Source of the DNA: Henriciella marina DSM 19595
GTDB taxonomy: Bacteria > Pseudomonadota > Alphaproteobacteria > Caulobacterales > Hyphomonadaceae
Length of the DNA stretch: 64,000 bases
NCBI RefSeq assembly: GCF_000376805.1
Contig: NZ_AQXT01000002.1
Span: 3,038,001-3,102,000 of the forward strand
Reading direction: 5' to 3'
Part shown: in pieces, positions 1 to 64,000 of the stretch
Position numbering within the stretch: position 1 is the stretch's first letter
Layout: each line of letters starts with the position of its first letter
Position numbers and translations under genes: made by a program
The notes under the pieces: generated by a model
Seen by the model: only the letters and a program-made list of their open reading frames with translations
Databases searched by the model: none
Told to the model about the DNA's origin: nothing

Positions 1-353
1 TAGGACAGGCTGTCGTCGGTGTGCCCGGGCGTTTCGAGCACCTTGAGCAGGGCCTCACCAATCTCGAACGTGTCGCCTTCGCGCGTCTCGGCGGCGTACT
101 GGATTGGCTTTTCAGGGTTCGGCCCGTGCCAGACCTTTGCGCCGGTCTCTTTCTTCAGCACGGCGGCGCCTGAAAGCAGGTCCTCGTTCCGGTGGGTTTC
201 GAAGACGTGCTTGATGACAGAGCCTTCCTCACGGGCGAGGTCCAGATATATGTCGATGTCACGCCGCGGATCGATGACCGCAGCTTCGCCATCAGCACTC
301 AGGAAATAGGAAAGGTGGGCAAGACCCTGTGTCTTGATCTTTTCGAGTCTCAT
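1..353 (-). CDS. MBL-fold metallo-hydrolase, persulfide dioxygenase-like (partial, C-terminus outside window)
   Basis: The first 117 residues of a metallo-beta-lactamase-fold protein are readable from the ATG at 353; the reading frame runs off the left edge. The start resembles the ETHE1/persulfide dioxygenase group, often fused to a C-terminal rhodanese domain, which would lie outside the window. Visible motifs are the fold-typical AAVIDPRRD near residues 24-32 and FETHRNEDLLSG near residues 51-62, followed by ETPGHTDDS. The usual HxHxDH metal motif is changed to HRNEDL, so the metal site is degenerate or differently built. It is the most downstream visible gene of the copper cluster on this strand, 54 bases after the DUF305 gene. 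A role in sulfane-sulfur handling is inferred from family only. Confidence 0.75.
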   Translation of the reverse strand, partial: MRLEKIKTQGLAHLSYFLSADGEAAVIDPRRDIDIYLDLAREEGSVIKHVFETHRNEDLLSGAAVLKKETGAKVWHGPNPEKPIQYAAETREGDTFEIGEALLKVLETPGHTDDSLS

Positions 354-407
354 TCTGTTTCGCTCCTTTTCGGGATCGAATGGGTCTGACTGGACGTGGA
401 AAGCGCG

Positions 408-962
408 TCAGTCCTCGGCGATGGATGCACCGGCAGCGTCTTCTGGATTGAGCGTGCCTTCAAAAGGGGGCACGGGACGGCTTTCCGCCTCGCTCTCGGT
501 CGACGCCGGACCATTCTCCGCGATGTCCGAAATCAGCCACTCCATTTCCTTTATCTCGCGGCGCTGGGCCGTGATGATCTCGTCGGCAAGCTCACGTACA
601 CGGACATCGTCGATGCCGGCGCGTTCACTGGTCATGATGGCAATGGAGTGGTGGGGGATCATCGCTTTCATGTACGACCGGTCCTCGACCGTGCTTTGGC
701 TGCGCACCAGCCACAACGCCAGGACGAACACGACGGCAGCGCCAACGAATATACTGATATTGATGCGGCTGTCCTTGTACATGTTGAGCATGAAGCTCAG
801 CATCACGACGGCCATCGCCGCACCCATAATGAACGCCATGTAAAAGCGCGTCTCACTCCAGCGAACATGCTCCCACGCATAAGTGTTGAGATACATCAGC
901 CCAAACATTACGATCATCGATGTGATGATCATTGCGCCGAACCGCCAATAACTATTCTTCAT
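408..962 (-). CDS. DUF305 family membrane protein
   Basis: Small membrane protein with three predicted hydrophobic segments in the N-terminal half (FGAMIITSMIVMFGLMYL, FIMGAAMAVVMLSFML, IFVGAAVVFVLALWLV) followed by the DUF305 signature MIPHHSIAIMTSERA, where paired His and Met residues suggest metal binding. Such proteins are common in copper resistance clusters, but their biochemistry is unsettled. Start is ambiguous: AAGGAGG lies at 978-984 on the minus strand, giving 9 nt to a GTG at 968, 15 nt to the ATG at 962 used here, and no gap to the ATG at 977; a GTG at 1007 has no binding site. The acidic C-terminal tail (about 40 residues) is probably disordered. Confidence 0.8.
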   Translation of the reverse strand: MKNSYWRFGAMIITSMIVMFGLMYLNTYAWEHVRWSETRFYMAFIMGAAMAVVMLSFMLNMYKDSRINISIFVGAAVVFVLALWLVRSQSTVEDRSYMKAMIPHHSIAIMTSERAGIDDVRVRELADEIITAQRREIKEMEWLISDIAENGPASTESEAESRPVPPFEGTLNPEDAAGASIAED

Positions 963-1039
963 ATCCACTTTCAACATCCTCCTTATACAGTGGTGGGGTA
1001 TTTCCACGACTAACGGAGAAGGGTGTAAACAGTTCCGTG

Positions 1040-1489
1040 CTAACCAGATTTTTGAATTCCGCCTGAAGTTGGGCCATCCATTTGGTTTCGCATAAGAAGG
1101 AAAATGAAGGATGCCGAGCAGGAAATCAGCAGGAAACCATTGAGTGATTCCAGTCCGGCCAGGAACCGCGAATGTCCGGTTGGATAGATATCGCCCAGCC
1201 CAAGCGATGTGTAGTTGACGAGGGAGAAATAGAATATGTCCATGAACCCGTCCGCTTCGCCGCCCTTGAAACCACCTAAATCAAAGACATCCAGTAGCTT
1301 GAAGCTGGTTGCATAGAGCGTTGCCTCAGCCAGGTGCGCCAAGCCTGCACCTACAATCCCAGAGAGTACGATCGGGAGTCCTGAGCGCGCTTCATGGTTC
1401 AGGCGTAGGTTCAGGTGCGCCAGTGCGAAATAATGTAACGTACTCGCCAGAGCAAAAGTGAGCAGTCCAATCAAGCTTGCAATGATCAT
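1040..1489 (-). CDS. Two-transmembrane potassium channel-like protein
   Basis: The 149-residue protein has an ion-channel (Pfam ion_trans_2-type) layout: N-terminal membrane helix, a second hydrophobic stretch, a pore loop with the filter-like sequence TSLGLGDIYP (equivalent to TxGYGD), and a final helix ending in MRNQ. The Tyr of the classic GYG filter is Leu, so ion selectivity is uncertain. Its start overlaps the stop of the upstream APC permease by 4 bp (ATGA), so the two are translationally coupled. There is no cytoplasmic RCK domain. Its presence in a copper cluster suggests membrane-potential or ion balance under metal stress, which is inference. Confidence 0.75.
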   Translation of the reverse strand: MIIASLIGLLTFALASTLHYFALAHLNLRLNHEARSGLPIVLSGIVGAGLAHLAEATLYATSFKLLDVFDLGGFKGGEADGFMDIFYFSLVNYTSLGLGDIYPTGHSRFLAGLESLNGFLLISCSASFIFLLMRNQMDGPTSGGIQKSG

Positions 1490-2829
1490 AAATGGGCTTT
1501 GTGTTGGTCGTTTCCGGCCCCCTCTCCGGGAGGATTATCGCGGAGCTGTTTCAGGAAGAAATGCTCGAATGAAAACACTGCAGCTATGCCGAAAGCCGCG
1601 ATCAGGATGATGACTGGATCGGCTTGCCACTTCAGGACGAGGAAGGCGATCAGGACGACGGCATCGAGCGCCATTGCACAGATAAGGATTGCAGGTGCGG
1701 CGCCGACTTCCTTTCTCAAATGCCGGAAGACGCCCCAATGGATGATGATATCCATGACCAGATAGAAGATTGCGCCAAGCGAAGCGATGCGACTGAGATC
1801 GAAGAAAGCCGCGAGCAATCCGGCAGCCACAACCGTATAGACGAGCGTATGACGCTGTACCGTTCCGGGCATGCCGAAATGTCTATGCGGAATCAGGTTC
1901 ATGTCGGTCAGCATGGCGAGCATGCGGGAGACGGCAAACAAGCTGGCAAGCAGGCCTGAAGCTGTCGCGATGATCGCAATCGTTACTGTGAACCATAATC
2001 CATAGTTTCCAAGTGCAGGCCGAGCCGCCTCGGCAAGGGCATAGTCCTTCGCCGCAACAATCTCCGAGACAGTGAGGGTTGATCCGACAGAGAAACAGAC
2101 AAGGAGATAGATGAACGTGCAGAGCGCAAGCGAGATCATGATGGCCCGCCCGACGTTGCGGTTCGGTTCCTTCACCTCGTCGCCACTGTTCGTGATGGTG
2201 GTGAATCCCTTATAGGCTAGTATGGCGAGTGCGACTCCGGCTAGAAATCCGCTTGCAGACGTGTTGTCGGCAAAGCCATCTGCTGCGGGCTGGAAGCTGA
2301 ATCCCGCAGCCCAAAGCGCAACAAGCGCGAAAATCAGTATGCCACCAATCTTGAGAATGGCCGTGACCTTGGACACGCCGCCGATCACCTGATTGCCGGC
2401 AACATTGATCACGAAAGCCATGATGATCAATCCGATTGCCAGCAAGGGGACAAGTGGGCCGCCTTCGACGCCGAACAGCTGCAGCGTGTACGTACCGAAC
2501 GTGCGGGCGACCAGGCTTTCATTGATGATCATCGAGAACGCCATCAGCAGGGCGGCGCTTCCGGTCACGGTAGACGGCCCGTAAGCGCGTTGGAGTATCA
2601 TCGCGATCCCGCCGGCGCTCGGATACTTGTTGGAGACTTTGATATAGGAATAGGCGCTGAATCCGCTGATGATGGCGGCCGTGAGGAAGGCGAGCGGAAA
2701 CAGGTCGCCTGCAAATCCAGCGACCTGGCCGGTCAGGGCAAAGATGCCGGCACCAATCATCACACCCGTCCCCATGGCGACGGTGCCAGCGAGCGTCAGT
2801 GATCCTTGCTTGTACTCATCCTTACTCAT
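1486..2829 (-). CDS. APC superfamily amino acid permease
   Basis: A 447-residue integral membrane protein with about 12 hydrophobic helices. The N-terminal GTGVMIGAGIFALTG motif is the helix-1 signature of the amino acid-polyamine-organocation superfamily. GFTTITNSGDEVKEPNRN (around residue 210) is the conserved cytoplasmic loop in which E-VK-P-RN is typical. It is embedded in the copper operon: its ATG overlaps the stop codon of the DUF411 gene by 4 bp and its stop overlaps the next start by 4 bp. The substrate cannot be read from sequence. Amino acid permeases recur next to copper ATPases in alphaproteobacterial islands, possibly supplying or exporting metal-chelating amino acids (inference). 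Confidence 0.85.
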   Translation of the reverse strand: MSKDEYKQGSLTLAGTVAMGTGVMIGAGIFALTGQVAGFAGDLFPLAFLTAAIISGFSAYSYIKVSNKYPSAGGIAMILQRAYGPSTVTGSAALLMAFSMIINESLVARTFGTYTLQLFGVEGGPLVPLLAIGLIIMAFVINVAGNQVIGGVSKVTAILKIGGILIFALVALWAAGFSFQPAADGFADNTSASGFLAGVALAILAYKGFTTITNSGDEVKEPNRNVGRAIMISLALCTFIYLLVCFSVGSTLTVSEIVAAKDYALAEAARPALGNYGLWFTVTIAIIATASGLLASLFAVSRMLAMLTDMNLIPHRHFGMPGTVQRHTLVYTVVAAGLLAAFFDLSRIASLGAIFYLVMDIIIHWGVFRHLRKEVGAAPAILICAMALDAVVLIAFLVLKWQADPVIILIAAFGIAAVFSFEHFFLKQLRDNPPGEGAGNDQHKAHL

Positions 2830-3326
2830 GGTCTGGCCGGTTCAGAGACCAATCGCGTTCCCCGATAGGAGGCTTCCGTCCTGGCATCCTCTCCAGAGAA
2901 GATGATGACATCAAACGGATCTGGCGCGTTCGGTGTTTCCATGCCGGGAGAGCCTTGCGGCATGCCGGGGATCGAGAGGCCGTCAACGTCAGGCTTTTCT
3001 TCGAGCAAGCGTCTTATTTCCCGAGCAGGGACGTGACCTTCAACGACATATCCGGCGACGTCTGCGGTATGGCAACTCATCAGCTCAGCCCGAACACCGA
3101 GCTGTGACCGAATGGGTGTCAGGTCCTCTTCCTCTTTCACGATGACGTCGAAACCCTCGTCATGCAGGTGGTCCACCCAAGCGGCGCAGCAACCGCACCA
3201 CGGCGTCTTGTGAACGGTGACCGTTTGCGCGTTCGCTGCAGGCGACGCGGTCAAGAGCATCACGCCCACTATCAGGGCTGCAATGATCAGCCCGCCAAGC
3301 GCGCTCATACCAACCAGTCTGGACAT
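2826..3326 (-). CDS. DUF411 family metal-binding protein (periplasmic)
   Basis: The protein of 166 residues starts with a membrane/signal segment (about residues 8-34, ending SPAANA) and continues with the DUF411 core: VHKTPWCGCCAAWVDHL near residue 38, then a conserved SCHTADVAGYVVEGHVPA. The CxCC cluster and the later Cys-His are likely copper ligands, as in CopG/CusG-like periplasmic proteins. The start at 3326 has GGAG 7 nt upstream. It follows the copper ATPase by 17 bases and overlaps the APC permease start, so it belongs to the same transcript. The C-terminal 40 residues are Pro/Gly/Met rich. A function in periplasmic copper handling is family-based inference. Confidence 0.85.
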   Translation of the reverse strand: MSRLVGMSALGGLIIAALIVGVMLLTASPAANAQTVTVHKTPWCGCCAAWVDHLHDEGFDVIVKEEEDLTPIRSQLGVRAELMSCHTADVAGYVVEGHVPAREIRRLLEEKPDVDGLSIPGMPQGSPGMETPNAPDPFDVIIFSGEDARTEASYRGTRLVSEPARP

Positions 3327-3343
3327 GTCTGTGCTCCGAAAAG

Positions 3344-5569
3344 TTAGAGCTTAAGGGATCTCAGCCGCAAGGCGTTGCCGATGACAGAGACCGAGCTGAA
3401 ACTCATGGCGGCCGCCGCGATCATCGGGCTCAGTAGCAGGCCAAAGAAGGGATACAGAATGCCGGCGGCAACCGGCACACCGAGCGTATTATAGATGAAG
3501 GCGAAGAAAAGGTTCTGGCGGATGTTACGCATCGTTGCGTGGCTGAGCTCCCGGGCCTTTGCGACCCCGATAAGATCGCCTTTCACAAGGGTTACACCTG
3601 CACTCTCCATGGCTACATCGGTTCCGGTTCCCATCGCGATTCCGACATCTGCCTGTGCGAGCGCAGGCGCATCATTTATGCCGTCACCGCACATGGCCAC
3701 GCGGGCACCGTTTTTCTGGAGTTCGGAGACGATCCGATGCTTGTCTTCAGGCGAGACGTCGGCGTGAACCTCGTCGATGCCGACCTTGTCGGCAACCGCG
3801 CGGGCTGTCGTCTCATTGTCACCTGTCAACATCACGATCTTCAGCCCTTCGGCATGGAGGCGTTCAATGGCCTCCGGTGTTGTCTCCTTGATCGGGTCGG
3901 CGACGGAGACAAGGCCTGCCGGTTTTCCGTCGACGGCGACGAACATAACCGTCTGTCCTTCGGCGCGGTACTGGTCAGCGCTTGCCCCGAGGTCGTCCGA
4001 CCAGCCCGCGATCCGCTGCATCATCTTTCTGTTGCCGATGGCAACGGTTTGGCCTTCGACGCTTGCCTGTGCACCTTCGCCAGTGACGGATTCAAACCCG
4101 TGCGCGTCCTTGTTGGGTACGCCCTTGGCCTTTGCGCCACGCACGATCGCGTCGGCAAGTGGGTGCTCGCTCAAACGTTCCACGGCAGCTACGAGACTAA
4201 GCAACGAGCCTTCGTCGAAGCCTTCGCTTGGCTCGACGCGCACCAGTTCGGGGCGTCCGAGCGTCAACGTCCCGGTCTTGTCGACCACGATCGTATCGAC
4301 TTTCTCAAGCGTTTCCAACGCTTCAGCATTCTTGATCAGGATGCCGTTGGACGCGCCCTTGCCGGTGCCGACCATGATCGACATTGGGGTTGCCAGACCT
4401 AGCGCACAGGGACATGCGATGATCAGGACGGCAACGGCATTCACGATTGCAAAAGCCATCGCCGGATCGGGCCCAAACACGGCCCACACCACAAAGGTCA
4501 GGATCGCTATTCCAATGACAGCAGGAACGAACCATGCGGCGACGAGATCAGCAAGCCGCTGGATTGGGGCGCGGGATCGCTGTGCGGCGGCGACCATTCG
4601 CACAATCTGGGACAAGAGCGTGTCCTCGCCGACATGCGTCGCCTCCATGACCAGCGAACCGGTTCCGTTGACCGTCCCTCCCGTTACACGGGCGCCAGCA
4701 GTTTTTTCAACGGGCAAAGGTTCGCCGGTGACCATGGATTCGTCAACCGACCCATGGCCGTCGACGACCTCGCCATCGACCGGGATTTTTTCGCCTGGCC
4801 GGACCCGCAGCTTGTCGCCGGACTTTACATCCGCGAGATCGACATCCTGTTCGCTGCCATCGTCAGCAATCCTGCGCGCAGTGGCGGGAGCAAGCTCCAG
4901 CAGTGCTCGAATGGCTCCTGAGGTGGCGCTGCGGGCGCGCAGTTCGAGCACCTGGCCAAGTAGAACCAGCGTCACGATCACGGCGGCCGCTTCGTAGTAG
5001 ACCGCGACATTGCCACCATGGCCCCTAAACGTGTCCGGGAAGATGTCGGGGGCGATCGTGGCGACAAGTGAATAAACGTAAGCGACGCCGACGCCCATAG
5101 CGATCAGGGTGAACATGTTGAGGTTGCGTCGTTTCACGGATTGCCAGCCGCGCACGAAGAAGGGCCAGCCGGCCCAAACGACGACAGGTGTCGCGATCAG
5201 GGCCTGCAGCCAGACACTCCATGTCGGATCAAGCCATTGTCCGAGCGGGCTGCCGGGAATCATTTCGCCCATGACAAAGGCGAGCAGTGGCGCCGAGAAG
5301 ACAAAGGCGACCCAGAAGCGCTGCGTCATGTCATCAAGTTCGCTGGTATCCTGTTCTGCCGTCACCGTTTCTGGTTCGAGCGCCATGCCGCAGATCGGAC
5401 AGCCTGTATTAGCAGTTTCGCGTACCTGCGGATGCATCGGACAGGTCCACACGGTGCCTGCATAGCCGTTGGGAACCTTATCATAGGCGTCATCAGGCTT
5501 CTCTGGAGTGGCCTGATCGTCGTGATGGCACGCATGTCCGGAATGGACGTGAGAGGTGTCGTGGGTCAT
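3344..5569 (-). CDS. copA: Copper-translocating P1B-type ATPase
   Basis: Exports cytoplasmic Cu(I) across the inner membrane using ATP. The 741 residues begin with a His-rich tail and a short heavy-metal-binding domain (CPMH at 43-46, CPICGM at 57-62) instead of a CxxC ferredoxin-like HMA domain. TGE (281-283) marks the actuator domain, CPC (386-388) is the membrane metal site, DKTGTLT with phosphorylated Asp430 follows, and [10 protein letters not shown] is near residue 628. YN and MSFSS motifs in the last helices fit the Cu(I) (P1B-1) group. It lies 47 bases downstream of the DUF5676 gene and the CsoR-type site at 5944, so copper induction through a CsoR repressor is likely. No strong ribosome binding site is seen at this start. 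Confidence 0.95.
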
Positions 5570-5616
5570 GGCTCTTAGTCTTTCAGCAGGAGTGCTTCAC
5601 AGGACGAGGGTCTGCA

Positions 5617-5877
5617 TTACTTTTGTGCGCTGCTGTTTCGGTTGAAGAAGTTACACAAGGGAACGAACAGAATGGCGATGTACCAGCCATAGAGATAGCT
5701 CTCGACAAGGCCGATCAGGAAACCGGGCAGCGTCCCAAACTCGAATCCGGGCAGTAGATCCTGCCATGCCGGATGCATGTGAAGGCTAGGCGGCGTCACG
5801 AGCCCCCAAACGATGCAGATCAGAAATGTAATGACGAGAAATAGGGACACGGCATGTCCCACAGATGTAATTTTCAT
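5617..5877 (-). CDS. DUF5676 family small membrane protein
   Basis: An 86-residue protein with two hydrophobic helices (SLFLVITFLICIVWGLV and the stretch around LVESYLYGWYIAILFVPL), matching small DUF5676-type proteins that accompany copper ATPases. The ATG at 5877 is preferred over an upstream frame start at 5940 because GGAAGG lies 7 nt before it and because the longer N-terminus is polar and lacks family resemblance. It is the first gene after the CsoR-type palindrome, heading the copper ATPase operon. Function is unknown; a helper role for the ATPase is only inferred from position. Confidence 0.75.
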   Translation of the reverse strand: MKITSVGHAVSLFLVITFLICIVWGLVTPPSLHMHPAWQDLLPGFEFGTLPGFLIGLVESYLYGWYIAILFVPLCNFFNRNSSAQK

Positions 5878-5943
5878 GAGGTCGCCTTCCTGCGGGTTCG
5901 TGGCAAAGCATTGCATCGGCGGTATGCCGACAACAGACACATA

Positions 5944-5960
5944 ATACCCCTATAGGGTAT
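5944..5960. promoter_or_regulatory. CsoR-type copper operator
   Basis: The palindrome ATACCC-CTATA-GGGTAT matches the G/C-tract pattern bound by CsoR/RcnR-family repressors. On the minus strand a TATTAT -10-like hexamer (5946-5941) abuts it, so a bound repressor would block the promoter of the DUF5676-copA-DUF411 operon. The -35 region is weak. Confidence 0.65.
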
Positions 5961-5993
5961 AAACAAGATTTTGTTGTCCCGTGCTTCACGGCT

Positions 5994-7061
5994 TTACCTT
6001 TCGCCGAGCCTTCCAGTAGTTCGTCTCCTCTTTTTCAACTGCAGCGCCGGTTTCTCGATCACGTGCCATGACGCCGCCGCCGCAAGGATCACTGGCGGCG
6101 CGGACACGGCGAGCAGGGCAACAGGATGCATGTCGGGATTAAGGAGCAAAACGCTCTGTAGGACTGGATAATGCCAGATATATATCCCGTAGGAATAGTC
6201 CGGCATGGTCGCGATTGTGCGGGAGGCGCTTCGTACCAGGCCGAAGTGCATCAATCCGGCGGCGAGCGTGATATTTGCAAGTGTTTCACCGATCGGGGTG
6301 CGGCCAAGAAGCAGAAAACTGCCTATCGCAACGCATATTGAAAGCCATCCCGCACGTCGCAAAACCGGAAAGTGCCATAGCGTCATGCCCAACAAAAAAG
6401 CGGTGGTGAACCGAAAGAGTGCGACAACGCCGTCGGGCGCATCATTCAGGATCGACGCATGTTGCAGTACCAAATAAAAAAGTTGCGAAATCAGAAGCGA
6501 CGTCAGCACCCGCCACCGATTTTTCAGAAATCCGCTGAAAAACCCAATCCCCGCCAAGACATAGGCAAGCATTTCGTAACGGATTGTCCAAAGAGCCCCA
6601 TTAAAGACCGGGTCTGATGACATTCCAAATACGCCGCCCGGCGCGCTCAGGGGGTCTCCCATCAATAGGACACGGAGAACGTAAGTCCAAGGTTCCGAAT
6701 CAACTAGGTAGCGAATTCCGCCCGGGTTGCTAAACGCAGGTCCGAAAAAGAAAAGAAGGGCCAACATGAGCACGATGAGCGCCGGATAAATCCTTAGAAG
6801 CCTGGACCGTGCGTAGCCCTTCACATCCTTGCGCATTTCCAGACTCTTCGCGATCAGTAGCCCGGACAAAATGAAAAACCCGTTCACTGCGAGATAACTG
6901 AGCGTCCAGTCATGAATGCGCGTTGGTTCATACCCGGTGGTGATCAGCCATGCATGACCGACAACCACGCCGAGAGCCAGTCCCCAACGCAATAACGTGA
7001 AATGGTTCGCCCCAAAGAGCGGGTCCGCCCACAAACCCGACTGGTTTGCAACGTTTGACAT
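5994..7061 (-). CDS. Acyltransferase 3 family membrane protein
   Basis: A 355-residue polytopic membrane protein of the acyltransferase-3/OafA type. It has about ten hydrophobic helices. The N-terminal region contains FTLLRWGLALGVVVGHAW, in which the His equals the family's conserved catalytic His, and later NGFFILSGLLIAKSLE and SRLLRIYPALI, both typical family motifs. The C-terminus has YIWHYPVLQ and ends with a basic tail. Such enzymes O-acylate sugars of surface polysaccharides or lipids. It lies 3 bases downstream of the DUF2231 fusion gene, so it belongs to the copB-copA transcript. Its link to copper tolerance is unknown; modification of envelope glycans is a guess. Confidence 0.85.
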   Translation of the reverse strand: MSNVANQSGLWADPLFGANHFTLLRWGLALGVVVGHAWLITTGYEPTRIHDWTLSYLAVNGFFILSGLLIAKSLEMRKDVKGYARSRLLRIYPALIVLMLALLFFFGPAFSNPGGIRYLVDSEPWTYVLRVLLMGDPLSAPGGVFGMSSDPVFNGALWTIRYEMLAYVLAGIGFFSGFLKNRWRVLTSLLISQLFYLVLQHASILNDAPDGVVALFRFTTAFLLGMTLWHFPVLRRAGWLSICVAIGSFLLLGRTPIGETLANITLAAGLMHFGLVRSASRTIATMPDYSYGIYIWHYPVLQSVLLLNPDMHPVALLAVSAPPVILAAAASWHVIEKPALQLKKRRRTTGRLGER

Positions 7062-7064
7062 TGA

Positions 7065-8162
7065 TCAGGGCCGCGGCGCACGGGAGGACGAGTGCGTGTG
7101 AATAACCTGCCAGGTGCCGGCGACCTTGCGGAACAGCACCGTTTGTTTCCCGATACGCTCCAGGCGTTCGCCATTTGAGCTGAACGTGCCACTGATCGCT
7201 GTGTCCGCGACAGCCCATGCAAAGTCACTTCCCTCGAATTGCACATCTATATTCGAGAAGTCGAGTTCGAGATCCGGAATGGTATCTTTTTCGGGCTCGA
7301 CATGATTTTCGACAAGGTCGAGCAGGCCAGTATTCTCGCCGCCTGATTCAAAGTACCGGGCGCCTGACCAGTCGAGAAAGTTCTGCCGGAACAGTTCGCC
7401 ATCGCCGGTCTCCCAACCGGTTTCGATCGCGGCCATGATATCCAGGATCGCCTGTTCATCAGTCGAGACCGGTTTGGTGTCATGATGGCCGTCGGAGTTG
7501 TCGTGTCCGGCGGGGACCGTGCCTGACATTTCTCGATCAGCTGCACCGTCGGAATGGTCGTGATCATGTCCATCGCCGCTCGCCGATGATCCGTCCATCG
7601 TGTCGGATGGAGACTCTCCGTGAGCGTCTTGATGATCGTCTGTTGAATCCACCGTGCCTTGGTCGCCATGACCGGCCCCGCCGCCATGATCATGATCGTG
7701 GCCTGGCCCGCTGGCTTCAGGGAGGCTCTGCACGCCAAGTCCGTACTTGTAGACAATTGTGCCTCCCCACCACGCTGTAATCGTCAAAAGACCTGCCACC
7801 GCCAGGGCGCTGATCGTAAATACAGGGCCGGGCGACGCGGCCTTTCTCAGCCAGCGCCAACCAGCGAGGGTCAGTAAGGCGAGGCCCGTGAGAACAGCCC
7901 AGTTGCGATGGGTTGTCATCGCTTCATGGGACGGCGCATCGTGAGCAACGCTGTAATAGGCCTGGAAACCGGCCGCGATGGTGGCCAGAACCGCCAAGGC
8001 AGCCAATGCCAGCATCCAGTCAGCGGCCGGTCGAAGACTGTCGCGCCAGCGGCCTACAGGTACCAGGAGACCAGCCGCATATGCCAAGGCTGCAGATGTG
8101 CCGAGGGCATAGGTAAAATGCACCAGCACGGGGTGAATATTGGGTTCTATGAAACCGCCCAT
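7065..8162 (-). CDS. DUF2231 membrane domain fused to SnoaL/NTF2-like domain via His-rich linker
   Basis: The 365 residues show three parts. Residues 1-145 form a four-helix DUF2231-like membrane domain (HPVLVHFTYALGTSAALAY is diagnostic). Residues 150-235 are a low-complexity His/Asp/Gly linker with many HDHDH and GHD units, a likely metal-binding sponge. Residues 238-365 resemble a DUF4440/SnoaL NTF2-like domain (AILDIMAAIETGWETGDGELFRQNF, ending TWQVIHTHSSS). It sits directly downstream of copB in the copper operon. NTF2-like domains with HTHSS ends occur next to copB genes elsewhere. The combination suggests a membrane-anchored copper-binding protein; no enzymatic residue was identified. 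Confidence 0.75.
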   Translation of the reverse strand: MGGFIEPNIHPVLVHFTYALGTSAALAYAAGLLVPVGRWRDSLRPAADWMLALAALAVLATIAAGFQAYYSVAHDAPSHEAMTTHRNWAVLTGLALLTLAGWRWLRKAASPGPVFTISALAVAGLLTITAWWGGTIVYKYGLGVQSLPEASGPGHDHDHGGGAGHGDQGTVDSTDDHQDAHGESPSDTMDGSSASGDGHDHDHSDGAADREMSGTVPAGHDNSDGHHDTKPVSTDEQAILDIMAAIETGWETGDGELFRQNFLDWSGARYFESGGENTGLLDLVENHVEPEKDTIPDLELDFSNIDVQFEGSDFAWAVADTAISGTFSSNGERLERIGKQTVLFRKVAGTWQVIHTHSSSRAPRP

Positions 8163-8171
8163 CTTGTTCTC

Positions 8172-8975
8172 CTAATACCAGGTCCGCAGGCCCACGAGAA
8201 AGACGATATCGTCGCCTTTACCGCCTGCGGCCTCGATCATGTCGCGTGTCTCGCCGAAGGCGCTTTGCCATTCGACGCCGACATAGGGCGCAAACTCCCG
8301 TCTAATTTCATAACGAAGCCGCAAGCCGGCATCGAGTGTGCTGAGCCCCGCGCCCGTTTCTCTTTCCGGTATGTCCTGCGCGGAGAGATTTGCTTCGATC
8401 CGAGGCTGCAAGATCAGCCGCTGGGTCAGGAGCAACTCATATTCAGCCTCAATGCGGGCCGTTACATCGCCTTTTTCACTGAGAAAGGCGGAAGCGTCGA
8501 CTTCGAACCAGTAGGGCGCCAGACCATTCAGTGCGACGACCCCATGCGCGAGACTATCCGGTTCGATGTCGTAGCGAACGCCCGCCTGAACATTCCAGAA
8601 AGGCGCAACCGCGCGGGAATAGAGTGCCTGGATCTCAGCATCATCCACGCCCTCTCCATTCAGAGAGGCGCGGCCTTCGCTCTTGAACCAGAGCTTGTTG
8701 ATATCGCCCCCATACCAAGCCTGTCCGTTCCAGTACAAACTGTCGCCCTCGTCAGACATCTGGGCCTCGAGCTGGTTGAAGAGGATGTAGAAGCTCTTCT
8801 GGTCTCCGCCTTCCGCAAGAACGTCCCGGCGAGCGTCCGCCATTACATCCTCGCCGTAGATGGCGTCGGCCTGATCCCAGGGCGGGGTTGGATTAGTGTC
8901 TTCCGCGAACGCGCTGCCGGTCGCGTAGAGCGCGAAGCCGAGGAGTAGAGGGGCTGCCAAATTCGGTTTCATCAT
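8172..8975 (-). CDS. copB: Copper resistance protein B (outer membrane)
   Basis: The CopB/PcoB family protein has 267 residues with a cleavable signal peptide (about residues 1-24, ending GSAFA) followed by the family core: region around QLEAQMSDEGDSLYWNGQAWYGGD, then KLWFKSEGR, alternating beta-strand segments and a C-terminal GLRTWY ending in aromatic residues, as expected for an outer-membrane beta-barrel. The Met/His-rich N-terminal segment of some CopB proteins is absent, so this is a short form. Its ATG overlaps the stop of the multicopper oxidase gene by 4 bp. CopA and CopB act together in periplasmic copper detoxification in known cop/pco systems. Confidence 0.92.
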   Translation of the reverse strand: MMKPNLAAPLLLGFALYATGSAFAEDTNPTPPWDQADAIYGEDVMADARRDVLAEGGDQKSFYILFNQLEAQMSDEGDSLYWNGQAWYGGDINKLWFKSEGRASLNGEGVDDAEIQALYSRAVAPFWNVQAGVRYDIEPDSLAHGVVALNGLAPYWFEVDASAFLSEKGDVTARIEAEYELLLTQRLILQPRIEANLSAQDIPERETGAGLSTLDAGLRLRYEIRREFAPYVGVEWQSAFGETRDMIEAAGGKGDDIVFLVGLRTWY

Positions 8976-10825
8976 GATTTTCCCTCCCCATGGTTCATGC
9001 CGTGATGGTCCATGGGCATATCCATCTGACCTGCCGGCATTTTTTCGGCTGGTGGCATAGCTTCTGTCGATGGAATGACGCTGACGACCTGCATCATGCC
9101 AGCATGCATATGGTAAAGCAGATGGCAGTGGAACGCCCAGTCACCGACATGTTCTGCGGTGATGTCGACGCTGACCCTGTCTGCAGGCTTGACCGTCACT
9201 GTGTGCTTGCGGGGCATGTGATGACCACCGCCATTCACGAGATCGAAGAACATGCCGTGCAAATGGATCGGGTGTGGCATCATCGTATCGTTTACGAGCG
9301 TCAGGCGAACACGCTCACCCTCGTAGAACTTGATGGACTCGGTCACCTCGGAGAATTTTACACCGTCGAACGACCACATATAGCGTTCCATGTTCGACGT
9401 CAGGTGAATGACAATTTCGCGGCCAGGCGGGCGATGGTCCTCATTCATGTCGAGCGCGCGAAGCTGGTTATAGGTGAGCGTGCGGTGGGGGACATCATCA
9501 AGCCCGAGTCCGGGTTCGCCCAGTCGGCTCATCGTCACGCCTGATACCTTTGCGACACCGGGGCCGCGCTCTATATCTGCTTCGATCTTGACGGGCTGGA
9601 CGGCCGCACCGTTGGGGTCAGGCTGCATGAACATGGTGCCCATGTCGTGACCTTTCATGGCGTGATCCGACATGTCCATGTCCATGCTGGTGCCGGGACT
9701 GTGATCCATGCCCTCCATGCCTGACATGCCCGCCATGTCTCCATGGGCCATTCCCATGTCCCGCATGGTCAGCATCGGCACGGCTCGAAGCGCAGGCGCA
9801 TCGGCCCGCATACCGGCACGCGGTCCGAGCGTGGCGACGGCCTGGCCGGAGCGGTCGATCGATTCGGCAACAAAGGCGTAGGCGCGCGCTTCGGTTGGCG
9901 CGATGATGACATCATACGTCTCGGCCACGCCCATCTGGAATTCGTCGGTCTCAACCGGCTGGACATTCAGGCCGTCGGCCTGGACCACGGTCATCGGCAA
10001 GCCCGGGAGGCGGACATTGAAGAGGGTCATGGCGGAGGCGTTGATAATGCGCAGGCGAACCCGCTCGCCCGGCTGGAAGACCATATTGAAATTATCGGCC
10101 GTCGAATGGCCATTGATCAGGTAGGTGTAGGTTTCGCCGGTCACGTCTGCGAGATCGCGCGGGCTCATTCGCATCTGCCCCCACATGCCGCCAAGTCCGG
10201 TTGGGTTCCACAGGGTAGGCCGGTTGAAGTTCAGGCTCTCGGCATTCTTCTTCAGCTTGTCGAAGATCCGGTGCGGATGTGTGAAGCTCCAGTCGCTTAG
10301 GACGAGCACATACTCCCTGTCATAAGCGACTGGGTCTGTACCTGCCGGATCTATGACGATCGGACCGTAATGGCCGAGTTGTTCCTGTAGACCAGAATGG
10401 GAGTGATACCAGTAAGTGCCATTTTGCGGCACCTTGAATTGATATTTGAACGTTTCGCCTGGTTCGATGCCCGGGAAGCTGACGCCCGGCACGCCGTCCA
10501 TATGGAAGGGGACAAGCAGTCCGTGCCAATGGATCGAGGTGTCTTCGGCAAGCCGGTTGGTGACGTTCATTGTGACGTCATCGCCCTCGCGCAACCGCAA
10601 GAGCGGACCGGGAAGTGTGCCATTGATTCCGGTTGCCATACCGGCTTTGCCGTTGAGCCTGACCGGGAACTGCCCAATTTCGAGGTCGAAGCGCGTGCCC
10701 GAAAGTGAGGGCACACCAAGGTTCCCGTTGCTGGAAGATTTTGCCCAAGCTGGCAGGAGGGTGCTTGCCCCCCAGGCTGCGCCGGTGCCGAGCACCGTCT
10801 GCAGCATATGTCGTCTGTTCAACAT
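8972..10825 (-). CDS. copA: Copper resistance multicopper oxidase CopA (PcoA type)
   Basis: The 617-residue oxidase of the CopA/PcoA family is thought to oxidise Cu(I) in the periplasm. A twin-arginine signal is visible (NRR at 3-5, then a hydrophobic stretch ending PAWA). Copper ligands are HWHG (99-102), HSHSG (141-145), HPIHLHG near residue 518 and HCHLLYHMHAGMM near residue 566, covering type 1, 2 and 3 sites. A Met/His/Asp-rich insertion (about 355-400, many MxGM and MDM units) and a Met/His-rich C-terminal tail are extra copper-binding segments. It follows the small secreted protein gene by 58 bases. The symbol is shared by convention with the P-type ATPase at 3344-5569; they are unrelated proteins. 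Confidence 0.95.
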   Translation of the reverse strand: MLNRRHMLQTVLGTGAAWGASTLLPAWAKSSSNGNLGVPSLSGTRFDLEIGQFPVRLNGKAGMATGINGTLPGPLLRLREGDDVTMNVTNRLAEDTSIHWHGLLVPFHMDGVPGVSFPGIEPGETFKYQFKVPQNGTYWYHSHSGLQEQLGHYGPIVIDPAGTDPVAYDREYVLVLSDWSFTHPHRIFDKLKKNAESLNFNRPTLWNPTGLGGMWGQMRMSPRDLADVTGETYTYLINGHSTADNFNMVFQPGERVRLRIINASAMTLFNVRLPGLPMTVVQADGLNVQPVETDEFQMGVAETYDVIIAPTEARAYAFVAESIDRSGQAVATLGPRAGMRADAPALRAVPMLTMRDMGMAHGDMAGMSGMEGMDHSPGTSMDMDMSDHAMKGHDMGTMFMQPDPNGAAVQPVKIEADIERGPGVAKVSGVTMSRLGEPGLGLDDVPHRTLTYNQLRALDMNEDHRPPGREIVIHLTSNMERYMWSFDGVKFSEVTESIKFYEGERVRLTLVNDTMMPHPIHLHGMFFDLVNGGGHHMPRKHTVTVKPADRVSVDITAEHVGDWAFHCHLLYHMHAGMMQVVSVIPSTEAMPPAEKMPAGQMDMPMDHHGMNHGEGKS

Positions 10826-10883
10826 AATCGTCTCCGTGAGGTGAATTTATGCAATCGAGCTGCTAATGCAGCGACGCACGAAC

Positions 10884-11270
10884 TCAGCTCAGGGAGCGCA
10901 CCTTTAATGTGATTGGCGTTTGTCGGAACAGGTGATTTCGGACCTCAAGCCAGGGCGTGTGGACATTGACGACGATATTCCAAGCGTGTTGCCATGATGG
11001 TTTTACAAGCCCGATCGGCTTCGTATCACCTGACACGTGCTGGACCGAGTTCGCCGTCTTGTCGGCTTGTGCGACCGTCGCTGTCTGAAGCTTGCAGTGA
11101 TCAGTCTCATCATCGCAAGGTGCCTCAGGCTCATCGGCTGGTGCCTGGTGAGAATGAGTGGTGAACTCGGTTGGCATGCTGTTCGTAGCCGACGTATCGA
11201 CAGGACACGCACAGAGCACCTGCGACAGGCTGAAAAATACAGTCACGAGAGCTGCGACAACAATGTTCAT
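10884..11270 (-). CDS. Small secreted Cys/His-containing protein of the copper operon
   Basis: The 128-residue protein is not assigned to a family. It starts with a signal peptide (MNIVVAALVTVFFSLSQVLCA) followed by a Cys-containing region (ACPVDTSA), several His, and CDDETDHCK near residue 50, which could bind metal. The C-terminal half (LVKPSWQHAWNIVVNVHTPWLEVRNHLF) looks like a short amphipathic segment. The ATG at 11270 lies 10 bases from a CsoR-type palindrome; a longer frame from 11306 would place that operator inside the coding sequence and is rejected. No ribosome binding site precedes the ATG, and the inferred transcription start falls at or next to it, so the mRNA may be leaderless. 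First gene of the copA-copB operon. Confidence 0.7.
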   Translation of the reverse strand: MNIVVAALVTVFFSLSQVLCACPVDTSATNSMPTEFTTHSHQAPADEPEAPCDDETDHCKLQTATVAQADKTANSVQHVSGDTKPIGLVKPSWQHAWNIVVNVHTPWLEVRNHLFRQTPITLKVRSLS

Positions 11271-11278
11271 GATTAATA

Positions 11279-11306
11279 GATATACCCCTTGGGGGTTTAA
11301 ACTCAA
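11279..11306 (-). promoter_or_regulatory. CsoR-type operator between -35 and -10 of the copA-copB operon
   Basis: The minus strand reads TTGAGT (11306-11301), a 16-base spacer, then TATATC (11284-11279). The spacer contains the copper palindrome ACCCC-TTG-GGGGT (plus-strand 11284-11296). A repressor bound here would cover the RNA polymerase site. The arrangement matches the site at 5944. Confidence 0.65.
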
Positions 11307-11441
11307 GAAGGGATTTGAGAATTCTGGAAGTTGGCGTTAACGGATTACGGGACATCTTGTGACGCTAGCCGGGACGGCCAGCCAGCTCAATCGGCCAGTT
11401 ACCCTGACAATTTCTTTCTGACCTTACCTCCAAATTTGGGC

Positions 11442-12893
11442 TCAGCCTGCGCAGCATGAAAGCTTCGCCACGTCCTTGTCGAACGTCTGTGCCGCCAATT
11501 TTAACCCTTCAACAGTTGTCAGGTATGGAAAAATTGTCTCGCCAAGCGCCTTGCTCGTCATGCCGAACTTCAACGCCATAGCCAGGGTTTGAATCGCATC
11601 AGACCCTTCGGGCGCCGCCATCTGTCCGCCCAGAAGGCGGTCGGTCTTCGCATCCGCGACCAGCTTGATGACGCCGCGGGTATCGCGGGCAACGGCGGCG
11701 CGCGCCACATGGTCCAGCGTCAGCACGCTGGTCTTGACATCATGGCCGGCTGCCTTCGCCTGCACCTCGGAAAGACCGACGCCGGCAACCTGCGGATCGG
11801 TGAACACGACCCAGGGCATGGCCGCATTGTCATAACGCAAATCCTGAAGCCCGAGCGCATTGTTGGCCGCCACCTTGGCCCCATAAGCGGCCATGTAGAC
11901 GAACTGGTCGCGATCGGTGACATCACCCGCTGCCCAGACGCCAGGCCGTGTTGTGGCCATGTCGGCTCCGACCTTGATCGATCCGCGCGCATCGGTCTCG
12001 ATGCCGAACTCGCGCAAGCCGAGGTCTTCAGAATTGGCAACCCGGCCTGTGGTGGCCACAAGCCGCTGCGCGAAGAGGGTCACAGGCTTTCCACCCCGTT
12101 CGATTGTCAGCGTGACGCCGCCGTCACTCCGTCTCACCGATCGGTAGGACAGGCCGGTCTCGACCGCGACACCCTCAGCCTTCAGCGCGTCGGTCAACGC
12201 CTCGGCCACTTCCGGTTCCACGCCGGGCAGAAGACGCGAGCGCGTGACCAGCGTAACCTTGATACCCAGCCGCGACGCCATCTGCGCCAGTTCGCAACCG
12301 ATATAGCCGCCGCCCAGTACCAGGATGCTCTCGGGCTGTTCGGGCAACGTGAGAAGGTCCCAAGAATCGAGCGCCTCCACGGTCATGATCCCATCAATGT
12401 CCGGCAATAGCGGGCGCGAGCCTGTGGCGACCAGGACCTTCGGCGCGGCGATGAACCGGCCGCCGACTTCAATCCCGCCCTCGACCAGGCGTGCGGCACC
12501 TTCTTCGATATAGGTGATATTCTCATAGGAAGGCAGCAAATCGATATATTTTTTCTGGCGCATTTCGTCGACCAGTTCGGCCGTGCCCTTGACGACCGCC
12601 GGCCAGTCCACGCCTTGCGCGCACGGCTCGATGCCCGGAAACCGTGCTGCCGATATGCCACCATGCACCGCTTCGCCGGCCCGTATCATCGCTTTGGATG
12701 GCACGCAGCCGACATTGACGCAGGTGCCGCCGATTGTGCCGTGCCCGACCATGGCCACGCGCCTGCCGGCCTCGGCCGCGCTAATCGAAGCCGAAAACCC
12801 GGCCGAGCCAGCACCTATGACAATGAGGTCATAGCTGTCGCCGCTGGTCTCATTGACGGAGCAGCAATCGCCTGTCTTTACGGTTCGATCCAT
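11442..12893 (-). CDS. merA: Mercuric reductase
   Basis: Reduces Hg(II) to volatile Hg(0) with NADPH in the cytoplasm. The 483-residue flavoprotein of the pyridine nucleotide-disulfide family shows the FAD-binding GAGSAGFSA (residues 27-35), the redox pair C58/C63 in GGTCVNVGCVPSK, the second Rossmann motif GGGYIGCELA, an AAGDVTD segment, and the diagnostic C-terminal vicinal Cys pair (C480-C481, sequence LSCCAG) that receives Hg(II). The N-terminal HMA (NmerA) domain is absent; instead a short CC pair (C10-C11) occurs in the N-terminal tail. It is the last gene of the mer operon, 59 bases after the related flavoprotein gene. Confidence 0.95.
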   Translation of the reverse strand: MDRTVKTGDCCSVNETSGDSYDLIVIGAGSAGFSASISAAEAGRRVAMVGHGTIGGTCVNVGCVPSKAMIRAGEAVHGGISAARFPGIEPCAQGVDWPAVVKGTAELVDEMRQKKYIDLLPSYENITYIEEGAARLVEGGIEVGGRFIAAPKVLVATGSRPLLPDIDGIMTVEALDSWDLLTLPEQPESILVLGGGYIGCELAQMASRLGIKVTLVTRSRLLPGVEPEVAEALTDALKAEGVAVETGLSYRSVRRSDGGVTLTIERGGKPVTLFAQRLVATTGRVANSEDLGLREFGIETDARGSIKVGADMATTRPGVWAAGDVTDRDQFVYMAAYGAKVAANNALGLQDLRYDNAAMPWVVFTDPQVAGVGLSEVQAKAAGHDVKTSVLTLDHVARAAVARDTRGVIKLVADAKTDRLLGGQMAAPEGSDAIQTLAMALKFGMTSKALGETIFPYLTTVEGLKLAAQTFDKDVAKLSCCAG

Positions 12894-12952
12894 TGTTTCT
12901 TCCTCCGCTTGCGACCGGGCACGGCGACGCGGCCTCGATCAAGTATTCAAAA

Positions 12953-14302
12953 TCACACCATCGCCCCGATGTCGGAGGCGTAGCTGGGATAGGCGAAGAT
13001 CATCGCCTTGATCTGATTGGCGGTCTGACCGGCACGCATGGCCATGGCGAAAAGGTTGATCTGTTCCTCAGCCCCCGGTCCGATCAGGTGTGCGCCCAGG
13101 ATTTTTCCGGTGTCCTGTTCGACCAGCACCTTGTACGCGGTTCGCTGCGCGCCGACGCGCATTGACGAATACCAGTCATGGGTCTTCTCGAAATGGGTAT
13201 CGAACTTCAGACCCTCTTTCCTGGCCGCAGCCTCTGACAAGCCAACGCTAGCAACCATTGGCAAGGTAAAAACCACCGAGGGAATCGGCGGGTATTTGAC
13301 TTGTCGCTCGTCCTTTCCGGCTAGCAGGTTCTTGCCCGCCACACGCCCCTCGAAGGCAGATACCGGGGTCAGGTTGGGGCCGCTGTCGACGCAATCGCCG
13401 GCGGCGAAGACCGCGAGATTGCTCGTGCGCATTGAGGCGTTCACCTGAATGCCCCGGCGGGTGTACTCGACGCCGGCAGCCTCAAGGTTCAGCCCGTCAA
13501 TATTTGGCACCCGGCCCGTGCCATGCACCACCAGATCGCAGGTCACGGTTTCGGCACCACCCACGCCGTCCACAGTGACGATAAATTCTTCGCCCTGTTT
13601 CTCGATCGCCAGCACTTTCGCCTTGGTGCGCAAGTCGATGCCAAGCTCTTCCGTGCCCTCAACAAGTATCTCAACCAGGTCGTCATCGAAGGTGCCCAGG
13701 GGGCGCTCGGCCATTTCTAGTACAGTAACTTCGCTGGCGCCGGCGCGCCTGGAAATATGAGCGAACTCCATGGCGATGAAGCCACCGCCGACAAAAGCGA
13801 TCCGGTCTGGCCGCTCGGTTAGTTCGAGAAACTCGGTGCTGGTGGTCAGATACGCCTCGCCAGGAATGTTCAGCGTTATCGGCCGTGCGCCGGTGGCGAT
13901 GTGGAAATGTTTCGTGCGCAGGATTTCGCCATTCAGCTCGATACTGTCCGCGCCTGTGAACCGCGCTTCACCATGCAATACATCAATGCCTGCCTTTTCC
14001 ATTCCCGCTTCGATGCGCGGCGGCATGGCGTCGGTGAATGTTCGCTTGAAGGCGATCATGTCCGGCCAGTCGACGGAAGGCTGCATCTTCAGCCCATTGC
14101 CCTTCATCCTGTCTGCCCAATCGACGCCTTCTGTAACCGCAACCAGCATCTTCTTTGGATCACAGCCGCGCAGGGCGCAGGTACCACCATAAGGCAGGCT
14201 GTCGATGCTCGCCACATTCCAGCCCGCCTTTGCGGCCATCCGGGCGACACCATTGCCGCTGGTTCCACCGCCAATCACGATAAGGTCATATGCGTCTTTC
14301 AT
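12953..14302 (-). CDS. Glutathione reductase-like FAD/NAD(P) oxidoreductase in mer operon
   Basis: A class I pyridine nucleotide-disulfide oxidoreductase of 449 residues. It has GGGTSGNGVARMA for FAD binding (about residues 10-22), the redox motif GGTCALRGCDPKK (CxxxxC), a second Rossmann GGGFIAMEFAHISRRAG, VFAAGDCVD and a C-terminal dimerisation domain, but no C-terminal Cys pair, and its end (FAYPSYASDIGAMV) lacks the HPT-E motif of true glutathione reductases. It therefore is not a second MerA. The ATG at 14302 has GGAG 7 nt upstream. Lying between merF and merA, it may maintain the thiol pool or reduce a mercury-thiol adduct; this is inference from position. Confidence 0.85.
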   Translation of the reverse strand: MKDAYDLIVIGGGTSGNGVARMAAKAGWNVASIDSLPYGGTCALRGCDPKKMLVAVTEGVDWADRMKGNGLKMQPSVDWPDMIAFKRTFTDAMPPRIEAGMEKAGIDVLHGEARFTGADSIELNGEILRTKHFHIATGARPITLNIPGEAYLTTSTEFLELTERPDRIAFVGGGFIAMEFAHISRRAGASEVTVLEMAERPLGTFDDDLVEILVEGTEELGIDLRTKAKVLAIEKQGEEFIVTVDGVGGAETVTCDLVVHGTGRVPNIDGLNLEAAGVEYTRRGIQVNASMRTSNLAVFAAGDCVDSGPNLTPVSAFEGRVAGKNLLAGKDERQVKYPPIPSVVFTLPMVASVGLSEAAARKEGLKFDTHFEKTHDWYSSMRVGAQRTAYKVLVEQDTGKILGAHLIGPGAEEQINLFAMAMRAGQTANQIKAMIFAYPSYASDIGAMV

Positions 14303-14446
14303 GGCATGTCTCCATTGGTTTCGGTGATTGCCCTGCGCGGAAGATCCCGAGGCCCGTTCAAAAAGATCCAGCCCCCTTCCACAATCGGCACCTGCCTGCT
14401 GCTCCACCCGGAAGCGATCCTGCTCATCGCGGCACGTATTGAGCCA

Positions 14447-14686
14447 TCATGATTGGTTTCCGTCAGGGCTGCATGGCCGCTTCTGCCTGCGCCAGACAGC
14501 ATAGACCGTCAGCGCAATGAACAGGGCAAGCGCGGGCAATAGCACATAGTCGATCCAGCCCAGCACTGCCGACAGGCCCACAGCGCCAAGCAGCACCACG
14601 AGTATTGGTGTGAAACAGCAAAGTGCCGCAATGACGGTACCGGCCAGGCCCGTTATCAGCAGTTTTCGGTCAGTCCATTTTGACAT
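14447..14686 (-). CDS. merF: Mercury transporter MerF
   Basis: The 79-residue inner-membrane mercuric ion carrier has two hydrophobic helices. The first contains the vicinal Cys pair C23-C24 (AALCCFTPILVVLLG) that receives Hg(II) from MerP. The second is GWIDYVLLPALALFIALTVYA, which closely follows known MerF sequences. The usual second Cys pair near the C-terminus is reduced to a single Cys (KRPCSPDG). The start at 14686 gives the family length; an upstream frame start at 14731 adds residues unlike MerF. Located between merP and the flavoprotein gene in the mer operon. Confidence 0.9.
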   Translation of the reverse strand: MSKWTDRKLLITGLAGTVIAALCCFTPILVVLLGAVGLSAVLGWIDYVLLPALALFIALTVYAVWRRQKRPCSPDGNQS

Positions 14687-14774
14687 CAAAGTGAAAGCCT
14701 TGTGTGAAAATCTGACGATGTATGCGAACATCGACTTGCAGGTGCCTCATCAGGATATTCCAGATGCTGCGCGT

Positions 14775-15098
14775 TCAACCGTCCGTAACGCTTGCCGGGT
14801 ATCCTACATCGGTTGAAGCGGCAGCGATCGCCTCGGGGGTTGCCGCCGCCGTATCGTAAACCACCTCTGCGGTCCTGGCCGCATAATCGATATCGACAGA
14901 TTTAACGCCCTCGACACGCATCATCGCTTTCCTGACAGCAATCGGACATGTCGCGCAGGTCATGTTTTCGATGGTCAAACGGGCTGTCGCCTGTTCGACC
15001 TCCACCGAAGCATCCGGAGCATTCTGCGCGCTGGCGACTGCGAGCCCCCCCGCGAGTGCCAGACCTGCCAGTCCGGCGATCATCCATGTTCGTTTCAT
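14775..15098 (-). CDS. merP: Periplasmic mercury-binding protein MerP
   Basis: The 107-residue secreted HMA-domain protein picks up Hg(II) in the periplasm and passes it to MerT/MerF. A signal peptide (residues 1-24, ending VASA) precedes the binding motif MTCATCPIAVRKAM with C48 and C51; the rest follows the ferredoxin-like HMA fold (VEGVKSVDIDYAARTAEVVYD). The ATG at 15098 is preceded by GGGGAG at a good distance. It follows merT by 14 bases. Confidence 0.93.
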   Translation of the reverse strand: MKRTWMIAGLAGLALAGGLAVASAQNAPDASVEVEQATARLTIENMTCATCPIAVRKAMMRVEGVKSVDIDYAARTAEVVYDTAAATPEAIAAASTDVGYPASVTDG

Positions 15099-15112
15099 AC
15101 TTGTCTCCCCGG

Positions 15113-15487
15113 CTAGTAAAATAACGGTGCCCATACATCGATGGTCAGGGCCGCCAGCACGACAAGCGCGCCGCTCCACAGGGCGACCTGCTTGATGACT
15201 GACGACTGCGGACGGGCGCAATAGCTACCATCCTCGCAGACACTGGTCTTTCGAAAATAGACATCCCAGAATCCAGCCGCGAGAAATCCGATCGCGACCA
15301 GAAGAAAAAGGGGCTTGTAGGGTTCCAGCGCCGTCAACTGGCCAATCCACGCTCCGGAAACACCGAGACTGATCAGCACAAGCGGCACGATGCAGCAGGA
15401 TGATGCAAGGAATGCCCCCAGCATGCCACCGGCAACAAGCCACCTTGAGCGACGCTCATTTGCTGGGCTGTTTTCGGTATCTGTCAT
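15113..15487 (-). CDS. merT: Mercuric ion transporter MerT
   Basis: The 124-residue inner-membrane Hg(II) importer has three hydrophobic helices. The first holds the vicinal pair C31-C32 (GAFLASSCCIVPLVLISLG), the classic MerT site, and the cytoplasmic loop has the second pair C84 and C90 (SVCEDGSYCA), which passes Hg(II) to MerA. First gene of the mer operon; its start lies 35 bases from the -10 hexamer of the MerR-controlled promoter. Confidence 0.94.
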   Translation of the reverse strand: MTDTENSPANERRSRWLVAGGMLGAFLASSCCIVPLVLISLGVSGAWIGQLTALEPYKPLFLLVAIGFLAAGFWDVYFRKTSVCEDGSYCARPQSSVIKQVALWSGALVVLAALTIDVWAPLFY

Positions 15488-15522
15488 GACCAGCTGTTCC
15501 CATTGCTTTATTGATCATGGTC

Positions 15523-15553
15523 ACGTTACGCTCTGTAGTTGGTACAGACACAA
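15523..15553 (-). promoter_or_regulatory. MerR-controlled mer promoter/operator
   Basis: On the minus strand TTGTGT (15553-15548), a 19-base spacer, then TAACGT (15528-15523). The spacer contains the dyad CTGTA-CCAAC-TACAG. The 19-base spacing and centred dyad are the hallmarks of MerR-family promoters, where activator binding untwists DNA to realign the two hexamers. It lies between divergent merT and merR. Confidence 0.75.
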
Positions 15554-15567
15554 GCGGGTAATTCATC

Positions 15568-15984
15568 ATGGCCATCACATCGCCGCGAGCAGCACTCAAA
15601 CGGGCTGAACTGGCCGGGCGGCTCGGCTGCAATCTTGAAACGATCCGCTATTATGAAAAGATCGGCCTGCTGCCCGATCCAGCCCGCACTGCCAGTGGCC
15701 ACCGGCTGTATTCGAATGGGGACCAGGTACGGCTGCGTTTCATATTGCGGGCCCGCAGTCTCGGCTTCTCGGTGGAAGATGTACGCTCACTGCTTGGCAT
15801 CAATGATGGCAGGCCGAGCTGCGCAGAGGTCAGTGCGCTGGCAGAAGCACATCGTGGCGATATCCGCAAACGCATCGCCGATCTGAGACAAATGGATCGG
15901 CGGCTCGGCGAGATCATGGCTGGTTGCACCGGCGCTGAAACACCTGATTGCGCACTCACCGACAAACTGTTCGAAGACCGCTGA
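15568..15984 (+). CDS. merR: Hg(II)-responsive transcriptional regulator MerR
   Basis: The 138-residue MerR-family activator/repressor controls the divergent mer operon. An N-terminal winged helix-turn-helix (AGRLGCNLETIRYYEKIGLLPDP) is followed by the dimerisation helix and the metal loop. Cys85, Cys120 and Cys128 (spacings of 34 and 7 residues) match the three mercury ligands of classical MerR (C82, C117, C126). The start codon follows the shared operator by 14 bases. A strong ribosome binding site is not apparent, which suits low expression of an autoregulated sensor. Confidence 0.92.
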   Translation: MAITSPRAALKRAELAGRLGCNLETIRYYEKIGLLPDPARTASGHRLYSNGDQVRLRFILRARSLGFSVEDVRSLLGINDGRPSCAEVSALAEAHRGDIRKRIADLRQMDRRLGEIMAGCTGAETPDCALTDKLFEDR

Positions 15985-16211
15985 TAAAAAGGGCCGGTAC
16001 CAAGAGCGTTGTCTTACCGACGTCAGAAGCGGCTTGCCTCTTTATAGTCGTGTTCATGGCTCACGCCCGTGCCGTGTTCAGTTGATCCCACGCTCACGAC
16101 ACTCGATAAGCCAGAAGCAGGCCGTCACAATGAGCTTTCGCCTTCACCGCCACTTGAGCGGCTGCCATTTCCCATGGGTTGATCTCGCGGAACCATGAGC
16201 CGGAGACAAAA

Positions 16212-16551
16212 TTGTTCTACCTTTTTATCAAGGCTGTAATTTCAGCCATCCTCATCGTCGCCATTTCCGAAATCGGAAAACGCAGTCCAGGCTTCGCGGC
16301 ACTTGTGGCCTCACTTCCTCTCGTATCGGTCCTGGGCGTGATATGGCTGTGGCGCGACACTGAAGACACATCCCGGCAGGCGGCCCACTCCACTGCCATA
16401 TTCTGATATGTCCTTCCTTCTTATCCCATGGCTGCTCGACCGAGGCATTCCCTTTTATGGCGCCTTGATTTTGGGAACAGCGATAAAAATTGTGCTCTAC
16501 TTCACGATGATCTTGATACTGCCCAGGCTAGGACTAGAGCTCAGCAACTAG
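16212..16551 (+). pseudogene. DUF3147 family membrane protein, split by stop codon and frameshift
   Basis: A TTG at 16212 with GGAG 6 nt upstream starts FYLFIKAVISAILIVAISEI, the N-terminal half of a DUF3147 protein, which stops at TGA 16404-16406 after HSTAIF where family members read FWY. The second half continues in another frame from ATG 16408 (MSFLLIPWLLDRGIPFYGAL, ending LGLELSN) to TAG 16551. Together the halves give the expected length of about 112 residues and four helices. Both a Trp-to-stop change and a frame shift separate them. It is either a decayed gene or two coupled half-proteins (the stop and the next ATG are 1 base apart). Confidence 0.7.
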
Positions 16552-16756
16552 TACATTCAGCCACTCCGCTCACGTTCGAAACTAGTCTTTCAGCCTTGTA
16601 TCAAGCCTCATAAACGGGACGAGCGCACAAATGCCACTGCTTCCAGACACGTCAGCAAGACACGAACCCGCTGGATCTCACGTTTGAACAGCTCGCCTTC
16701 CCACGCAACCCCGGTAAGACCCATTGTATTCTGGCAGTGTACCGGCAAGTACAGGA

Positions 16757-17689
16757 TCACGCCTTTCGCTGAGAATTCGAATGCCCGTAAACATCGGCGT
16801 TTCGGTGGACATGATCTTCGTGCTCGAACTCAAGGCTTGAATGACCAATACCGAAGCGCTGATTCAAACGCTCCTTGATTGCCGCCTTGATGATCTCGAT
16901 GCTCGACCAGTTTTGTTCAGACACAACGACGTGACAGTCGAGCGCCGTCTCGTGTTCCTGCATTTGCCAGAGATGCACGTGGTGAACGTCCGCAACGCCA
17001 TCGACACTTCGCATCGCTTCCACGACGGCGGCATTGTCGATCTCGGGTGGGCTACCCAGCATCAACATATGGATCGGCCCGCCAATTTCACGGAACGACA
17101 GATAGAGAATGTATACCGCGATACCGATCGTCACGAGCGGATCGACCAGTCTCCAGTCATAGAGGAGGATGAGCGTTCCGCCTGCAACCACGGCTACCGA
17201 TGCGAGTGCATCCGAAAGGTTGTGAAGGAAGAGCGCCCGGATATTCACGCTCCCTTTCTGCATCGAATAGGTCAGGAGGGCTGTCAGCGTATCGATGACC
17301 AGCGCAACACCGCCAAGAATAACGATCGTCCAGCCGCCAACGGCGGGGGGATCAATGATCCGCATGACACCCTCATAGATCAGATAGAGGCCGATGATGA
17401 TCAAAGATGTATAATTGATCAGGGCTGCGACGATCTCGATGCGGCCATACCCAAAGGTCATCCGCTCATCAGCCGGTCGCCGCGCAATCTTGCGCGCAGC
17501 GAACGCGATGACGAGCGACGCCATATCAGAGAAATTGTGCAGAGCATCGGCGATGAGCGCGAGGCTGCCAGAGAGAATCCCCCCGACAACCTGCCCAACG
17601 GTTAGTAGTGCGTTTGCCCAGATAGCAATGGAGACCCGGCGATCACCGCTTTTGGGATCAAGGCTGTCATGTTCATGTGCGTGGCTCAT
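16757..17689 (-). CDS. Cation diffusion facilitator family transporter (CzcD/ZitB-like)
   Basis: Exports divalent cations such as Zn, Cd or Co by proton exchange. The 310-residue protein has six membrane helices with the metal site residues in ADALHNFSD (helix 2, H and D) and LFLHNLSDALAS (helix 5, H and D), and a C-terminal cytoplasmic domain (VADVHHVHLWQMQEHETALDCHVVV) rich in His. N-terminal His-rich tail HAHEHD. The ATG at 17689 is preceded by GGAGG; it overlaps the stop of the small lipoprotein gene by 17 bp. Last gene of the czc operon. Confidence 0.92.
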   Translation of the reverse strand: MSHAHEHDSLDPKSGDRRVSIAIWANALLTVGQVVGGILSGSLALIADALHNFSDMASLVIAFAARKIARRPADERMTFGYGRIEIVAALINYTSLIIIGLYLIYEGVMRIIDPPAVGGWTIVILGGVALVIDTLTALLTYSMQKGSVNIRALFLHNLSDALASVAVVAGGTLILLYDWRLVDPLVTIGIAVYILYLSFREIGGPIHMLMLGSPPEIDNAAVVEAMRSVDGVADVHHVHLWQMQEHETALDCHVVVSEQNWSSIEIIKAAIKERLNQRFGIGHSSLEFEHEDHVHRNADVYGHSNSQRKA

Positions 17690-17921
17690 GATCGGCCTCC
17701 TCTTCCAGCACCTTGCGCTTGCATTCGAGATACGCGCGTCGCCGCGCGTGTGCCGCGTTTTTGACACGGCTCTTTGATGGTATCAGGCCGCATTCTTCCT
17801 GCACCTTGGCCGCCTGCTCACTTGAAAGGGACACCATCGCGTTGCCGAGATTCCCGCAGCCCGCCAGGGCTGCGAGAGAAATCGACATGACCGCAACGCG
17901 AAGTTCACGATGGATGAACAT
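17673..17921 (-). CDS. Small lipoprotein between czcA and the CDF transporter
   Basis: An 82-residue protein with a lipoprotein signal: MFIHRELRVAVMSISLAALAGCGN, with the lipid-modified Cys at position 22. The mature part is short and charged (EQAAKVQEECGLIPSKSRVKNAAHARRRAYLECKRKVLEEEADHEPRT), possibly helical, with two further Cys. The ATG at 17921 has GGAGG 6 nt upstream. It overlaps czcA by 17 bp and the CDF transporter by 17 bp, so it is embedded in the operon. No known family was recognised; a periplasmic accessory to metal efflux is guessed from position. Confidence 0.65.
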   Translation of the reverse strand: MFIHRELRVAVMSISLAALAGCGNLGNAMVSLSSEQAAKVQEECGLIPSKSRVKNAAHARRRAYLECKRKVLEEEADHEPRT

Positions 17922-20900
17922 GCTCGGCCTCCAACAAGGAATGGTGCGCGTCGGGCTTCGGTGCGAACCAGCGGTGAAGGGCTGGCAGGACAAGCAAGGT
18001 CAACACGGTCGATGAGACCAGCCCGCCCATGACGACCGTGGCCAGTGGCCGCTGCACTTCAGCACCGACACCACTCGCGAAGAGCAGTGGCGCAAGGCCG
18101 AGCGCCGTCGTAAGGGCGGTCATCAGAACAGGACGTGCCCGCAAGCCTGCCGCCTCGACGGCAAGTTCATCGCGGCCCCGGCCTTCCCTGGCAAAATCAT
18201 CCATGAAGCTGACCAGCACCATGCCATTGCCGAGCGCGATGCCAAACAGGGCAATAAAGCCGACCGTCGCGGGCACCGAGATCGGCAGGCTCGCAACCCA
18301 GAGCGCCATCGCGCCGCCGGTCAGCGCCAGCGGAATGTTGAGCAGGATCAGGATGGCTGATTTCATCCGCCCGAACGTCAATAGCAGAATTAGGAACACG
18401 ATGCCGAGCGTGATCGGGATCACGACTGCGAATCGCGCATTCGCTTCTTGCTGGAGTTCGAACTGCCCGCCCCATTCGACGCGGTAACCAGCCGGTAAGT
18501 CAAGCTGGCCCGCCACCGCCGCCTGCGCATCCGCGACATAGCTGCCGATGTCGCGTCCTCTCACATTGAGCTGGACGGTGATGAAGCGCTCGCCATTCTC
18601 GCGCGTGATCTGACGTGGACCGACGATCTCCCGGATGTCTGCTACGCTTTCGAGTGGAACCCGTGCGCCGCTGGACGATTCCAGAATGATCCGTCCGATG
18701 GCAGCGGGCGTGTCGCGGTCCTCCTCGGCATAGCGCACGATCACGGGGAACTGGCGCACCCCCTCGAAAACGGCGCCAGCCTCTGCCCCGCCGACGCCGG
18801 AACGCAAGGCATCGAGCGCCTCCTCCACGCTCAGTCCATACCGGCCGAGCGCAGGACGGTTGAGCGAGACCACAAGCTGCGGCGCGCCGGTGATCTGATC
18901 GGCCTGGACGTCGGTCGCCCCAGGAATTTCCTGAAGAATGGACTGCAAGTCCTGCGAGCCTTCGAGCAGGACCTCCGTATCCGGACCGAAGATCTTGACC
19001 GCCAGCTGCGCCTTTGTGCCGGTCAGGAGCTCATCAACCGACATGGCGATTGGCTGGCCGACATTAACCCTGACGCCTGGAAAGCCGCCGAGATTCTCGG
19101 AGATCGACGCCCGGAGTTCATCCGGGCTGATGCCATTGCGCCATTCGCTTCGGGGTTTGAGCGCCACGAAGGCCTCGATACTGTTCACCGGGTCGGCATG
19201 CGCGCCGACTTCCCCACGGCCGATCCGGCTGACAATGGAACTGATCTCGGGGAAGGCTTCAAGCAGTCTTGTCTCGATGCGGGTCGACGTTTCCTTTGCT
19301 TCGGTTAGCGAGATGGACGGCGCCATCGTCACACGCAACAGGACATCGCCTTCCTCCAGCGCAGGCGTGAACTCCGAGCCAAGGCGTGTCGCTGAGAGGC
19401 CCCCAACCAGAAGCAGGACGCCTGCTAGCCCGACCGCCGCGAGACGTCGCCGGACGAAGAAGGCCGCAAGCGGCTTGATCAGCGAAACAAGCCGGCTGTC
19501 GCTCTCCTGGCTATTGCTCTTGGGCGGACGCATGAGGCCGAGCGCCATCGCCGGAGCGATGAGCGCGGCATAGATCAGCGACCCTGTCATGGCGAGCGCG
19601 GCAGAAGCGGCGAGCGGCCGAAACGTCTTGCCTTCAGTGCCCTGTAGCGAAAAGAGCGGCAGGAAGACGATGATCACCACGGCGACGGCAGCAATTAGCG
19701 GCGCGATCACTTCGGCGCTCGCTCGCGCGACCGTCGTGCGGCTATCTTCACCCTCGCGTCGTTCGCGCAAGCCGCGATCCACGTTCTCGGCGATGACGAT
19801 GGCGCCGTCGACCATCATCCCGATGGCGATCGCTACCCCGCCCAGCGTCATCAGATTGGCCCCGATGCCGAGGGCCTTCATCGCGATGAAGGCAAAGCCG
19901 ACCGAGAAGGGAATAGCCATGACGACAACAAGACTTGGCCGCCAGCCGCCGAGGAACAGGAAGACGATGACGGCGACCAGGAGCGCGCCCTGCCAGAGCG
20001 CGGTCGTCACGGTCGCAGCCGCCTTTTTCACCAGCGTGCCCTGATCATAATACGGAACGGCTTTGACGCCATCCGGAAGCGACTGGTTGATCTCGTCGAA
20101 GCGCGCCTGAGCGTTCTCGATCACCTCAGACGTGTTTGTGCCATAAAGTTTCAGGACGAGACCGGCGACGGTCTCCCCTTCGCCATTGGCAGTTGCGAGC
20201 CCCTGCCGGACGCCGCCGCCGATGGCGACTTCACCGAGGTCGTTGACGCGGACGGTTCGTCCATCCACGGTCTTGACCGGCGTTTCACGCAGATCATCGA
20301 GGGAGCGAGCGAGCCCGACCCCGCGCACCGTGTACTGTTCGGCGCCAATTTCGATGAATTGCGCGCCGGCCGTCCGATTGGCGCTCTCCAGGGCGGCAAT
20401 CACCTCGCCGACGCTGAGGTCATAGGATGTCAGCTGATCGGGATCGAGGCGGACCTGGTACTGCTTCTCGAAACCCCCTAGTGACAGAACCTCCGTCACC
20501 CCTTCAACCGACTGGAGCGGATACTTGATCATCCAGTCGGCAATCTCGCGCAGCTCAACCAGCGACCGCTCGCCGGTCTCATCGACGAGCCGATAGTACA
20601 TGATGATACCAAGGCCGGTCGAAATCGGCCCCATCTTGGGTGTGCCGAAACCGTCGGGAATGGCGTCGGCGGCCTCGCCGAGGCGCTCACCGACGACCTG
20701 GCGGGCAAAATAGACGTCCGTGCCGTCCTCGAAATAGATATTGATGACAGACAGGCCAAAATTGGATGTCGAGCGGATCTCGTCGACCTTGGGGAGGCCG
20801 GACATGGCCGTCTCGATCGGATAGGTGACATAGCGTTCGACCTCTTCGGGCGACAGGCCTTCAGTTTCGGTGAAGACTTGGACCAGAGAAGGTGAGGGAT

Positions 20901-21018
20901 CGGGAAAAGCGTCGACAGGCAGGCTGCGAAAGGCAAACAGCCCCCCGATCGACAGGGCGAGTGCGGCAATGGCGGCAAGCAGCCGGCCACCCGCAAGGCG
21001 GTGCATCAAATTGATCAT
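17905..21018 (-). CDS. czcA: Heavy-metal efflux RND permease (CzcA/CusA type)
   Basis: Inner-membrane proton-driven pump of a tripartite efflux system. The 1037 residues show the RND pattern: an N-terminal helix, large periplasmic loops, helices 2-6, and a duplicated second half. The helix-4 segment GGVAIAIGMMVDGAIVIAENVDR contains the acidic residues used for proton relay in HME-type pumps. The signature DPSPSLVQVFTETEGLSPEEVERYVTYPIE at the N-terminus is typical of the heavy-metal group. Metal specificity cannot be settled: the neighbouring CzcI-like and CDF genes favour Zn/Cd/Co over Cu/Ag. Located 12 bases after czcB, with GGAG before the ATG. Confidence 0.95.
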   Translation of the reverse strand: MINLMHRLAGGRLLAAIAALALSIGGLFAFRSLPVDAFPDPSPSLVQVFTETEGLSPEEVERYVTYPIETAMSGLPKVDEIRSTSNFGLSVINIYFEDGTDVYFARQVVGERLGEAADAIPDGFGTPKMGPISTGLGIIMYYRLVDETGERSLVELREIADWMIKYPLQSVEGVTEVLSLGGFEKQYQVRLDPDQLTSYDLSVGEVIAALESANRTAGAQFIEIGAEQYTVRGVGLARSLDDLRETPVKTVDGRTVRVNDLGEVAIGGGVRQGLATANGEGETVAGLVLKLYGTNTSEVIENAQARFDEINQSLPDGVKAVPYYDQGTLVKKAAATVTTALWQGALLVAVIVFLFLGGWRPSLVVVMAIPFSVGFAFIAMKALGIGANLMTLGGVAIAIGMMVDGAIVIAENVDRGLRERREGEDSRTTVARASAEVIAPLIAAVAVVIIVFLPLFSLQGTEGKTFRPLAASAALAMTGSLIYAALIAPAMALGLMRPPKSNSQESDSRLVSLIKPLAAFFVRRRLAAVGLAGVLLLVGGLSATRLGSEFTPALEEGDVLLRVTMAPSISLTEAKETSTRIETRLLEAFPEISSIVSRIGRGEVGAHADPVNSIEAFVALKPRSEWRNGISPDELRASISENLGGFPGVRVNVGQPIAMSVDELLTGTKAQLAVKIFGPDTEVLLEGSQDLQSILQEIPGATDVQADQITGAPQLVVSLNRPALGRYGLSVEEALDALRSGVGGAEAGAVFEGVRQFPVIVRYAEEDRDTPAAIGRIILESSSGARVPLESVADIREIVGPRQITRENGERFITVQLNVRGRDIGSYVADAQAAVAGQLDLPAGYRVEWGGQFELQQEANARFAVVIPITLGIVFLILLLTFGRMKSAILILLNIPLALTGGAMALWVASLPISVPATVGFIALFGIALGNGMVLVSFMDDFAREGRGRDELAVEAAGLRARPVLMTALTTALGLAPLLFASGVGAEVQRPLATVVMGGLVSSTVLTLLVLPALHRWFAPKPDAHHSLLEAEHVHPS

Positions 21019-21030
21019 TTTGCGGGTCTC

Positions 21031-22335
21031 CTAGTGTGCGTGGCCGTCGCCGAAAGCGTCTTTTTCAAGCTGCGCTTTCAGGGTGAAGGCGCCCTCGGCA
21101 ACGAATGCTTCGTCGGCCTCGAGCCCGGAAATGATCTCGGTATAGCTGCCTGCACTCTCTCCTGTCCGGACCTCGCGCGGTTCGAACCCGTCATCCGTCG
21201 GGACGAAGACCGACATCCTGTCTTCAACACTGACAATCGCATCGGAGGGAACGCGCACGACGGGGCGCCCCTCTCCCGTGTCGATCCGCGCCGTTACGAA
21301 CTGACCGGGCTTCAGCCTGTGTTCGGCATTGTCGACAATGACCCGCGCGGTCGCGGTGCGGGATGCCTCATTGATGACAGGCAGGACATTTGAAATTGTC
21401 CCTTCGGCCAGGACGCGGCCATCTTCCTGCTGGAAGGTCACGGTCTGGCCTTCGCTGACCTTGCCGAGATCTTCCTTGTAGACGGCGATGTCGGCCCAGA
21501 CGACGCTATCATCGATGATGACAAAGATGGGCGCGCCGCCAGCCGATACGGTTTCTCCAAGAGAAACGCTCCGCTGAATCACCTCTCCGGCAAGGGGAGC
21601 CGTCACATAGGCTTGTGCAAGCGACCCATCCGCAGCCTCATTAAGCTTGTCCAGTGTGCCATGACCAATGCCGATCGCATGAAGCCTGTTTTCAGCAGCT
21701 TCCCGGCCGGCATTGGCTGCGGCGAATGCCGCACGCGCCGACTGCAGATCGGCCTCGGCGGTGATTTTCTGCTCCCAGAGGTTTTCCTCACGCTCAAGCT
21801 CGGCTTGCGCGAGGCGCTCGGCGCTCAGGGCATTCAGATAATCGGCCTTTAGGCCGGCGAGTTCACGACTGGTCAGCCGGGCAAGCGTGGCGCCGGCTTT
21901 CACGATATCGCCTTCGCCTGCATAAAGTTGGGCAACGGTGCCCTCGACCTGTGGCGAGACCCTTGCGACACGGTCCGCATCGAAACGGATCTCGGCCGGC
22001 AGTTCCAGCTGGCCCGAAACCGCTCCGGTCTGGGCTCGCCCGGTCCGGATACCGGCAGCTTCCGCCTCCTCGGCGGTCAGCTCGACATGATCGCCGCCTT
22101 CACCTTCGTGTTCGGTATGACCGCCTCCTTCTTCATGTCCCTCATGATCGTCGCCATCGGCCTCATCATGGCTTTCATGCTCCTCATCACTACCGTCTTC
22201 GTGGTCGTCATGGCCATCTTCGGCTTGTGGGGGCGTCCGGTTTGCACCAGACGAATCGGAGGCGTCATTGCCGCAAGCACTAAGATACAAAAGCGCTGGC
22301 GAAAGCAGCGCCGCATAGAATAAATTCAGTTTCAT
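21031..22335 (-). CDS. czcB: Heavy-metal efflux RND periplasmic adaptor (CzcB type)
   Basis: Membrane fusion protein linking CzcA and CzcC. It has 434 residues, a lipoprotein-like signal (LLYLSACGN, Cys21) and an unusual acidic His-rich stretch at about residues 38-85 (repeated HDDHED/HEGHEE units) that probably binds divalent metals. A conserved HlyD-type core follows: barrel-sandwich/lipoyl halves around ELPAEIRFDADRVARVSPQVEGTV, a coiled-coil hairpin (about residues 170-230), and beta-barrel segments ending with DEAFVAEGAFTLKAQLEK. The start overlaps the czcC stop by 4 bp. Confidence 0.93.
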   Translation of the reverse strand: MKLNLFYAALLSPALLYLSACGNDASDSSGANRTPPQAEDGHDDHEDGSDEEHESHDEADGDDHEGHEEGGGHTEHEGEGGDHVELTAEEAEAAGIRTGRAQTGAVSGQLELPAEIRFDADRVARVSPQVEGTVAQLYAGEGDIVKAGATLARLTSRELAGLKADYLNALSAERLAQAELEREENLWEQKITAEADLQSARAAFAAANAGREAAENRLHAIGIGHGTLDKLNEAADGSLAQAYVTAPLAGEVIQRSVSLGETVSAGGAPIFVIIDDSVVWADIAVYKEDLGKVSEGQTVTFQQEDGRVLAEGTISNVLPVINEASRTATARVIVDNAEHRLKPGQFVTARIDTGEGRPVVRVPSDAIVSVEDRMSVFVPTDDGFEPREVRTGESAGSYTEIISGLEADEAFVAEGAFTLKAQLEKDAFGDGHAH

Positions 22336-23627
22336 TGGATCTCTCCTTCGAACGGCGCGGCGCCAATCAGCGCACGCAACCGCAGCGTGTATGTCTGGAG
22401 CGCCAGCCGGGCATCGATAACGGCGGCGCGGGTTTCAATCAGACTGCGCCGCGCATCGAGCGTGGCGGTCAGGTCGAACTTGCCAACCCGGTAGCCCTCT
22501 GCCGCAGCTGTATAGGCTTCTTCTGCGAGCGGCAGCGCTTCGCCCTCGAGACGCTGCAAGCGGGATTTTGCGGCCCGGACCTGCGCGGCAAGACTCGCTT
22601 GCTCGGCCCGCAACCTTGCCTCAACAGTCTGTGCTGATAGCTCGGCACTCTGGGTACGTAATCCCGCCGCCCGCGTTGCGTCCTGATTGCGGTCAAAGAC
22701 CGGCAAAGGAACACTGACACCCGCCAGAAACGCGCTATCGCCCGTGTCCTCAAATCTTCGGACACCAGCCGATACGGTTATATCAGGCCATGCGCCGGCG
22801 CGGGCCCGGTCCGTCGCCGCGCTACGAGCCGTCGCTCCGGCCTTAGCCGCCGCAAGTGACGGATGAACGCCAGAATCTGGTTGAGCCGACCCACCCGCCG
22901 GATCTGTTACGATTTCCGCAGTGCCAGACAAGACAAAGTCGATCTCTGGACTACCCCAAACGGACGCAAGCGCTAGCCCTTTGGCTTCGACCTGGCCCCG
23001 CGCACCATCCGCAACCGCCTGAAGCGCTGCTGCTTCAGCCCGCGCGCGCAGCAACTCAGGCGGAGCCGACGCTCCAGCGTCCACGCGGCGCTGGACGACG
23101 CCGGAGAACTCGGATGCGAGATCGGCTGAGGCCTGAGCGACCTCGGCCATGTCGTAAGCGGCACGAAGTTCCAGATAGAGTTCCCCTGCGAGTTTCTGAG
23201 CTTCCAGGCTTCGTACAGAACATTCGGCACTCGCCAATGCGGCTTCAGCTCTGGCGGCCCGCTCGGAAAGTCTTCGTTTATCGCCAAGCTGTAAGGTCTG
23301 CGCCACTACCAGGGTCGTCTCGTAGGCATTGAAGCCTTCAAGCGATCCGCTGCCGGCAAAGTTCTCGGTTTCGACAGACAGAGATGGATTAAGCCAACGG
23401 CTCGCCTGATCGGCGTCGGCCGATGAAGCTTTCGCCTCGAGAGCCGCCGTCAGAACTTCAGGCGAAGCATTGGCGGCGCGAGCAATAGCCGCGTCGAGCG
23501 TCAGTGGTCGGGATTGATCATAGTCAGTCGCGCTGACATAGACAGAACTACACCCTTGCGCATAGGCCGTACCGGCCATGACCGGCAGGGCGAGCGCGGT
23601 GATCGCGCTGCATATAAGAATTTTCAT
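22332..23627 (-). CDS. czcC: TolC-family outer membrane efflux protein (CzcC type)
   Basis: Outer-membrane channel of the RND system. The 431-residue protein has a signal peptide (about residues 1-23, ending TAYAQ) and two TolC-type repeats rich in long Ala-rich helices: LTLDAAIARAANASPEV opens the first, RAGAWPDITVSAGVRRFED marks the strand region of the second, and VGKFDLTATLDARRSLIETR is a conserved motif near the end. It begins 73 bases after the small CzcI-like gene and overlaps czcB by 4 bp. Confidence 0.92.
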   Translation of the reverse strand: MKILICSAITALALPVMAGTAYAQGCSSVYVSATDYDQSRPLTLDAAIARAANASPEVLTAALEAKASSADADQASRWLNPSLSVETENFAGSGSLEGFNAYETTLVVAQTLQLGDKRRLSERAARAEAALASAECSVRSLEAQKLAGELYLELRAAYDMAEVAQASADLASEFSGVVQRRVDAGASAPPELLRARAEAAALQAVADGARGQVEAKGLALASVWGSPEIDFVLSGTAEIVTDPAGGSAQPDSGVHPSLAAAKAGATARSAATDRARAGAWPDITVSAGVRRFEDTGDSAFLAGVSVPLPVFDRNQDATRAAGLRTQSAELSAQTVEARLRAEQASLAAQVRAAKSRLQRLEGEALPLAEEAYTAAAEGYRVGKFDLTATLDARRSLIETRAAVIDARLALQTYTLRLRALIGAAPFEGEIQ

Positions 23628-23700
23628 TTTTGCTGGTTTCCTCGTCCAGATTCAACGACAGCGAGGCCGTAGCCACGCAAAATAATCCTGTGTCGTTGGT

Positions 23701-24054
23701 CTAGGCACGAGGAGGACGGTAAAGACCGTCTGGGCGGAGGTTCTCGAGAAAAGAACCGCCAGGCAACAAATGTCTGGTCTGTACGGCAGACTTCGGAGCG
23801 CCGCTTAGATCGCCGCCGCCTATCAGATGGAAATGACAGCTTCCGCACTGATGCGCGGTATGGTCATGACCTTCATGCGATGGCTCCTTATCAGAGACAT
23901 CTTGGGCTAGCTCACTCGCAGAACATTCCTCTGCGGCCTGATCGCCCGGATGCATGATATCCGCCGCAGCCGTCATCGGCGCAATAACAAAAGCTATCGC
24001 CATCACCATGACGAGCAACCTTCGTAAACACGTTATGACTTGGAACGGAAACAT
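23701..24054 (-). CDS. CzcI-like / DUF2946-type small secreted protein
   Basis: A 117-residue protein with an N-terminal signal peptide (LRRLLVMVMAIAFVIAPMTAAA) and a Cys/His motif SHEGHDHTAHQCGSCHFH near residue 62 that could bind a divalent metal; the end (LRPDGLYRPPRA) is like DUF2946/CzcI small proteins that precede czcC genes. ATG 24054 lacks a good ribosome binding site; an alternative ATG at 24012 has GAAGG 9 nt upstream but would shorten the signal peptide. First gene after the MerR-type promoter at 24107-24137. A regulatory or periplasmic metal-sensing role is proposed for CzcI homologues; inference here. Confidence 0.7.
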   Translation of the reverse strand: MFPFQVITCLRRLLVMVMAIAFVIAPMTAAADIMHPGDQAAEECSASELAQDVSDKEPSHEGHDHTAHQCGSCHFHLIGGGDLSGAPKSAVQTRHLLPGGSFLENLRPDGLYRPPRA

Positions 24055-24106
24055 GATTGCTGGGCTAGCTACTTTCTATTGCGATCGGGTAAACAGGCTC
24101 ACTCTC

Positions 24107-24137
24107 TTTTTAACACCTCCAGTCAATGGAGGGTCAA
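24107..24137 (-). promoter_or_regulatory. MerR-type promoter of the czc efflux operon
   Basis: On the minus strand TTGACC (24137-24132), a 19-base spacer and TAAAAA (24112-24107). The spacer carries CCTCCA-TTGAC-TGGAGG, a dyad centred 8 bases from the -35. The long spacer plus dyad is the MerR-family signature. The -35 overlaps the stop codon of the upstream merR-like gene (24134-24136). Confidence 0.75.
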
Positions 24138-24598
24138 GCGCCTTTTGACGGAAGCCCTGCAAGCACCTCGGCGCCATCATGCTGTTCGTGCAAGCAATTC
24201 TCGTGCTGGCCAAGGGCAGCGAGCACAGAGCAGGATCCGATCTTGCCGCCTTCGCAAGCGCGGATCATGCGTTTGAGCTCGGCCTCGAGCGCCTCCAATT
24301 GGGTCAGCCTGCGGCGAACCTCGTCAAGCTGGCGACGTGCAATCTGGTCAACCAGGACGCACTCCCTGCCTGGGTCAACTTGCAATGAAATCAGTTCCCG
24401 GATCGCCGCGACGGGAAAGCCTAGGTCCCTGGCGTGCCGGATGAAGCCAAGACGCTCGACAGCCGCTTCGCCATACAGTCTTTGCCCGCTCGCGCTCCGC
24501 GCCGGCTCTTCAAGTAGGTCAATCGATTCATAGTAGCGGATCGTGGTGACCTTTACTCCGGTCGCCGCGGACAGTTTTCCAATCGTCAATGATCCCAT
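24134..24598 (-). CDS. MerR-family divalent metal-responsive regulator
   Basis: The 154-residue regulator has an N-terminal winged helix-turn-helix (IGKLSAATGVKVTTIRYYESIDLL), a dimer helix and metal ligands Cys80, Cys115, Cys123 (34- and 7-residue spacings) plus an extra C135 in NCLHEQH. A Cys at position 80 points to a +2 ion sensor (ZntR/CadR/PbrR/MerR group) rather than Cu(I)-sensing CueR. The ATG at 24598 has AAGGGG 9 nt upstream; a longer reading frame from 24769 would cross the divergent promoter. It is placed between two MerR-type promoters, the divergent CDF gene and the downstream czc operon, and probably controls both. Confidence 0.88.
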   Translation of the reverse strand: MGSLTIGKLSAATGVKVTTIRYYESIDLLEEPARSASGQRLYGEAAVERLGFIRHARDLGFPVAAIRELISLQVDPGRECVLVDQIARRQLDEVRRRLTQLEALEAELKRMIRACEGGKIGSCSVLAALGQHENCLHEQHDGAEVLAGLPSKGA

Positions 24599-24611
24599 GT
24601 GGTGAAACCCC

Positions 24612-24642
24612 TTGCCTCTACAGTTACTGTAGGCTGTAGAAA
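24612..24642 (+). promoter_or_regulatory. MerR-type promoter of the divergent CDF transporter gene
   Basis: TTGCCT (24612-24617), a 19-base spacer, TAGAAA (24637-24642). The spacer begins with the perfect dyad CTACAG-TTA-CTGTAG (24618-24632) centred 8 bases from the -35. It faces the CDF gene at 24730 and lies just upstream of the merR-like start, allowing autoregulation. Confidence 0.75.
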
Positions 24643-24729
24643 TAGTTTTGACCATCGGAAACACAAGCTTTGCAGGCACGATGTCCGACTTTGACAGGAC
24701 ATAAGGCGCCTTCCAAAGGAGACAGTTGC

Positions 24730-25374
24730 ATGAGTGATTGCTGCGGACAGACATCTTTCGATGGAACATCGAAGTCCTATCGGCGCGCGCTTCTAGCCGT
24801 CATCGCGATCAACGCCATCATGTTCATCGTCGAGCTCTCCGCAGGCTACCTTGCCCGGTCCCAGGCCCTCAAGGCGGACGCGCTGGACTTTGGCGGCGAT
24901 GCGGCAACCTATGCGATCAGCCTTGCCGTAATCGGTATGAGCGCTTCGGTGCGGGCGAAGGCCTCTCTATTCAAGGCTGGGTCGTTGGCGCTGATCGCGT
25001 TGTTCATCTTGGGATCTACCATCGCCCGTGTCTTTTCAGACGGGTCCCCGGAGACGATCACCATGAGCATTATCGGCGGTCTGGCTCTAGCGGCCAATTT
25101 GCTGAGCGTGCTGATTCTATTGCGCTGGCGCGACGGCGACAGCAATGTCCGCTCCGTCTGGCTCTGCTCGCGCAATGATGCGATCGGCAATGTCGGTGTT
25201 ATCGCCGCAGCCGGCACCGTCGCTTTGACCGGATCGCCGTGGCCGGACCTGATTGTTGCCGCCCTACTGGCAGGCCTTTTCCTGCGTTCCTCCTGGGCCA
25301 TCACACTGCAGGCCGTCGGCGAGTTGAGGCAACAGAAATCCGGCGCCGCATGTTCGACGGCAAAAGCCTCATGA
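24730..25374 (+). CDS. Cation diffusion facilitator-type transporter with altered metal site
   Basis: The 214-residue protein has six hydrophobic helices and resembles short CDF transporters without a C-terminal cytoplasmic domain. Helix 2 reads LKADALDFGGDAATY, so the canonical H-x3-D metal pair is D-x3-D; helix 5 reads WLCSRNDAIGN, in which the usual His is Cys. Cys/His-containing N-terminus MSDCCGQTSF may bind metal. The ATG at 24730 follows AAAGGAG by 8 nt. Divergent from the merR-like gene and preceded by a MerR-type promoter; the next gene overlaps it by 4 bp. Function in Zn/Cd/Co/Pb export is inferred from context. Confidence 0.85.
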   Translation: MSDCCGQTSFDGTSKSYRRALLAVIAINAIMFIVELSAGYLARSQALKADALDFGGDAATYAISLAVIGMSASVRAKASLFKAGSLALIALFILGSTIARVFSDGSPETITMSIIGGLALAANLLSVLILLRWRDGDSNVRSVWLCSRNDAIGNVGVIAAAGTVALTGSPWPDLIVAALLAGLFLRSSWAITLQAVGELRQQKSGAACSTAKAS

Positions 25375-25826
25375 AGCTGCGCATTCCGCCCTTGCTCCAG
25401 TTCCTGTTTTGCGCCGGTCTTGGCTGGATGGCATCCCGTCTTTCACCAGGTCTGGATTATGATCCGGGGCTTGCCGACCATGCCATCGCGGCAGGTCTGG
25501 CCTTGGCTGGCGCAGCGATTCTTGCCGCTGCAGTTGCCGCCTTCCTGATAGCTCGCACGACGGTCAATCCGGTCAGGCCGACAGATGCCGGGCATCTGGT
25601 CACCACCGGACTCTATCGCGTCTCGAGAAACCCGATGTATCTCGGTTTTGCCCTAGTCCTCACCAGCCTCGCTATCTGGACCGGGAATGGTGCAGCCTTG
25701 CTCGCTCCAGTTGTATTTGTCGCCGCAATGACGGTCCTGCAAATCGAACCGGAGAAAAAGGCTCTCAAGAAAAAGTTCGGCAGTGCTTATGACGTCTATT
25801 GCCGTCGAACGCGACGATGGCTGTAG
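25371..25826 (+). CDS. Isoprenylcysteine carboxyl methyltransferase-family membrane protein
   Basis: A 151-residue membrane protein with four hydrophobic segments and the ICMT/PEMT signature near the C-terminus: HLVTTGLYRVSRNPMYLGF followed by EPEKKALKKKFGSAYDVYCRRTRRWL, which forms the SAM-binding half in related proteins. These small proteins are frequent next to CDF transporters and czc genes in proteobacteria; their substrate is unknown. The ATG overlaps the CDF stop codon (ATGA), so the two are co-translated. Confidence 0.85.
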   Translation: MKLRIPPLLQFLFCAGLGWMASRLSPGLDYDPGLADHAIAAGLALAGAAILAAAVAAFLIARTTVNPVRPTDAGHLVTTGLYRVSRNPMYLGFALVLTSLAIWTGNGAALLAPVVFVAAMTVLQIEPEKKALKKKFGSAYDVYCRRTRRWL

Positions 25827-25827
25827 C

Positions 25828-26079
25828 CTATCGCATTGATGGCAGACGGCAGTCTCCGGGATCTTCGAGGGTGTTCACGTTACTGGTGATGTCTAGCCTC
25901 GCGCCAGGAATGGTCTCCTTGCGGTCGCTCGTGAACAATAGCGCCGTCAGCCCGAACATGTACCCCATGAGATTGAGCGTGAGAGCCGCGCCAGCGATCA
26001 CAAAAGGAAATCCACCATAGTCGATGGCTGTCTCTATATTCGGACTAACGACGGCGAGCAGGATCAGAAGGTACAGGAT
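25828..26079 (-). pseudogene. C-terminal remnant of a membrane protein (possibly bile acid:Na+ symporter family)
   Basis: On the minus strand a reading frame without start codon runs from a TGA at 26082 to TAG at 25828 and encodes ILYLLILLAVVSPNI, then FPFVIAGAALTLNLMGYMFG and a polar tail. It resembles the C-terminal helices of a BASS-type transporter. An upstream stretch in a different frame (VPAKFEPMLELAES) may be the preceding part, implying a frameshift. No start codon or ribosome binding site remains. Identification is tentative. Confidence 0.35.
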
Positions 26080-26201
26080 TCAGCCAACTCCAGCATAGGC
26101 TCAAACTTGGCGGGCACAAAATGCTGGAAATCTGGTGCGCAAATCACGCAGTCCCGTTTGCGCTTGAACCGATCACGGAATTAAGCGCCAATCGAAGCAT
26201 G

Positions 26202-26411
26202 GCTCGATTGAAATCACCTTCCGCACTCATGGCTGATGCGACCGCCGCGCTTGAAGATGCGCACGCAGCAGCGGCCAACGCCCAGTCACCGAAAATAGAC
26301 AGCGAACAATTCACGGCGCACGCCGAGTGTGCGGTGGCTAAGTCATTTGAAGCTATTGGCTTGGCGGAGCAGGCCTTGGCCAATCATCGGAAGTCTTCAG
26401 AAAGCCGCTGA
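26202..26411 (+). CDS. Small hypothetical protein upstream of recombinase module
   Basis: A 69-residue Ala-rich protein with predicted helices (ALMADATAALEDAHAAAANA, FEAIGLAEQALANH). No family recognised. The ATG at 26202 is preferred because the residues encoded upstream (from 26121) look unlike a protein N-terminus, but no good ribosome binding site is seen at either. It lies upstream of the DUF3489 gene, with a stem-loop between. Could be spurious. Confidence 0.35.
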   Translation, partial: ARLKSPSALMADATAALEDAHAAAANAQSPKIDSEQFTAHAECAVAKSFEAIGLAEQALANHRKSSESR

Positions 26412-26451
26412 CTTTCGGCTGGACTTCGCGCCCCAACAGAGCGTGAGTGTA

Positions 26452-26480
26452 GGCGCGCCGAAAACGAATTTCGGCGCGCC
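26452..26480 (+). promoter_or_regulatory. GC-rich hairpin in the leader of the recombinase module
   Basis: GGCGCGCCGAAA pairs perfectly with TTTCGGCGCGCC, 12-bp stem and 5-base loop (ACGAA). No T-run follows, so it is not a simple terminator; it may protect RNA ends, pause transcription or bind a protein. It lies 73 bases before the DUF3489 start. Confidence 0.45.
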
Positions 26481-26553
26481 AGCCCCCTTCAGATGGCCGG
26501 GCCTTCAGCCAGTGGGAGCGGCCAATCGCTCCTCGCAAACTGAAGGAAAACCA

Positions 26554-26793
26554 ATGACTACATCAACCAAACCGAAAACCCAGAAGAAGCCGCTTACAAA
26601 ACGCGAGCAGCTTGTGAACCTGCTCAACAAGAAAGACGGCGTCACGGTCAATCAGATCTCCGAAGCCCTGGACTGGCTTCCGCATACCGTTCGCGCGGCA
26701 CTCACCCGAGTGCGGGCAGAAGATGGAAAGCTGGAGAAGCTCCCGCCGGCGGACGGAGACCGTTACGCGCGCTACCGTCTGGAGAAAGCGTGA
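26554..26793 (+). CDS. DUF3489 family protein
   Basis: A 79-residue protein whose C-terminal 60 residues form a DUF3489 winged-helix-like domain: LTKREQLVNLLNKKDGVTVNQISEALDWLPHTVRAALTRVR, then a wing and a basic end. The N-terminal tail is Lys/Thr rich. The ATG at 26554 is preceded by AAGGAAAA. The DUF3489-DUF2924-recombinase triad is a recurring module in alphaproteobacterial genomes; DUF3489 is presumably a DNA-binding accessory factor for the recombinase (inference). Its stop overlaps the DUF2924 start by 4 bp. Confidence 0.85.
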   Translation: MTTSTKPKTQKKPLTKREQLVNLLNKKDGVTVNQISEALDWLPHTVRAALTRVRAEDGKLEKLPPADGDRYARYRLEKA

Positions 26794-27215
26794 TGACTGC
26801 CTTTATGCTAGCCAATATGGAGATCCTGCGGGACATGCCCCGCGGGGAGCTCCTCGCCTTATGGGAAACCCTCAGTTCGCAGGCGCCTCCCAATCGAACA
26901 AGTACGCCTTTTCTCGCTCGCCTAATTGCGTATGAGGCCCAGGCTCAGAAGTACGGCGATTTAGGTAAGCGCCTGCAATCCACACTCGAACGGATCGCCG
27001 CGGGTGACCCGCCGCCAGAAGCTGCAAAGATCGCAACGCAAGGTACCCGGCTCGTGCGGGAGTGGAATGGCGTCCAGCACTCGGTCGACGTAACGGCTGA
27101 TGGAGTGATCTATCGCGGCAAAACATTTCGTTCGCTGAGTGCGGTTGCCCGAGAGATTACTGGCGCGCGCTGGTCCGGCCCTCGCTTCTTTGGCTTGCAG
27201 CGTAAGCAGACCTGA
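26790..27215 (+). CDS. DUF2924 family protein
   Basis: A 141-residue protein matching DUF2924: an N-terminal LRDMPRGELLALWETL helix, FLARLIAYEAQAQKYGDL, and the conserved C-terminal part GTRLVREWNGVQHSVDVTADGVIYRGKTFRSLSAVAREITGARWSGPRFFGL, in which TFRSLSAVARxITG-WSGP-FFGL is the family signature. The C-terminal domain resembles small beta-rich DNA- or nucleotide-binding folds. It always travels with a large serine recombinase; here the recombinase starts 2 bases after its stop. Confidence 0.88.
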   Translation: MMTAFMLANMEILRDMPRGELLALWETLSSQAPPNRTSTPFLARLIAYEAQAQKYGDLGKRLQSTLERIAAGDPPPEAAKIATQGTRLVREWNGVQHSVDVTADGVIYRGKTFRSLSAVAREITGARWSGPRFFGLQRKQT

Positions 27216-27217
27216 CC

Positions 27218-28885
27218 ATGGCCAAGACGACGATCCGCTGCGCGATCTACACTCGCAAATCCCATGAGGAGGGCCTCGAGCAGGGCTTTAATTCTCTCGA
27301 CGCTCAATGGGAGGCCTGCAAGGCGTACGTTGAAAGCCAGAAGCATGAAGGCTGGAAGCTTCTGACGACGCGATACGATGATGGCGGCATCTCAGGTGGA
27401 CATATGGAGCGGCCGGGCCTGCAAACTCTTCTCGACGATATCGATGCGGGCAGGATTGACATGGTGGTCGTCTACAAGATCGACCGGCTCACACGTTCGC
27501 TTGCCGACTTTGCGCGCCTGGTCGAGCGGTTCGATAAGTCAGACTGTTCCTTTGTCTCCGTCACGCAGGCGTTCAATACATCCACGAGCATGGGCCGGCT
27601 AACGCTCAACGTCCTTCTGTCTTTCGCGCAATTTGAGCGTGAGGTCACTGCAGAGCGGATCCGAGATAAACTGGCCGCCTCCGCCAAACGAGGGCTCTGG
27701 ATGGGCGGACTGGCCCCGCTTGGTTATGACCCGCATCCTGATCCCAACAAGCGGGAGCTGGTCCTGAACAAAGGTGAGGCCGAGACGGTAAGGCGGCTCT
27801 TTGCGCTTTACGATGAGCATCAATGCCTTGGCGCGGTAGCTCGCAAAGCTAGCCTTGAAGGCATCCGCTCGAAGGAGCGGACGTTTAAAAGCGGGAAGTC
27901 CCTCGGTGGATGTGAGATGTCCCGGGGCGCGATCCATTCTCTTCTCACCAACCCGGTTTATCGCGGCATGGTCCGGCATAAGGAGAACGCCTATCCTTCA
28001 ACTCATCCTGCGATCATTGATGAGGTGCTCTGGTCGCGGGTGCAGGATCGGTTGAAGGAGAAGAGCGCACGACAACGCGGGCAGCGAGGTCAGAAGACCA
28101 ACGAAGGATCGCCGCTGACGGGTCGGCTCTATGATGAAACGGGTGAGCGCCTCACACCAACCTATGCCAACGCAAAAGGTCGCCGGTGGCGATACTATGT
28201 CTCTCGAGGCTTGCTCAACAGTAAGAGCGAGGCTTCCGGAGGATGGCGACTACCAGCTGCCAAACTCGAAAAAGCCGTGACTGAGGCTCTGCGAAACTGG
28301 CTGCGGACGGCCCCTCAACATCTGCTCGCCAACCCAGATGCAGAATCTTTCGGCAGGCTCTCAGCTGGACTGGCTGAGATCGAGCAGCTGGCATCTTCCG
28401 CAACGCCTGCCAGGAGCTTCCGGTTCTTGGGGCGTATTGATGTGGGGATAGGGGAGTTGAGACTGACCTTAGATGCCGACGCGCTTGCTGCTGCCACCGC
28501 CATCCCAACGAGCGAATTGTCCCTGCCAGCTTTAGTTCACGCAGAAGATTTTACCTTGAAGAAGCGCGGCGTCGAGACTGTGCTCATTCTTGGCGCACCA
28601 ACACCGCAGCGAGATACCACCCTCATCAATGCCATCGCCAGATCACATGTCTGGATGAAGACGTGGCGGGCGGGTGCATCGCTGGCAGATATCGCCTCAA
28701 GCATCGGCTGGACCCCATCGCCGCTGCGCCAGCGAATGAAACTGGCTTTTCTTTCGCCGGCGATTGTCAAAGCGATCCTGGATGGACGTCAGCCTGCAGA
28801 TCTGAGCCTTGAGAAAATTTTGCGATCAGACCTTCCACCGGATTGGGATCGCCAAGCTGAATTCTTGGGTTTTGAACTTCCCTGA
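27218..28885 (+). CDS. Large serine recombinase
   Basis: Site-specific DNA recombinase of 555 residues. The N-terminal resolvase domain carries AIYTRKSHEEGLEQGFNSLDAQ, where the Ser in YTRKS is the nucleophile, and DRLTRSLADFARLVERF with the conserved Arg. A recombinase domain follows (GLAPLGYDP, RKASLEGIRSKERTF, NPVYRGMVRHKE) and a Cys-poor C-terminal region with a coiled part. Such enzymes integrate and excise elements or phages. It ends one base before a repeat array adjacent to tRNA-Ser, suggesting it mobilises this island. Gene order DUF3489-DUF2924-recombinase is intact and all frames are open, so the module may be active. Confidence 0.92.
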   Translation: MAKTTIRCAIYTRKSHEEGLEQGFNSLDAQWEACKAYVESQKHEGWKLLTTRYDDGGISGGHMERPGLQTLLDDIDAGRIDMVVVYKIDRLTRSLADFARLVERFDKSDCSFVSVTQAFNTSTSMGRLTLNVLLSFAQFEREVTAERIRDKLAASAKRGLWMGGLAPLGYDPHPDPNKRELVLNKGEAETVRRLFALYDEHQCLGAVARKASLEGIRSKERTFKSGKSLGGCEMSRGAIHSLLTNPVYRGMVRHKENAYPSTHPAIIDEVLWSRVQDRLKEKSARQRGQRGQKTNEGSPLTGRLYDETGERLTPTYANAKGRRWRYYVSRGLLNSKSEASGGWRLPAAKLEKAVTEALRNWLRTAPQHLLANPDAESFGRLSAGLAEIEQLASSATPARSFRFLGRIDVGIGELRLTLDADALAAATAIPTSELSLPALVHAEDFTLKKRGVETVLILGAPTPQRDTTLINAIARSHVWMKTWRAGASLADIASSIGWTPSPLRQRMKLAFLSPAIVKAILDGRQPADLSLEKILRSDLPPDWDRQAEFLGFELP

Positions 28886-28899
28886 TCCGGCCAGAAAAT

Positions 28900-29070
28900 T
28901 TCCCTGTTATTGGAAACAAGTTCCCTGTTCCGCATTTGAAAATTCCCTGTTCTCATGTGCAGGGAATTTAAAGGCTAGAGCACTGTAAGTACGTGGGTAT
29001 TAGGGTGTTTGAAGTGCGTCGTTCCCTGTTAAAACGCCTGAAAACGCTGTAAATCGGCCGTAACAGGGTA
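28900..29070. repeat. Array of TTCCCTGTT repeats between recombinase and tRNA-Ser
   Basis: Four direct copies of TTCCCTGTT lie at 28900-28908, 28921-28929, 28943-28951 and 29022-29030, with an inverted AACAGGGTA at 29062-29070 and a variant TTCCCTGAT at 28878-28886. A perfect palindrome AATTCCCTG-N10-CAGGGAATT sits at 28941-28968. The 353-base gene-free stretch 28886-29238 holds this array, the remainder being unassigned AT-richer DNA and a terminator. It is a candidate binding/crossover region for the recombinase. Confidence 0.6.
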
Positions 29071-29171
29071 TTCTGCCTCTAAGAGATCTGGCGAAATTAG
29101 GCGCTAGAGACTTTGGCCCAGATATCGCGGAAGATCAGGGTAATGTGATTAGAATGGAGACCGCAGGGCAT

Positions 29172-29195
29172 GAAAAAGCCCGCCAGTGGCGGGCT
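29172..29195 (-). terminator. Rho-independent terminator of tRNA-Ser
   Basis: Minus strand reads AGCCCGCCACTGGCGGGCT followed by TTTTT. Perfect 8-bp GC stem (29177-29195) and U-run downstream of the tRNA 3' end. Confidence 0.75.
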
Positions 29196-29238
29196 ATCTG
29201 GGAAGTTTCGAGATCTGGTCTTCAAATTTGCGGGTCCG

Positions 29239-29328
29239 TGGCGGAGAGAGAGGGATTCGAACCCTCGGAGCCCTTGCGAGCTCACTAGTTTTCGAGACTA
29301 GCCTATTCAACCACTCTAGCACCTCTCC
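29239..29328 (-). tRNA. tRNA-Ser (anticodon CGA)
   Basis: The 90-nt cloverleaf reads GGAGAGGTGCTAGAGTGG at the 5' end, anticodon loop CTCGAAA (anticodon CGA), a long variable arm typical of tRNA-Ser, T loop GGTTCGAATCC and 3' CTCTCC-G-CCA. The 7-bp acceptor pairs GGAGAGG with TCTCTCC (one G-U). CCA is encoded. The 3' end faces the recombinase and repeat array. Confidence 0.95.
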
Positions 29329-29394
29329 GTAGGGGCGGGGAGATAGCGTGGGAGCCGGGTGCACGCAAGCCCCCGGATTCATGCAGGACAGGGT

Positions 29395-29423
29395 TTGACA
29401 CAGGAGGGCCGATAGTGTTTATC
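29395..29423 (+). promoter_or_regulatory. Sigma-70 type promoter of rplU-rpmA
   Basis: TTGACA (29395-29400), 17-base spacer, TTTATC (29418-29423). It is 69 bases upstream of the L21 start, and the position suits a ribosomal protein promoter. Confidence 0.55.
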
Positions 29424-29492
29424 CGCGCCTTCATGTCCGGCGCCTTGCGCGTGCGGACACTCAACTAATTCACCTTCCGGAAGGATGAGGCC

Positions 29493-30191
29493 ATGTTCGC
29501 GGTCATCAAGACTGGTGGCAAACAATACAAGGTCGCCGAGGGCGACCAGATTGTTGTCGAGAAGCTCGCTGCCGATGCTGGCGCAGACGTAACCTTCGAC
29601 GTGCTGATGCTGGGCGACGGAAAGTCCGTCACGCTCGGTGCGCCTGTCGTTGATGGCGCAAGCGTCGTCGGTGAGATTGCCGCCCAGCGCAAGGGCGACA
29701 AGAAGCTGATCATGAAGAAGCGTCAGCGTAACACCTATCGTCGCAAGAAAGGCCATCGCCAGCTTGAAAGCGTCGTCACGATCACCTCGATCCTGACCGA
29801 CGGCAAGAAGCCTGCGGCGAAGAAGGCCGCTGCGCCGAAAGCCGAAGACGCGCCAAAGGCAGAGGCCAAGCCTGCTGCCAAGAAGGACGCGGCTCCGGCG
29901 AAGGAAGCTGCTCCAAAAGCACAGGCGCCAAAGGCTGCTGACAAGCCGAAGACGGACGATCGCGGCCGCCTTGAGCAGGCAGTCGGCAAGGCGGACGATC
30001 TGAAAAAGATCTCCGGTGTCGGGCCGGCCATGGAGAAGAAGCTGAACACAGCTGGTATCTTCCACTTCTGGCAGGTTGCCGACCTCAACAAGACGCAGGC
30101 CCAGGAACTTGATGACGAAGCCGGTCTCGGCGGTCGCATCGAGCGCGACGAATGGGTCAAGCAGGCCAAGCAACTGGCAAAAGACGCCTGA
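29493..30191 (+). CDS. rplU: 50S ribosomal protein L21 with C-terminal HhH-like extension
   Basis: Large-subunit protein binding 23S rRNA. Residues 1-102 are standard L21 ([35 protein letters not shown]). Residues 105-160 are a Lys/Ala/Pro-rich linker. Residues 165-232 form an added domain ([37 protein letters not shown]) like the helix-hairpin-helix segments found in NADH dehydrogenase subunit E or DNA-repair proteins. Total length 232 versus about 100 for typical L21. GGAAGG lies upstream of the ATG. Co-transcribed with rpmA 39 bases downstream. Confidence 0.95.
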
Positions 30192-30230
30192 AGTCTGATA
30201 TAGACTTCATAAGGATCAAGGAGCGCCCTT

Positions 30231-30500
30231 ATGGCACATAAAAAATCTGGCGGTTCGTCACGTAACGGTCGCGATTCAAACCCGAAATATCTTGGCGTGA
30301 AGAAGTTCGGCGGCCAGCACGTGGTCCCCGGCAACATCATCATCCGCCAGCGCGGCACAAAGACCTATGCAGGCAAGAATGTCGGCATGGGCAAGGACCA
30401 CACGCTCTTCGCGCTTGAAGAGGGCAAGGTCGAGTTCAAGCGCTCGCGCGGTGACCGCCAGTATGTGTCCGTTGTGCCAATGGCTGACGCTGCAGAATAA
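30231..30500 (+). CDS. rpmA: 50S ribosomal protein L27
   Basis: The 89-residue L27 begins [27 protein letters not shown], the conserved N-terminus that reaches the peptidyl-transferase centre. No N-terminal prosequence as in Firmicutes. Ends in a short acidic tail. Followed by a clear terminator at 30556. Confidence 0.97.
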
Positions 30501-30555
30501 GGCCTGGCCAAAGCGGGCTACGGCGCCGCTGACCGGACAGACCTGACAAGTTTGA

Positions 30556-30584
30556 AGGGGAGACAGGCGCTGTCTCCCCTTTTT
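30556..30584 (+). terminator. Rho-independent terminator after rpmA
   Basis: AGGGGAGACAG pairs with CTGTCTCCCCT across a GCG loop (11-bp stem), followed by TTTTT (30580-30584). Confidence 0.85.
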
Positions 30585-30622
30585 CTATGCGCGTGGCCCG
30601 ATAGGGGGCAGGGACGAAGACA

Positions 30623-32203
<1,581 letters not shown>

Positions 32204-32204
<1 letters not shown>

Positions 32205-33319
32205 TGGGCTCGCCGCTCGATAAGGCCCGCCGGATCGTCATCAAGACCGGCTCTTCGCTGATCGCGGCGAAAGGCGCCCCGCGCCATGACTGGCTGAAGG
32301 GGCTTGCGGCAGACATCGCCGCCCTGAGAGAGAGCGGCAAGGATGTCGTCTGGGTCTCGTCCGGCGCGGTTGCGCTCGGTCGCCCGCATCTGGGGCCAGG
32401 CAGCCAGAAGAAACTGGAAGAGAAACAGGCCGCCGCCGCGCTCGGCCAGCCGCTTCTCATGTCGGCCATTGCCGATGCGCTGGCACCGCATGGCATCAAG
32501 GCGGCCCAGGCGCTCCTGACGCTCGAGGATACAGAACGCCGCCGCCGCTGGCTGAATGCGCGCGCGACCCTCGATACGCTGCTGGGGGCAGGCGCGATCC
32601 CGATCATCAATGAGAATGACACCGTTGCGACAGAAGAAATCCGCTACGGCGATAATGACCGGCTGGCCGCCCGCGTCGCGCAGATGCTGAGCGCCGATGT
32701 CCTGATCCTCCTCTCGGATGTCGATGGTCTCTATACTGCCGATCCGCGCAAGGACGCGGCGGCTACTCATATTGGCGAACTTCTCGAGCTGACAGACGCA
32801 CACGACGCCATGGCAGGCAACGCCAACGCCGATACCGGCGTCGGAACAGGCGGCATGGCGACCAAGCTTGCCGCCGCCAGGATTGCTTTCGGGGCAGGGT
32901 GTGCCACGGCGATCACGCTGGGTGAGCGGCCCAGGCCGGTTCACGCCCTGCAATCTGGCGAGCGCGCCACCTGGATCATCCCGCCTGTCTCGCCTGACAC
33001 CGCTCGCAAGGCCTGGCTCAAGGGCCATCTGACGCCAGAGGGCGCGGTGCTTGTCGATCAGGGGGCCATGCGCGCCTTGCTGAAGGGCTCCAGCCTGCTT
33101 GCAGTCGGCGTCACCGGAGTGGAGGGACGCTTTGAAAAGGGCGCAGCCGTCGCCATCAAGGGGCCTGGCGGGGAACTGGTGGCCAAGGGCGTCACCGCTT
33201 ATGATGCCGCTGACGTTCAGCGTCTGGCCGGCGCCCATAGCGACGACATAGAAGCCCGGCTTGGCTATCGTGGCCGCCCCGCGGTCATCCACCGGGATGA
33301 CCTTGTTCTCGACAGTTGA
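32204..33319 (+). CDS. proB: Glutamate 5-kinase
   Basis: First enzyme of proline synthesis: phosphorylates glutamate to glutamyl 5-phosphate. The 371 residues have an amino acid kinase domain ([73 protein letters not shown]) and a C-terminal PUA domain ([29 protein letters not shown]). The ATG at 32204 overlaps the obgE stop by one base, so translation is coupled. The obgE-proB order is usual in alphaproteobacteria. Confidence 0.97.
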
Positions 33320-33392
33320 ACCAGCCGCCCGCTTGACGAGGCACGCCGGGACTGTCCAGTGTCGGTGCACAAGTCTTTGAGGGAGGACGGCC

Positions 33393-34829
33393 ATAACACC
33401 GAAGCGTATTGGACTGTGGCTCGGGCCGCTGCTGGCGCTGCTCATGGCGGCGGCAGGCACACCTGAAGGTCTTGGCTGGCCCGCCTGGGGGACGGCCTGT
33501 CTTCTGGTCTGGATGGCCCTCTGGTGGGCCACAGAAGCCATCCCGATCCCGGCGACATCCCTGCTGCCGCTCGTGGTCCTGCCGCTCATCGATGCAGGCA
33601 CGCCCCGGACCGTTGGCGGCGACTATATGCACCATATCGTGGTCCTGCTGCTCGGCGGCTTCGTCATCGCAATGGGAATAGAGCGCTGGGGTCTGCACAA
33701 GCGGATTGCGCTGAATGTCGTGACCCGTGTGGGGACAGCGCCCCGAATGCTGGTGCTCGGCTTCATGGTCGCGACCGCGCTCCTCTCCATGTGGATTTCA
33801 AACACCGCGACCACGCTGATGATGGTCCCCATCGCGCTTTCCGCCGCCGCTGCCGTCGGCGGGGAGGACCGCGCCTTTCCTGTCGCGCTCTTGCTCGGCG
33901 TCTGTTACGCCGCGTCCATTGGCGGTGTCGCCACGCCGATCGGCACGCCAACCAATCTCATCGCGATCAACTGGCTGCAGGCCGAGGCCGGGGCAACCAT
34001 CGGTTTTCCGCAATGGATGGCGTTCGGTATTCCAACCGCCTGCGTGCTGGTGCCCGCTGCCTGGTGGGCCGTCACACGAGAGCTTCCCAAGAGCGCCTCA
34101 GGAACCGCCGCCCATGCCGAAATCGAAGACCAGCGCCGCGGGCTCGGCCGCATCTCGACGTCCGAAGCGCGGGCCGCGGCTGTCTTTGGTCTCATCGCAT
34201 TTCTCTGGGTGATGCGCCTCATCATCGTGGGGGCGCTTGAAACGGCTGGCTGGCCGCTCCTGTCCAGCTATAGCGGCGCTCAGGTCGACATGATGATCGC
34301 CATCTTCGGGGCCGTGCTGATGTTCCTTGTGCCGGCGGGCAAGTCCGAAGGCCGCGCGCTTCTCAACTGGGAGGAGGCAGAGCGGCTTCCCTGGGGAGTG
34401 CTCATCCTGTTCGGGGGCGGGATCGCACTCGGCAATGCCGTCACCCGCACCGGCCTCTCGGCATGGATTGGCGAACAGCTCAGCGTGCTCTCTGTCCTGC
34501 CGCCGCTCGTCTTTATTGTGGCCGTCGTGACACTTGTGATTTTTCTGACAGAGCTGACGTCCAACGTTGCCACCATGACGACGCTCGCCCCGATCCTCGG
34601 CGCGCTCGCAATCGGCGTCGGCGCGGCCCCTGAAAGTCTGCTTGGGCCAGCTGCGGTTGCGGCATCCTGCGCTTTCATGCTGCCAGTCGCGACCGCCCCG
34701 AACGCGATCATCTATGCCAGCGGAGAAATATCCATCGGCCAGATGATGAAGCGCGGCCTGCGTGTAAACCTCATCGGGATCGTGATTATCAGCGCGATCG
34801 GCTATTGGCTGGCGCCGCTATTCCTGTAA
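33393..34829 (+). CDS. SLC13/DASS family transporter with apparent ATA start codon
   Basis: Sodium:dicarboxylate/sulfate symporter-like membrane protein, about 478 residues and 11-12 helices. Motifs: MALWWATEAIPIPATSLLPLV, MWISNTATTLMMVPIALS (first SNT), GVATPIGTPTNLIA, FLTELTSNVATMTTLAPILGALA (second SNT-like) and MLPVATAPNAIIYASGE. The family N-terminus TPKRIGLWLGPLLALLMA lies upstream of the first ATG (33444) and is in frame from ATA at 33393, which is preceded by GGAGG with 6-base spacing. An in-frame TGA (33378) excludes any start further upstream. A conservative annotation would start at 33444 and lose 17 family-like residues. Substrate unknown (di- or tricarboxylate or sulfate). Confidence 0.88.
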   Translation: MTPKRIGLWLGPLLALLMAAAGTPEGLGWPAWGTACLLVWMALWWATEAIPIPATSLLPLVVLPLIDAGTPRTVGGDYMHHIVVLLLGGFVIAMGIERWGLHKRIALNVVTRVGTAPRMLVLGFMVATALLSMWISNTATTLMMVPIALSAAAAVGGEDRAFPVALLLGVCYAASIGGVATPIGTPTNLIAINWLQAEAGATIGFPQWMAFGIPTACVLVPAAWWAVTRELPKSASGTAAHAEIEDQRRGLGRISTSEARAAAVFGLIAFLWVMRLIIVGALETAGWPLLSSYSGAQVDMMIAIFGAVLMFLVPAGKSEGRALLNWEEAERLPWGVLILFGGGIALGNAVTRTGLSAWIGEQLSVLSVLPPLVFIVAVVTLVIFLTELTSNVATMTTLAPILGALAIGVGAAPESLLGPAAVAASCAFMLPVATAPNAIIYASGEISIGQMMKRGLRVNLIGIVIISAIGYWLAPLFL

Positions 34830-34839
34830 GGGCGCGGCT

Positions 34840-35139
34840 TTAATCGTCCTCATCATTCTCGCCGAAGCCATCGGCGATGAGGGCGCAGACGGCATCCACG
34901 GCAGCTGCCGCATCCGGCCCGCTTGCCCGCACATCGACCTCGCTGCCCTGATGGGCGGCCAGCATCAAGAGATCCATGATGGAATGGGCATTGGCCACCT
35001 CTTCATTGCGGATGACGAAGACCTGCTCCGGCAACGTCACCGCAAGCCTGGCGAGCTTTGCAGATGCGCGGGCATGCAGCCCCTTGCGGTTCACGATACG
35101 AAGGCGCCGCTCGACCGTGCTGTCCCCTTGTGTGCTCAC
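34840..35139 (-). CDS. ptsH: HPr family phosphocarrier protein
   Basis: A 99-residue HPr/NPr protein. The phosphorylated His22 lies in NRKGLHARASAKL; the S53 region AHSIMDLLMLAA matches the regulatory serine site. The C-terminus is acidic (GFGENDEDD). In alphaproteobacteria this protein acts in a phosphorelay with EINtr and mannose-type EIIA for carbon/nitrogen control rather than sugar uptake. Starts overlap the EIIA stop by 4 bp. Confidence 0.93.
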   Translation of the reverse strand: MSTQGDSTVERRLRIVNRKGLHARASAKLARLAVTLPEQVFVIRNEEVANAHSIMDLLMLAAHQGSEVDVRASGPDAAAAVDAVCALIADGFGENDEDD

Positions 35140-35540
35140 GGCGTCTTGTCCATCACTTCAGAGGCGATGCGGATATAGGCCTGCCCCGCATCGCGCCCGG
35201 CCTTCACCGCCTCGTCGAGTTTCACATCTTCGCGCACCTCGATCAGCTTGATCAGCATTGGCAGGTTCACGCCCGCGATCACATCGATCTTGGCGTCGGG
35301 CATGACGGAGATGGCGAGATTGGACGGTGTCCCTCCGAACATGTCGGTGACGATGATGACGCCTTTCCCCGAGTTGCAGGCGGCGACGGTTTCGCGGATC
35401 TGCTCACGGCGCGCATCGATATCGTCTTCCGGCTCGATCGAAATAGACCGAAAAAAGTCCTGCTCACCGACAACGTGTTCGGTCGCCCTGACGAGCTCCC
35501 GCGCCAGCTTTCCATGGCTCACCACGACAATACCAATCAT
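35136..35540 (-). CDS. PTS EIIA component, mannose/fructose family
   Basis: A 134-residue EIIA-Man-type protein. The start IGIVVVSHGKLARELV contains the phosphorylated His9; IIVTDMFGGTPSN is the family motif around residue 62. There are no permease partners nearby, so it is part of the regulatory incomplete PTS (PTS-Ntr-like), as in rhizobia and Caulobacter relatives. It is 80 bases downstream of chvG. The hprK and rapZ genes that often lie between chvG and this gene are not present here. Confidence 0.93.
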   Translation of the reverse strand: MIGIVVVSHGKLARELVRATEHVVGEQDFFRSISIEPEDDIDARREQIRETVAACNSGKGVIIVTDMFGGTPSNLAISVMPDAKIDVIAGVNLPMLIKLIEVREDVKLDEAVKAGRDAGQAYIRIASEVMDKTP

Positions 35541-35620
35541 TAGAATTTTATTCCGTCCTCCCTCTTAAAGGATGCTGACAGCTCCTGACGGTAGGTCAAG
35601 ACAGTTTCGTGGCCAGTTAT

Positions 35621-37231
35621 TTAGCTCGCGGGCAATTCGACGATGAAGCGTGCCCCGCCTGCATCACGGTTTTCCGCCCAGACCTCGCCCATATGGGTCG
35701 CCGCGATCTGTTGGACGATGGAAAGGCCCAGGCCTGAATTCCGGCCGAAGGCTGATCCTGCCGGGCGGTCGGTATAGAAGCGGTCGAAAATCTTCTCCAG
35801 CTTGTCGCCCGGAATGCCGGGGCCCTCATCCTCGACGATAATGCGCGCCGTGGTTTGCGGGCCGATCCGGTTCTGGTCGACCCTGACAGCGACGGTGCCA
35901 TCGGCAGGTGAAAAGGACAGGGCGTTGTCGATCAAATTGCGGATCACCTGGCCAAGCGGGCCTTCGCGCCCGCGTACGCGCAGGCCCGCGCCCATCGTCG
36001 CGTCCTCAAACGAGACGCTTGGCCCGGCTTCGTCCAGCTTCAGATGCTCATAGGTGGAGACGATATCCTGCACGAAACGGGAGATGTTCATTGTCTCTGT
36101 CGGCACACGCGTGATCTCGGCCTCCAGGCGTGAGGCATTCGAGATGTCCGTGATCAGCCGGTCTAGCCGTCCGACATCATGGGCAATCACCTTGTGAAGC
36201 TTGGCCATGGCCTCAGGATTGTCCTTGACCCGTTCGGCGGTCTCGACCGCAGAGCGAATTGAGGTCAGCGGGTTCTTGATTTCATGGGCAACATCGGCTG
36301 CGAACTGTTCGTTGGAGCTGATGCGTTCGAACAGGGCATCGGTCATCGCCTCCATCGAATTGGCGAGCGCGCCGATCTCGTCGCGCCGGCCCGTAATCCT
36401 TGGCAGGTTCAGCCGCTGGGTCGAGCCTGAGCGGACATCATCGGCCGCAGCCGACAGGCGCCGCAGCGGCCGGGCAATCCCAATCGTCAGAAGGGTGGAG
36501 GTGATCAGGGCGACCAGAACCGCCACGCCGATAAAGGGGATAAGCGCGGCCCGCTCTGCGCGAATGATCTCGTCGATATCATTGGACTCAACGGTCAGGA
36601 CGCCGACCACGGCAGAGACGTGCTGGACTGGAATGGACACAGAAATGATGCGCTGGCCGCGATCGTTGAAACGTTGGCTCGCAGCTTCCGCGCCGGCGGC
36701 TGCGACAGCGAACTCATCTGCAAATGTCTGGGTCCGGACGGCGTCGCCGCCCCGGTCGGGTACGATCGCGCCAAACGTAGATACCGCCCATTCAGAGAGA
36801 GATCGGCCGAAGCGGGAAATCTGGCTCGGCTCCTGAAGCGGGGGCAGGGAAGAGACGACCACCCTGTCTGACAGGAAATAGCTGTCGCCGATCAGGCTGC
36901 CGTCAGGGTTGTAGACCTTGCCGCGGACCGATACGGGAAGGGAAAGGTCGGCGAGCGTTGCGCGCGCCAGATCGGCATCCATGACAGGCTGTGGCTGGCC
37001 AAAGGTCGCGCCCTCCGCCAGCAGGTTCGAGAAGACCTGCGCCTGTCCGACAAGGTCCTGTTTCTTCGCGACCACAAAGCTCGCGCGCATCTCATTGAGC
37101 ACCATGGCGCCCAGGATAAGAATGGCGAGCCCGGCAAGATTGGATGCAAAGATGAGCCGCGCAATGCGCGATGAAAGCGGGTTTGCGCCTTTAAGGTCGA
37201 GAAACCTGCGTTTCTGCTCTGGCTCTTGCAT
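35621..37231 (-). CDS. chvG: Sensor histidine kinase ChvG
   Basis: Membrane sensor of the ChvG/ChvI (ExoS/ChvI) system that governs envelope and acid stress response. The 536 residues show an N-terminal helix (LIFASNLAGLAILILGAMVL), a periplasmic domain (about 50-225), a second helix (FIGVAVLVALITSTLLTIGI), HAMP, the phosphoacceptor His316 in DVAHEIKNPLTSIRSAVE, and the ATPase domain (NLIDNALSFSP, DEGPGIPGDKLEKIFDRF, GLGLSIVQQIA). Cognate regulator ChvI is at 39155-39850, separated by three genes, two of them on the opposite strand; usually the pair is adjacent. Confidence 0.93.
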   Translation of the reverse strand: MQEPEQKRRFLDLKGANPLSSRIARLIFASNLAGLAILILGAMVLNEMRASFVVAKKQDLVGQAQVFSNLLAEGATFGQPQPVMDADLARATLADLSLPVSVRGKVYNPDGSLIGDSYFLSDRVVVSSLPPLQEPSQISRFGRSLSEWAVSTFGAIVPDRGGDAVRTQTFADEFAVAAAGAEAASQRFNDRGQRIISVSIPVQHVSAVVGVLTVESNDIDEIIRAERAALIPFIGVAVLVALITSTLLTIGIARPLRRLSAAADDVRSGSTQRLNLPRITGRRDEIGALANSMEAMTDALFERISSNEQFAADVAHEIKNPLTSIRSAVETAERVKDNPEAMAKLHKVIAHDVGRLDRLITDISNASRLEAEITRVPTETMNISRFVQDIVSTYEHLKLDEAGPSVSFEDATMGAGLRVRGREGPLGQVIRNLIDNALSFSPADGTVAVRVDQNRIGPQTTARIIVEDEGPGIPGDKLEKIFDRFYTDRPAGSAFGRNSGLGLSIVQQIAATHMGEVWAENRDAGGARFIVELPAS

Positions 37232-37264
37232 CTTGCCTGCCGGGCCCGGTTGCCGATTGTCGCC

Positions 37265-37729
37265 TTAAGCGTCCGCTTCAACCTTCAGCGATTTGATCGA
37301 GTCTGGATTGCTCACCGGCTCGCCGCGCTTCAGCTGGTCGATATTGTCCATGCCTTCAACGACCTTGCCCCAGACAGTGTACTGCTTGTCGAGGAAACGG
37401 GCATCGTCGAACACGATGAAGAATTGCGAATTGGCCGAGTTCGGCTGATTGGTGCGAGCCATGGAGCAGATGCCGCGCACGTGCGGCTCGTCATTGAACT
37501 CGGCCTTCAGGTCCGGCTTGTCGGAGCCGCCCGTACCGGTGCCGTTCGGGCAGCCACACTGCGCCATGAAGCCGTCGATCACGCGGTGAAAGACGATGCC
37601 ATCATAGAAGCCTTCGCGTGCGAGCTCCTTGATGCGGGCAACGTGGTTGGGGGCAAGGTCCGGGCGAAGTTCGATCTTCACCGGGCCTTTTGTGGTTTCC
37701 ATGAGGAGGGTGTTTTCTGCGTCAGCCAT
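37265..37729 (-). CDS. Peptidyl-prolyl cis-trans isomerase (cyclophilin type)
   Basis: A 154-residue cytoplasmic cyclophilin without signal peptide. The core contains FHRVIDGFMAQCGCPNGTGTGG, RGICSMARTNQPNSANSQFFIV and YTVWGKVVEGMDNIDQLKRGEP, with the catalytic Arg in FHRVI. The ATG at 37729 has GGAGAC 7-10 bases upstream; an upstream frame start at 37792 adds a non-family N-terminus. Lies 33 bases upstream of chvG on the same strand. Confidence 0.94.
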   Translation of the reverse strand: MADAENTLLMETTKGPVKIELRPDLAPNHVARIKELAREGFYDGIVFHRVIDGFMAQCGCPNGTGTGGSDKPDLKAEFNDEPHVRGICSMARTNQPNSANSQFFIVFDDARFLDKQYTVWGKVVEGMDNIDQLKRGEPVSNPDSIKSLKVEADA

Positions 37730-37874
37730 GATGGGTCTCCGTATTTCATCTGGTTTGCGCTCCGGCATAAGGTGCAGAGGCCGGTCCCGCAAACCCCGTT
37801 CGCACTCTCTTGTATAAGCCCAGTCGGGGCATTAGCGATCAGGTGTCGCTTGATACCAGGAGGAGCCTAGCGCA

Positions 37875-38396
37875 ATGAGCCTTTCACTCTACGAAGCCGT
37901 AATCCCGCCAATGCAACAGATTATCGGCTCTGTGCAGAGCGTTCTTGAGAAAGGCGCCCAGCATTATGAGGCGCGCGGCCTGAACCCTGACGACCTCCTA
38001 AGCGAGTGTATCCACTCGGACATGCTGCCGCTGACCTTCCAGCTTCAGTCTGTCATGCACCACTCGCTCGGGGCGCTCGAAGGTGTGCGCCGCGGAGAGA
38101 CCGGCCCGCCGTCAAAGATCGAAAAGCTCGACTATGCAGGCTTCCAGGCCAAGCTTGCCGAAACTGCCCAGACGATCGCGGCCATGAAGTCCGATCAGGT
38201 CAATGAATGGGAAGGCAAGGCCGTCGTGTTCAAGATGGGCGAGATGTCCATGCCATTCGTCGCCGAAGGCTTCCTCTTGTCCTTCGCCAAACCGAACCTC
38301 TATTTCCACGCCACGACGGCCTATGACATTCTGCGCATGAAAGCGGTGCCGCTCGGCAAGCGCGACTATCTCGGCCAGATGCAGCTGAAACGGTAA
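37875..38396 (+). CDS. DUF1993 family protein
   Basis: A 173-residue protein with the DUF1993 pattern: MSLSLYEAVIPPMQQIIGSVQSVLEKGAQHYEARG, LLSECIHSDMLPLTFQLQSV, then FVAEGFLLSFAKPNLYFHATTAYDILR near the C-terminus. It resembles DinB-like helical bundles with conserved His residues. Function unknown. An AGGAGG lies upstream of the start at a slightly long distance. Single gene, between divergent cyclophilin and the downstream dipeptidase. Confidence 0.85.
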   Translation: MSLSLYEAVIPPMQQIIGSVQSVLEKGAQHYEARGLNPDDLLSECIHSDMLPLTFQLQSVMHHSLGALEGVRRGETGPPSKIEKLDYAGFQAKLAETAQTIAAMKSDQVNEWEGKAVVFKMGEMSMPFVAEGFLLSFAKPNLYFHATTAYDILRMKAVPLGKRDYLGQMQLKR

Positions 38397-38452
38397 GCGG
38401 CCTCGGCCAGGACCGTACATCAGCCTGCTGCGCGCTCTGGGGGACGGTCGCA

Positions 38453-39139
38453 ATGAAACATCTGATATCGATCTGCTTCATGGCCCTGATGGGCTGTGCC
38501 CCCTCGAATGGACAGGAGAGCACGCGCTTGGCTCCGGACGGATTTGTAAGATTGGCCGATCATGTCCCCGGCCTGATCGAAGATATGCGCTACCACACGC
38601 CTGACAATTTCGTGGGTGTCCCGGTTGATGGTTACGAGGCGCCGATCTGCTGGCTCACGCGTGAGGCAGCAGATGCACTGGTTGAGGTGCAGGCGCGGCT
38701 CGCCGGATTTGGGCTCGGCCTGAAGGTGTTCGACTGTTACCGCCCGGCGCGCGCTGTCGCGCATTTTGGCCGTTGGGCGGGTGACCTCGAAGACCAGTCC
38801 ACCAAGCCCGTCTACTATCCGAATGTCGAGAAAGCCGAGCTCTTCAGCCTCGGCTATATCGCCGAAAGATCCGGGCATTCACGCGGCAGCACGATGGACC
38901 TCACACTGGTCGATATCGCAACAGGCGACGAAATCGATATGGGCTCCCCCTTCGACCTGTTCGATCCGATTTCGTGGCCGTCAGACCCGCGCCCGACCGC
39001 GCAGCAGCGTGCCAATCGGGCCTTCCTGCAGTCCATCATGCAGGCGCACGGGTTCAAAGGTCTCAAGGAAGAGTGGTGGCACTTCACCCTCGTCGATGAG
39101 CCTTATCCGAGTACCTATTTTGACTTCGTGATCAGGTGA
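38453..39139 (+). CDS. D-alanyl-D-alanine dipeptidase (VanX/DdpX-like) lipoprotein
   Basis: A 228-residue zinc peptidase of the M15D group, with a lipoprotein signal (ICFMALMGCAPS, Cys15). Motifs: VFDCYRPARAVAHF, SGHSRGSTMDLTLVD (SxHxxGxxxD zinc site), DMGSPFD and EEWWHFTL (catalytic Glu and zinc His). It would hydrolyse D-Ala-D-Ala in the envelope, perhaps in peptidoglycan recycling rather than vancomycin resistance, since no vanHA-like genes are here. Converges with chvI, 15 bases between stops. Confidence 0.9.
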   Translation: MKHLISICFMALMGCAPSNGQESTRLAPDGFVRLADHVPGLIEDMRYHTPDNFVGVPVDGYEAPICWLTREAADALVEVQARLAGFGLGLKVFDCYRPARAVAHFGRWAGDLEDQSTKPVYYPNVEKAELFSLGYIAERSGHSRGSTMDLTLVDIATGDEIDMGSPFDLFDPISWPSDPRPTAQQRANRAFLQSIMQAHGFKGLKEEWWHFTLVDEPYPSTYFDFVIR

Positions 39140-39154
39140 CCGGTCAGACCGGGT

Positions 39155-39850
39155 TCAGCTCTCATTATAACGATAGCCGACGCCGTAGAGGGTCTCGATG
39201 GCGTCGAACTCGTCATCGACCTCGCGGAACTTCTTGCGCAGGCGTTTGATGTGGCTGTCGATGGTGCGGTCGTCGACATAGATCTGGTCGTCATAGGCCG
39301 CGTCCATCAGCTGGTCGCGGCTTTTGACGTATCCGGGACGCTGGGCCAGCGAGTGCAGGATCAGGAATTCGGTCACCGTCAGGCGGACCGGTTCGCCGTC
39401 CCAGGAGCAGGCATGGCGGTTCGGGTCGAGCGTCAGGCGGCCGCGAATGATCGGCTTCTGGTCGCCCTCTTCAACCTGTCCCTCTGTGGTGCGTGAGCGG
39501 CGAAGAACCGCTTTCACGCGCTCTGACAGGAGGCGGTTGGAGCAGGGTTTGCGGACAAAATCGTCGGCGCCGATATTGAAGCCGATGACCTCGTCGATCT
39601 CTTCATCCTTTGAGGTAAGGAAGATCACGGGCAGCTCTGACGCCTGACGCAGGCGGCGCAGCAGCTCCATGCCGTCCATCTTCGGCATCTTCACATCGAG
39701 GATGGCAAGGTCGGGCGGGGTTTCGGTCAGACCAGACAGGGCAGAGAGCCCGTCATGATAGGTTTTGACCTCGTAGCCCTCGGCTTCGAAAAACATCTTT
39801 AGCGAAGCGACAATGTTCTCGTCGTCGTCCACAAGTGCCAGCGTTGTCAT
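39155..39850 (-). CDS. chvI: Response regulator ChvI (OmpR family)
   Basis: The 231-residue transcription factor has a receiver domain (D52 phosphorylation site in [13 protein letters not shown], acidic pair D8-D9, and K102 region) and an OmpR-type winged-helix C-terminus ([57 protein letters not shown]). GGAGG lies upstream of the ATG. Its sequence closely matches ChvI from other alphaproteobacteria. Partner of chvG at 35621-37231. Confidence 0.95.
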
Positions 39851-40114
39851 CTTAGCCTCCTCTCAACCCATTCCAGCTATACGGTTCGCAAGGCCAGGCG
39901 GTTTCATTCGGGGCGTTGAACCATGGTTCGCGCCTTCGAGGAAGCCCCGGGCCCCGTCACAACAGACCCCTAGCCTGTGGCAAGGCTTGGAAGTCTATGG
40001 GGCAATTTGGGGGCATCAGGCGCGGGGGTTGCCACAATTGGGGACAGGTAATCCTCACAAGTGTGCACGAAACTTGCAACTCGCCTGTCAGGCTAGTCTT
40101 GAGGGACACAAGAA

Positions 40115-41161
40115 ATGACCAAGGATCGCATTGACTGGGTCGATTATGGCAAGGGCATCTGCATCATCCTCGTGGTGATGATGCATTCGACGCTCAACTA
40201 TGGCGAGATGGTGCATGGCACCGGCTGGATGCACGACGTCGTCGCCTTCGCCAAACCCTTCAGAATGCCGGACTTTTTCCTGATTGCGGGCCTTTTCCTG
40301 TCGCGCTCGATCAATGGTCCGCTGGTCGATTATATCGACCGCAAAGTCATCCATTTTGCTTACTTCTACCTGCTCTGGCTGGGCCTTCAGACGGTCGCTT
40401 TCGAGGCGAACCTGTTGCTCACGGATCCTGCGGCGGTTGGCCTTATCTTTTTGAAACAACTTGTCTTTCCAGCCTCCAGCCTCTGGTTCATTCACCAGCT
40501 TCTCTTTTTCTATCTTGTCACGAGGCTCCTTCGCCGTGTGCCGGTTCTGGCCGTCTTCGGCGCTGCTGCCCTGGCTCACATCGCCTTCTATGCAGGCTGG
40601 ATCGCGCCATCCTGGTCGGTGACCGAGCGGTTTGCGAACTGGTATGTCTTCTTCTTCGCAGGCTATGCCTTTGCCCCGCTTATCTTCCGCATGGCGACCA
40701 CGATGCGCGAGCATGGCATGGTAGCTTTGGCAGGCCTCGCGGTCTGGGCAATCTGGAACAGTGAGCTTGTAAGTGCAGGCATCAGCGACATGCCTGTCGT
40801 GAGCTTGATCCTTGGTTTTGCAGGCGCTTTTGCCATCGTGACCGTCGCAGCCTTGCTGGCCAGGTTCGAGATCGGCAACGCGCTGCGCTATGCTGGCAAG
40901 CATTCCATCGTCATCTATCTGACCTTCTTCATTCCAATGAAGGTGGCCCAGAAGGGGCTCGCCATGACAGGGCTTATCCCTGATATCGGCTGGGCGTCGC
41001 TGGCGATCCTTGTCTTCGCTGTGGCTGTGCCGCTGGTCTTCCACTTCGTGATCCGAAAGACCCCGCTCAGCTTCCTTTATGAGCGTCCGGCCTTCTTGCG
41101 GATCAATGGCGCGAAGAGCGCGCGTCCTGCGAAGGACAGCATTGGGGCGGTGAAAGCCTGA
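40115..41161 (+). CDS. Acyltransferase 3 family membrane protein
   Basis: A 348-residue polytopic membrane protein of the acyltransferase-3/OpgC family. It begins with DYGKGICIILVVMMHSTLNYG, in which the His corresponds to the catalytic residue of the family, and FRMPDFFLIAGLFLSRSI. About ten helices; ends with a basic tail (GAKSARPAKDS). Likely O-acylates or succinylates a glycan or glucan; no specific substrate can be read. A clear GAGGG precedes the ATG. The 264 bases upstream (39851-40114) hold no gene that I recognise. Confidence 0.87.
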   Translation: MTKDRIDWVDYGKGICIILVVMMHSTLNYGEMVHGTGWMHDVVAFAKPFRMPDFFLIAGLFLSRSINGPLVDYIDRKVIHFAYFYLLWLGLQTVAFEANLLLTDPAAVGLIFLKQLVFPASSLWFIHQLLFFYLVTRLLRRVPVLAVFGAAALAHIAFYAGWIAPSWSVTERFANWYVFFFAGYAFAPLIFRMATTMREHGMVALAGLAVWAIWNSELVSAGISDMPVVSLILGFAGAFAIVTVAALLARFEIGNALRYAGKHSIVIYLTFFIPMKVAQKGLAMTGLIPDIGWASLAILVFAVAVPLVFHFVIRKTPLSFLYERPAFLRINGAKSARPAKDSIGAVKA

Positions 41162-41202
41162 GGCGGAAATTCGGCGGGGTTACCGTCGGATGATGCTGCC
41201 GG

Positions 41203-41224
41203 TTCCCCTCTCAAATGAGGGGAA
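41203..41224. terminator. Stem-loop downstream of acyltransferase gene
   Basis: TTCCCCTC pairs with GAGGGGAA across a TCAAAT loop. On the plus strand it is followed by A-runs, on the minus strand by TTTTTCCCC before it, so it is probably a weak or bidirectional terminator. Confidence 0.4.
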
Positions 41225-41227
41225 AAA

Positions 41228-41271
41228 GGCGGTGTCTGGACGGTGCACGGGCGGTGTTCCGGCGGTGTTTT
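41228..41271 (+). repeat. Four 11-bp tandem repeats (GGCGGTG units)
   Basis: Consecutive 11-base units at 41228, 41239, 41250 and 41261 share the core GGCGGTG (second unit GACGGTG). The period equals one helical turn, so repeated protein-binding faces are plausible. They lie 112-155 bases upstream of the MFS transporter start. Confidence 0.55.
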
Positions 41272-41361
41272 GGATTTGCCGCCAGTTTTCCTGTGGACAG
41301 ACCGCCTGGCGACCACAAACGCCATAGCTGACGCGCGCGTCACCTTTGCTTCACCTGTGAA

Positions 41362-41381
41362 GTGTCCTATCGGTGGACACC
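41362..41381 (+). promoter_or_regulatory. Inverted repeat at the MFS transporter start
   Basis: GTGTCC-TATCGGT-GGACAC, 6-bp arms and 7-base spacer, ending one base before the ATG at 41383. It could be an operator or a translation-blocking hairpin. Confidence 0.4.
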
Positions 41382-41382
41382 T

Positions 41383-42645
41383 ATGGCTTCGCCTCCTCCT
41401 TCTGCTTCAGACGAAACGTCAGATCCGTCAGGCGACGCGCCCGGCGACGAACGTCGGCTTTCATCGACCGAGCTCTTGCTTCTGACGCTGGCGTCTGCGG
41501 TGGTGACAGCGAACGCCTATTACATTCACCCGATCATCTCTGAGGTCGCGCGCGGCTTTGAGGTGCGCGATGCGGTGATCGGCATCGTGCCCGGCGCCAA
41601 TCAGCTTGCGCTCGCGCTCGGTGTCTTCCTGCTTTTGCCGCTGGGTGACCGGGTCTCGAACAGAAGGCTTGTGACGATCACGGTGGCCGGCCAGTTCCTG
41701 TCGATCACAGGGATGGCCTTCGCGACCGATTTCAGGCTTTTCACGCTCGCCTCGACCGTGCTCGGCTTCTTCACGATCGCGCCTTATCTGTTGCCTGCCT
41801 ATGCCTCAAAACGGGTGGACCCGGCGCGGCTGGGCGCGGTGACCGCGATGCTGACGACAGGCGTCATTGGCGGCATTCTGGTTGCCCGCGCCGGGGCCGG
41901 GATCGTGGCGGAGACGTTTGGCTGGCGCACGGTCTATTACATTGCCTCCTGCTTCATGCTGATCGTGTCGATCCTCCTTCCCTTCCTTATGGATGAGCGC
42001 GAGGCGGGCAGCGATACCCGGCCCAAGCAAAGCTATTTCAGCCTGCTTTTATCGATGTTCCCGCTGTTGAAGCGCTATCCCGAAATTATCGTCTCGGGCG
42101 CGATGCAGGGGCTTGGATTCGGGGTTTTCCTGTCGATCTGGATGGGGCTTGGCCTGCACCTGCCGGATATGGGCTACGGGGTTGATGTCGTCGGCTATCT
42201 GGCGGCCTTTGCAGGCTTTAACCTGCTTACAACGCCTGCACTGGGGCGATGGGCCGACAGGGTGGGGCCGTACAAGGCACGCATCGTTGCGGCCTGCGTC
42301 AATTTCCTCGCTGTCTGCCTTCTCTGGCCGCTCGGCTATAATCTCTGGCTTCTGATCATCCCGGTCGTGCTGATGACGCTTCTGGGGCCGCTGGTCGATA
42401 TCTGTAACCGGATGACATTCCTCTCTCTTGAGAAAGATATCCGCACCCGGCTGATGACCATCTATATTGTCATGATGTTCATTGGCGGCGGCATTTCGAG
42501 TTCCCTGGGCACTGCCGTCTATGATTTCGCAGGCTGGCCCGGTAATGCGATGCTCGCCGTGTGCATGTCAGGGGGGCTGCTGACGCTGTCAGTTATTGCT
42601 TGGCGGGTCTGGGGCCGGAACATCGATGCCGCTCCGGCCGGCTGA
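41383..42645 (+). CDS. Major facilitator superfamily transporter
   Basis: A 420-residue 12-helix transporter. The N-terminal tail is polar (PPPSASDETSD). Helix-1 signature LLLLTLASAVVTANAYYIHPIISEVARGFEV, GDRVSNRRLVTITVAGQF (motif A-like loop) and the second-half loop GRWADRVGPYKARIV support the MFS. It resembles predicted arabinose/drug-type transporters (YnfM/MdtL neighbours) but the substrate is unknown. ATG at 41383 is chosen over GTG at 41362, because GGTGGA precedes it at normal distance; both are in frame. The next gene starts 15 bases after its stop. Confidence 0.87.
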   Translation: MASPPPSASDETSDPSGDAPGDERRLSSTELLLLTLASAVVTANAYYIHPIISEVARGFEVRDAVIGIVPGANQLALALGVFLLLPLGDRVSNRRLVTITVAGQFLSITGMAFATDFRLFTLASTVLGFFTIAPYLLPAYASKRVDPARLGAVTAMLTTGVIGGILVARAGAGIVAETFGWRTVYYIASCFMLIVSILLPFLMDEREAGSDTRPKQSYFSLLLSMFPLLKRYPEIIVSGAMQGLGFGVFLSIWMGLGLHLPDMGYGVDVVGYLAAFAGFNLLTTPALGRWADRVGPYKARIVAACVNFLAVCLLWPLGYNLWLLIIPVVLMTLLGPLVDICNRMTFLSLEKDIRTRLMTIYIVMMFIGGGISSSLGTAVYDFAGWPGNAMLAVCMSGGLLTLSVIAWRVWGRNIDAAPAG

Positions 42646-42660
42646 GGGAGGGGCTGCGAC

Positions 42661-43131
42661 ATGGACATCGAACGCCATAGGCTTGCCGCGCAACCCTATC
42701 TCTATGTCGACCGCTCTGCCGATTTGACCGCGGCGGGGATCGCGGCGGCCATGGAATCCGGATTTGGCGAGGTCATCGGTTTCTTCGGCGAGAAGAAAAT
42801 CATGCCCGCCAGCATGCCGATCGCTGTCTATGCGGAGATGCCCGGTCCGGGCCGCAAGATGGCGTTTCGTGCGGGTTTCTTTGTCGATGCGGCTGAAGCC
42901 TCACTGGCATCCGGGACGATTATCGCAGGGACCATTCCGGCGGGCGAAGCGATCAAGACGGTTCATTCCGGATCCTATGCCAGCCTGAACCAGACGCATT
43001 CGGCGCTGTGGGCCGCCATAAGCGAGGCGGGTGCGACGCCCGCCATGCCGATCTGGGAGGTTTATACCGATGATCCAACGACCCTGCCGGAAGACAAGGT
43101 CCGCACTGAGGTGTGGCGGGCCGTGAGATGA
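42661..43131 (+). CDS. GyrI-like small-molecule binding domain protein
   Basis: A 156-residue single-domain protein of the GyrI-like/AraC effector-binding type (SHS2 fold). It begins MDIERHRLAAQPYLYVDRSAD, and contains MPIAVYAEMPGP, AEGTIPAGEAIKTVHSGSY-type middle and a conserved C-terminal PIWEVYTDDPTTLPEDKVRTEVW. The domain binds hydrophobic ligands such as drugs and may sense or sequester a compound exported by the upstream MFS protein. GGGAGGGG lies upstream of the ATG. It is probably co-transcribed with the MFS gene. Confidence 0.82.
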   Translation: MDIERHRLAAQPYLYVDRSADLTAAGIAAAMESGFGEVIGFFGEKKIMPASMPIAVYAEMPGPGRKMAFRAGFFVDAAEASLASGTIIAGTIPAGEAIKTVHSGSYASLNQTHSALWAAISEAGATPAMPIWEVYTDDPTTLPEDKVRTEVWRAVR

Positions 43132-43222
43132 TGGCAGCCGCAGCTGCGCTAAAATCCGGCTCATATCTTGCTTTGGTCAGAGAATGCAGGCCAATTCCGG
43201 CCAGGTTTCGAGGGGCAACTTG

Positions 43223-43726
43223 ATGAAGAGTGTATTTGTGTCGGCCGCGCTTGCTACGGTTTTTCTTGCCGGGTGTCAGACCCTGCCGCCGGAACTGGAA
43301 ACCGATCAGCACGCGATGATCGAGGCAGCGTCTGCAGACTGGGTAGAGGCGTACAACGCCAATGACTGGACGGCCCTGTCTCAACTCTTCACGGTGGACG
43401 CGATCCTCATGCCGCCAAACGACCCCGCTGTAATCGGCCGTGAGGCCATCGCGGCCTGGGAAGCGGAAAACGAAGATGGCTTCCGCATTGCGCTCGATAT
43501 CGAAAATATCAGCGGCAGCGGTGACACCGCCTATGTACGCGGCCGCTCCTGTGTGTTCGTCCCGACCGGCGAGCAGAGCTATGGCGTCGATGCTGGCAAA
43601 TTCCTTGAAGTTCGCAAGCTGCAGGAGAATGGCGACTGGCTGGTCGATGTCGATATTTTCAATTCCAACGCACCGGCGGCCGCCGAGCTGCTGGATGCGT
43701 GTCCGTTCGCTGACGGCTGGAACTAG
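43223..43726 (+). CDS. SnoaL/DUF4440-like lipoprotein (copy 1)
   Basis: A 167-residue protein. Lipoprotein signal: MKSVFVSAALATVFLAGCQ with Cys18. The rest is an NTF2-like domain: IEAASADWVEAYNANDWTALSQLFTVDAILMPPNDPAVIGREAIAAWE and a final LLDACPFADGWN. No catalytic residues are evident. It shares its layout and C-terminal DACPFxDGW with the gene at 44121 (copy 2), so they are paralogues. ATG 43223 has GAGGGG upstream; a frame start at 43184 adds residues unlike a signal peptide. Confidence 0.8.
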   Translation: MKSVFVSAALATVFLAGCQTLPPELETDQHAMIEAASADWVEAYNANDWTALSQLFTVDAILMPPNDPAVIGREAIAAWEAENEDGFRIALDIENISGSGDTAYVRGRSCVFVPTGEQSYGVDAGKFLEVRKLQENGDWLVDVDIFNSNAPAAAELLDACPFADGWN

Positions 43727-44120
43727 CCGGGCGATCTTCGTCGACGGATAGAAAATGAGCGGCGCGCCAGCTACGTATGTCGGCGCCCGTCTGGGAAGCT
43801 GATAGGGCGCTTCCGGCGCGCTAGCCTGTCCGGTTCGGATCAAAACTGGCACACTTGTGCGGTTCCCGGACACAAGCCATTTCCGAAACCTTGCTGTACT
43901 CGATGAAGTTTTATCGCCGTGGTTAAAGCCTTGCTGGCGCAATGAAATTCAGGATTCCCGGTAGGAAGCGCCTGAACCTGCCTGTCAGGCCGCGCCAGGC
44001 AAGCGAATTTTTCCCAAGTGTCGCTGACATATTTTGGTTAATATGCTAAAGACCTACCGGTTGGCGTAGCTATTGCGTGTGTGGGACGAACACGGGCAGC
44101 CAGGACGGGATATTTAAATA
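43727..44120. other. 394-base gene-free stretch between tandem SnoaL-like genes
   Basis: No convincing gene, RNA or terminator was recognised here. A CTGACA-N16-CTAAAG pair near 44023-44050 is a weak promoter candidate for copy 2. The presence of this region suggests the two paralogues are transcribed separately. Confidence 0.4.
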
Positions 44121-44624
44121 ATGAAAAATCATGTTCTACCAGTGATTAGTTTGCTGCTGAGTGCGGCTGCGTGTCAGTCGCTTCCGCCGGAAATCGATCA
44201 GATGGACCGGGCACAGATACAGTCCCTGTCGACAAATGTCGTGGCTGCCTACAATCAGGACGACCTCGACCAGTTCGTGACAGTATTTACGCCAGACGCG
44301 ATTGTGATGCCGCCGCACGAGCCTGCCGTAAATGGGCATGCCTCCATCATGAAATGGAAGGCCGATCACAAGCCGGGCCTCAAGCTTGCCTCTGTGGTGG
44401 AACATATGGAGGGCAGCGGCGACACGGCCTATATGCGTGGGCGTTACTGTCTTTTCCAGCTCAAGGCAGACGGCAGCTATGAGGTCAATCCAGGCAAGTT
44501 TCTCGAAACACTGAGGCTTCAGGGCGATCAGAGCTGGCTGGTCGATGTGCAGATCTTCAATTCCGACATCGACGAAGATGCCGACTGGCTGGATGCGTGT
44601 CCGTTCACGGACGGGTGGGAGTAG
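44121..44624 (+). CDS. SnoaL/DUF4440-like lipoprotein (copy 2)
   Basis: A 167-residue NTF2-like lipoprotein. The signal is VLPVISLLLSAAACQSLPPE, with Cys18. The core matches copy 1: VVAAYNQDDLDQFVTVFTPDAIVMPPHEPAVNGHASIMKWK, SGDTAYMRGRYCLF and DWLDACPFTDGWE. The two Cys (mature C in RYCLF and DACPF) are conserved between copies and may form a disulfide. No specific function is known. The ATG has only a weak upstream site. AT-rich sequence ATATTTAAATA precedes it. Confidence 0.8.
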   Translation: MKNHVLPVISLLLSAAACQSLPPEIDQMDRAQIQSLSTNVVAAYNQDDLDQFVTVFTPDAIVMPPHEPAVNGHASIMKWKADHKPGLKLASVVEHMEGSGDTAYMRGRYCLFQLKADGSYEVNPGKFLETLRLQGDQSWLVDVQIFNSDIDEDADWLDACPFTDGWE

Positions 44625-45279
44625 AGCTTCGTCCCGGGCCTTGGCTGTCTATTTCAATCTGATCCGTAGTTTATCGTCATCCCGGACGCCGCAGGCGAGC
44701 CGGGATGACGAATGTTGCCTTAGGGGCGGCGTTTCGGCGGCAGTGATTTAACGAATAGGCAAACCTCGCCTCAAGCGCGACCTCATCCTGAGCCTGTCGA
44801 AGGATGAAGCCAGACAGGGCTGCGCTCGGCGGTCGGTGTCTTCGCCTTGGACGAGATTGATGTGCTGGCTCTTTAGCCGGGACGCACAGCGCAACACGCT
44901 TCATCCTTCGACAGGCTCAGGATGAGGTGGATACTGGCCTCAGGTTGCGCGACGCCAGAGACAGGCGTCACGCCCGATGGGTGCCAGCCCATCTGGGCGT
45001 CCATCTCCGGACGGTGAGATGGGCATATGAGGTGATGGCCGGAGATGGACCCTCAGACGGCTGCGCCGTCGAGGGCGACGCATGATTAGAGTGGAGCGCT
45101 CTCCCTTCTCCCGATCGCGGGAGAAGGGGCGGGGATGAGGGCTGAAACGCTCCTGACTAGCATTCACTGCAGCGCCCGAACGCAGGTTGCAGCCCTCACC
45201 CCTTCCCCCTCTCCCGCAGCCGGGAGAGGGGGAAGACAGATAGAAGCGTTGGGCGGCGTCCGACCCATTTCAGACGCAT
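44625..45279. repeat. Repeat-rich 655-base intergenic region
   Basis: No gene is apparent. It holds a CGTCATCCCGG...CCGGGATGACG hairpin (44675-44710), a perfect 29-base inverted pair (44781-44809 with 44899-44927, CCTCATCCTGAGCCTGTCG... arms), a GTCCATCTCCGG/CCGGAGATGGAC stem (44999-45010 with 45039-45050), and two GGGAGAGGG-type stem-loops (45098-45143 and 45190-45235). These resemble interspersed intergenic palindromes of proteobacteria; the central stem may also form an RNA. Confidence 0.65.
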
Positions 45280-47613
45280 CTAAACCCCCGTCACAAAGGT
45301 CGAGATGACCTTCTTCAGGCCGATCTTTTCAAAGTTGACCTGTAGCTTGGTGCCATCTGCCGCGAGGACCTGTCCGTAGCCGAATTTTTCGTGGTGGACG
45401 CGTTGGCCGATCTTGAAGCCGGACTGGCCGGCGCTGGTGGCGATAAGCTCGGCCTTGCCGTCGATGACAGGGCTGGAGCGTGAGCCTTTGCGGGCGTTTT
45501 CCTTGAGGCGGCGCCAGCCGGGCGAGGTATAGTTCGAGCGCTCGCCGAGGTCTTCTATTGTGCCCTGAAAACCTGTCTCGCCGCCGGGAACGGTTGAGTA
45601 GCCGGTTTCACTGCTGGCATCGACACTGTCATGCGGCAGTTCGTCGACAAAGCGTGACGGCAGGACAGATTGCCAGCGCCCGAAGATCATGCGGTTGGCG
45701 ACAAAGCTGATCGAGCATTTTTCGCGCGCGCGGGTGATGCCGACATAGGCGAGGCGTCGTTCTTCCTCGAGACCTTTCATGCCGCTTTCATCAAGCGAGC
45801 GGCGGGACGGGAACACTTCTTCTTCCCAGCCGGGCAGGAAGACCATCGGCCATTCAAGGCCCTTGGCGGCGTGAAGCGTCAGGATCTGAACCTCATTGCC
45901 GGTGCTCTGACCGCCAACATCCATGACCAGCTGAACATGTTCGAGGAAGCCGGCGAGGCTGTCGAACTGGCCGATGGCGTGGATCAGCTCTTTGAGGTTA
46001 TCGAGCCTCGTCTGGGCCTGCGGGGAGCGGTCCTTCTGCAGCATGTCGGTATAGCCGCTCTCATCCAGGATGACCTGTACGAGCTCGTGATGCGCCATGC
46101 CGTTATTGAGGCGGTCGCGCCAGAGATTGACCTGATCGATGAAGGTGGTGAGGCCGCGCTTGGCGGGGCCTTTGACCTCATCGGTCTGCAGCACCATCGG
46201 GGTCAGCGTGAAAAGCGAGCGGCCATCATTGCGGGCAAAGGTCTGCAGCTTTTGGACGGTTGTGGTTCCGACGCCGCGCTTGGGCTGGTTGACGACACGT
46301 TCGAAGGCGAGGTCGTCATCAGGGCTGCGCACGAGGCGGAGATAAGCGAGGGCGTCGCGGATTTCGGCGCGCTCGAAAAAGCGCGGGCCGCCAATGACGC
46401 GGTAGGGGATGCCCAGCATGATCAAGCGTTCTTCGAAGAGCCGCATCTGCCATGAGGCACGCACGAGGATGGCGCAGTCTTCATACTGGCCGCCTTTGTT
46501 TACGTAGGCTTCGACATCGTCGCAGATGAGGCGCGCTTCGGCCTCGCCGTCCCAGAGGCCGCGGACCTGGACTTTTTCGGCGTCGGGATTGGTCTCTTCG
46601 CCATCGCCGACATAGAGCGTCTTGCCGAGGCGGCCCTTATTGTAATCGATGACGGAAGAGGCCGCCGCGAGGATGTGTTTGGTCGAGCGGTAATTGCGCT
46701 CCAGCCGGATGACCTTGGCGCCGGGAAAGTCTTTCTCGAAGCGCAGAATGTTGTCCACCTCTGCGCCGCGCCAGCCATAGATGGACTGGTCGTCATCGCC
46801 GACGCAGCAGATATTGTTTGAGCCGCGCGCCAGAAGCCTGAGCCAGAGATATTGGGCGACGTTGGTATCCTGATACTCATCGACGAGGATGTATTTGAAC
46901 CGCTTGTGATAGTCGGCGAGGAGGTCCGGATTGTCCTGGAAGATGGTGATGTTGTGGATCAGCAAGTCGCCGAAGTCGCAGGCGTTCAGGACTTTCAGGC
47001 GGTTCTGATAGGTCTCGTAAAGCTGGATCGCCTTGCCGTCGGCGAACTGCCAGGCTTCGTCCTTAGGGACTTTCGACGGCGTCAGCGCACGGTTCTTCCA
47101 GCCATCAATGAGGCTTGAGAGATGGCGCGGCGTCCAGCGTTTCGTGTCGATGCTCTCTGCCTCGATCACCTGTTTGCAGAGGCGGATGACATCATCCATG
47201 TCGAGGATGGTAAAGCTGGATTTGAGGCCTGCGAGCTCGGCGTGGCGGCGGAGAATCTGCGCACTGATCGAGTGGAAGGTGCCGAGCCATCTGAGGCCTT
47301 CACCGGCGTCGCCGATGAGGTGCAGCGCACGCTCGCGCATTTCGCGGGCGGCCTTGTTGGTGAAGGTGACCGTCAGGGTCTGACTAGGCCAGGCAAGCTT
47401 GGAGCCGATGATATGGGCAAGCCGGGTCGTCAGGACGCGCGTCTTGCCGGTGCCGGCGCCGGCCAGCACCAGAAGCGGGCCTTCGGTCGTCTCGACGGCG
47501 TCGCGCTGTTCGGGGTTGAGGCCGTCCAGATAATCGGCATTGCCGTCTGGCTGAGGCGCGCGCGCAGCGGCCATCTCGGAGATTGAAGGGCGGCGATTCG
47601 GGGCAGAACTCAT
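45280..47613 (-). CDS. uvrD: ATP-dependent DNA helicase UvrD/PcrA family
   Basis: Superfamily-1 3'-5' helicase for nucleotide-excision and mismatch repair. The 777 residues show Walker A LAGAGTGKTRVL, motif II DEYQDTN, motif III GDDDQSIYGWRGA, motif V TLHAAKGLEW, motif VI GITRARE, and a C-terminal Tudor-like tail (KIGQRVHHEKFGYGQVLAADGTKLQVNFEKIGLKKV) usual in PcrA/UvrD. ATG 47613 follows a weak site; residues encoded further upstream (to 47754) are Pro-rich and not conserved. Divergent from the AsmA-like gene. Confidence 0.94.
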   Translation of the reverse strand: MSSAPNRRPSISEMAAARAPQPDGNADYLDGLNPEQRDAVETTEGPLLVLAGAGTGKTRVLTTRLAHIIGSKLAWPSQTLTVTFTNKAAREMRERALHLIGDAGEGLRWLGTFHSISAQILRRHAELAGLKSSFTILDMDDVIRLCKQVIEAESIDTKRWTPRHLSSLIDGWKNRALTPSKVPKDEAWQFADGKAIQLYETYQNRLKVLNACDFGDLLIHNITIFQDNPDLLADYHKRFKYILVDEYQDTNVAQYLWLRLLARGSNNICCVGDDDQSIYGWRGAEVDNILRFEKDFPGAKVIRLERNYRSTKHILAAASSVIDYNKGRLGKTLYVGDGEETNPDAEKVQVRGLWDGEAEARLICDDVEAYVNKGGQYEDCAILVRASWQMRLFEERLIMLGIPYRVIGGPRFFERAEIRDALAYLRLVRSPDDDLAFERVVNQPKRGVGTTTVQKLQTFARNDGRSLFTLTPMVLQTDEVKGPAKRGLTTFIDQVNLWRDRLNNGMAHHELVQVILDESGYTDMLQKDRSPQAQTRLDNLKELIHAIGQFDSLAGFLEHVQLVMDVGGQSTGNEVQILTLHAAKGLEWPMVFLPGWEEEVFPSRRSLDESGMKGLEEERRLAYVGITRAREKCSISFVANRMIFGRWQSVLPSRFVDELPHDSVDASSETGYSTVPGGETGFQGTIEDLGERSNYTSPGWRRLKENARKGSRSSPVIDGKAELIATSAGQSGFKIGQRVHHEKFGYGQVLAADGTKLQVNFEKIGLKKVISTFVTGV

Positions 47614-47747
47614 GGAGAACATATAGCAGGCTTCGGCGCCAATGGCAGGGGCCGACTGTGGCCGGGACTGAGGCGGTATGTGGGGTACCGGAGAAGGAAT
47701 TGCGCAGGCGCACGCGAACCGGTCTTCAGACGGCGCGTTAAGGTGAG

Positions 47748-49544
47748 ATGTCATCCGGATTTTTCAAACTGTTCAAGATAGCGGGCTGGGTGATTGGCGG
47801 GGTCCTGCTCGCTTTTCTTCTGCTGTTGCTGGCCATGACGCAGCCGCGCTTTGGCACGCCTGTGGCCAACTGGTTGCTGGGGGCTTTCGGGCCTGATGGC
47901 TCAAGTGTTCAGACCGCGCATACGCGGTTTCCGGCTATTCTCGTGGTCGAGGGCGAGGGGCTGTCAGTGCCGGGCCGGGTTGAGGCTGAGCGTATCGAGG
48001 CGCAGCTCAACCTTGTTGGCTTCCTGCCTTTCATGAGCTGGCTTTCCTACCTTGAGGCTGACAACGGCTCGGTCCGGATCGAGGATACCGATGGTGGCGA
48101 CAGTAATGGGCCGGGCCTTGGCAGTGCCCGGCGCATTGTCGATGAAGTGCGCCTGACATCGGTCGAGATGATCATCGAGCGGGACGACGAGACGCGGACC
48201 GTGCTGATCGAGACGGCGCGCGGGTCGCTGCGGTCTGGTGACTTCATGCTGCGCGCCAGCGGGGCGGATTCGACGCTCAGCTTTGATGGAGAGACGTCGG
48301 CCGCTTTCAGCAAACTCGACGGCGTGTTGACCATCACGGGCGAGAACTTCTCCGATATTGCAGACCTGGCCGGACTCGCCGCGCCGGATACCCCGCCCTA
48401 TGATATGCGGCTCACCGTCGATATCGCGCCTGATGTCTGGACGCTGAACGTCGAGCCTGAAACGCGCATTGGCGACAGTGACCTTTCCGGTGAGATTACG
48501 GTGCAGCCCAGGGAAGAGACGCCGGTGGTGAATGCAGACCTCGTCTCCAGCGAGCTTGATGCTGACGATCTTGGTATCGTCTTCGGCATTCCGATCGGTG
48601 TCGGCGAGAATGAGACCACGGGTGAGGTGCAGGAGCGCGCGCGCACCGCCTATAATCGCAGCGACCGCCTCATCCCGAATGCCGAGGTCGATTTTTCGCG
48701 GCTCGATGCGGTCGACGGCAGCGTGCGGTACGTGGCGCAGAATGTCAGCGATTCCATATTCGACATCCGGTCGCTGGAGCTTGATTTCGAGATTGAGGGC
48801 CGGGTGGTGCGGGCACCGCTCATCCTGCTCGACTTCGCGCAGGGCGAGTTTCGCGCTTATGCGACGCTGGATGGCAGCCAGTCTCCGGCCCACACCGATA
48901 TGCGCGGCGAGCTCAGCAATGTGGCGTTCTCCAATCTGTCGCTGTCGCCCTATCTGCGCGGCGGTGCCGATGGGAATTTCGATATGACGACGGTCGGCGA
49001 TGGGCTTCGCCAGGCAGCGGCGAGCATGAACGGCACGGCCGCGGTCTGGTCGCGCGATGCGGAAGTTCTCGCCCTCGCAGCCGAAGGGGCCGCGCTCGAT
49101 ATAGGCGAGGCGATCAGCCTTCTGGGCGAATCCGCAGATGACCGGACATATGTCATGGCACGATGCGCAGCGCTCGTGCTCGAATTCGAGGAGGGTGTTG
49201 GAAATCTGTCGCCAGCCGTCGTCGATACAGATGACAGCCTCGTGGTCGTTCGCGGCGACGTGGACCTCTCCAATGAGGCCCTGCGCCTCAGCGTGCGCTC
49301 GGAGGCGAAGGACGCGTCGTTCGGGACCTTGATCGGGGACGTTTCCATTGGCGGCACGCTGCGTAATCCATCCTTACAGCCCTTCAGTGCAGAGACCGTC
49401 GCCCAATTTGGGATTGCGACCATCCTCGCCTCGGTGAGCGGCGGTCTGGGCGCCTTGCCATTCATCGAACCTGGCATGGCGCAGGACGCCCCCTGCGGAT
49501 CGCTTCTTGCGCGCGCTGAGTCAGCGTCCAGCGTTGATAATTAG
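47748..49544 (+). CDS. AsmA-like envelope protein
   Basis: A 598-residue protein with an N-terminal membrane anchor (KIAGWVIGGVLLAFLLLLLAM, residues 10-30) and a long beta-rich periplasmic part, including the AsmA-like C-terminal segment (LSNVAFSNLSLSPYLRGGADGNFDMTTVGDGLRQAAASMNGTAAVWSRDAEV, then ARCAALVLEFEEGVGNLSPAVVDTDDSLVVVRGDVDLSNEALRLSV). The last motif resembles the domain shared by AsmA/YhdP proteins, which move lipids toward the outer membrane. AAGGTGAG precedes the ATG. A specific name cannot be given. Confidence 0.8.
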   Translation: MSSGFFKLFKIAGWVIGGVLLAFLLLLLAMTQPRFGTPVANWLLGAFGPDGSSVQTAHTRFPAILVVEGEGLSVPGRVEAERIEAQLNLVGFLPFMSWLSYLEADNGSVRIEDTDGGDSNGPGLGSARRIVDEVRLTSVEMIIERDDETRTVLIETARGSLRSGDFMLRASGADSTLSFDGETSAAFSKLDGVLTITGENFSDIADLAGLAAPDTPPYDMRLTVDIAPDVWTLNVEPETRIGDSDLSGEITVQPREETPVVNADLVSSELDADDLGIVFGIPIGVGENETTGEVQERARTAYNRSDRLIPNAEVDFSRLDAVDGSVRYVAQNVSDSIFDIRSLELDFEIEGRVVRAPLILLDFAQGEFRAYATLDGSQSPAHTDMRGELSNVAFSNLSLSPYLRGGADGNFDMTTVGDGLRQAAASMNGTAAVWSRDAEVLALAAEGAALDIGEAISLLGESADDRTYVMARCAALVLEFEEGVGNLSPAVVDTDDSLVVVRGDVDLSNEALRLSVRSEAKDASFGTLIGDVSIGGTLRNPSLQPFSAETVAQFGIATILASVSGGLGALPFIEPGMAQDAPCGSLLARAESASSVDN

Positions 49545-49639
49545 GCCCGCCTGCAGCCGTCACAACCAGTCGCCTGTCTCGGCATGAAACTTGCGGATAT
49601 TCCCGTCTGAGACGAATTCAATCGGGGAAGACGACGACG

Positions 49640-50254
49640 ATGGGCACATCAGACAGACTTGTTTTCGAATACGGCTATGGCGCGCGAATCGGAGCGGTTC
49701 TCGCAGCCACAGCGATGTGGGCCCTCGTCCTCGGGGCGCTCGGCGGGGGAGTATATCTTCTCGTTTTGGGCCAACCGCTTGCTGCGGGGCTGGCCTGCCT
49801 GATCGGCCTGATCATTGCGCCATATTGTGTCAGCCTGCAGCACTCAATGCGGATGAAGCATCAGTGGCGCGTGTCGCTGCGCCCTGGTCATGTCACGCTC
49901 TGCCTGCCGGCAAACCGGGCCGCGCATCACCGGACTGAGAGCTTTGAGGGCGAAGTTGGCTACCGCGACATCCACCAGATTGTCCGCCGCCGTGAGGTCT
50001 ATTCGCGAATGGGCATTCAGGTGACGACGATGCCTTACTGGCTGGTCCTGAAAGATGGCCGCAAACTGCTGCTTGGCGAAGACCGCAACCCCGGCCACGG
50101 GGAAAACGGCCGCACGACCATTGTTGCACGATCAGCCGAAGCGATCAGCCGGACATCCGGCATCCAGCTTGTCCGCGCCGAGCCGGGTCAGGGCCGCAGC
50201 CTGCTGTTCGGGCTGCTCGCCAATCGCCCGCCAGCCTGGCCGCAGGACGTCTGA
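49640..50254 (+). CDS. Hypothetical membrane protein
   Basis: A 204-residue protein with two hydrophobic helices (residues 17-40 and 47-65: IGAVLAATAMWALVLGALGGGVYLLV and GLACLIGLIIAPYCVSL) followed by a cytoplasmic PH-like beta-rich part (YRDIHQIVRRREVYSRMGIQVTTMPYWLVLKDGRKLLLGEDR). The layout resembles bacterial PH-domain or DUF2244-like proteins. No enzymatic motif. AGGGG-type site GGGGAAGAC upstream of the ATG. Stop converges on the DUF3833 gene, 22 bases apart. Confidence 0.65.
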   Translation: MGTSDRLVFEYGYGARIGAVLAATAMWALVLGALGGGVYLLVLGQPLAAGLACLIGLIIAPYCVSLQHSMRMKHQWRVSLRPGHVTLCLPANRAAHHRTESFEGEVGYRDIHQIVRRREVYSRMGIQVTTMPYWLVLKDGRKLLLGEDRNPGHGENGRTTIVARSAEAISRTSGIQLVRAEPGQGRSLLFGLLANRPPAWPQDV

Positions 50255-50276
50255 ACGGCGGTCTCGAAGAACGGGC

Positions 50277-50810
50277 CTATTTGCGAAAGGCGATTGTCAC
50301 TTCGCCAATGCGGATGCCGAAACGCGTGACGAAGGCGCGGTTCAGAAGCACGCCGTCCTGTAGCAGATACATCCAGTCATCGAAGCCGACATTCCAGGTG
50401 CCGTCACCGACCGGAAGGTCTACCCTGTAGGTCCAGTTGAAGGCGTTGCCGACGGCCCGGCCTTCAGCCATGTCCGGCACGTCATTGGCGGTGCCGCGAT
50501 AGCGACCGTTGCCAAGCATCTCAATCGTCCATGTGCGGGTGTCACGAACGCCGTCGGAATAGTCGAACTCCTCCACCAGGGTCAGCGTGTCGCCTTCAAC
50601 CGTGCCGGTTATGTCGACCTTGAACTGGCGCCTGATCTTGCCGAACCGGTCTTCGAAGACGCCGTAGGCGGTGGTTTCACCAAGGAAATAGTCTTCCAGG
50701 CGCAAGGTCCGCTCGGCCTCGCTGAAATCCTCCAGTGAGTTGGAGACGCAGCCAGATACAGCGACGCTGGCAGCAAGAAGGACGGGCGCAAGACCGGTAG
50801 AAATTCGCAT
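50277..50810 (-). CDS. DUF3833 family lipoprotein
   Basis: A 177-residue lipoprotein (signal MRISTGLAPVLLAASVAVSGCVSN, Cys21). The mature protein has a lipocalin-like beta pattern (LEDYFLGETTAYGVFEDRFGKIRRQFKVDITGT, EEFDYSDGVRDTRTWTI, WTYRVDLPVGDGTWNVGFDDWMYLLQDGVLLNRAFVTRFGIRIGEVTIAF), the DUF3833 signature being GVFEDRFG-RQF and LNRAF-FG. Likely anchored in the outer membrane. ATG 50810 has AAGGA 9-10 bases upstream; the TTG at 50828 is rejected. Confidence 0.88.
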   Translation of the reverse strand: MRISTGLAPVLLAASVAVSGCVSNSLEDFSEAERTLRLEDYFLGETTAYGVFEDRFGKIRRQFKVDITGTVEGDTLTLVEEFDYSDGVRDTRTWTIEMLGNGRYRGTANDVPDMAEGRAVGNAFNWTYRVDLPVGDGTWNVGFDDWMYLLQDGVLLNRAFVTRFGIRIGEVTIAFRK

Positions 50811-50958
50811 GAGGGAAGATCCTTTCAAGCTGAATACGGAGAGACGCGACCACCAGATCAGCGCTCGTCCAAATCGCGCTGAAGCTTGACAGTTTCACTT
50901 CCTGGTTGCCTGATATGACCCAAGGGAAACGCAGGCTGTATAGAGTGGGGGGCGCACC

Positions 50959-51510
50959 ATGGCACAGACATCAGAGGAAATGCTGGAAAGCATGAAAGCG
51001 GGGATTGCCGAGAAAACCGGAAAACCGCTGGGTCACTGGGTCAAGATCGTGAAATCCAGCGGACTGGAAAAGCATGGCGAGCAGATGAGTTTGCTCAAGA
51101 CAGAGCATAGGATGACCCATGGCTACGCCAATTTTGTGTGTCAGGCCGCCAAAGGCCGGCTCGAAGCCAGCGAAGATGATCTGCTGTCCGGCCAGTATCA
51201 GGGCAAGGAGAGCCTCAAGCCGATCTATGATGCTCTGGAGGCATTCGCAAAAACGCTCGGGGATGATGTAGAGATCGCGCCGAAGAAGACGTCGGTTGCT
51301 TTCCGCCGCTCGAAGAATTTTGCCGTTGTGACGCCCGCCACAAAGTCACGGGTGGACCTTGGCCTGAACCTCAAGGGCGAGGCTGGCACGCTGCGGCTTG
51401 CCGAAGAGAAGCCAGGCGGCATGTGCACGCACAAGATCAAGCTGCAAGTGGTCGAGGAAGTCGACGACGAGGTAAAGGCCTGGCTGAAAGCGGCTTATGA
51501 GCGGGCATGA
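50959..51510 (+). CDS. DUF4287/DUF5655 domain protein
   Basis: A 183-residue cytosolic protein. Residues 1-75 form a DUF4287 helical domain (GKPLGHWVKIVKSSGLEKHGEQMSLLKTEHRMTHGYANFVCQAA). Residues 90-183 form a DUF5655-like domain (YDALEAFAKTLGDDVEIAPKKTSVAFRRSKNFAVVTPATKSRVDLGLNLKG). Both halves recur together in proteobacteria; function unknown. Weak site GTGGGGGGCGCACC before the ATG. Followed by a large hairpin at 51542. Confidence 0.82.
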   Translation: MAQTSEEMLESMKAGIAEKTGKPLGHWVKIVKSSGLEKHGEQMSLLKTEHRMTHGYANFVCQAAKGRLEASEDDLLSGQYQGKESLKPIYDALEAFAKTLGDDVEIAPKKTSVAFRRSKNFAVVTPATKSRVDLGLNLKGEAGTLRLAEEKPGGMCTHKIKLQVVEEVDDEVKAWLKAAYERA

Positions 51511-51541
51511 GGGCGGCTTATCCGCAGCGCCTGTGCTGTTC

Positions 51542-51577
51542 GCCGCCCATGGTTCGACTTCGCTCACCATGGGCGGC
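51542..51577. terminator. 12-bp stem-loop between convergent genes
   Basis: GCCGCCCATGGT pairs perfectly with ACCATGGGCGGC across TCGACTTCGCTC. The sequence also resembles a dispersed intergenic repeat. It may serve as a bidirectional terminator for the DUF4287 gene and the enoyl-CoA hydratase gene. Confidence 0.5.
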
Positions 51578-51606
51578 TATTGTAACCAACCGGGTCTGAG
51601 CGCCGC

Positions 51607-52419
51607 CTAGTCGATCTTCGCCTGCGCCTTGTGGCGGGCTGCCTTGAAGTCGGGGGCGCGTTTTTCGCTGAAGGCAGCGACGGCTTCCTTATGCTCTGGC
51701 AGGGTGTAGCAGATCTCCAGCTGTTCGTGCTCGCGCGCCTGGATGCGGCCGGTGTCGGTGTCGCAGGAATTGGCGCTGAGAAGCTGTTTGGTCATGCGCA
51801 GCATGGGCGAGGGATTGAGCGCCATCTGGCTGGCGAGCTCGATCGCGTCGTCGATCAGGGCATCGGGCTCTGAAAGGCGGTCGGCGAGGCCGAGGTTGAC
51901 GGCTTCTTCGCCAGAGACAGGCCGGGCGGTCAGGAGCAAGTCGTGCGCCTTGCCCCATCCAACGCGCTGGACGAGGAAATGAGAACTGGCGAGTTCCGGC
52001 ACGATGCCGACCTTCACGAAGACCAGACCAAACTTTGCCGCCGTGGACGCGACGATCATGTCGAAGGGCAGGATCTGCGTCACGCCGATGCCGAAAGCGG
52101 GGCCGTTGACGGCGGCGATGCACGGCTTGGATGAGCGGATGAGCGAGATCCAGTCGATCCCGCCATCGCGCTTGTGGGCCTTGGTTTCAGAGGCCTCGAT
52201 ATTGTTCTGGAAGTAGGACATGTCCGCGCCTGCGCAAAAGCCGCGGCCTTCGCCGGTCATGACGACGGCGCCGATATCCTCGTCTTCATTGGCCGCCGTG
52301 ATCGCCGCGCCCAGTTCGCGGCTCATGTCCGGGGTCCAGGCGTTCAGCTTGTCGGGCCGGTTCAGTGTGATGAGGCAGACGGGGCCTTTATGCTCGACCT
52401 TGATCTGTTCGTAGGACAT
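51607..52419 (-). CDS. Enoyl-CoA hydratase/isomerase family protein
   Basis: A 270-residue crotonase-fold protein. Substrate-binding loop GRGFCAGADMSYFQ (residues 59-72) supplies one oxyanion-hole backbone; the second is AAVNGPAFGIGVTQILPFDMIVAS. The usual catalytic Glu pair positions around LVFVKVGIVPELASSHFL suggest a hydratase with one Glu retained. C-terminus ends in APDFKAARHKAQAKID. May act in fatty-acid degradation; no beta-oxidation partners are adjacent. GGGAG precedes the ATG. Confidence 0.88.
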   Translation of the reverse strand: MSYEQIKVEHKGPVCLITLNRPDKLNAWTPDMSRELGAAITAANEDEDIGAVVMTGEGRGFCAGADMSYFQNNIEASETKAHKRDGGIDWISLIRSSKPCIAAVNGPAFGIGVTQILPFDMIVASTAAKFGLVFVKVGIVPELASSHFLVQRVGWGKAHDLLLTARPVSGEEAVNLGLADRLSEPDALIDDAIELASQMALNPSPMLRMTKQLLSANSCDTDTGRIQAREHEQLEICYTLPEHKEAVAAFSEKRAPDFKAARHKAQAKID

Positions 52420-52515
52420 GGCGTTCTCCCTGATATTTTTTGTCAGGATGAGGGGTCTGCCGCTGGGGCAGTCACGCGAAAAAATAGAAGTCGGAACGGC
52501 GGAGCGCCATGACGC

Positions 52516-52541
52516 GTTCCTTTTGCAAGTCTAAAAGGAAC
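52516..52541 (+). promoter_or_regulatory. Hairpin covering the ribosome binding site of the Pmp3-like gene
   Basis: GTTCCTTTT (52516-52524) pairs with AAAAGGAAC (52533-52541) across an 8-base loop. The 3' arm contains the AAGGA ribosome binding site, 4-5 bases before the ATG at 52546, so folding would block translation initiation. Confidence 0.55.
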
Positions 52542-52545
52542 TCCC

Positions 52546-52719
52546 ATGTCATTAATTCAAATTCTACTTTGTATATTCCTGCCACCTGTTGCCGTGGCGT
52601 TGCGCGCAGGCATCGGTCTGCAGCTGCTGATCAATATTGTTCTCTGCTTCATCTTCTGGCTGCCCGCCGTTATTCACGCGTTCTGGGTCAGCTCCAAGGG
52701 CGGCGCAGAGCCGGTCTGA
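52546..52719 (+). CDS. Pmp3/YqaE family small membrane protein
   Basis: A 57-residue protein with two hydrophobic helices: IQILLCIFLPPVAVALRAGIG and LLINIVLCFIFWLPAVIHAFWV. The FLPPxAVxLxxG and LTxLFWLPGxIHAxxV patterns are those of the Pmp3 (UPF0057) proteins, known in plants and bacteria for membrane-potential or salt-stress functions. AAGGA lies 4-5 bases upstream, within a hairpin (see 52516). Followed by a strong terminator. Short, so easily missed by automatic calling. Confidence 0.88.
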   Translation: MSLIQILLCIFLPPVAVALRAGIGLQLLINIVLCFIFWLPAVIHAFWVSSKGGAEPV

Positions 52720-52741
52720 TCTCAGGCTTTCAAGACAAGTA

Positions 52742-52772
52742 AAAAGGGCGGGCTTTGAAGGCCCGCCCTTTT
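52742..52772. terminator. Rho-independent bidirectional terminator
   Basis: AAAAGGGCGGGC pairs with GCCCGCCCTTTT across TTTGAAG; 12-bp stem. The T-run on both strands lets it serve both the Pmp3-like gene and the OYE-family gene converging from the right. Confidence 0.85.
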
Positions 52773-52794
52773 CGTATCCGGTTATGGCGCGGCT

Positions 52795-53907
52795 CTAGTA
52801 AAGCGTCGCCATCGCCTTGGCGTCATAGTCGGAAAGCTCTTCAGTGCGGCCTTCCTTGACCTTGGTTGCCCATTCCGGGTCCTGAAGCAGGGCGCGGCCA
52901 ACGGCGACGAGGTCGAACTCGCCCTTTTCCAGACGCTCAACCACGTCGGTGATCGGCCGTGTCTTTGAGCCTTCACCGCGCATGGCGCCTGTAAACTCGG
53001 ATGAGAGGCCAACAGAGCCGACCGTGATGGTTGGAAGGCCGGTCAGCTTCTTTGCCCAGCCAGCGGTGTTGAGACCATTCTCACCGTCGACCTCAGGGAA
53101 TTCGGCTTCCCAGAAGCGGCGCTGGCTGGCGTGCAGGATATCGACGCCGGCATCGACGAAGACTTTGAGGAAGGCTTCGAATTCCTGCGGGGTTTGAGCG
53201 AGGCGTGCGTCATAGTCCTGCTGTTTCCACTGCGAGAAGCGGAGGATTATCGGCATGTCCGGGCCGACGGCGGTGCGGATTTCAGAGATGATGTCGCCAG
53301 CAAAGCGGGCGCGCTCCGGCAGGCCGCCGCCATATTTGTCCTCGCGCTGGTTCATAACTTCCCAGAAGAACTGGTCGATCAGATAGCCGTGCGCACCGTG
53401 GATTTCGACCGTGTCGAAGCCAAGGTCCTTGGCGCTTTTGGCGGCGTCGACATAGGCGGCGACCATGTCGGCGACATCTTCATCGGTCGGCGCGTCGAAG
53501 AGTTTCTTGCCCTTGTGGGTGATGCCGGACGGGCTGTCGGATGGCGCGTCGGGGAAGTGGCCGGTGCCGGTCTTGCGTAGGAGGCCCTGGTGCCAGATCT
53601 GCGGGCCCATCTTGCCGCCCTTGTCGTGGACCGCGTCGATGACATTCTTCCACCCGGCGAGCGCGGCTTCGGTGTGGAACAGCGGATAGTTCGGATTGTC
53701 GGAGGCGCCCTTGCGCCGCACCAGTGTGCCTTCTGAGAGAATGAGGCCGACATCTGCCTCTGCGCGGCGGGCATAATAGGCGGCGACATCGTCTGTCGGC
53801 ACGCCGCCCGGGCTGAAGCCGCGTGTCATCGGCGCCATCACGATCCGGTTGGGAAGTTCAAGCGATTTCAGCTTGAACGGTTCAAATAGCGGGGCGGCTG
53901 AGGACAT
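52795..53907 (-). CDS. NADH:flavin oxidoreductase (Old Yellow Enzyme family)
   Basis: A 370-residue FMN-dependent alpha/beta-barrel enzyme. LFEPFKLKSLELPNRIVMAPMTRGFSPGGVPTDDVAAYYARRAEA is the typical N-terminus; FDTVEIHGAHGYLIDQFFWEVMNQREDKYGG holds the conserved HGAHGYL and catalytic region; AVGRALLQDPEWATKVKEGR closes the FMN site. Reduces activated alkenes such as enones or quinones with NAD(P)H; natural substrate unknown. Upstream CGGAG site at normal distance. Confidence 0.92.
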   Translation of the reverse strand: MSSAAPLFEPFKLKSLELPNRIVMAPMTRGFSPGGVPTDDVAAYYARRAEADVGLILSEGTLVRRKGASDNPNYPLFHTEAALAGWKNVIDAVHDKGGKMGPQIWHQGLLRKTGTGHFPDAPSDSPSGITHKGKKLFDAPTDEDVADMVAAYVDAAKSAKDLGFDTVEIHGAHGYLIDQFFWEVMNQREDKYGGGLPERARFAGDIISEIRTAVGPDMPIILRFSQWKQQDYDARLAQTPQEFEAFLKVFVDAGVDILHASQRRFWEAEFPEVDGENGLNTAGWAKKLTGLPTITVGSVGLSSEFTGAMRGEGSKTRPITDVVERLEKGEFDLVAVGRALLQDPEWATKVKEGRTEELSDYDAKAMATLY

Positions 53908-54060
53908 GGCGAAGACTCCGTATCGATTGGACAGCCCTGCATCTGGGGCATCGAAGAGAGTGGTTCAATCCTTTTCTTTTGCGCCAAGTATTCAGTCAGC
54001 ATTCACTTGATGGCTGCCAACAGGGGTGGCATTGTTTGATCTGGACGAGGGGAAACCGAC

Positions 54061-55083
54061 ATGAAATTCGCATTTATTCTAGCTGCTATTGCGGGTGTTG
54101 CAGGCTGTGCGACGCCGGGGATCGATTATTCTGCCCGGCTCGTGCCGGTAAATACAGCTGCCGTGGAGACGCGGACCGTGGATGTCGGCCGGTTCAATGG
54201 CCCGTCCGGGAACTGGTATGCCGAGGAATTCGAGGCAATGCTGTCGGGCGCAATGTTTGATGGCCAGCCATGGTTCAGCATTGCGCGCTATAGTGACGGC
54301 TATGTGCCCGACGGACAGCGCGCCGGTATCTATGAAGGCCAGATCAATATCGAGGACTATACGGCCGAGGAATATTACGACACGTCGACCGAGTGCGTGG
54401 AATGGGATGGCCCGTTTGACTGTGAGCGCCGGGCCGAGGTGGAGCGGGTCTGCCTGCGAGAGAATGTGTCCGTGTCCGTTGCGCCGCGCCTTATCGAGTA
54501 TGGCACTGGCCGCATGATCTACCAGGATACATATTTCGGCGATGCGAGCGCGGAAAGCTGCGAGGAGAGCTATCTGGTCGGGCGCCGTGGCAGACGTGCT
54601 GCAGGCGGTGGATGGGGCTATGGTCGGCGGGCAGGTGTGCAGCCGCCGCGTCAGCTTGTGCGCAATGCGCTTGTCTCGACGCTGGGCGACATCCGCAATG
54701 AGATTGCGCCGCGCAACGCCGTCATGCGGGCGGTGTTCGTAAAGGACGCGATGGATCCGGTCGTCGCGTCTGATCCACGCTTTGCCGATGCGCTTGATGC
54801 AGCCAGCAGCTCGCCCGGTGCGTCATGCGCGGTGTGGCAGGACCTGCATGCGCAATACCCGCAGGCCCCTGCCGTGACGCACAATCTGGCGGCCTGTTAC
54901 GAGTCCGGTGAAAACTTCGCTGAGGCGCAGGCGCTTTATGCCGAGGCAGCTGAGCAGGCGCGGCGGTCTGGCATGCCGGTCGATCGGCAATTCCAGGACT
55001 CGCTGTCGCGGGTGTCGGCTTACCGCAACGGGCTTCAGGTACTCGACCGGCTGACAGGGTATTATGAGCCAGCGATCAACTAG
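54061..55083 (+). CDS. Hypothetical lipoprotein with C-terminal TPR-like segment
   Basis: A 340-residue lipoprotein (signal MKFAFILAAIAGVAGCATPG, Cys16). Residues 35-190 are a beta-rich domain with conserved Trp/Tyr/Cys (SGNWYAEEFEAMLSGAMFDGQPWFSIARYSDGYVPDGQRAGIYEGQI, then CVEWDGPFDCERRAEVERVCLRENV), like CsgG-type or penicillin-binding lipoproteins but not securely assigned. A Gly/Arg-rich linker (residues 180-200) leads to a helical C-terminus with TPR-like repeats (VTHNLAACYESGENFAEAQALYAEAAEQARRSG). GAGGGG lies upstream of the ATG. Function unknown. Confidence 0.7.
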   Translation: MKFAFILAAIAGVAGCATPGIDYSARLVPVNTAAVETRTVDVGRFNGPSGNWYAEEFEAMLSGAMFDGQPWFSIARYSDGYVPDGQRAGIYEGQINIEDYTAEEYYDTSTECVEWDGPFDCERRAEVERVCLRENVSVSVAPRLIEYGTGRMIYQDTYFGDASAESCEESYLVGRRGRRAAGGGWGYGRRAGVQPPRQLVRNALVSTLGDIRNEIAPRNAVMRAVFVKDAMDPVVASDPRFADALDAASSSPGASCAVWQDLHAQYPQAPAVTHNLAACYESGENFAEAQALYAEAAEQARRSGMPVDRQFQDSLSRVSAYRNGLQVLDRLTGYYEPAIN

Positions 55084-55098
55084 GCGGGGCGAAACGGT

Positions 55099-55185
55099 TC
55101 AGCTGACACCCATCGCGAAGCCAACCAGCGCGGCGATCAGGAAACAGGCTGAGATCACGCTCGTTGTGAGCAGGTAGCGGGACAT
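55099..55185 (-). CDS. 28-residue hydrophobic microprotein
   Basis: The frame encodes MSRYLLTTSVISACFLIAALVGFAMGVS, one predicted transmembrane helix. AAAGGA lies 8 bases before the ATG, and the codon use is in keeping with neighbours. It is in a convergent position 16 bases after the lipoprotein gene's stop. No known family; it may be a genuine small membrane protein, missed because of size. Confidence 0.5.
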   Translation of the reverse strand: MSRYLLTTSVISACFLIAALVGFAMGVS

Positions 55186-55206
55186 GGGCGTATTCCTTTC
55201 TGGAAG

Positions 55207-55416
55207 TTAACTTTCAGAATTTGAACGCCGGTCGGACCGCTCCTGTTCCTTTTTTGCAAGATCGACGGTTTTGCGGAGGCGGGCCGCGTCGGCTTTCTCG
55301 GCGAGTTTCTGGATTTTGGTCCGGCCGAATTTGACCCGGTTTTCAGCGGCCTGCTTCTTTGAAGCGGCGCGTTCCTTATCCTTGCGGACCTTGTTGAGAT
55401 TTATCGGGGTGGTCAT
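55207..55416 (-). CDS. DUF4169 family protein
   Basis: A 69-residue protein starting MTTPINLNKVRKDKERAASKKQAAENRVKFGRTK, the DUF4169 signature, with a Lys/Glu/Arg-rich helical C-terminus (KIQKLAEKADAARLRKTVDLAKKEQERS). It is often next to ribosome- or membrane-linked genes; function unknown. The ATG at 55416 overlaps the acetyltransferase stop (ATGA), with GGAGG 9 nt upstream. Starts further upstream are excluded by lack of family similarity. Confidence 0.8.
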   Translation of the reverse strand: MTTPINLNKVRKDKERAASKKQAAENRVKFGRTKIQKLAEKADAARLRKTVDLAKKEQERSDRRSNSES

Positions 55417-56033
55417 GCGTCCCGGCCTCCATTGGCCAGCCTTCGGTGGAGCCTGTCTCTCACGGTTGGCCATTCTTCGGCAAGAATGGAAAAGACGACG
55501 GTCGAGCGGAGGTGTCCGTCTGGCAGGATGCGGTTATGGCGGAGGATGCCTTCCTCTCGCGCGCCGAGCTTCAGGACCGCAGCGCGTGAGCGGGCATTGC
55601 GCTCGTCGACATGGAAATAGACTCTGATCGCGCCTGCATCAAAAGCATGGCTGAGCAGCAGATGCTTGCAGGCCGGGTTGACGATGCCGCCCTGATGTTC
55701 GGGCGCATAGATCGTCATGCCGACCTCGACATTGCGCCAGTCCGGATTGGGGTTGAGATAGGCGGTCATCCCGCCGAAACGGCCGTCCGGCAGCAGCACG
55801 GCATAGGGGATCAGCGTCCCTGCCTCGGTGCGCTGGCGGATGGTCTTCGTCCAGGGCGTGATCCAGTCGCCCGGCGGGTTGTAGAACGGCCAGGTCGCCA
55901 GACGCTCTCCCGATCTCTCCGCCATGTCGCGCAGCTCAGGCGCGTGGCGATCAAGATCGAACGGGACGAGCCTGACATGGTCGCTCTGTAGCGGGCCGGA
56001 CGGAAGCTTCACCGGCCTAGGTCCTGTACTCAT
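55413..56033 (-). CDS. GNAT acetyltransferase whose start lies inside a miniature element
   Basis: A 206-residue RimJ-like acetyltransferase: LPSGPLQSDHVRLVPFDLDRHAPELRDMAERSG, then GMTAYLNPNPDWRNVEVGMTIYAPEHQGGIVNPACKHLLLSHAFD (acetyl-CoA loop), ending in AEEWPTVRDRLHRRLANGG. The ATG at 56033 lies inside the terminal inverted repeat of the element at 56020-56297; family members usually begin KLPSGPLQ, so the native start was probably the GTG at 56012, for which AGGA in the element's edge at 9 bases spacing gives a possible ribosome binding site. The stop overlaps the DUF4169 start. Confidence 0.82.
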   Translation of the reverse strand: MSTGPRPVKLPSGPLQSDHVRLVPFDLDRHAPELRDMAERSGERLATWPFYNPPGDWITPWTKTIRQRTEAGTLIPYAVLLPDGRFGGMTAYLNPNPDWRNVEVGMTIYAPEHQGGIVNPACKHLLLSHAFDAGAIRVYFHVDERNARSRAAVLKLGAREEGILRHNRILPDGHLRSTVVFSILAEEWPTVRDRLHRRLANGGRDA

Positions 56034-56303
56034 AAATTTTGCCGCGGCGGGCGGCGGAGTTTTGTTTGCGGGCCAGGCGCCATTGCGCAGGAAGGCCGGG
56101 GCCTTTCAAGCGGCGGCAACGCCGCACGCGGGCAAAAGACCGGTGCCCGGTGTGGCACGGGCGGGACGCCTCAACCGGCTGAGCGGCGCCCTGCCGCGTC
56201 AAGCCGCTTGAACGGGCCTCAGCCCGCCCTGCGCGGCTTTCCTTGCATGTCTTGCTCATCCAATTGCCTCCGCAACAAAATTTATGAGTACAGGACCTAG
56301 GCC
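56014..56303. mobile_element. Miniature inverted-repeat element (MITE-like)
   Basis: The two ends 56014-56041 and 56276-56303 are perfect 28-base inverted repeats, of which 22 bases (GGTCCTGTACTCATAAATTT plus 2) belong to the element proper, flanked on both sides by TA (56018-56019 and 56298-56299). The core of 278 bases (56020-56297) carries no gene, but holds a second inverted pair TTCAAGCGGC/GCCGCTTGAA (56105 and 56203). TA target duplication fits IS630/IS5-like or Tc1-like mobilisation in trans. It separates two genes and changes the start of one and the stop of the other. Confidence 0.7.
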
Positions 56304-56593
56304 TGGTGGGTGTCGCGCCACTGTTCCATGGCGAGAGAGATCGCGAAGGTCTCGCGATATTTCGGGCTGGAGGCGGGACGCGGGGCGCGCGCCGACGTCA
56401 GCGCCATGATCTCGGCGAGCTTGTTGTGAGCCGCGCCTGCCTGGCCTGCACCAATATAGGCGTGCAGCTCAACCAGGGCAGAGGAGAGCGGGTCATGCGC
56501 GCGGATAACGAAATAGGGCTCGTCTTCTGCGAGCTTTGACAGGACGTCAAATTCAGACGGATTGGATTTGGAGCCGACAGGGCCTTTGGACAT
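56297..56593 (-). CDS. Hypothetical protein, C-terminus reshaped by the MITE
   Basis: A 98-residue cytosolic protein: MSKGPVGSKSNPSEFDVLSKLAEDEPYFVIRAHDPLSSALVELHAYIGAGQAGAAHNKLAEIMALTSARA, with a helical C-terminal part YRETFAISLAMEQWRDTHQA. It resembles unassigned alphaproteobacterial proteins of about 100 residues. The stop TAG (56299-56297) is formed by the element's flank, so the original C-terminus may have been different. Only a weak ribosome binding site is present. Confidence 0.6.
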   Translation of the reverse strand: MSKGPVGSKSNPSEFDVLSKLAEDEPYFVIRAHDPLSSALVELHAYIGAGQAGAAHNKLAEIMALTSARAPRPASSPKYRETFAISLAMEQWRDTHQA

Positions 56594-56670
56594 GGGACGG
56601 TGCGCCTTCTTCGTGATTCGTGACTGTCTCCAGTCGAGCATATCGCATCACCAAGGGCACGCCCAAGACT

Positions 56671-57825
56671 TCAGGCATCCTGAACCGGTTTCACCTGTTT
56701 CAGCAAGACGCCGAGATTATTGTGCGTAACGATCCCCTCGACACGGTCGCCGGGCTTGAGCCGCGTGCTTGTCGGAACGAGCGAGCTGTCGAGCAGGGCC
56801 AGAACCGACGCATAGTTCTCGTGTCCGTCGACGATTTCCACCATGCAGACGCGGTTGGAAAAATGCTGCCGGACGAAGCCGCGGCAGGGCTTGTCGCGCA
56901 GGCAGACAAGATAGGCGGGATGCGCATCTTTCTTGTTGGGCGCGCGGCGGCTGGACGTGACGAAGAAGGCATCGCCGCCTTCATCAGCGAACTCAGTGTT
57001 ACAGACGCTGGCGCGGTTGAAATAGAACTGGTCGCCTTCCTTGCTGACCTGGCCGGAGCCTTCAGAGGCGACACGTTCACGGATGAAGCCGAAGCTGTCA
57101 CTGACCACTTTTTCAACTTCGCCCACCTGCCAGACCCGCTTTGGCTTTCCGTCGCGAATGCGGCGCGCAAGGACGAACGGCATGGCGATGCGCGAATGCA
57201 AGAAGGTCGAGAACCGGTTAGATGCGGGCTGCTCGACTGGTTCCTGCGCGGCCTCTTCTAGTTCGGCCTGCTGTTTCTGGGCGGCGTCGAGCCGTGTGCG
57301 CTTGTTGAGCGTCAGTTTCTGAAGGCGAACAATCTCTCGTCGGCGCTGCTCAACCCACTCGTCCCAACTGGCGAAAGTACGTGACCAGAACCATTTCAGA
57401 AGGAGCGCCACCAGCGCGAATAATGCAAACAGCACCGCCAGGGGCAGGGCCATGTCGGCAAGGGAGACGCCGAAGATGTCGATGTCCTCGGCGCGGCGGT
57501 AGTGCGTCAGCCACCCCAGGGCGCCAGAAATGATCGAGAAGAAGGAGAAGCTCGCCATCCGCTGGTCGAGCAGCGAGGCGTGAAGCTGCGGCGTGTCGTT
57601 TATCTTTTCTTTTTCGCGAAGATCTTCTTCGAGACGCGCGAGCTTTTTCGGCCGGTTGCGTTCGCGCCAGCGCACGATGATCGCAGAGACGACGAAGCCC
57701 ATGACCAGTATGGCAAGAACGATGAGGGCGTAGACGGCCGCCATCGGATTGGCCGCAAGAAAGTCGCCGACACCCCCTGGAAGGGCGTCTGTGATCGTCT
57801 GGTAAATTGCCTCGATGCGGTCCAT
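56671..57825 (-). CDS. Membrane protein with cold-shock/OB-like C-terminal domains
   Basis: A 384-residue protein not matched to a named family. Residues 20-50 hold a membrane helix (AVYALIVLAILVMGFVVSAIIV), residues 90-150 two further helices (SFFSIISGALGWL, LAVLFALFALVALLLKWF). A charged coiled-coil (WDEWVEQRRREIVRLQKL) leads to a cytoplasmic region. Near residue 225 GEVEKVVSDSFGFIRE and FYFNRASV look like a cold-shock-type OB fold; LKPGDRVEGIVTHNNLGVLLKQVKPV near the end suggests a second OB-like piece. ATG 57825 is chosen over a GTG at 57837. Function unknown, perhaps membrane-tethered RNA/DNA binding. Confidence 0.6.
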   Translation of the reverse strand: MDRIEAIYQTITDALPGGVGDFLAANPMAAVYALIVLAILVMGFVVSAIIVRWRERNRPKKLARLEEDLREKEKINDTPQLHASLLDQRMASFSFFSIISGALGWLTHYRRAEDIDIFGVSLADMALPLAVLFALFALVALLLKWFWSRTFASWDEWVEQRRREIVRLQKLTLNKRTRLDAAQKQQAELEEAAQEPVEQPASNRFSTFLHSRIAMPFVLARRIRDGKPKRVWQVGEVEKVVSDSFGFIRERVASEGSGQVSKEGDQFYFNRASVCNTEFADEGGDAFFVTSSRRAPNKKDAHPAYLVCLRDKPCRGFVRQHFSNRVCMVEIVDGHENYASVLALLDSSLVPTSTRLKPGDRVEGIVTHNNLGVLLKQVKPVQDA

Positions 57826-57994
57826 GCCGCTGCCCACCCCTGTTATCGCCCCGACTTTTGTCTAGCGGGCCCGGCGGACAAGCGAACGTAATTATAGATA
57901 AAACCCGCTGGAAAGGCGCTCAGCGTCGCTATTTTGGGCAGCGTTGCACCTTTTACCGGTTAATGCGGGTCAAACCGCGTCGGTATAGACGCGA

Positions 57995-59635
57995 TCAGTG
58001 ACCGCTGCCAAAGACGCCGGTGCGTACCGAATAGTCAGCGGCCAGACCGTAATCTGGGTCATCATCGCTATCGACCATGAGCTGTCCGGCCCGCTTCAGG
58101 AGCTTGTGGCAGTCGCGTGAGAGGTGGCGAAGGCGCAGCGTCTTGCCATGCGCTTCATACTTGGCGGCGAGGTCTTCGATGGCCTGCAGGGCAGACTGGT
58201 CCACCACGCGTGAGCGCATGAAGTCGACGATGACGACGTCCGGGTCTGTCTCTGGATGGAAAAGCTCTGCAAAGCCTTCGGTCGAGCCGAAGAAGAGCGG
58301 GCCTTCGATTTCATAGACATGGGCGCCGGGCGTGCGGACACTATCGCGTTCGATGATGCGGATGCGGCGGGCATTGTTCCAGGCATAGGCGAGCGCCGAG
58401 ACGATGACGCCAACGATGACGGCGGTGGCAAGGTCATAGGCAACGGTGACGCCGGTCACCAGCACGATGACAAGCGCGTCGGTAAGCGGGATGCGCGTCA
58501 TGATGCGCAGGCTGTTCCAGGCGAATGTGCCGATCACGACCATGAACATCACGCCGACAAGCGCGGCGAGCGGGATCTGTTCGATCAGGGCGGAGCCGAC
58601 AAGGATGAAGGCGAGCAGGAAGAGGGCCGATGAGAGACCCGAAAGACGCGTGCGGCCACCGGATTTCACATTGATCATCGACTGGCCGATCATGGCGCAG
58701 CCGCCCATGCCGCCGAAGAAGCCGGTGACGAGGTTGGCCGCGCCCTGGGCCACGCATTCCTGGCTGGCGCCGCCGCGCCGATTGGTCATTTCACCGACCA
58801 GGTTGAGCGTCAGAAGGCTCTCGATCAGGCCGATGGCGGCAAGGATAAGCGCATAGGGGAAGATGATCTCCAGCGTTTCCAGATTGAGCGGCACCATCGG
58901 GATGTGGAAGGTCGGAAGGCCCCCTTCGACAGACGCAAGATCACCAACGCGCGGCACGTCGAGGCCGAAGGCAATGACCACAGCGGCGACAATAGCAATA
59001 CCGGCAAGCGGGGCTGGAATGGCCTTGGTAAGCTTTGGCATGCCCCAGATGATCGCCATGGTGAGCGCGGTGAGCAGCAACATCAGGGCAAGCGGCAAGC
59101 CGGTAAGCCATTCACCGCCGGACATGCCATGACCGGACACTTCGGCAGAGCCTGGCACCTGGAACTGGGTCAGCTGGGCCAGGAAGATCACGATGGCGAG
59201 GCCGTTGACGAAGCCGAGCATCACCGGATGCGGAACGAGCCGGATAAACTTGCCGAGTTTGAAGATGCCGGCGGCAAGCTGAAGGATGCCCATGAGGACC
59301 ACCGCCGCGAAGAGATATTCAACGCCGTGCTGTGCAACGAGCGCCACCATGACAACCGCCAGCGCGCCAGTCGCGCCCGAAATCATGCCCGGACGACCGC
59401 CAAAAGCGGCCGTGATAAGGCCGACGATGAAAGCTGCATAAAGCCCGACAAGCGGGTCGACGCCCGCCACGAATGCGAACGCCACCGCTTCCGGCACCAG
59501 CGCCAGCGCGACGGTCAAACCGGCGAGCAGCTCGATCTTGATCCTGTTCGGCGTGAATTTCGAAAGGTTGGCTTGCGAAAAATTCTGCGCGCCGAGGCGA
59601 TCTGCGAACGCAGCGAATGGGGATTTGCTTGTCAC
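57995..59635 (-). CDS. SulP family anion transporter with STAS domain
   Basis: A 546-residue inorganic anion transporter (sulfate/bicarbonate group). The membrane part begins after residue 28 (PNRIKIELLAGLTVALALVPEAVAFAFVAGVDPLVGLYAAFIVGLITAAFGGRPGMISGATGALAVVM) with the SulP signature and about 12-14 helices; GGASQECVAQGAANLVTGFFGGMGGCAMIGQSMINVKSGGRTRLSG is a conserved segment. The C-terminal STAS domain (residues about 430-540: EIEGPLFFGSTEGFAELF, DPDVVIVDFMRSRVVDQSALQAIEDLA) regulates transport. Starts with GTG at 59635. Bicarbonate or sulfate as substrate cannot be decided. Confidence 0.92.
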   Translation of the reverse strand: MTSKSPFAAFADRLGAQNFSQANLSKFTPNRIKIELLAGLTVALALVPEAVAFAFVAGVDPLVGLYAAFIVGLITAAFGGRPGMISGATGALAVVMVALVAQHGVEYLFAAVVLMGILQLAAGIFKLGKFIRLVPHPVMLGFVNGLAIVIFLAQLTQFQVPGSAEVSGHGMSGGEWLTGLPLALMLLLTALTMAIIWGMPKLTKAIPAPLAGIAIVAAVVIAFGLDVPRVGDLASVEGGLPTFHIPMVPLNLETLEIIFPYALILAAIGLIESLLTLNLVGEMTNRRGGASQECVAQGAANLVTGFFGGMGGCAMIGQSMINVKSGGRTRLSGLSSALFLLAFILVGSALIEQIPLAALVGVMFMVVIGTFAWNSLRIMTRIPLTDALVIVLVTGVTVAYDLATAVIVGVIVSALAYAWNNARRIRIIERDSVRTPGAHVYEIEGPLFFGSTEGFAELFHPETDPDVVIVDFMRSRVVDQSALQAIEDLAAKYEAHGKTLRLRHLSRDCHKLLKRAGQLMVDSDDDPDYGLAADYSVRTGVFGSGH

Positions 59636-59735
59636 GGATTTGGCTCAGTCTGTCTGGCGTTAATAGTTGGGGGTCGTATGGCGGTCTTGATGCTGCGGCG
59701 CAACACACGGCGTGAAAAAACCGCTGAGGATGCGG

Positions 59736-60488
59736 TTATGCAGGTTTTCGGTACAGAGACACATGCATCCGACTAGTGCGCGTGAATGGCTCCTTCGTCC
59801 AGCCGGTCCAACGGTTCTCACGCTCGAGGCCCGCGAGTTTTGCCATCAGGTCGATCTCTTGCGGCCAGGCGTAGCGCATCTGGAGGGGGATCAGCTTCGT
59901 CCCGTTCCCGGTAATGCGCACGCGCTGGTAATCGATGCGCTGATTGACCGGGTCGTGCAGCTTGGCCTCGAAGAGGAGCGAGCCCATGCCGATCCGCATC
60001 GTCCGCAGGCTCTGATGGTCGTGGAAGGCGGAAAAGTCCGGCACGAAGGTCTCGACCAGGAAGCCGCCGCCTGGCGCGAGGTGGCGCGCAGCATTCGCGA
60101 AGCAGCGCAGCTGGGCATCCTGTGAGGTCAGGTTGAACAGGGTGTTGAAGACGAGGAAGGCGAAGTCGTATTCCCCGGCGATGCGGCAATCAGCCATGTC
60201 GCCGATAACGACCGGAATGTCCGCGCCGCCGGGCTTTCCGCGAAGGATGTCCACCATGTCTGGCGAACCTTCGATGCCTGAAATGTCGAAGCCGCGCTGC
60301 TTCAGTGGAAGCGCGATGCGGCCGGTGCCGATGGCAAGCTCGAGGAGGCGTGCGTCGGGCCCTGCCAGCTCAGCGATCAGGGCGACCGACTCCTCAGTCG
60401 TGCCCGGGTCGTGGAGCGCATCGTAATCGTTGGCATTCAGCGTGCCGAACGTATCAGGCCCGAAATCCAGCATCGGGCCTGATACCAT
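59736..60488 (-). CDS. Class I SAM-dependent methyltransferase
   Basis: A 250-residue Rossmann-like methyltransferase: LLELAIGTGRIALPLKQRGFDISGIEGSPDMVDIL (motif I with GTGR), DFAFLVFNTLFNLTSQDAQLRCFANAARHLAPGGGFLVETFVPD, and a beta-rich C-terminus (WTKEPFTRTSRMHVSLYRKP). Close to small ubiquinone/tRNA-like methyltransferases, substrate unknown. The start is set at ATG 60488; an alternative ATG at 60473 is possible and both lack a strong ribosome binding site. The open frame continues upstream through the SDR gene, but that part is out of phase with any conserved sequence and rejected. Confidence 0.87.
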   Translation of the reverse strand: MVSGPMLDFGPDTFGTLNANDYDALHDPGTTEESVALIAELAGPDARLLELAIGTGRIALPLKQRGFDISGIEGSPDMVDILRGKPGGADIPVVIGDMADCRIAGEYDFAFLVFNTLFNLTSQDAQLRCFANAARHLAPGGGFLVETFVPDFSAFHDHQSLRTMRIGMGSLLFEAKLHDPVNQRIDYQRVRITGNGTKLIPLQMRYAWPQEIDLMAKLAGLERENRWTGWTKEPFTRTSRMHVSLYRKPA

Positions 60489-60528
60489 AAACTCGGTGCG
60501 GCCGCACCGCCTGTCCGGCGAACGCGGG

Positions 60529-61338
60529 CTAGCTCGATGAAACGATGCCGCCGTCGCACGGGATGGTGTGGCCGGAGATATAGGCGCCGGCGCGCGAGGA
60601 CAGGAACATGGCGAGGCCTGCAATGTCCTGCGGGGTGCCGACACGGCCGGATGGGTTCCCTTTGGCGACGGAGTCCCAGTCGACGCCTTCGGTCTTGCCG
60701 CCGAAACCGACGCCGGTCGACAGCATCCAGGTCGGGAAAGGCCCCGGCGCGATGCCATTGACGAGGATATGTTCGCCCACATGCTGGGAGGCCATGAAGC
60801 GCGTGAGGTGAATGACGGCGGCCTTCGACGTACCATAGGCATAGCCGCTGAAAGGCGAGGTGTGCATGCCGTCGATCGACGCGATGTTGATCACGCGGGC
60901 CGGATCATCGGCGCTGGCGGACTTGCGCAGCAGCGGCATGAGCTTCTGGAACAGGAAGAAGATGCCCTTGACGTTCACGTCCATCACCTTGTCCCAGCCG
61001 CTTTCTGGAAACTCCTCCAGTGTCGCGCCCCAGGCTACGCCTGCATTGTTTATGAGGACGTCGACCTTGTCTTCGCGCTTGGCGATCTCGTCAGCGAGAT
61101 GCTGAATGCCGACCATCTGGCCAACATCGGACGGGATGGCATAAATCTCACCGCCATACTGATCTTTCAGTCGTTTGACGGTCTCTTCGCAGGCATCGGC
61201 CTTGCGCGAGGAGATGATGACCTTGGCGCCATTGGCGAGATAGCCCGCCGCAAGCATCTCACCGATCCCGCGCGAGCCGCCGGTGATGACGACCGTTTTG
61301 CCCTTTACCGAAAAGAGATTGCTGAAATCATTGCTCAT
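60529..61338 (-). CDS. Short-chain dehydrogenase/reductase (SDR)
   Basis: A 269-residue classical SDR: NAD(P)-binding TGGSRGIG (residues 19-26), LINNAGV, catalytic Ser region IASIDGM, and YAYGTSK with the catalytic Tyr and Lys. Ends PCDGGIVSSS. Member of the fabG-like group, possibly acting on 3-oxoacyl or sugar substrates; not enough to assign. GGAGG precedes the ATG. It lies upstream of the methyltransferase on the same strand, with the toxin-antitoxin pair further upstream. Confidence 0.9.
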   Translation of the reverse strand: MSNDFSNLFSVKGKTVVITGGSRGIGEMLAAGYLANGAKVIISSRKADACEETVKRLKDQYGGEIYAIPSDVGQMVGIQHLADEIAKREDKVDVLINNAGVAWGATLEEFPESGWDKVMDVNVKGIFFLFQKLMPLLRKSASADDPARVINIASIDGMHTSPFSGYAYGTSKAAVIHLTRFMASQHVGEHILVNGIAPGPFPTWMLSTGVGFGGKTEGVDWDSVAKGNPSGRVGTPQDIAGLAMFLSSRAGAYISGHTIPCDGGIVSSS

Positions 61339-61409
61339 GGCGTGTCCTCCGCTTCGTTTGCTTCCTGCGGTTTGGAGGAGGCTTGCCGGGCTGGCAAGGG
61401 CAGTGGGCG

Positions 61410-61712
61410 TCAGTTGCCGAAGAACAATCGGGAGAGGGCGCGCTGAATTTCGTATTCGTGGGTGATAAGAGAAGCTACCCGGTCGCCGATCAGTTGCTTC
61501 GGAAAGGCAGAAAGCTGGTGCATCGCGAGAATGTATGACCGATCACTTATGACAGCTTCGATCGTTACAGATGGGATGGGTAATAGGGCCGTGTCAGCGA
61601 GTAGCGGCGCGACGAGGACTGCTGGTCCAGTATCCACATGGGGGTATTGGAGTAGCACGATCAACTGCTCCGGGTCGTCACTGATCTCGTGAACTGCGAA
61701 GCGCTCATCCAT
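61410..61712 (-). CDS. ccdB: CcdB-family toxin
   Basis: A 100-residue CcdB-like toxin that would poison DNA gyrase. The core LLQYPHVDTGPAVLVAPLLA, PIPSVTIEAVISDRSYILAMHQLSAFPKQLIGDRVASLITHEYEIQRALSRLFFGN follows chromosomal CcdB sequences; the C-terminal hydrophobic helix, where E. coli CcdB has its toxic Trp-Gly-Ile, ends in Leu-Phe-Phe-Gly-Asn, so activity needs testing. Start overlaps the antitoxin stop by one base (TGATG). Located upstream of the SDR gene on the same strand. Confidence 0.85.
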   Translation of the reverse strand: MDERFAVHEISDDPEQLIVLLQYPHVDTGPAVLVAPLLADTALLPIPSVTIEAVISDRSYILAMHQLSAFPKQLIGDRVASLITHEYEIQRALSRLFFGN

Positions 61713-62149
61713 CAGAAAAGTCGATACTTTTCGTTCCAGAGGCCGTGCTTCTTATAGTGCTCGTTCCAGCTCTCGATGGCTTCGCGATTTTCTTCCGAGA
61801 AGCGCTTCATGCGTTCGGTCTTCACAGCGCGCTCGACAGCTGCGCGTGCGATTTCTGCGGCATCAAGGCCGTAGGATGCGGCTTCTGAAATTAGGGCTGA
61901 ATCGATCTGCGTATGAACAAATGGGGCAGTCTCTTCTGAGAGGCCCGAAGTGGAGGGATCGGTTACGCCTAAAAGTTCAGCGGCGGTAACTTCGCCATGA
62001 GTGGCAGCCTCGATCCGCTTCGCAATGTCCGCGCGAGGCCGACGTGCTCCCGTCTCGTAGTGACGAATAGCAGCTTCCGATACACCGCATAGCCGCCCAA
62101 ATTCTTTGGACGTTAAATGTGCTTTCTGGCGCCATTCACGTAACTGCAT
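61712..62149 (-). CDS. ccdA: Antitoxin: XRE helix-turn-helix fused to CcdA
   Basis: A 145-residue protein with two DNA-binding modules. Residues 1-60 are an XRE-type HTH (LREWRQKAHLTSKEFGRLCGVSEAAIRHYETGARRPRADIAKRIEAAT). Residues 78-145 are a full CcdA antitoxin: ribbon-helix-helix like HTQIDSALISEAASYGLDAAEIARAAVERAVK and the CcdB-wrapping tail FSEENREAIESWNEHYKKHGLWNEKYRLF. Typical CcdA has only the second module. The ATG at 62149 lies inside a 31-bp palindrome and lacks a ribosome binding site, suggesting a leaderless mRNA. Autoregulation by the complex is expected. Confidence 0.85.
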   Translation of the reverse strand: MQLREWRQKAHLTSKEFGRLCGVSEAAIRHYETGARRPRADIAKRIEAATHGEVTAAELLGVTDPSTSGLSEETAPFVHTQIDSALISEAASYGLDAAEIARAAVERAVKTERMKRFSEENREAIESWNEHYKKHGLWNEKYRLF

Positions 62150-62173
62150 TCGTACAATTTGTACGAATGCAGT
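62143..62173 (-). promoter_or_regulatory. 31-bp operator palindrome of ccdAB
   Basis: ACTGCATTCGTACAA and its exact reverse complement flank a single central T (62158). The antitoxin start codon (62149-62147) is inside one arm. Perfect symmetry and position at the 5' end suggest the CcdA/CcdB repressor binding site and a promoter overlapping it. Confidence 0.75.
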
Positions 62174-62191
62174 GTATCGTGCAAGCAGAAA

Positions 62192-63601
62192 TCAGCCCGG
62201 CGAGATCATCTTGGACGGGTCGACGATGGCGTCGAAGTCGTCTTCGGGGATGCCGTCTTTGATGGCTTCTTCTTTCAGCGTGGTGCCATTCTTGTGAGCG
62301 TTCTTGGCAATCGCCGCGGCGCGGTCATAGCCATACTTTTCCTTGAGCGGGGTCACCAGCATGAGGGAGTTCTTCAGGCCGCGCTCGATATTGTCGAGGC
62401 GTGGCTCAATGCCGACGACGCAATTCTCGGTGAAAGACACGGCTGCATCTGCCAAAAGGCGGACCGACTGGAGGAAATTGTAGGCCATCATCGGGTTGAA
62501 GACGTTGAGCTCAAAATGGCCCTGGCTACCGGCAAAGCCGATGGCGGCATTGTTGCCGTGGATGTGGGCGCAGACCTGGGTGAGGGCTTCGCACTGGGTC
62601 GGGTTGACCTTGCCTGGCATGATGGAGCTGCCCGGCTCATTCTCTGGCAAGGCAAGCTCGCCGAGGCCGGAGCGCGGGCCAGAGCCGAGGAAGCGGATAT
62701 CGTTGGCGATCTTGAAGCAAGACATGGCGACCGTGCTGATCGCACCATGCGTGAAGACCATGGCGTCATGGGCCGCCAGCGCTTCGAACTTGTTTGGGGC
62801 GGTGCGGAAGTTGAGGCCGGTGATCTGGGCGATCTTGTCGGCGACCATGGTGTCAAAGCCCTTTGGTGAGGCGAGACCGGTGCCGACAGCAGTGCCGCCC
62901 TGTGCAAGCTCCATGAGCTTTGGCAGCGTCATCTCGATGCGCTCAATGCCATTGGCAAGCTGCTGGGCGTAGCCGGAGAATTCCTGACCGAGCGTGACAG
63001 GGGTCGCGTCTTGGGTGTGCGTGCGGCCGATCTTGATGATGTCCTTCCAGCTTTCGGCCTTGTCGTTGAGGGCATTGTGCAGCTGCTGCAGCGCCGGGAT
63101 GAGGCGGTGGGTGACTTCTTCTGCGCAGGCAATGTGCATGGCGGTCGGGAAGGTGTCGTTCGAGGACTGCGACATGTTGCAGTGATCGTTCGGGTGGACG
63201 GGCGACTTGGAGCCCAACTCACCGCCCAGGATCTCGATCGCGCGATTCGAGATGACTTCATTGGCATTCATGTTGGACTGGGTGCCGGAGCCGGTCTGCC
63301 AGACGACGAGCGGGAAGTGCTCATCGAGCTTGCCTTCCATCACTTCATCTGCGGCCTGAACGATGGCCTTGCCGAGCTTGGCGTCGAGTTTGCCGAGGGC
63401 CATGTTGGTCTCGGCGGCGGCTTTCTTCACGATGCCGAGGGCGCGAACGATAGGGGCGGGCTGTTTTTCCCAGCCGATCTTGAAGTTGCCGAGGCTGCGT
63501 TCTGCCTGCGCGCCCCAATACTTGTCGCCGGGGACCTCGACAGGTCCCATCGTGTCGCTTTCGGTACGTGGTTTCGGCTGCTTGTCGCCAAAGATGCCCA
63601 T
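62192..63601 (-). CDS. fumC: Fumarate hydratase class II
   Basis: Iron-independent fumarase of the TCA cycle: fumarate to malate. The 469 residues show [37 protein letters not shown], the catalytic His in [27 protein letters not shown] and the class signature [17 protein letters not shown] short N-terminal extension [15 protein letters not shown] is encoded upstream of the family start; the ATG at 63601 has GGAG 8 nt upstream. A start at 63712 lacks similarity and is rejected. Confidence 0.96.
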
Positions 63602-63768
63602 CGGGTCGGCTCCTGTTCGTGTGTCAGTTGAATAGTCGAGTACCGGGCGCTTTAGCATGGTCACCGAGAAGCGCAAAAGCGCGTTTGCGCCCGCGTGTCG
63701 CAGCGCCCGCACTTGTCGCCCGGCCTGCCGCCCTATCTATGAAGTCATGAGACGCGGAGGGGTATCCG

Positions 63769-64000
63769 ATGGTTGAGACAGGCAAGGTACTTGAAGGCAA
63801 GCCGCCGCATGCGCCGGATGGGCATCCGGGGGTGGTGCAGGGCAAGGTTGGCCTGTTGCTGGTCAATCTCGGTACGCCTGACGGCACCGATTACAAGTCG
63901 GTGCGCCGCTACCTGTCAGAGTTCCTGTCCGACCCACGGATCATCGAGGTAAGCCCGCTGATCTGGCAGCCTATCCTGCAGGGACCGATCCTGACTTTCC
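63769..64000 (+). CDS. hemH: Ferrochelatase (partial, N-terminus)
   Basis: The first 77 residues are visible, the rest lies beyond the window. [46 protein letters not shown] is the characteristic HemH N-terminus; Arg/Leu/Asn residues line the porphyrin pocket. Inserts Fe2+ into protoporphyrin IX, last step of haem synthesis. GGAGG lies 8 bases upstream of the ATG. Divergent from fumC. Confidence 0.93.

What the first reader, a model, noticed from the sequence alone, without database searches (positions are those of the whole stretch)
61410..62173. ccdAB module with an XRE-CcdA fusion antitoxin and an operator covering its own start codon
CcdA normally has a ribbon-helix-helix DNA-binding domain plus the toxin-wrapping tail. 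Here a complete XRE helix-turn-helix domain precedes that whole unit. The 31-bp perfect palindrome (62143-62173) contains the antitoxin ATG, and there is no ribosome binding site, so a leaderless, self-repressing antitoxin gene is plausible. Two DNA-binding folds in one antitoxin could alter conditional cooperativity.
Basis: partly seen in the sequence, partly recalled or inferred. Interest (0 to 1): 0.66.

Follow-up and report, generated by a model that had tools for sequence, protein, structure and literature searches.

The report
Toxin–antitoxin with swappable repressor head
A marine bacterium carries a CcdA/CcdB-type toxin–antitoxin pair whose antitoxin wears a phage-repressor-like DNA-binding head, and related species keep nearly the same toxin at the same chromosomal spot while the head and the DNA site beside it have been exchanged together for unlike ones.

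Summary
In detail: XRE–CcdA antitoxin (61712-62149, minus), CcdB homologue (61410-61712, minus), unique 31-bp palindrome over the start codon. Leaderless expression gains comparative support: of 19 head-fused ccdA genes found in the family, 16 have TTG at -36..-34 from the ATG and none an SD-like motif; RHH-only controls have 0-4 of 42-43 and 14-27. The window's own promoter scores weakly. "Two DNA-binding folds" is not supported here: the RHH strand is unrecognisable in this protein but kept in RHH-only sisters; some fusions keep it. All 11 of 29 Henriciella genomes with the module carry it just 3' of fumC, with seven head/operator kinds. Window and H. marina: toxin DNA 98%, fumC end 94%, operator plus head between them unlike; two other pairs show a like mosaic. 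Operators track head, not toxin; the toxin tree rejects single origins for both head classes tested. Best reading: a ccdAB locus whose promoter–operator–start–HTH cassette is exchanged by recombination, changing regulatory specificity while toxin neutralisation stays. Toxicity and DNA binding are untested.

The parts
61410..61712 (-). CcdB-like toxin gene, 100 aa; C-terminus FFGN in place of F-plasmid CcdB's WGI
   Evidence: PF01845 33.4 bits; AF2 pLDDT 87.7; best PDB match CcdB 1vub, TM 0.89/0.91
61712..62149 (-). HTH-CcdA fusion antitoxin gene, 145 aa, predicted leaderless
61970..62149 (-). N-terminal XRE/HTH head (residues 1-60)
   Evidence: PF01381 residues 3-49; AF2 helices between 3 and 60; PHROG transcriptional repressor families, best E 6.6e-11
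61910..61969 (-). linker and degenerate RHH-strand region (residues 61-80)
   Evidence: AF2 pLDDT <50 at 64-77; CcdA profile match starts only at residue 81
61715..61909 (-). CcdA helices plus toxin-binding tail (residues 81-145)
   Evidence: PF07362 47.3 bits, positions 7-71 of 71
62143..62173 (.). 31-bp perfect palindrome over the start codon, presumed operator
   Evidence: unique in genome
62149..62167 (.). operator core TTCGTACA-N3-TGTACGAA shared with H. pelagia L002
   Evidence: found, exact, only at the antitoxin start of G000 and G021 among 29 genus genomes at up to 1 mismatch; the backward control pattern hit once in each of two other genomes
62179..62184 (-). -35-like hexamer TTGCAC, first base exactly 35 nt before the ATG
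   Evidence: TTG at -36..-34 in 16 of 19 fused ccdA genes
61870..62195 (-). approximate exchanged cassette (promoter, operator, start, head, linker) compared with H. marina L004
   Evidence: identity 20-76% per 30-nt bin between about -50 and +280 from the ATG, 86-100% in bins on both sides save the last (70%)
62192..63712 (-). fumC (class II fumarase; longest frame), conserved upstream neighbour marking the locus
   Evidence: PF00206 + PF10415; module 3' of fumC in 11 of 11 module-bearing Henriciella genomes
60529..61338 (-). SDR-family dehydrogenase, conserved downstream neighbour
   Evidence: PF13561/PF00106; follows fumC directly in two module-less genomes

Best explanation
A chromosomal ccdAB-type toxin-antitoxin operon in which CcdA's DNA-binding role has been taken over by an N-terminal phage-repressor-like HTH head. 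Expected working: the antitoxin dimer, held together by the remaining CcdA helices and perhaps the head, binds the palindrome, which overlaps the -10 region, transcription start and start codon, and represses its own leaderless mRNA; the CcdA tail wraps the CcdB-like toxin. With no leader or ribosome-binding site, promoter + operator + start + head form one compact cassette. At the fumC 3' locus this cassette has repeatedly been exchanged by recombination (crossovers near the fumC end and around codon 90 of the antitoxin), switching operator specificity while the toxin and toxin-binding tail stay. Shown by sequence: domain anatomy, palindrome, fixed locus, mosaic, association of operator with head. 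Inferred: DNA binding, autorepression, leaderless transcription, toxicity, and any selective reason for the exchange.
For: Domains. Locus fixed in 11 of 11 module-bearing Henriciella genomes, ATG 35-56 nt after the fumC stop. Mosaic in three pairs: L001/L004, L009/L010, L002/L006. Six pairs with toxin identity >=80% but different head class have operator identity 28-34%; 13 same-class pairs average 78% with toxin identity down to 33%; all 78 between-class pairs average 36%. Mantel, 14 sequences: operator~head rho 0.33 p 0.0016, operator~CcdA core p 0.56, operator~toxin p 0.37. Toxin tree of 23 rows: class D needs 5 changes for 5 members; AU test rejects one clade for A (p 1.1e-47) and D (p 1.7e-4), the two classes tested. 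TTG at -36..-34 in 16 of 19 fused genes, 9 of 10 head classes (binomial p 1.4e-12), SD-like 0 of 19; RHH-only controls 0-4 of 42-43 and 14-27; 5 of the 8 fused genes found after the pattern was noticed have it (p 3.5e-6). RHH strand: Pfam CcdA match starts at 5-10 in 10 of 12 fused proteins scanned with a match and at 3-4 in two; at 1 in 7 of 7 RHH-only sisters. Leaderless mRNAs are common in the alphaproteobacterium Caulobacter (375; PMC4117421, passages).
Against: The window's own promoter scores poorly (7 of 12 consensus positions, shuffle p 0.155; none found), as do L003, L004 and L008. Operator and head are adjacent, so shared history could be linkage alone and does not prove binding. Head identity keeps weak association with toxin (rho 0.24, p 0.015) and CcdA core (rho 0.18, p 0.04). 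The class C operators agree only 45%. Some fusions keep an RHH-like strand (L010, L136 by Pfam; L170-L172 by eye), so loss is not universal, and a late profile start is not confined to fusions: of 28 RHH-only class matches, 24 start at 1, two at 2, one at 5 (L039), one at 35 (L043). AF2 was a monomer from 11 sequences (pTM 0.39). Head classes were assigned by me from the alignments; HTH matches are below Pfam cut-off for class D, L011 and L061, with PHROG support E 7.7e-5 for class D. Flanks of the second and third mosaic pairs are noisier (bins down to 63-66%).
Confidence: 0.72

Rival explanations
1. Two working DNA-binding folds: HTH and RHH both contact DNA, giving bivalent operator binding and altered conditional cooperativity.
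For: L010 and L136 carry an HTH plus a better-kept CcdA strand (Pfam starts 3 and 4); L170-L172 keep strand-like stretches by eye.
Against: In the window protein the CcdA match starts at 7/71 and the AF2 monomer shows no strand before the first CcdA helix; the strand region varies and has indels across fusions; operator identity does not track the CcdA core.
Confidence: 0.1
2. Non-toxic relic: the CcdB homologue is no longer a gyrase poison and the pair now works as a repressor with a corepressor.
For: The WGI end linked to F-plasmid CcdB toxicity (PMC7905540 passages) is FGN here; 0 of 46 partner-toxin tails extracted by length and ending pattern, a few of them doubtful, have W third from the end. 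A truncated Photorhabdus CcdAB-like pair was reported non-toxic (same passages).
Against: Toxin fold confidently CcdB-like; frame without stops in 11 of 11 Henriciella modules and the tail conserved, so the protein is likely under constraint; W is also missing beside RHH-only alphaproteobacterial CcdA, so its absence may only mark the lineage.
Confidence: 0.3
3. No cassette exchange: operator and head simply evolve very fast in place.
For: Classes A, B, C and E are XRE heads 40-51% identical, so some could be divergent relatives.
Against: 98% toxin DNA identity with 20-76% operator/head bins between 86-100% flanks; class D heads recur, with 66-90% operator identity, beside toxins as little as 33% identical, in two genera; AU rejections.
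Confidence: 0.06

Closest known systems
F-plasmid CcdAB and its chromosomal homologues
   Same: gene order, CcdA-type toxin-binding tail, CcdB fold, antitoxin as presumed autorepressor
   Different: extra HTH head with loss of the recognisable RHH strand, predicted leaderless start, toxin end FGN rather than WGI, exchangeable operator/head
HTH antitoxins (HigA, HipB, MqsA)
   Same: HTH-type DNA-binding domain (grouping in PMC4803016 passages); HigA and HipB among weak structural neighbours (E 0.046 and 0.061; no match at E <= 0.001)
   Different: different toxin-binding part and toxin family
Controller (C) proteins of restriction-modification systems and phage repressors
   Same: small XRE HTH; leaderless transcript stated as common for C proteins (PMC4824078 passages); P22 c2, C.Kpn2I and C.Csp231I among weak structural neighbours (E 0.035-0.10)
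   Different: here fused to a CcdA tail that presumably binds a toxin
HicB and COG2442/PIN antitoxins fused to alternative DNA-binding domains
   Same: an antitoxin part carrying different DNA-binding domains (PMC2701414 passages)
   Different: those are compared across genomes and families; here heads and operators change at one orthologous locus beside nearly identical toxins
Panacea hyperpromiscuous antitoxins
   Same: modular exchange within a TA pair (PMC8832971 passages)
   Different: there the toxin partner changes; here the toxin stays and the DNA-binding head changes

Membership tests
CcdA antitoxin (PF07362) | match to the CcdA profile over the gathering score | tested here: met
   47.3 bits against 22.4, positions 7-71
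CcdA antitoxin (PF07362) | N-terminal RHH beta-strand for DNA contact | tested here: not met
   profile positions 1-6 unmatched; 7 of 7 RHH-only sisters match from position 1, 26 of 28 RHH-only class matches from 1 or 2
CcdA antitoxin (PF07362) | neutralises the adjacent CcdB | not testable with these tools
   needs co-expression
CcdB toxin (PF01845) | profile match and CcdB fold | tested here: met
   33.4 bits against 28.6; 1vub TM 0.89/0.91
CcdB toxin (PF01845) | C-terminal W-G-I linked to gyrase poisoning | tested here: not met
   ends FFGN; of the three only G is invariant in the genus
CcdB toxin (PF01845) | poisons DNA gyrase | not testable with these tools
   needs assay
XRE/HTH_3 repressor domain | Pfam HTH_3 over cut-off | tested here: met
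   40.6 bits against 23, residues 3-49
Leaderless autoregulated gene | promoter elements placed to start at the ATG, no SD | tested here: inconclusive
   comparative support strong (16 of 19 fused genes, SD-like 0 of 19); the window's own promoter score is weak
Leaderless autoregulated gene | mapped 5' end at the ATG | not testable with these tools
   needs 5'-end mapping

The most novel reading that the evidence does not exclude
The fumC-3' locus is a regulatory-specificity switching locus, a toxin-antitoxin counterpart of phage immunity types: selection favours rare operator/head types, for example to escape shared repressors carried by incoming elements or phages, so heads taken from repressor-like genes are exchanged while toxin and neutralising tail stay constant.
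Probability: 0.35. Interest if true: 0.82.

Novelty: new variant of a known kind. Interest (0 to 1): 0.64.

Why it matters
Antitoxin modularity is usually inferred across families. Here close species hold the same locus with almost the same toxin and unlike heads and operators, a natural domain-swap experiment. It makes testable whether autoregulatory specificity is under diversifying selection, whether CcdA works without its RHH ribbon, and whether leaderless starts ease the capture of repressor domains. It would also give matched sets of CcdA variants with separate operators for bench work.

Tried and rejected
Free-standing or mobile donors of the heads: the antitoxin has no tblastn match in the plasmid or phage collections at E 1e-3 and no relative in viral contigs. 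The class D head occurs in 3 of 29 genus genomes, all as fused genes. The window's head had HTH-only relatives L012 and L013; not followed.

Operator core in viral contigs: 5 contigs, one (L103) ahead of a phage HTH gene. Treated as chance, because nothing tied them to Henriciella; no control was run.

Defence-system reading: PADLOC at E 0.01 gave matches to the head only (capH, RmrA, HTH_VI, mad1, control protein) and none to the toxin. Not pursued.

RNA reading: in fumC read-through RNA the AUG would be fully paired in a hairpin in the window, L006, L007, L009 and L010 (P 1.00 at each base), mixed or weak in the other six. Not general, so left as a side prediction.

Faults to weigh: L064 was given to Pfam out of frame (0 families), so its HTH nature is by eye only. 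L004, L007, L119, L120, L170-L172 and L175 were not scanned with Pfam. The 19 fused genes are a lower bound: one search listed 92 matches, loci came for the best 30, and I fetched only 9 more, chosen mostly for long open frames. The 46 controls were chosen as non-fused by eye, so 46 of 46 is no measure of prevalence; the class scan is (below). In one search control row L027 was mis-anchored (anchored rightly it has no such TTG and has an SD-like motif), L034 and L043 were left out, one or two of 44 rows dropped out, and control start codons are uncertain, so four ways of choosing them were counted. The tree and operator table were made before L170-L172 and L175 were found; one search also leaves out L136; L061 and L064 are in none of these sets.

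Full report
Observation. The two reading frames, their domains and the palindrome are as described. The antitoxin ATG lies 42 nt after the fumC stop on the same strand. In a module-less relative (L074) fumC is followed by a 10-pair terminator-like hairpin; none was found on the minus strand in window 61300-62400.

What organism. The window is therefore most likely from a Henriciella species; its own record is not named.

One locus, many heads. Of 29 genus genomes held, 11 have the toxin, and in 11 of 11 the antitoxin starts 35-56 nt after the fumC stop. Nine of the 11 have an SDR-gene match within 1.5 kb; G015 and G014 do not. Of 17 module-less genomes with a fumC hit, G020 and G008 have the SDR gene directly after fumC, G018 and G025 have another gene between, and 13 show no SDR match within 1.5 kb. 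The antitoxins share the CcdA core but fall into seven head types by my grouping: A window/L002, B L003/L004, C L005, D L006/L007/L009, E L008, F L010, G L011. A sister genus adds L119 (C), L118 and L175 (D), whose upstream sequence reads by eye like the fumC end, L120 (D), where it does not, and L136; another genus of the family adds L170-L172. Outside the family L061 (Acetobacteraceae MAG; HTH matches below cut-off) and perhaps L064 (Roseococcus) look fused too.

How common. In an even sample of 289 genomes of the class, 25 have CcdA, 29 matches in all. The window's is the only fused one seen: 27 others scanned with Pfam show no HTH family at E 1e-3, and L026, broken by a stop, was not scanned. 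So fusion is rare in the class and concentrated in this family.

Mosaic. In 30-nt bins, window versus H. marina is 86-100% up to the fumC end, 20-76% from about -50 to +280 around the ATG, then 86-100% through CcdA core, toxin and SDR start (last bin 70%). L009/L010 and L002/L006 show the same trough (36-70% and 30-50%) with noisier flanks, down to 56 and 66% in single bins. Toxin DNA identities of the three pairs are 98, 95 and 92%. The window versus H. pelagia L002 shows the reverse: related head and operator (mostly 56-80% bins), toxin only 46% identical as protein.

Operator follows head. The comparison over 14 sequences gives the double dissociation listed under evidence. Within class D the sites keep partial to full dyad symmetry, with apparently matched changes on both arms in L118 and L120 (by eye). 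Adjacency means linkage alone could give the association; it supports, but does not prove, recognition by the head.

History. On the toxin tree of 23 rows the nine labels need 11 changes (least possible 8): class D 5, and A, B and C 2 each; well-supported branches force at least 4, 2, 1 and 2. Several inner branches are weak and long branches are flagged (L011 with L120), but one clade is rejected for A and D, the two classes tested.

Leaderless start. Across the 19 fused genes found in the family, TTG begins at -36..-34 in 16, against 18 of 1425 other positions; no SD-like motif (AGGA, GGAG or GAGG in about -20..-4) in any. It holds in 11 of 11 Henriciella genes, where it was noticed, and in 5 of the 8 found later. 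RHH-only controls mostly lack it. The -10 position is less regular, and the window's is poor.

RHH strand. Fused proteins with a CcdA match start at profile positions 7, 6, 10, 9, 8, 8, 9, 3, 5, 10 and 7, 4; RHH-only sisters start at 1 (7 of 7); of 28 RHH-only class matches 26 start at 1 or 2, L039 at 5 and L043 at 35. The AF2 monomer gives head helices between 3 and 60, a low-confidence linker at 64-77 and CcdA helices from 84. So in this protein the head is most likely the only DNA reader, the CcdA helices serving dimerisation and the tail the toxin.

Toxin. The CcdB fold is confident. The F-plasmid WGI end is missing here and W is missing in the 46 extracted alphaproteobacterial tails, so target and potency are open.

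Literature. Seen: listings of ten searches and passages of PMC2701414, PMC7905540, PMC12457610, PMC4117421, PMC4803016, PMC8832971, PMC4824078, PMC7354431 and PMC10886550. In these I saw antitoxin families with alternative DNA-binding domains and toxin-partner swapping, but no HTH-CcdA fusion and no same-locus exchange of operator plus head. The library lacks most subscription papers, so absence there is weak. 'Henriciella' with 'toxin-antitoxin' gave one paper, on casposons by its title.

Verdict. An ordinary family at heart (ccdAB) with an unusual, well-supported evolutionary behaviour: a replaceable regulatory head plus operator at a fixed locus, coupled to a probable leaderless start. New variant of a known kind.

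Noticed in passing
L079 and L081, just after the fumC stop: In two module-less Henriciella genomes a different gene (153 and 152 aa, alike by eye) sits between fumC and the SDR gene; the fumC 3' end may be a small insertion site.
   Followed up: partly
L084, just after the fumC stop: A 252-aa frame with a P-loop-like motif (by eye) follows fumC in G022.
   Followed up: no
window 62105-62194, minus strand: In fumC read-through RNA the palindrome would form a hairpin that pairs the antitoxin AUG (P 1.00), so an mRNA starting at the ATG would leave it free. Same in 4 of the other 10 Henriciella loci.
   Followed up: partly
L136; L010; L170-L172: HTH-CcdA fusions that keep an RHH-like strand; possible intermediates and real candidates for two DNA-binding folds.
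   Followed up: partly
L012 and L013: Free-standing HTH proteins of 74 and 72 aa resembling the window's head, in genomes without the toxin; possible donors.
   Followed up: no
L177: G012, a Henriciella-group genome without the fused module, has an RHH-only CcdA with its own CcdB-like neighbour.
   Followed up: no
L026: A CcdA homologue interrupted by an in-frame TAG.
   Followed up: no
G000 contig C1: By subtraction the genome has a second contig of about 3.8 kb, perhaps a small plasmid or leftover.
   Followed up: no
L103:10932-10950: The operator core occurs 65 bp ahead of a phage HTH-like gene in a viral contig; probably chance.
   Followed up: partly
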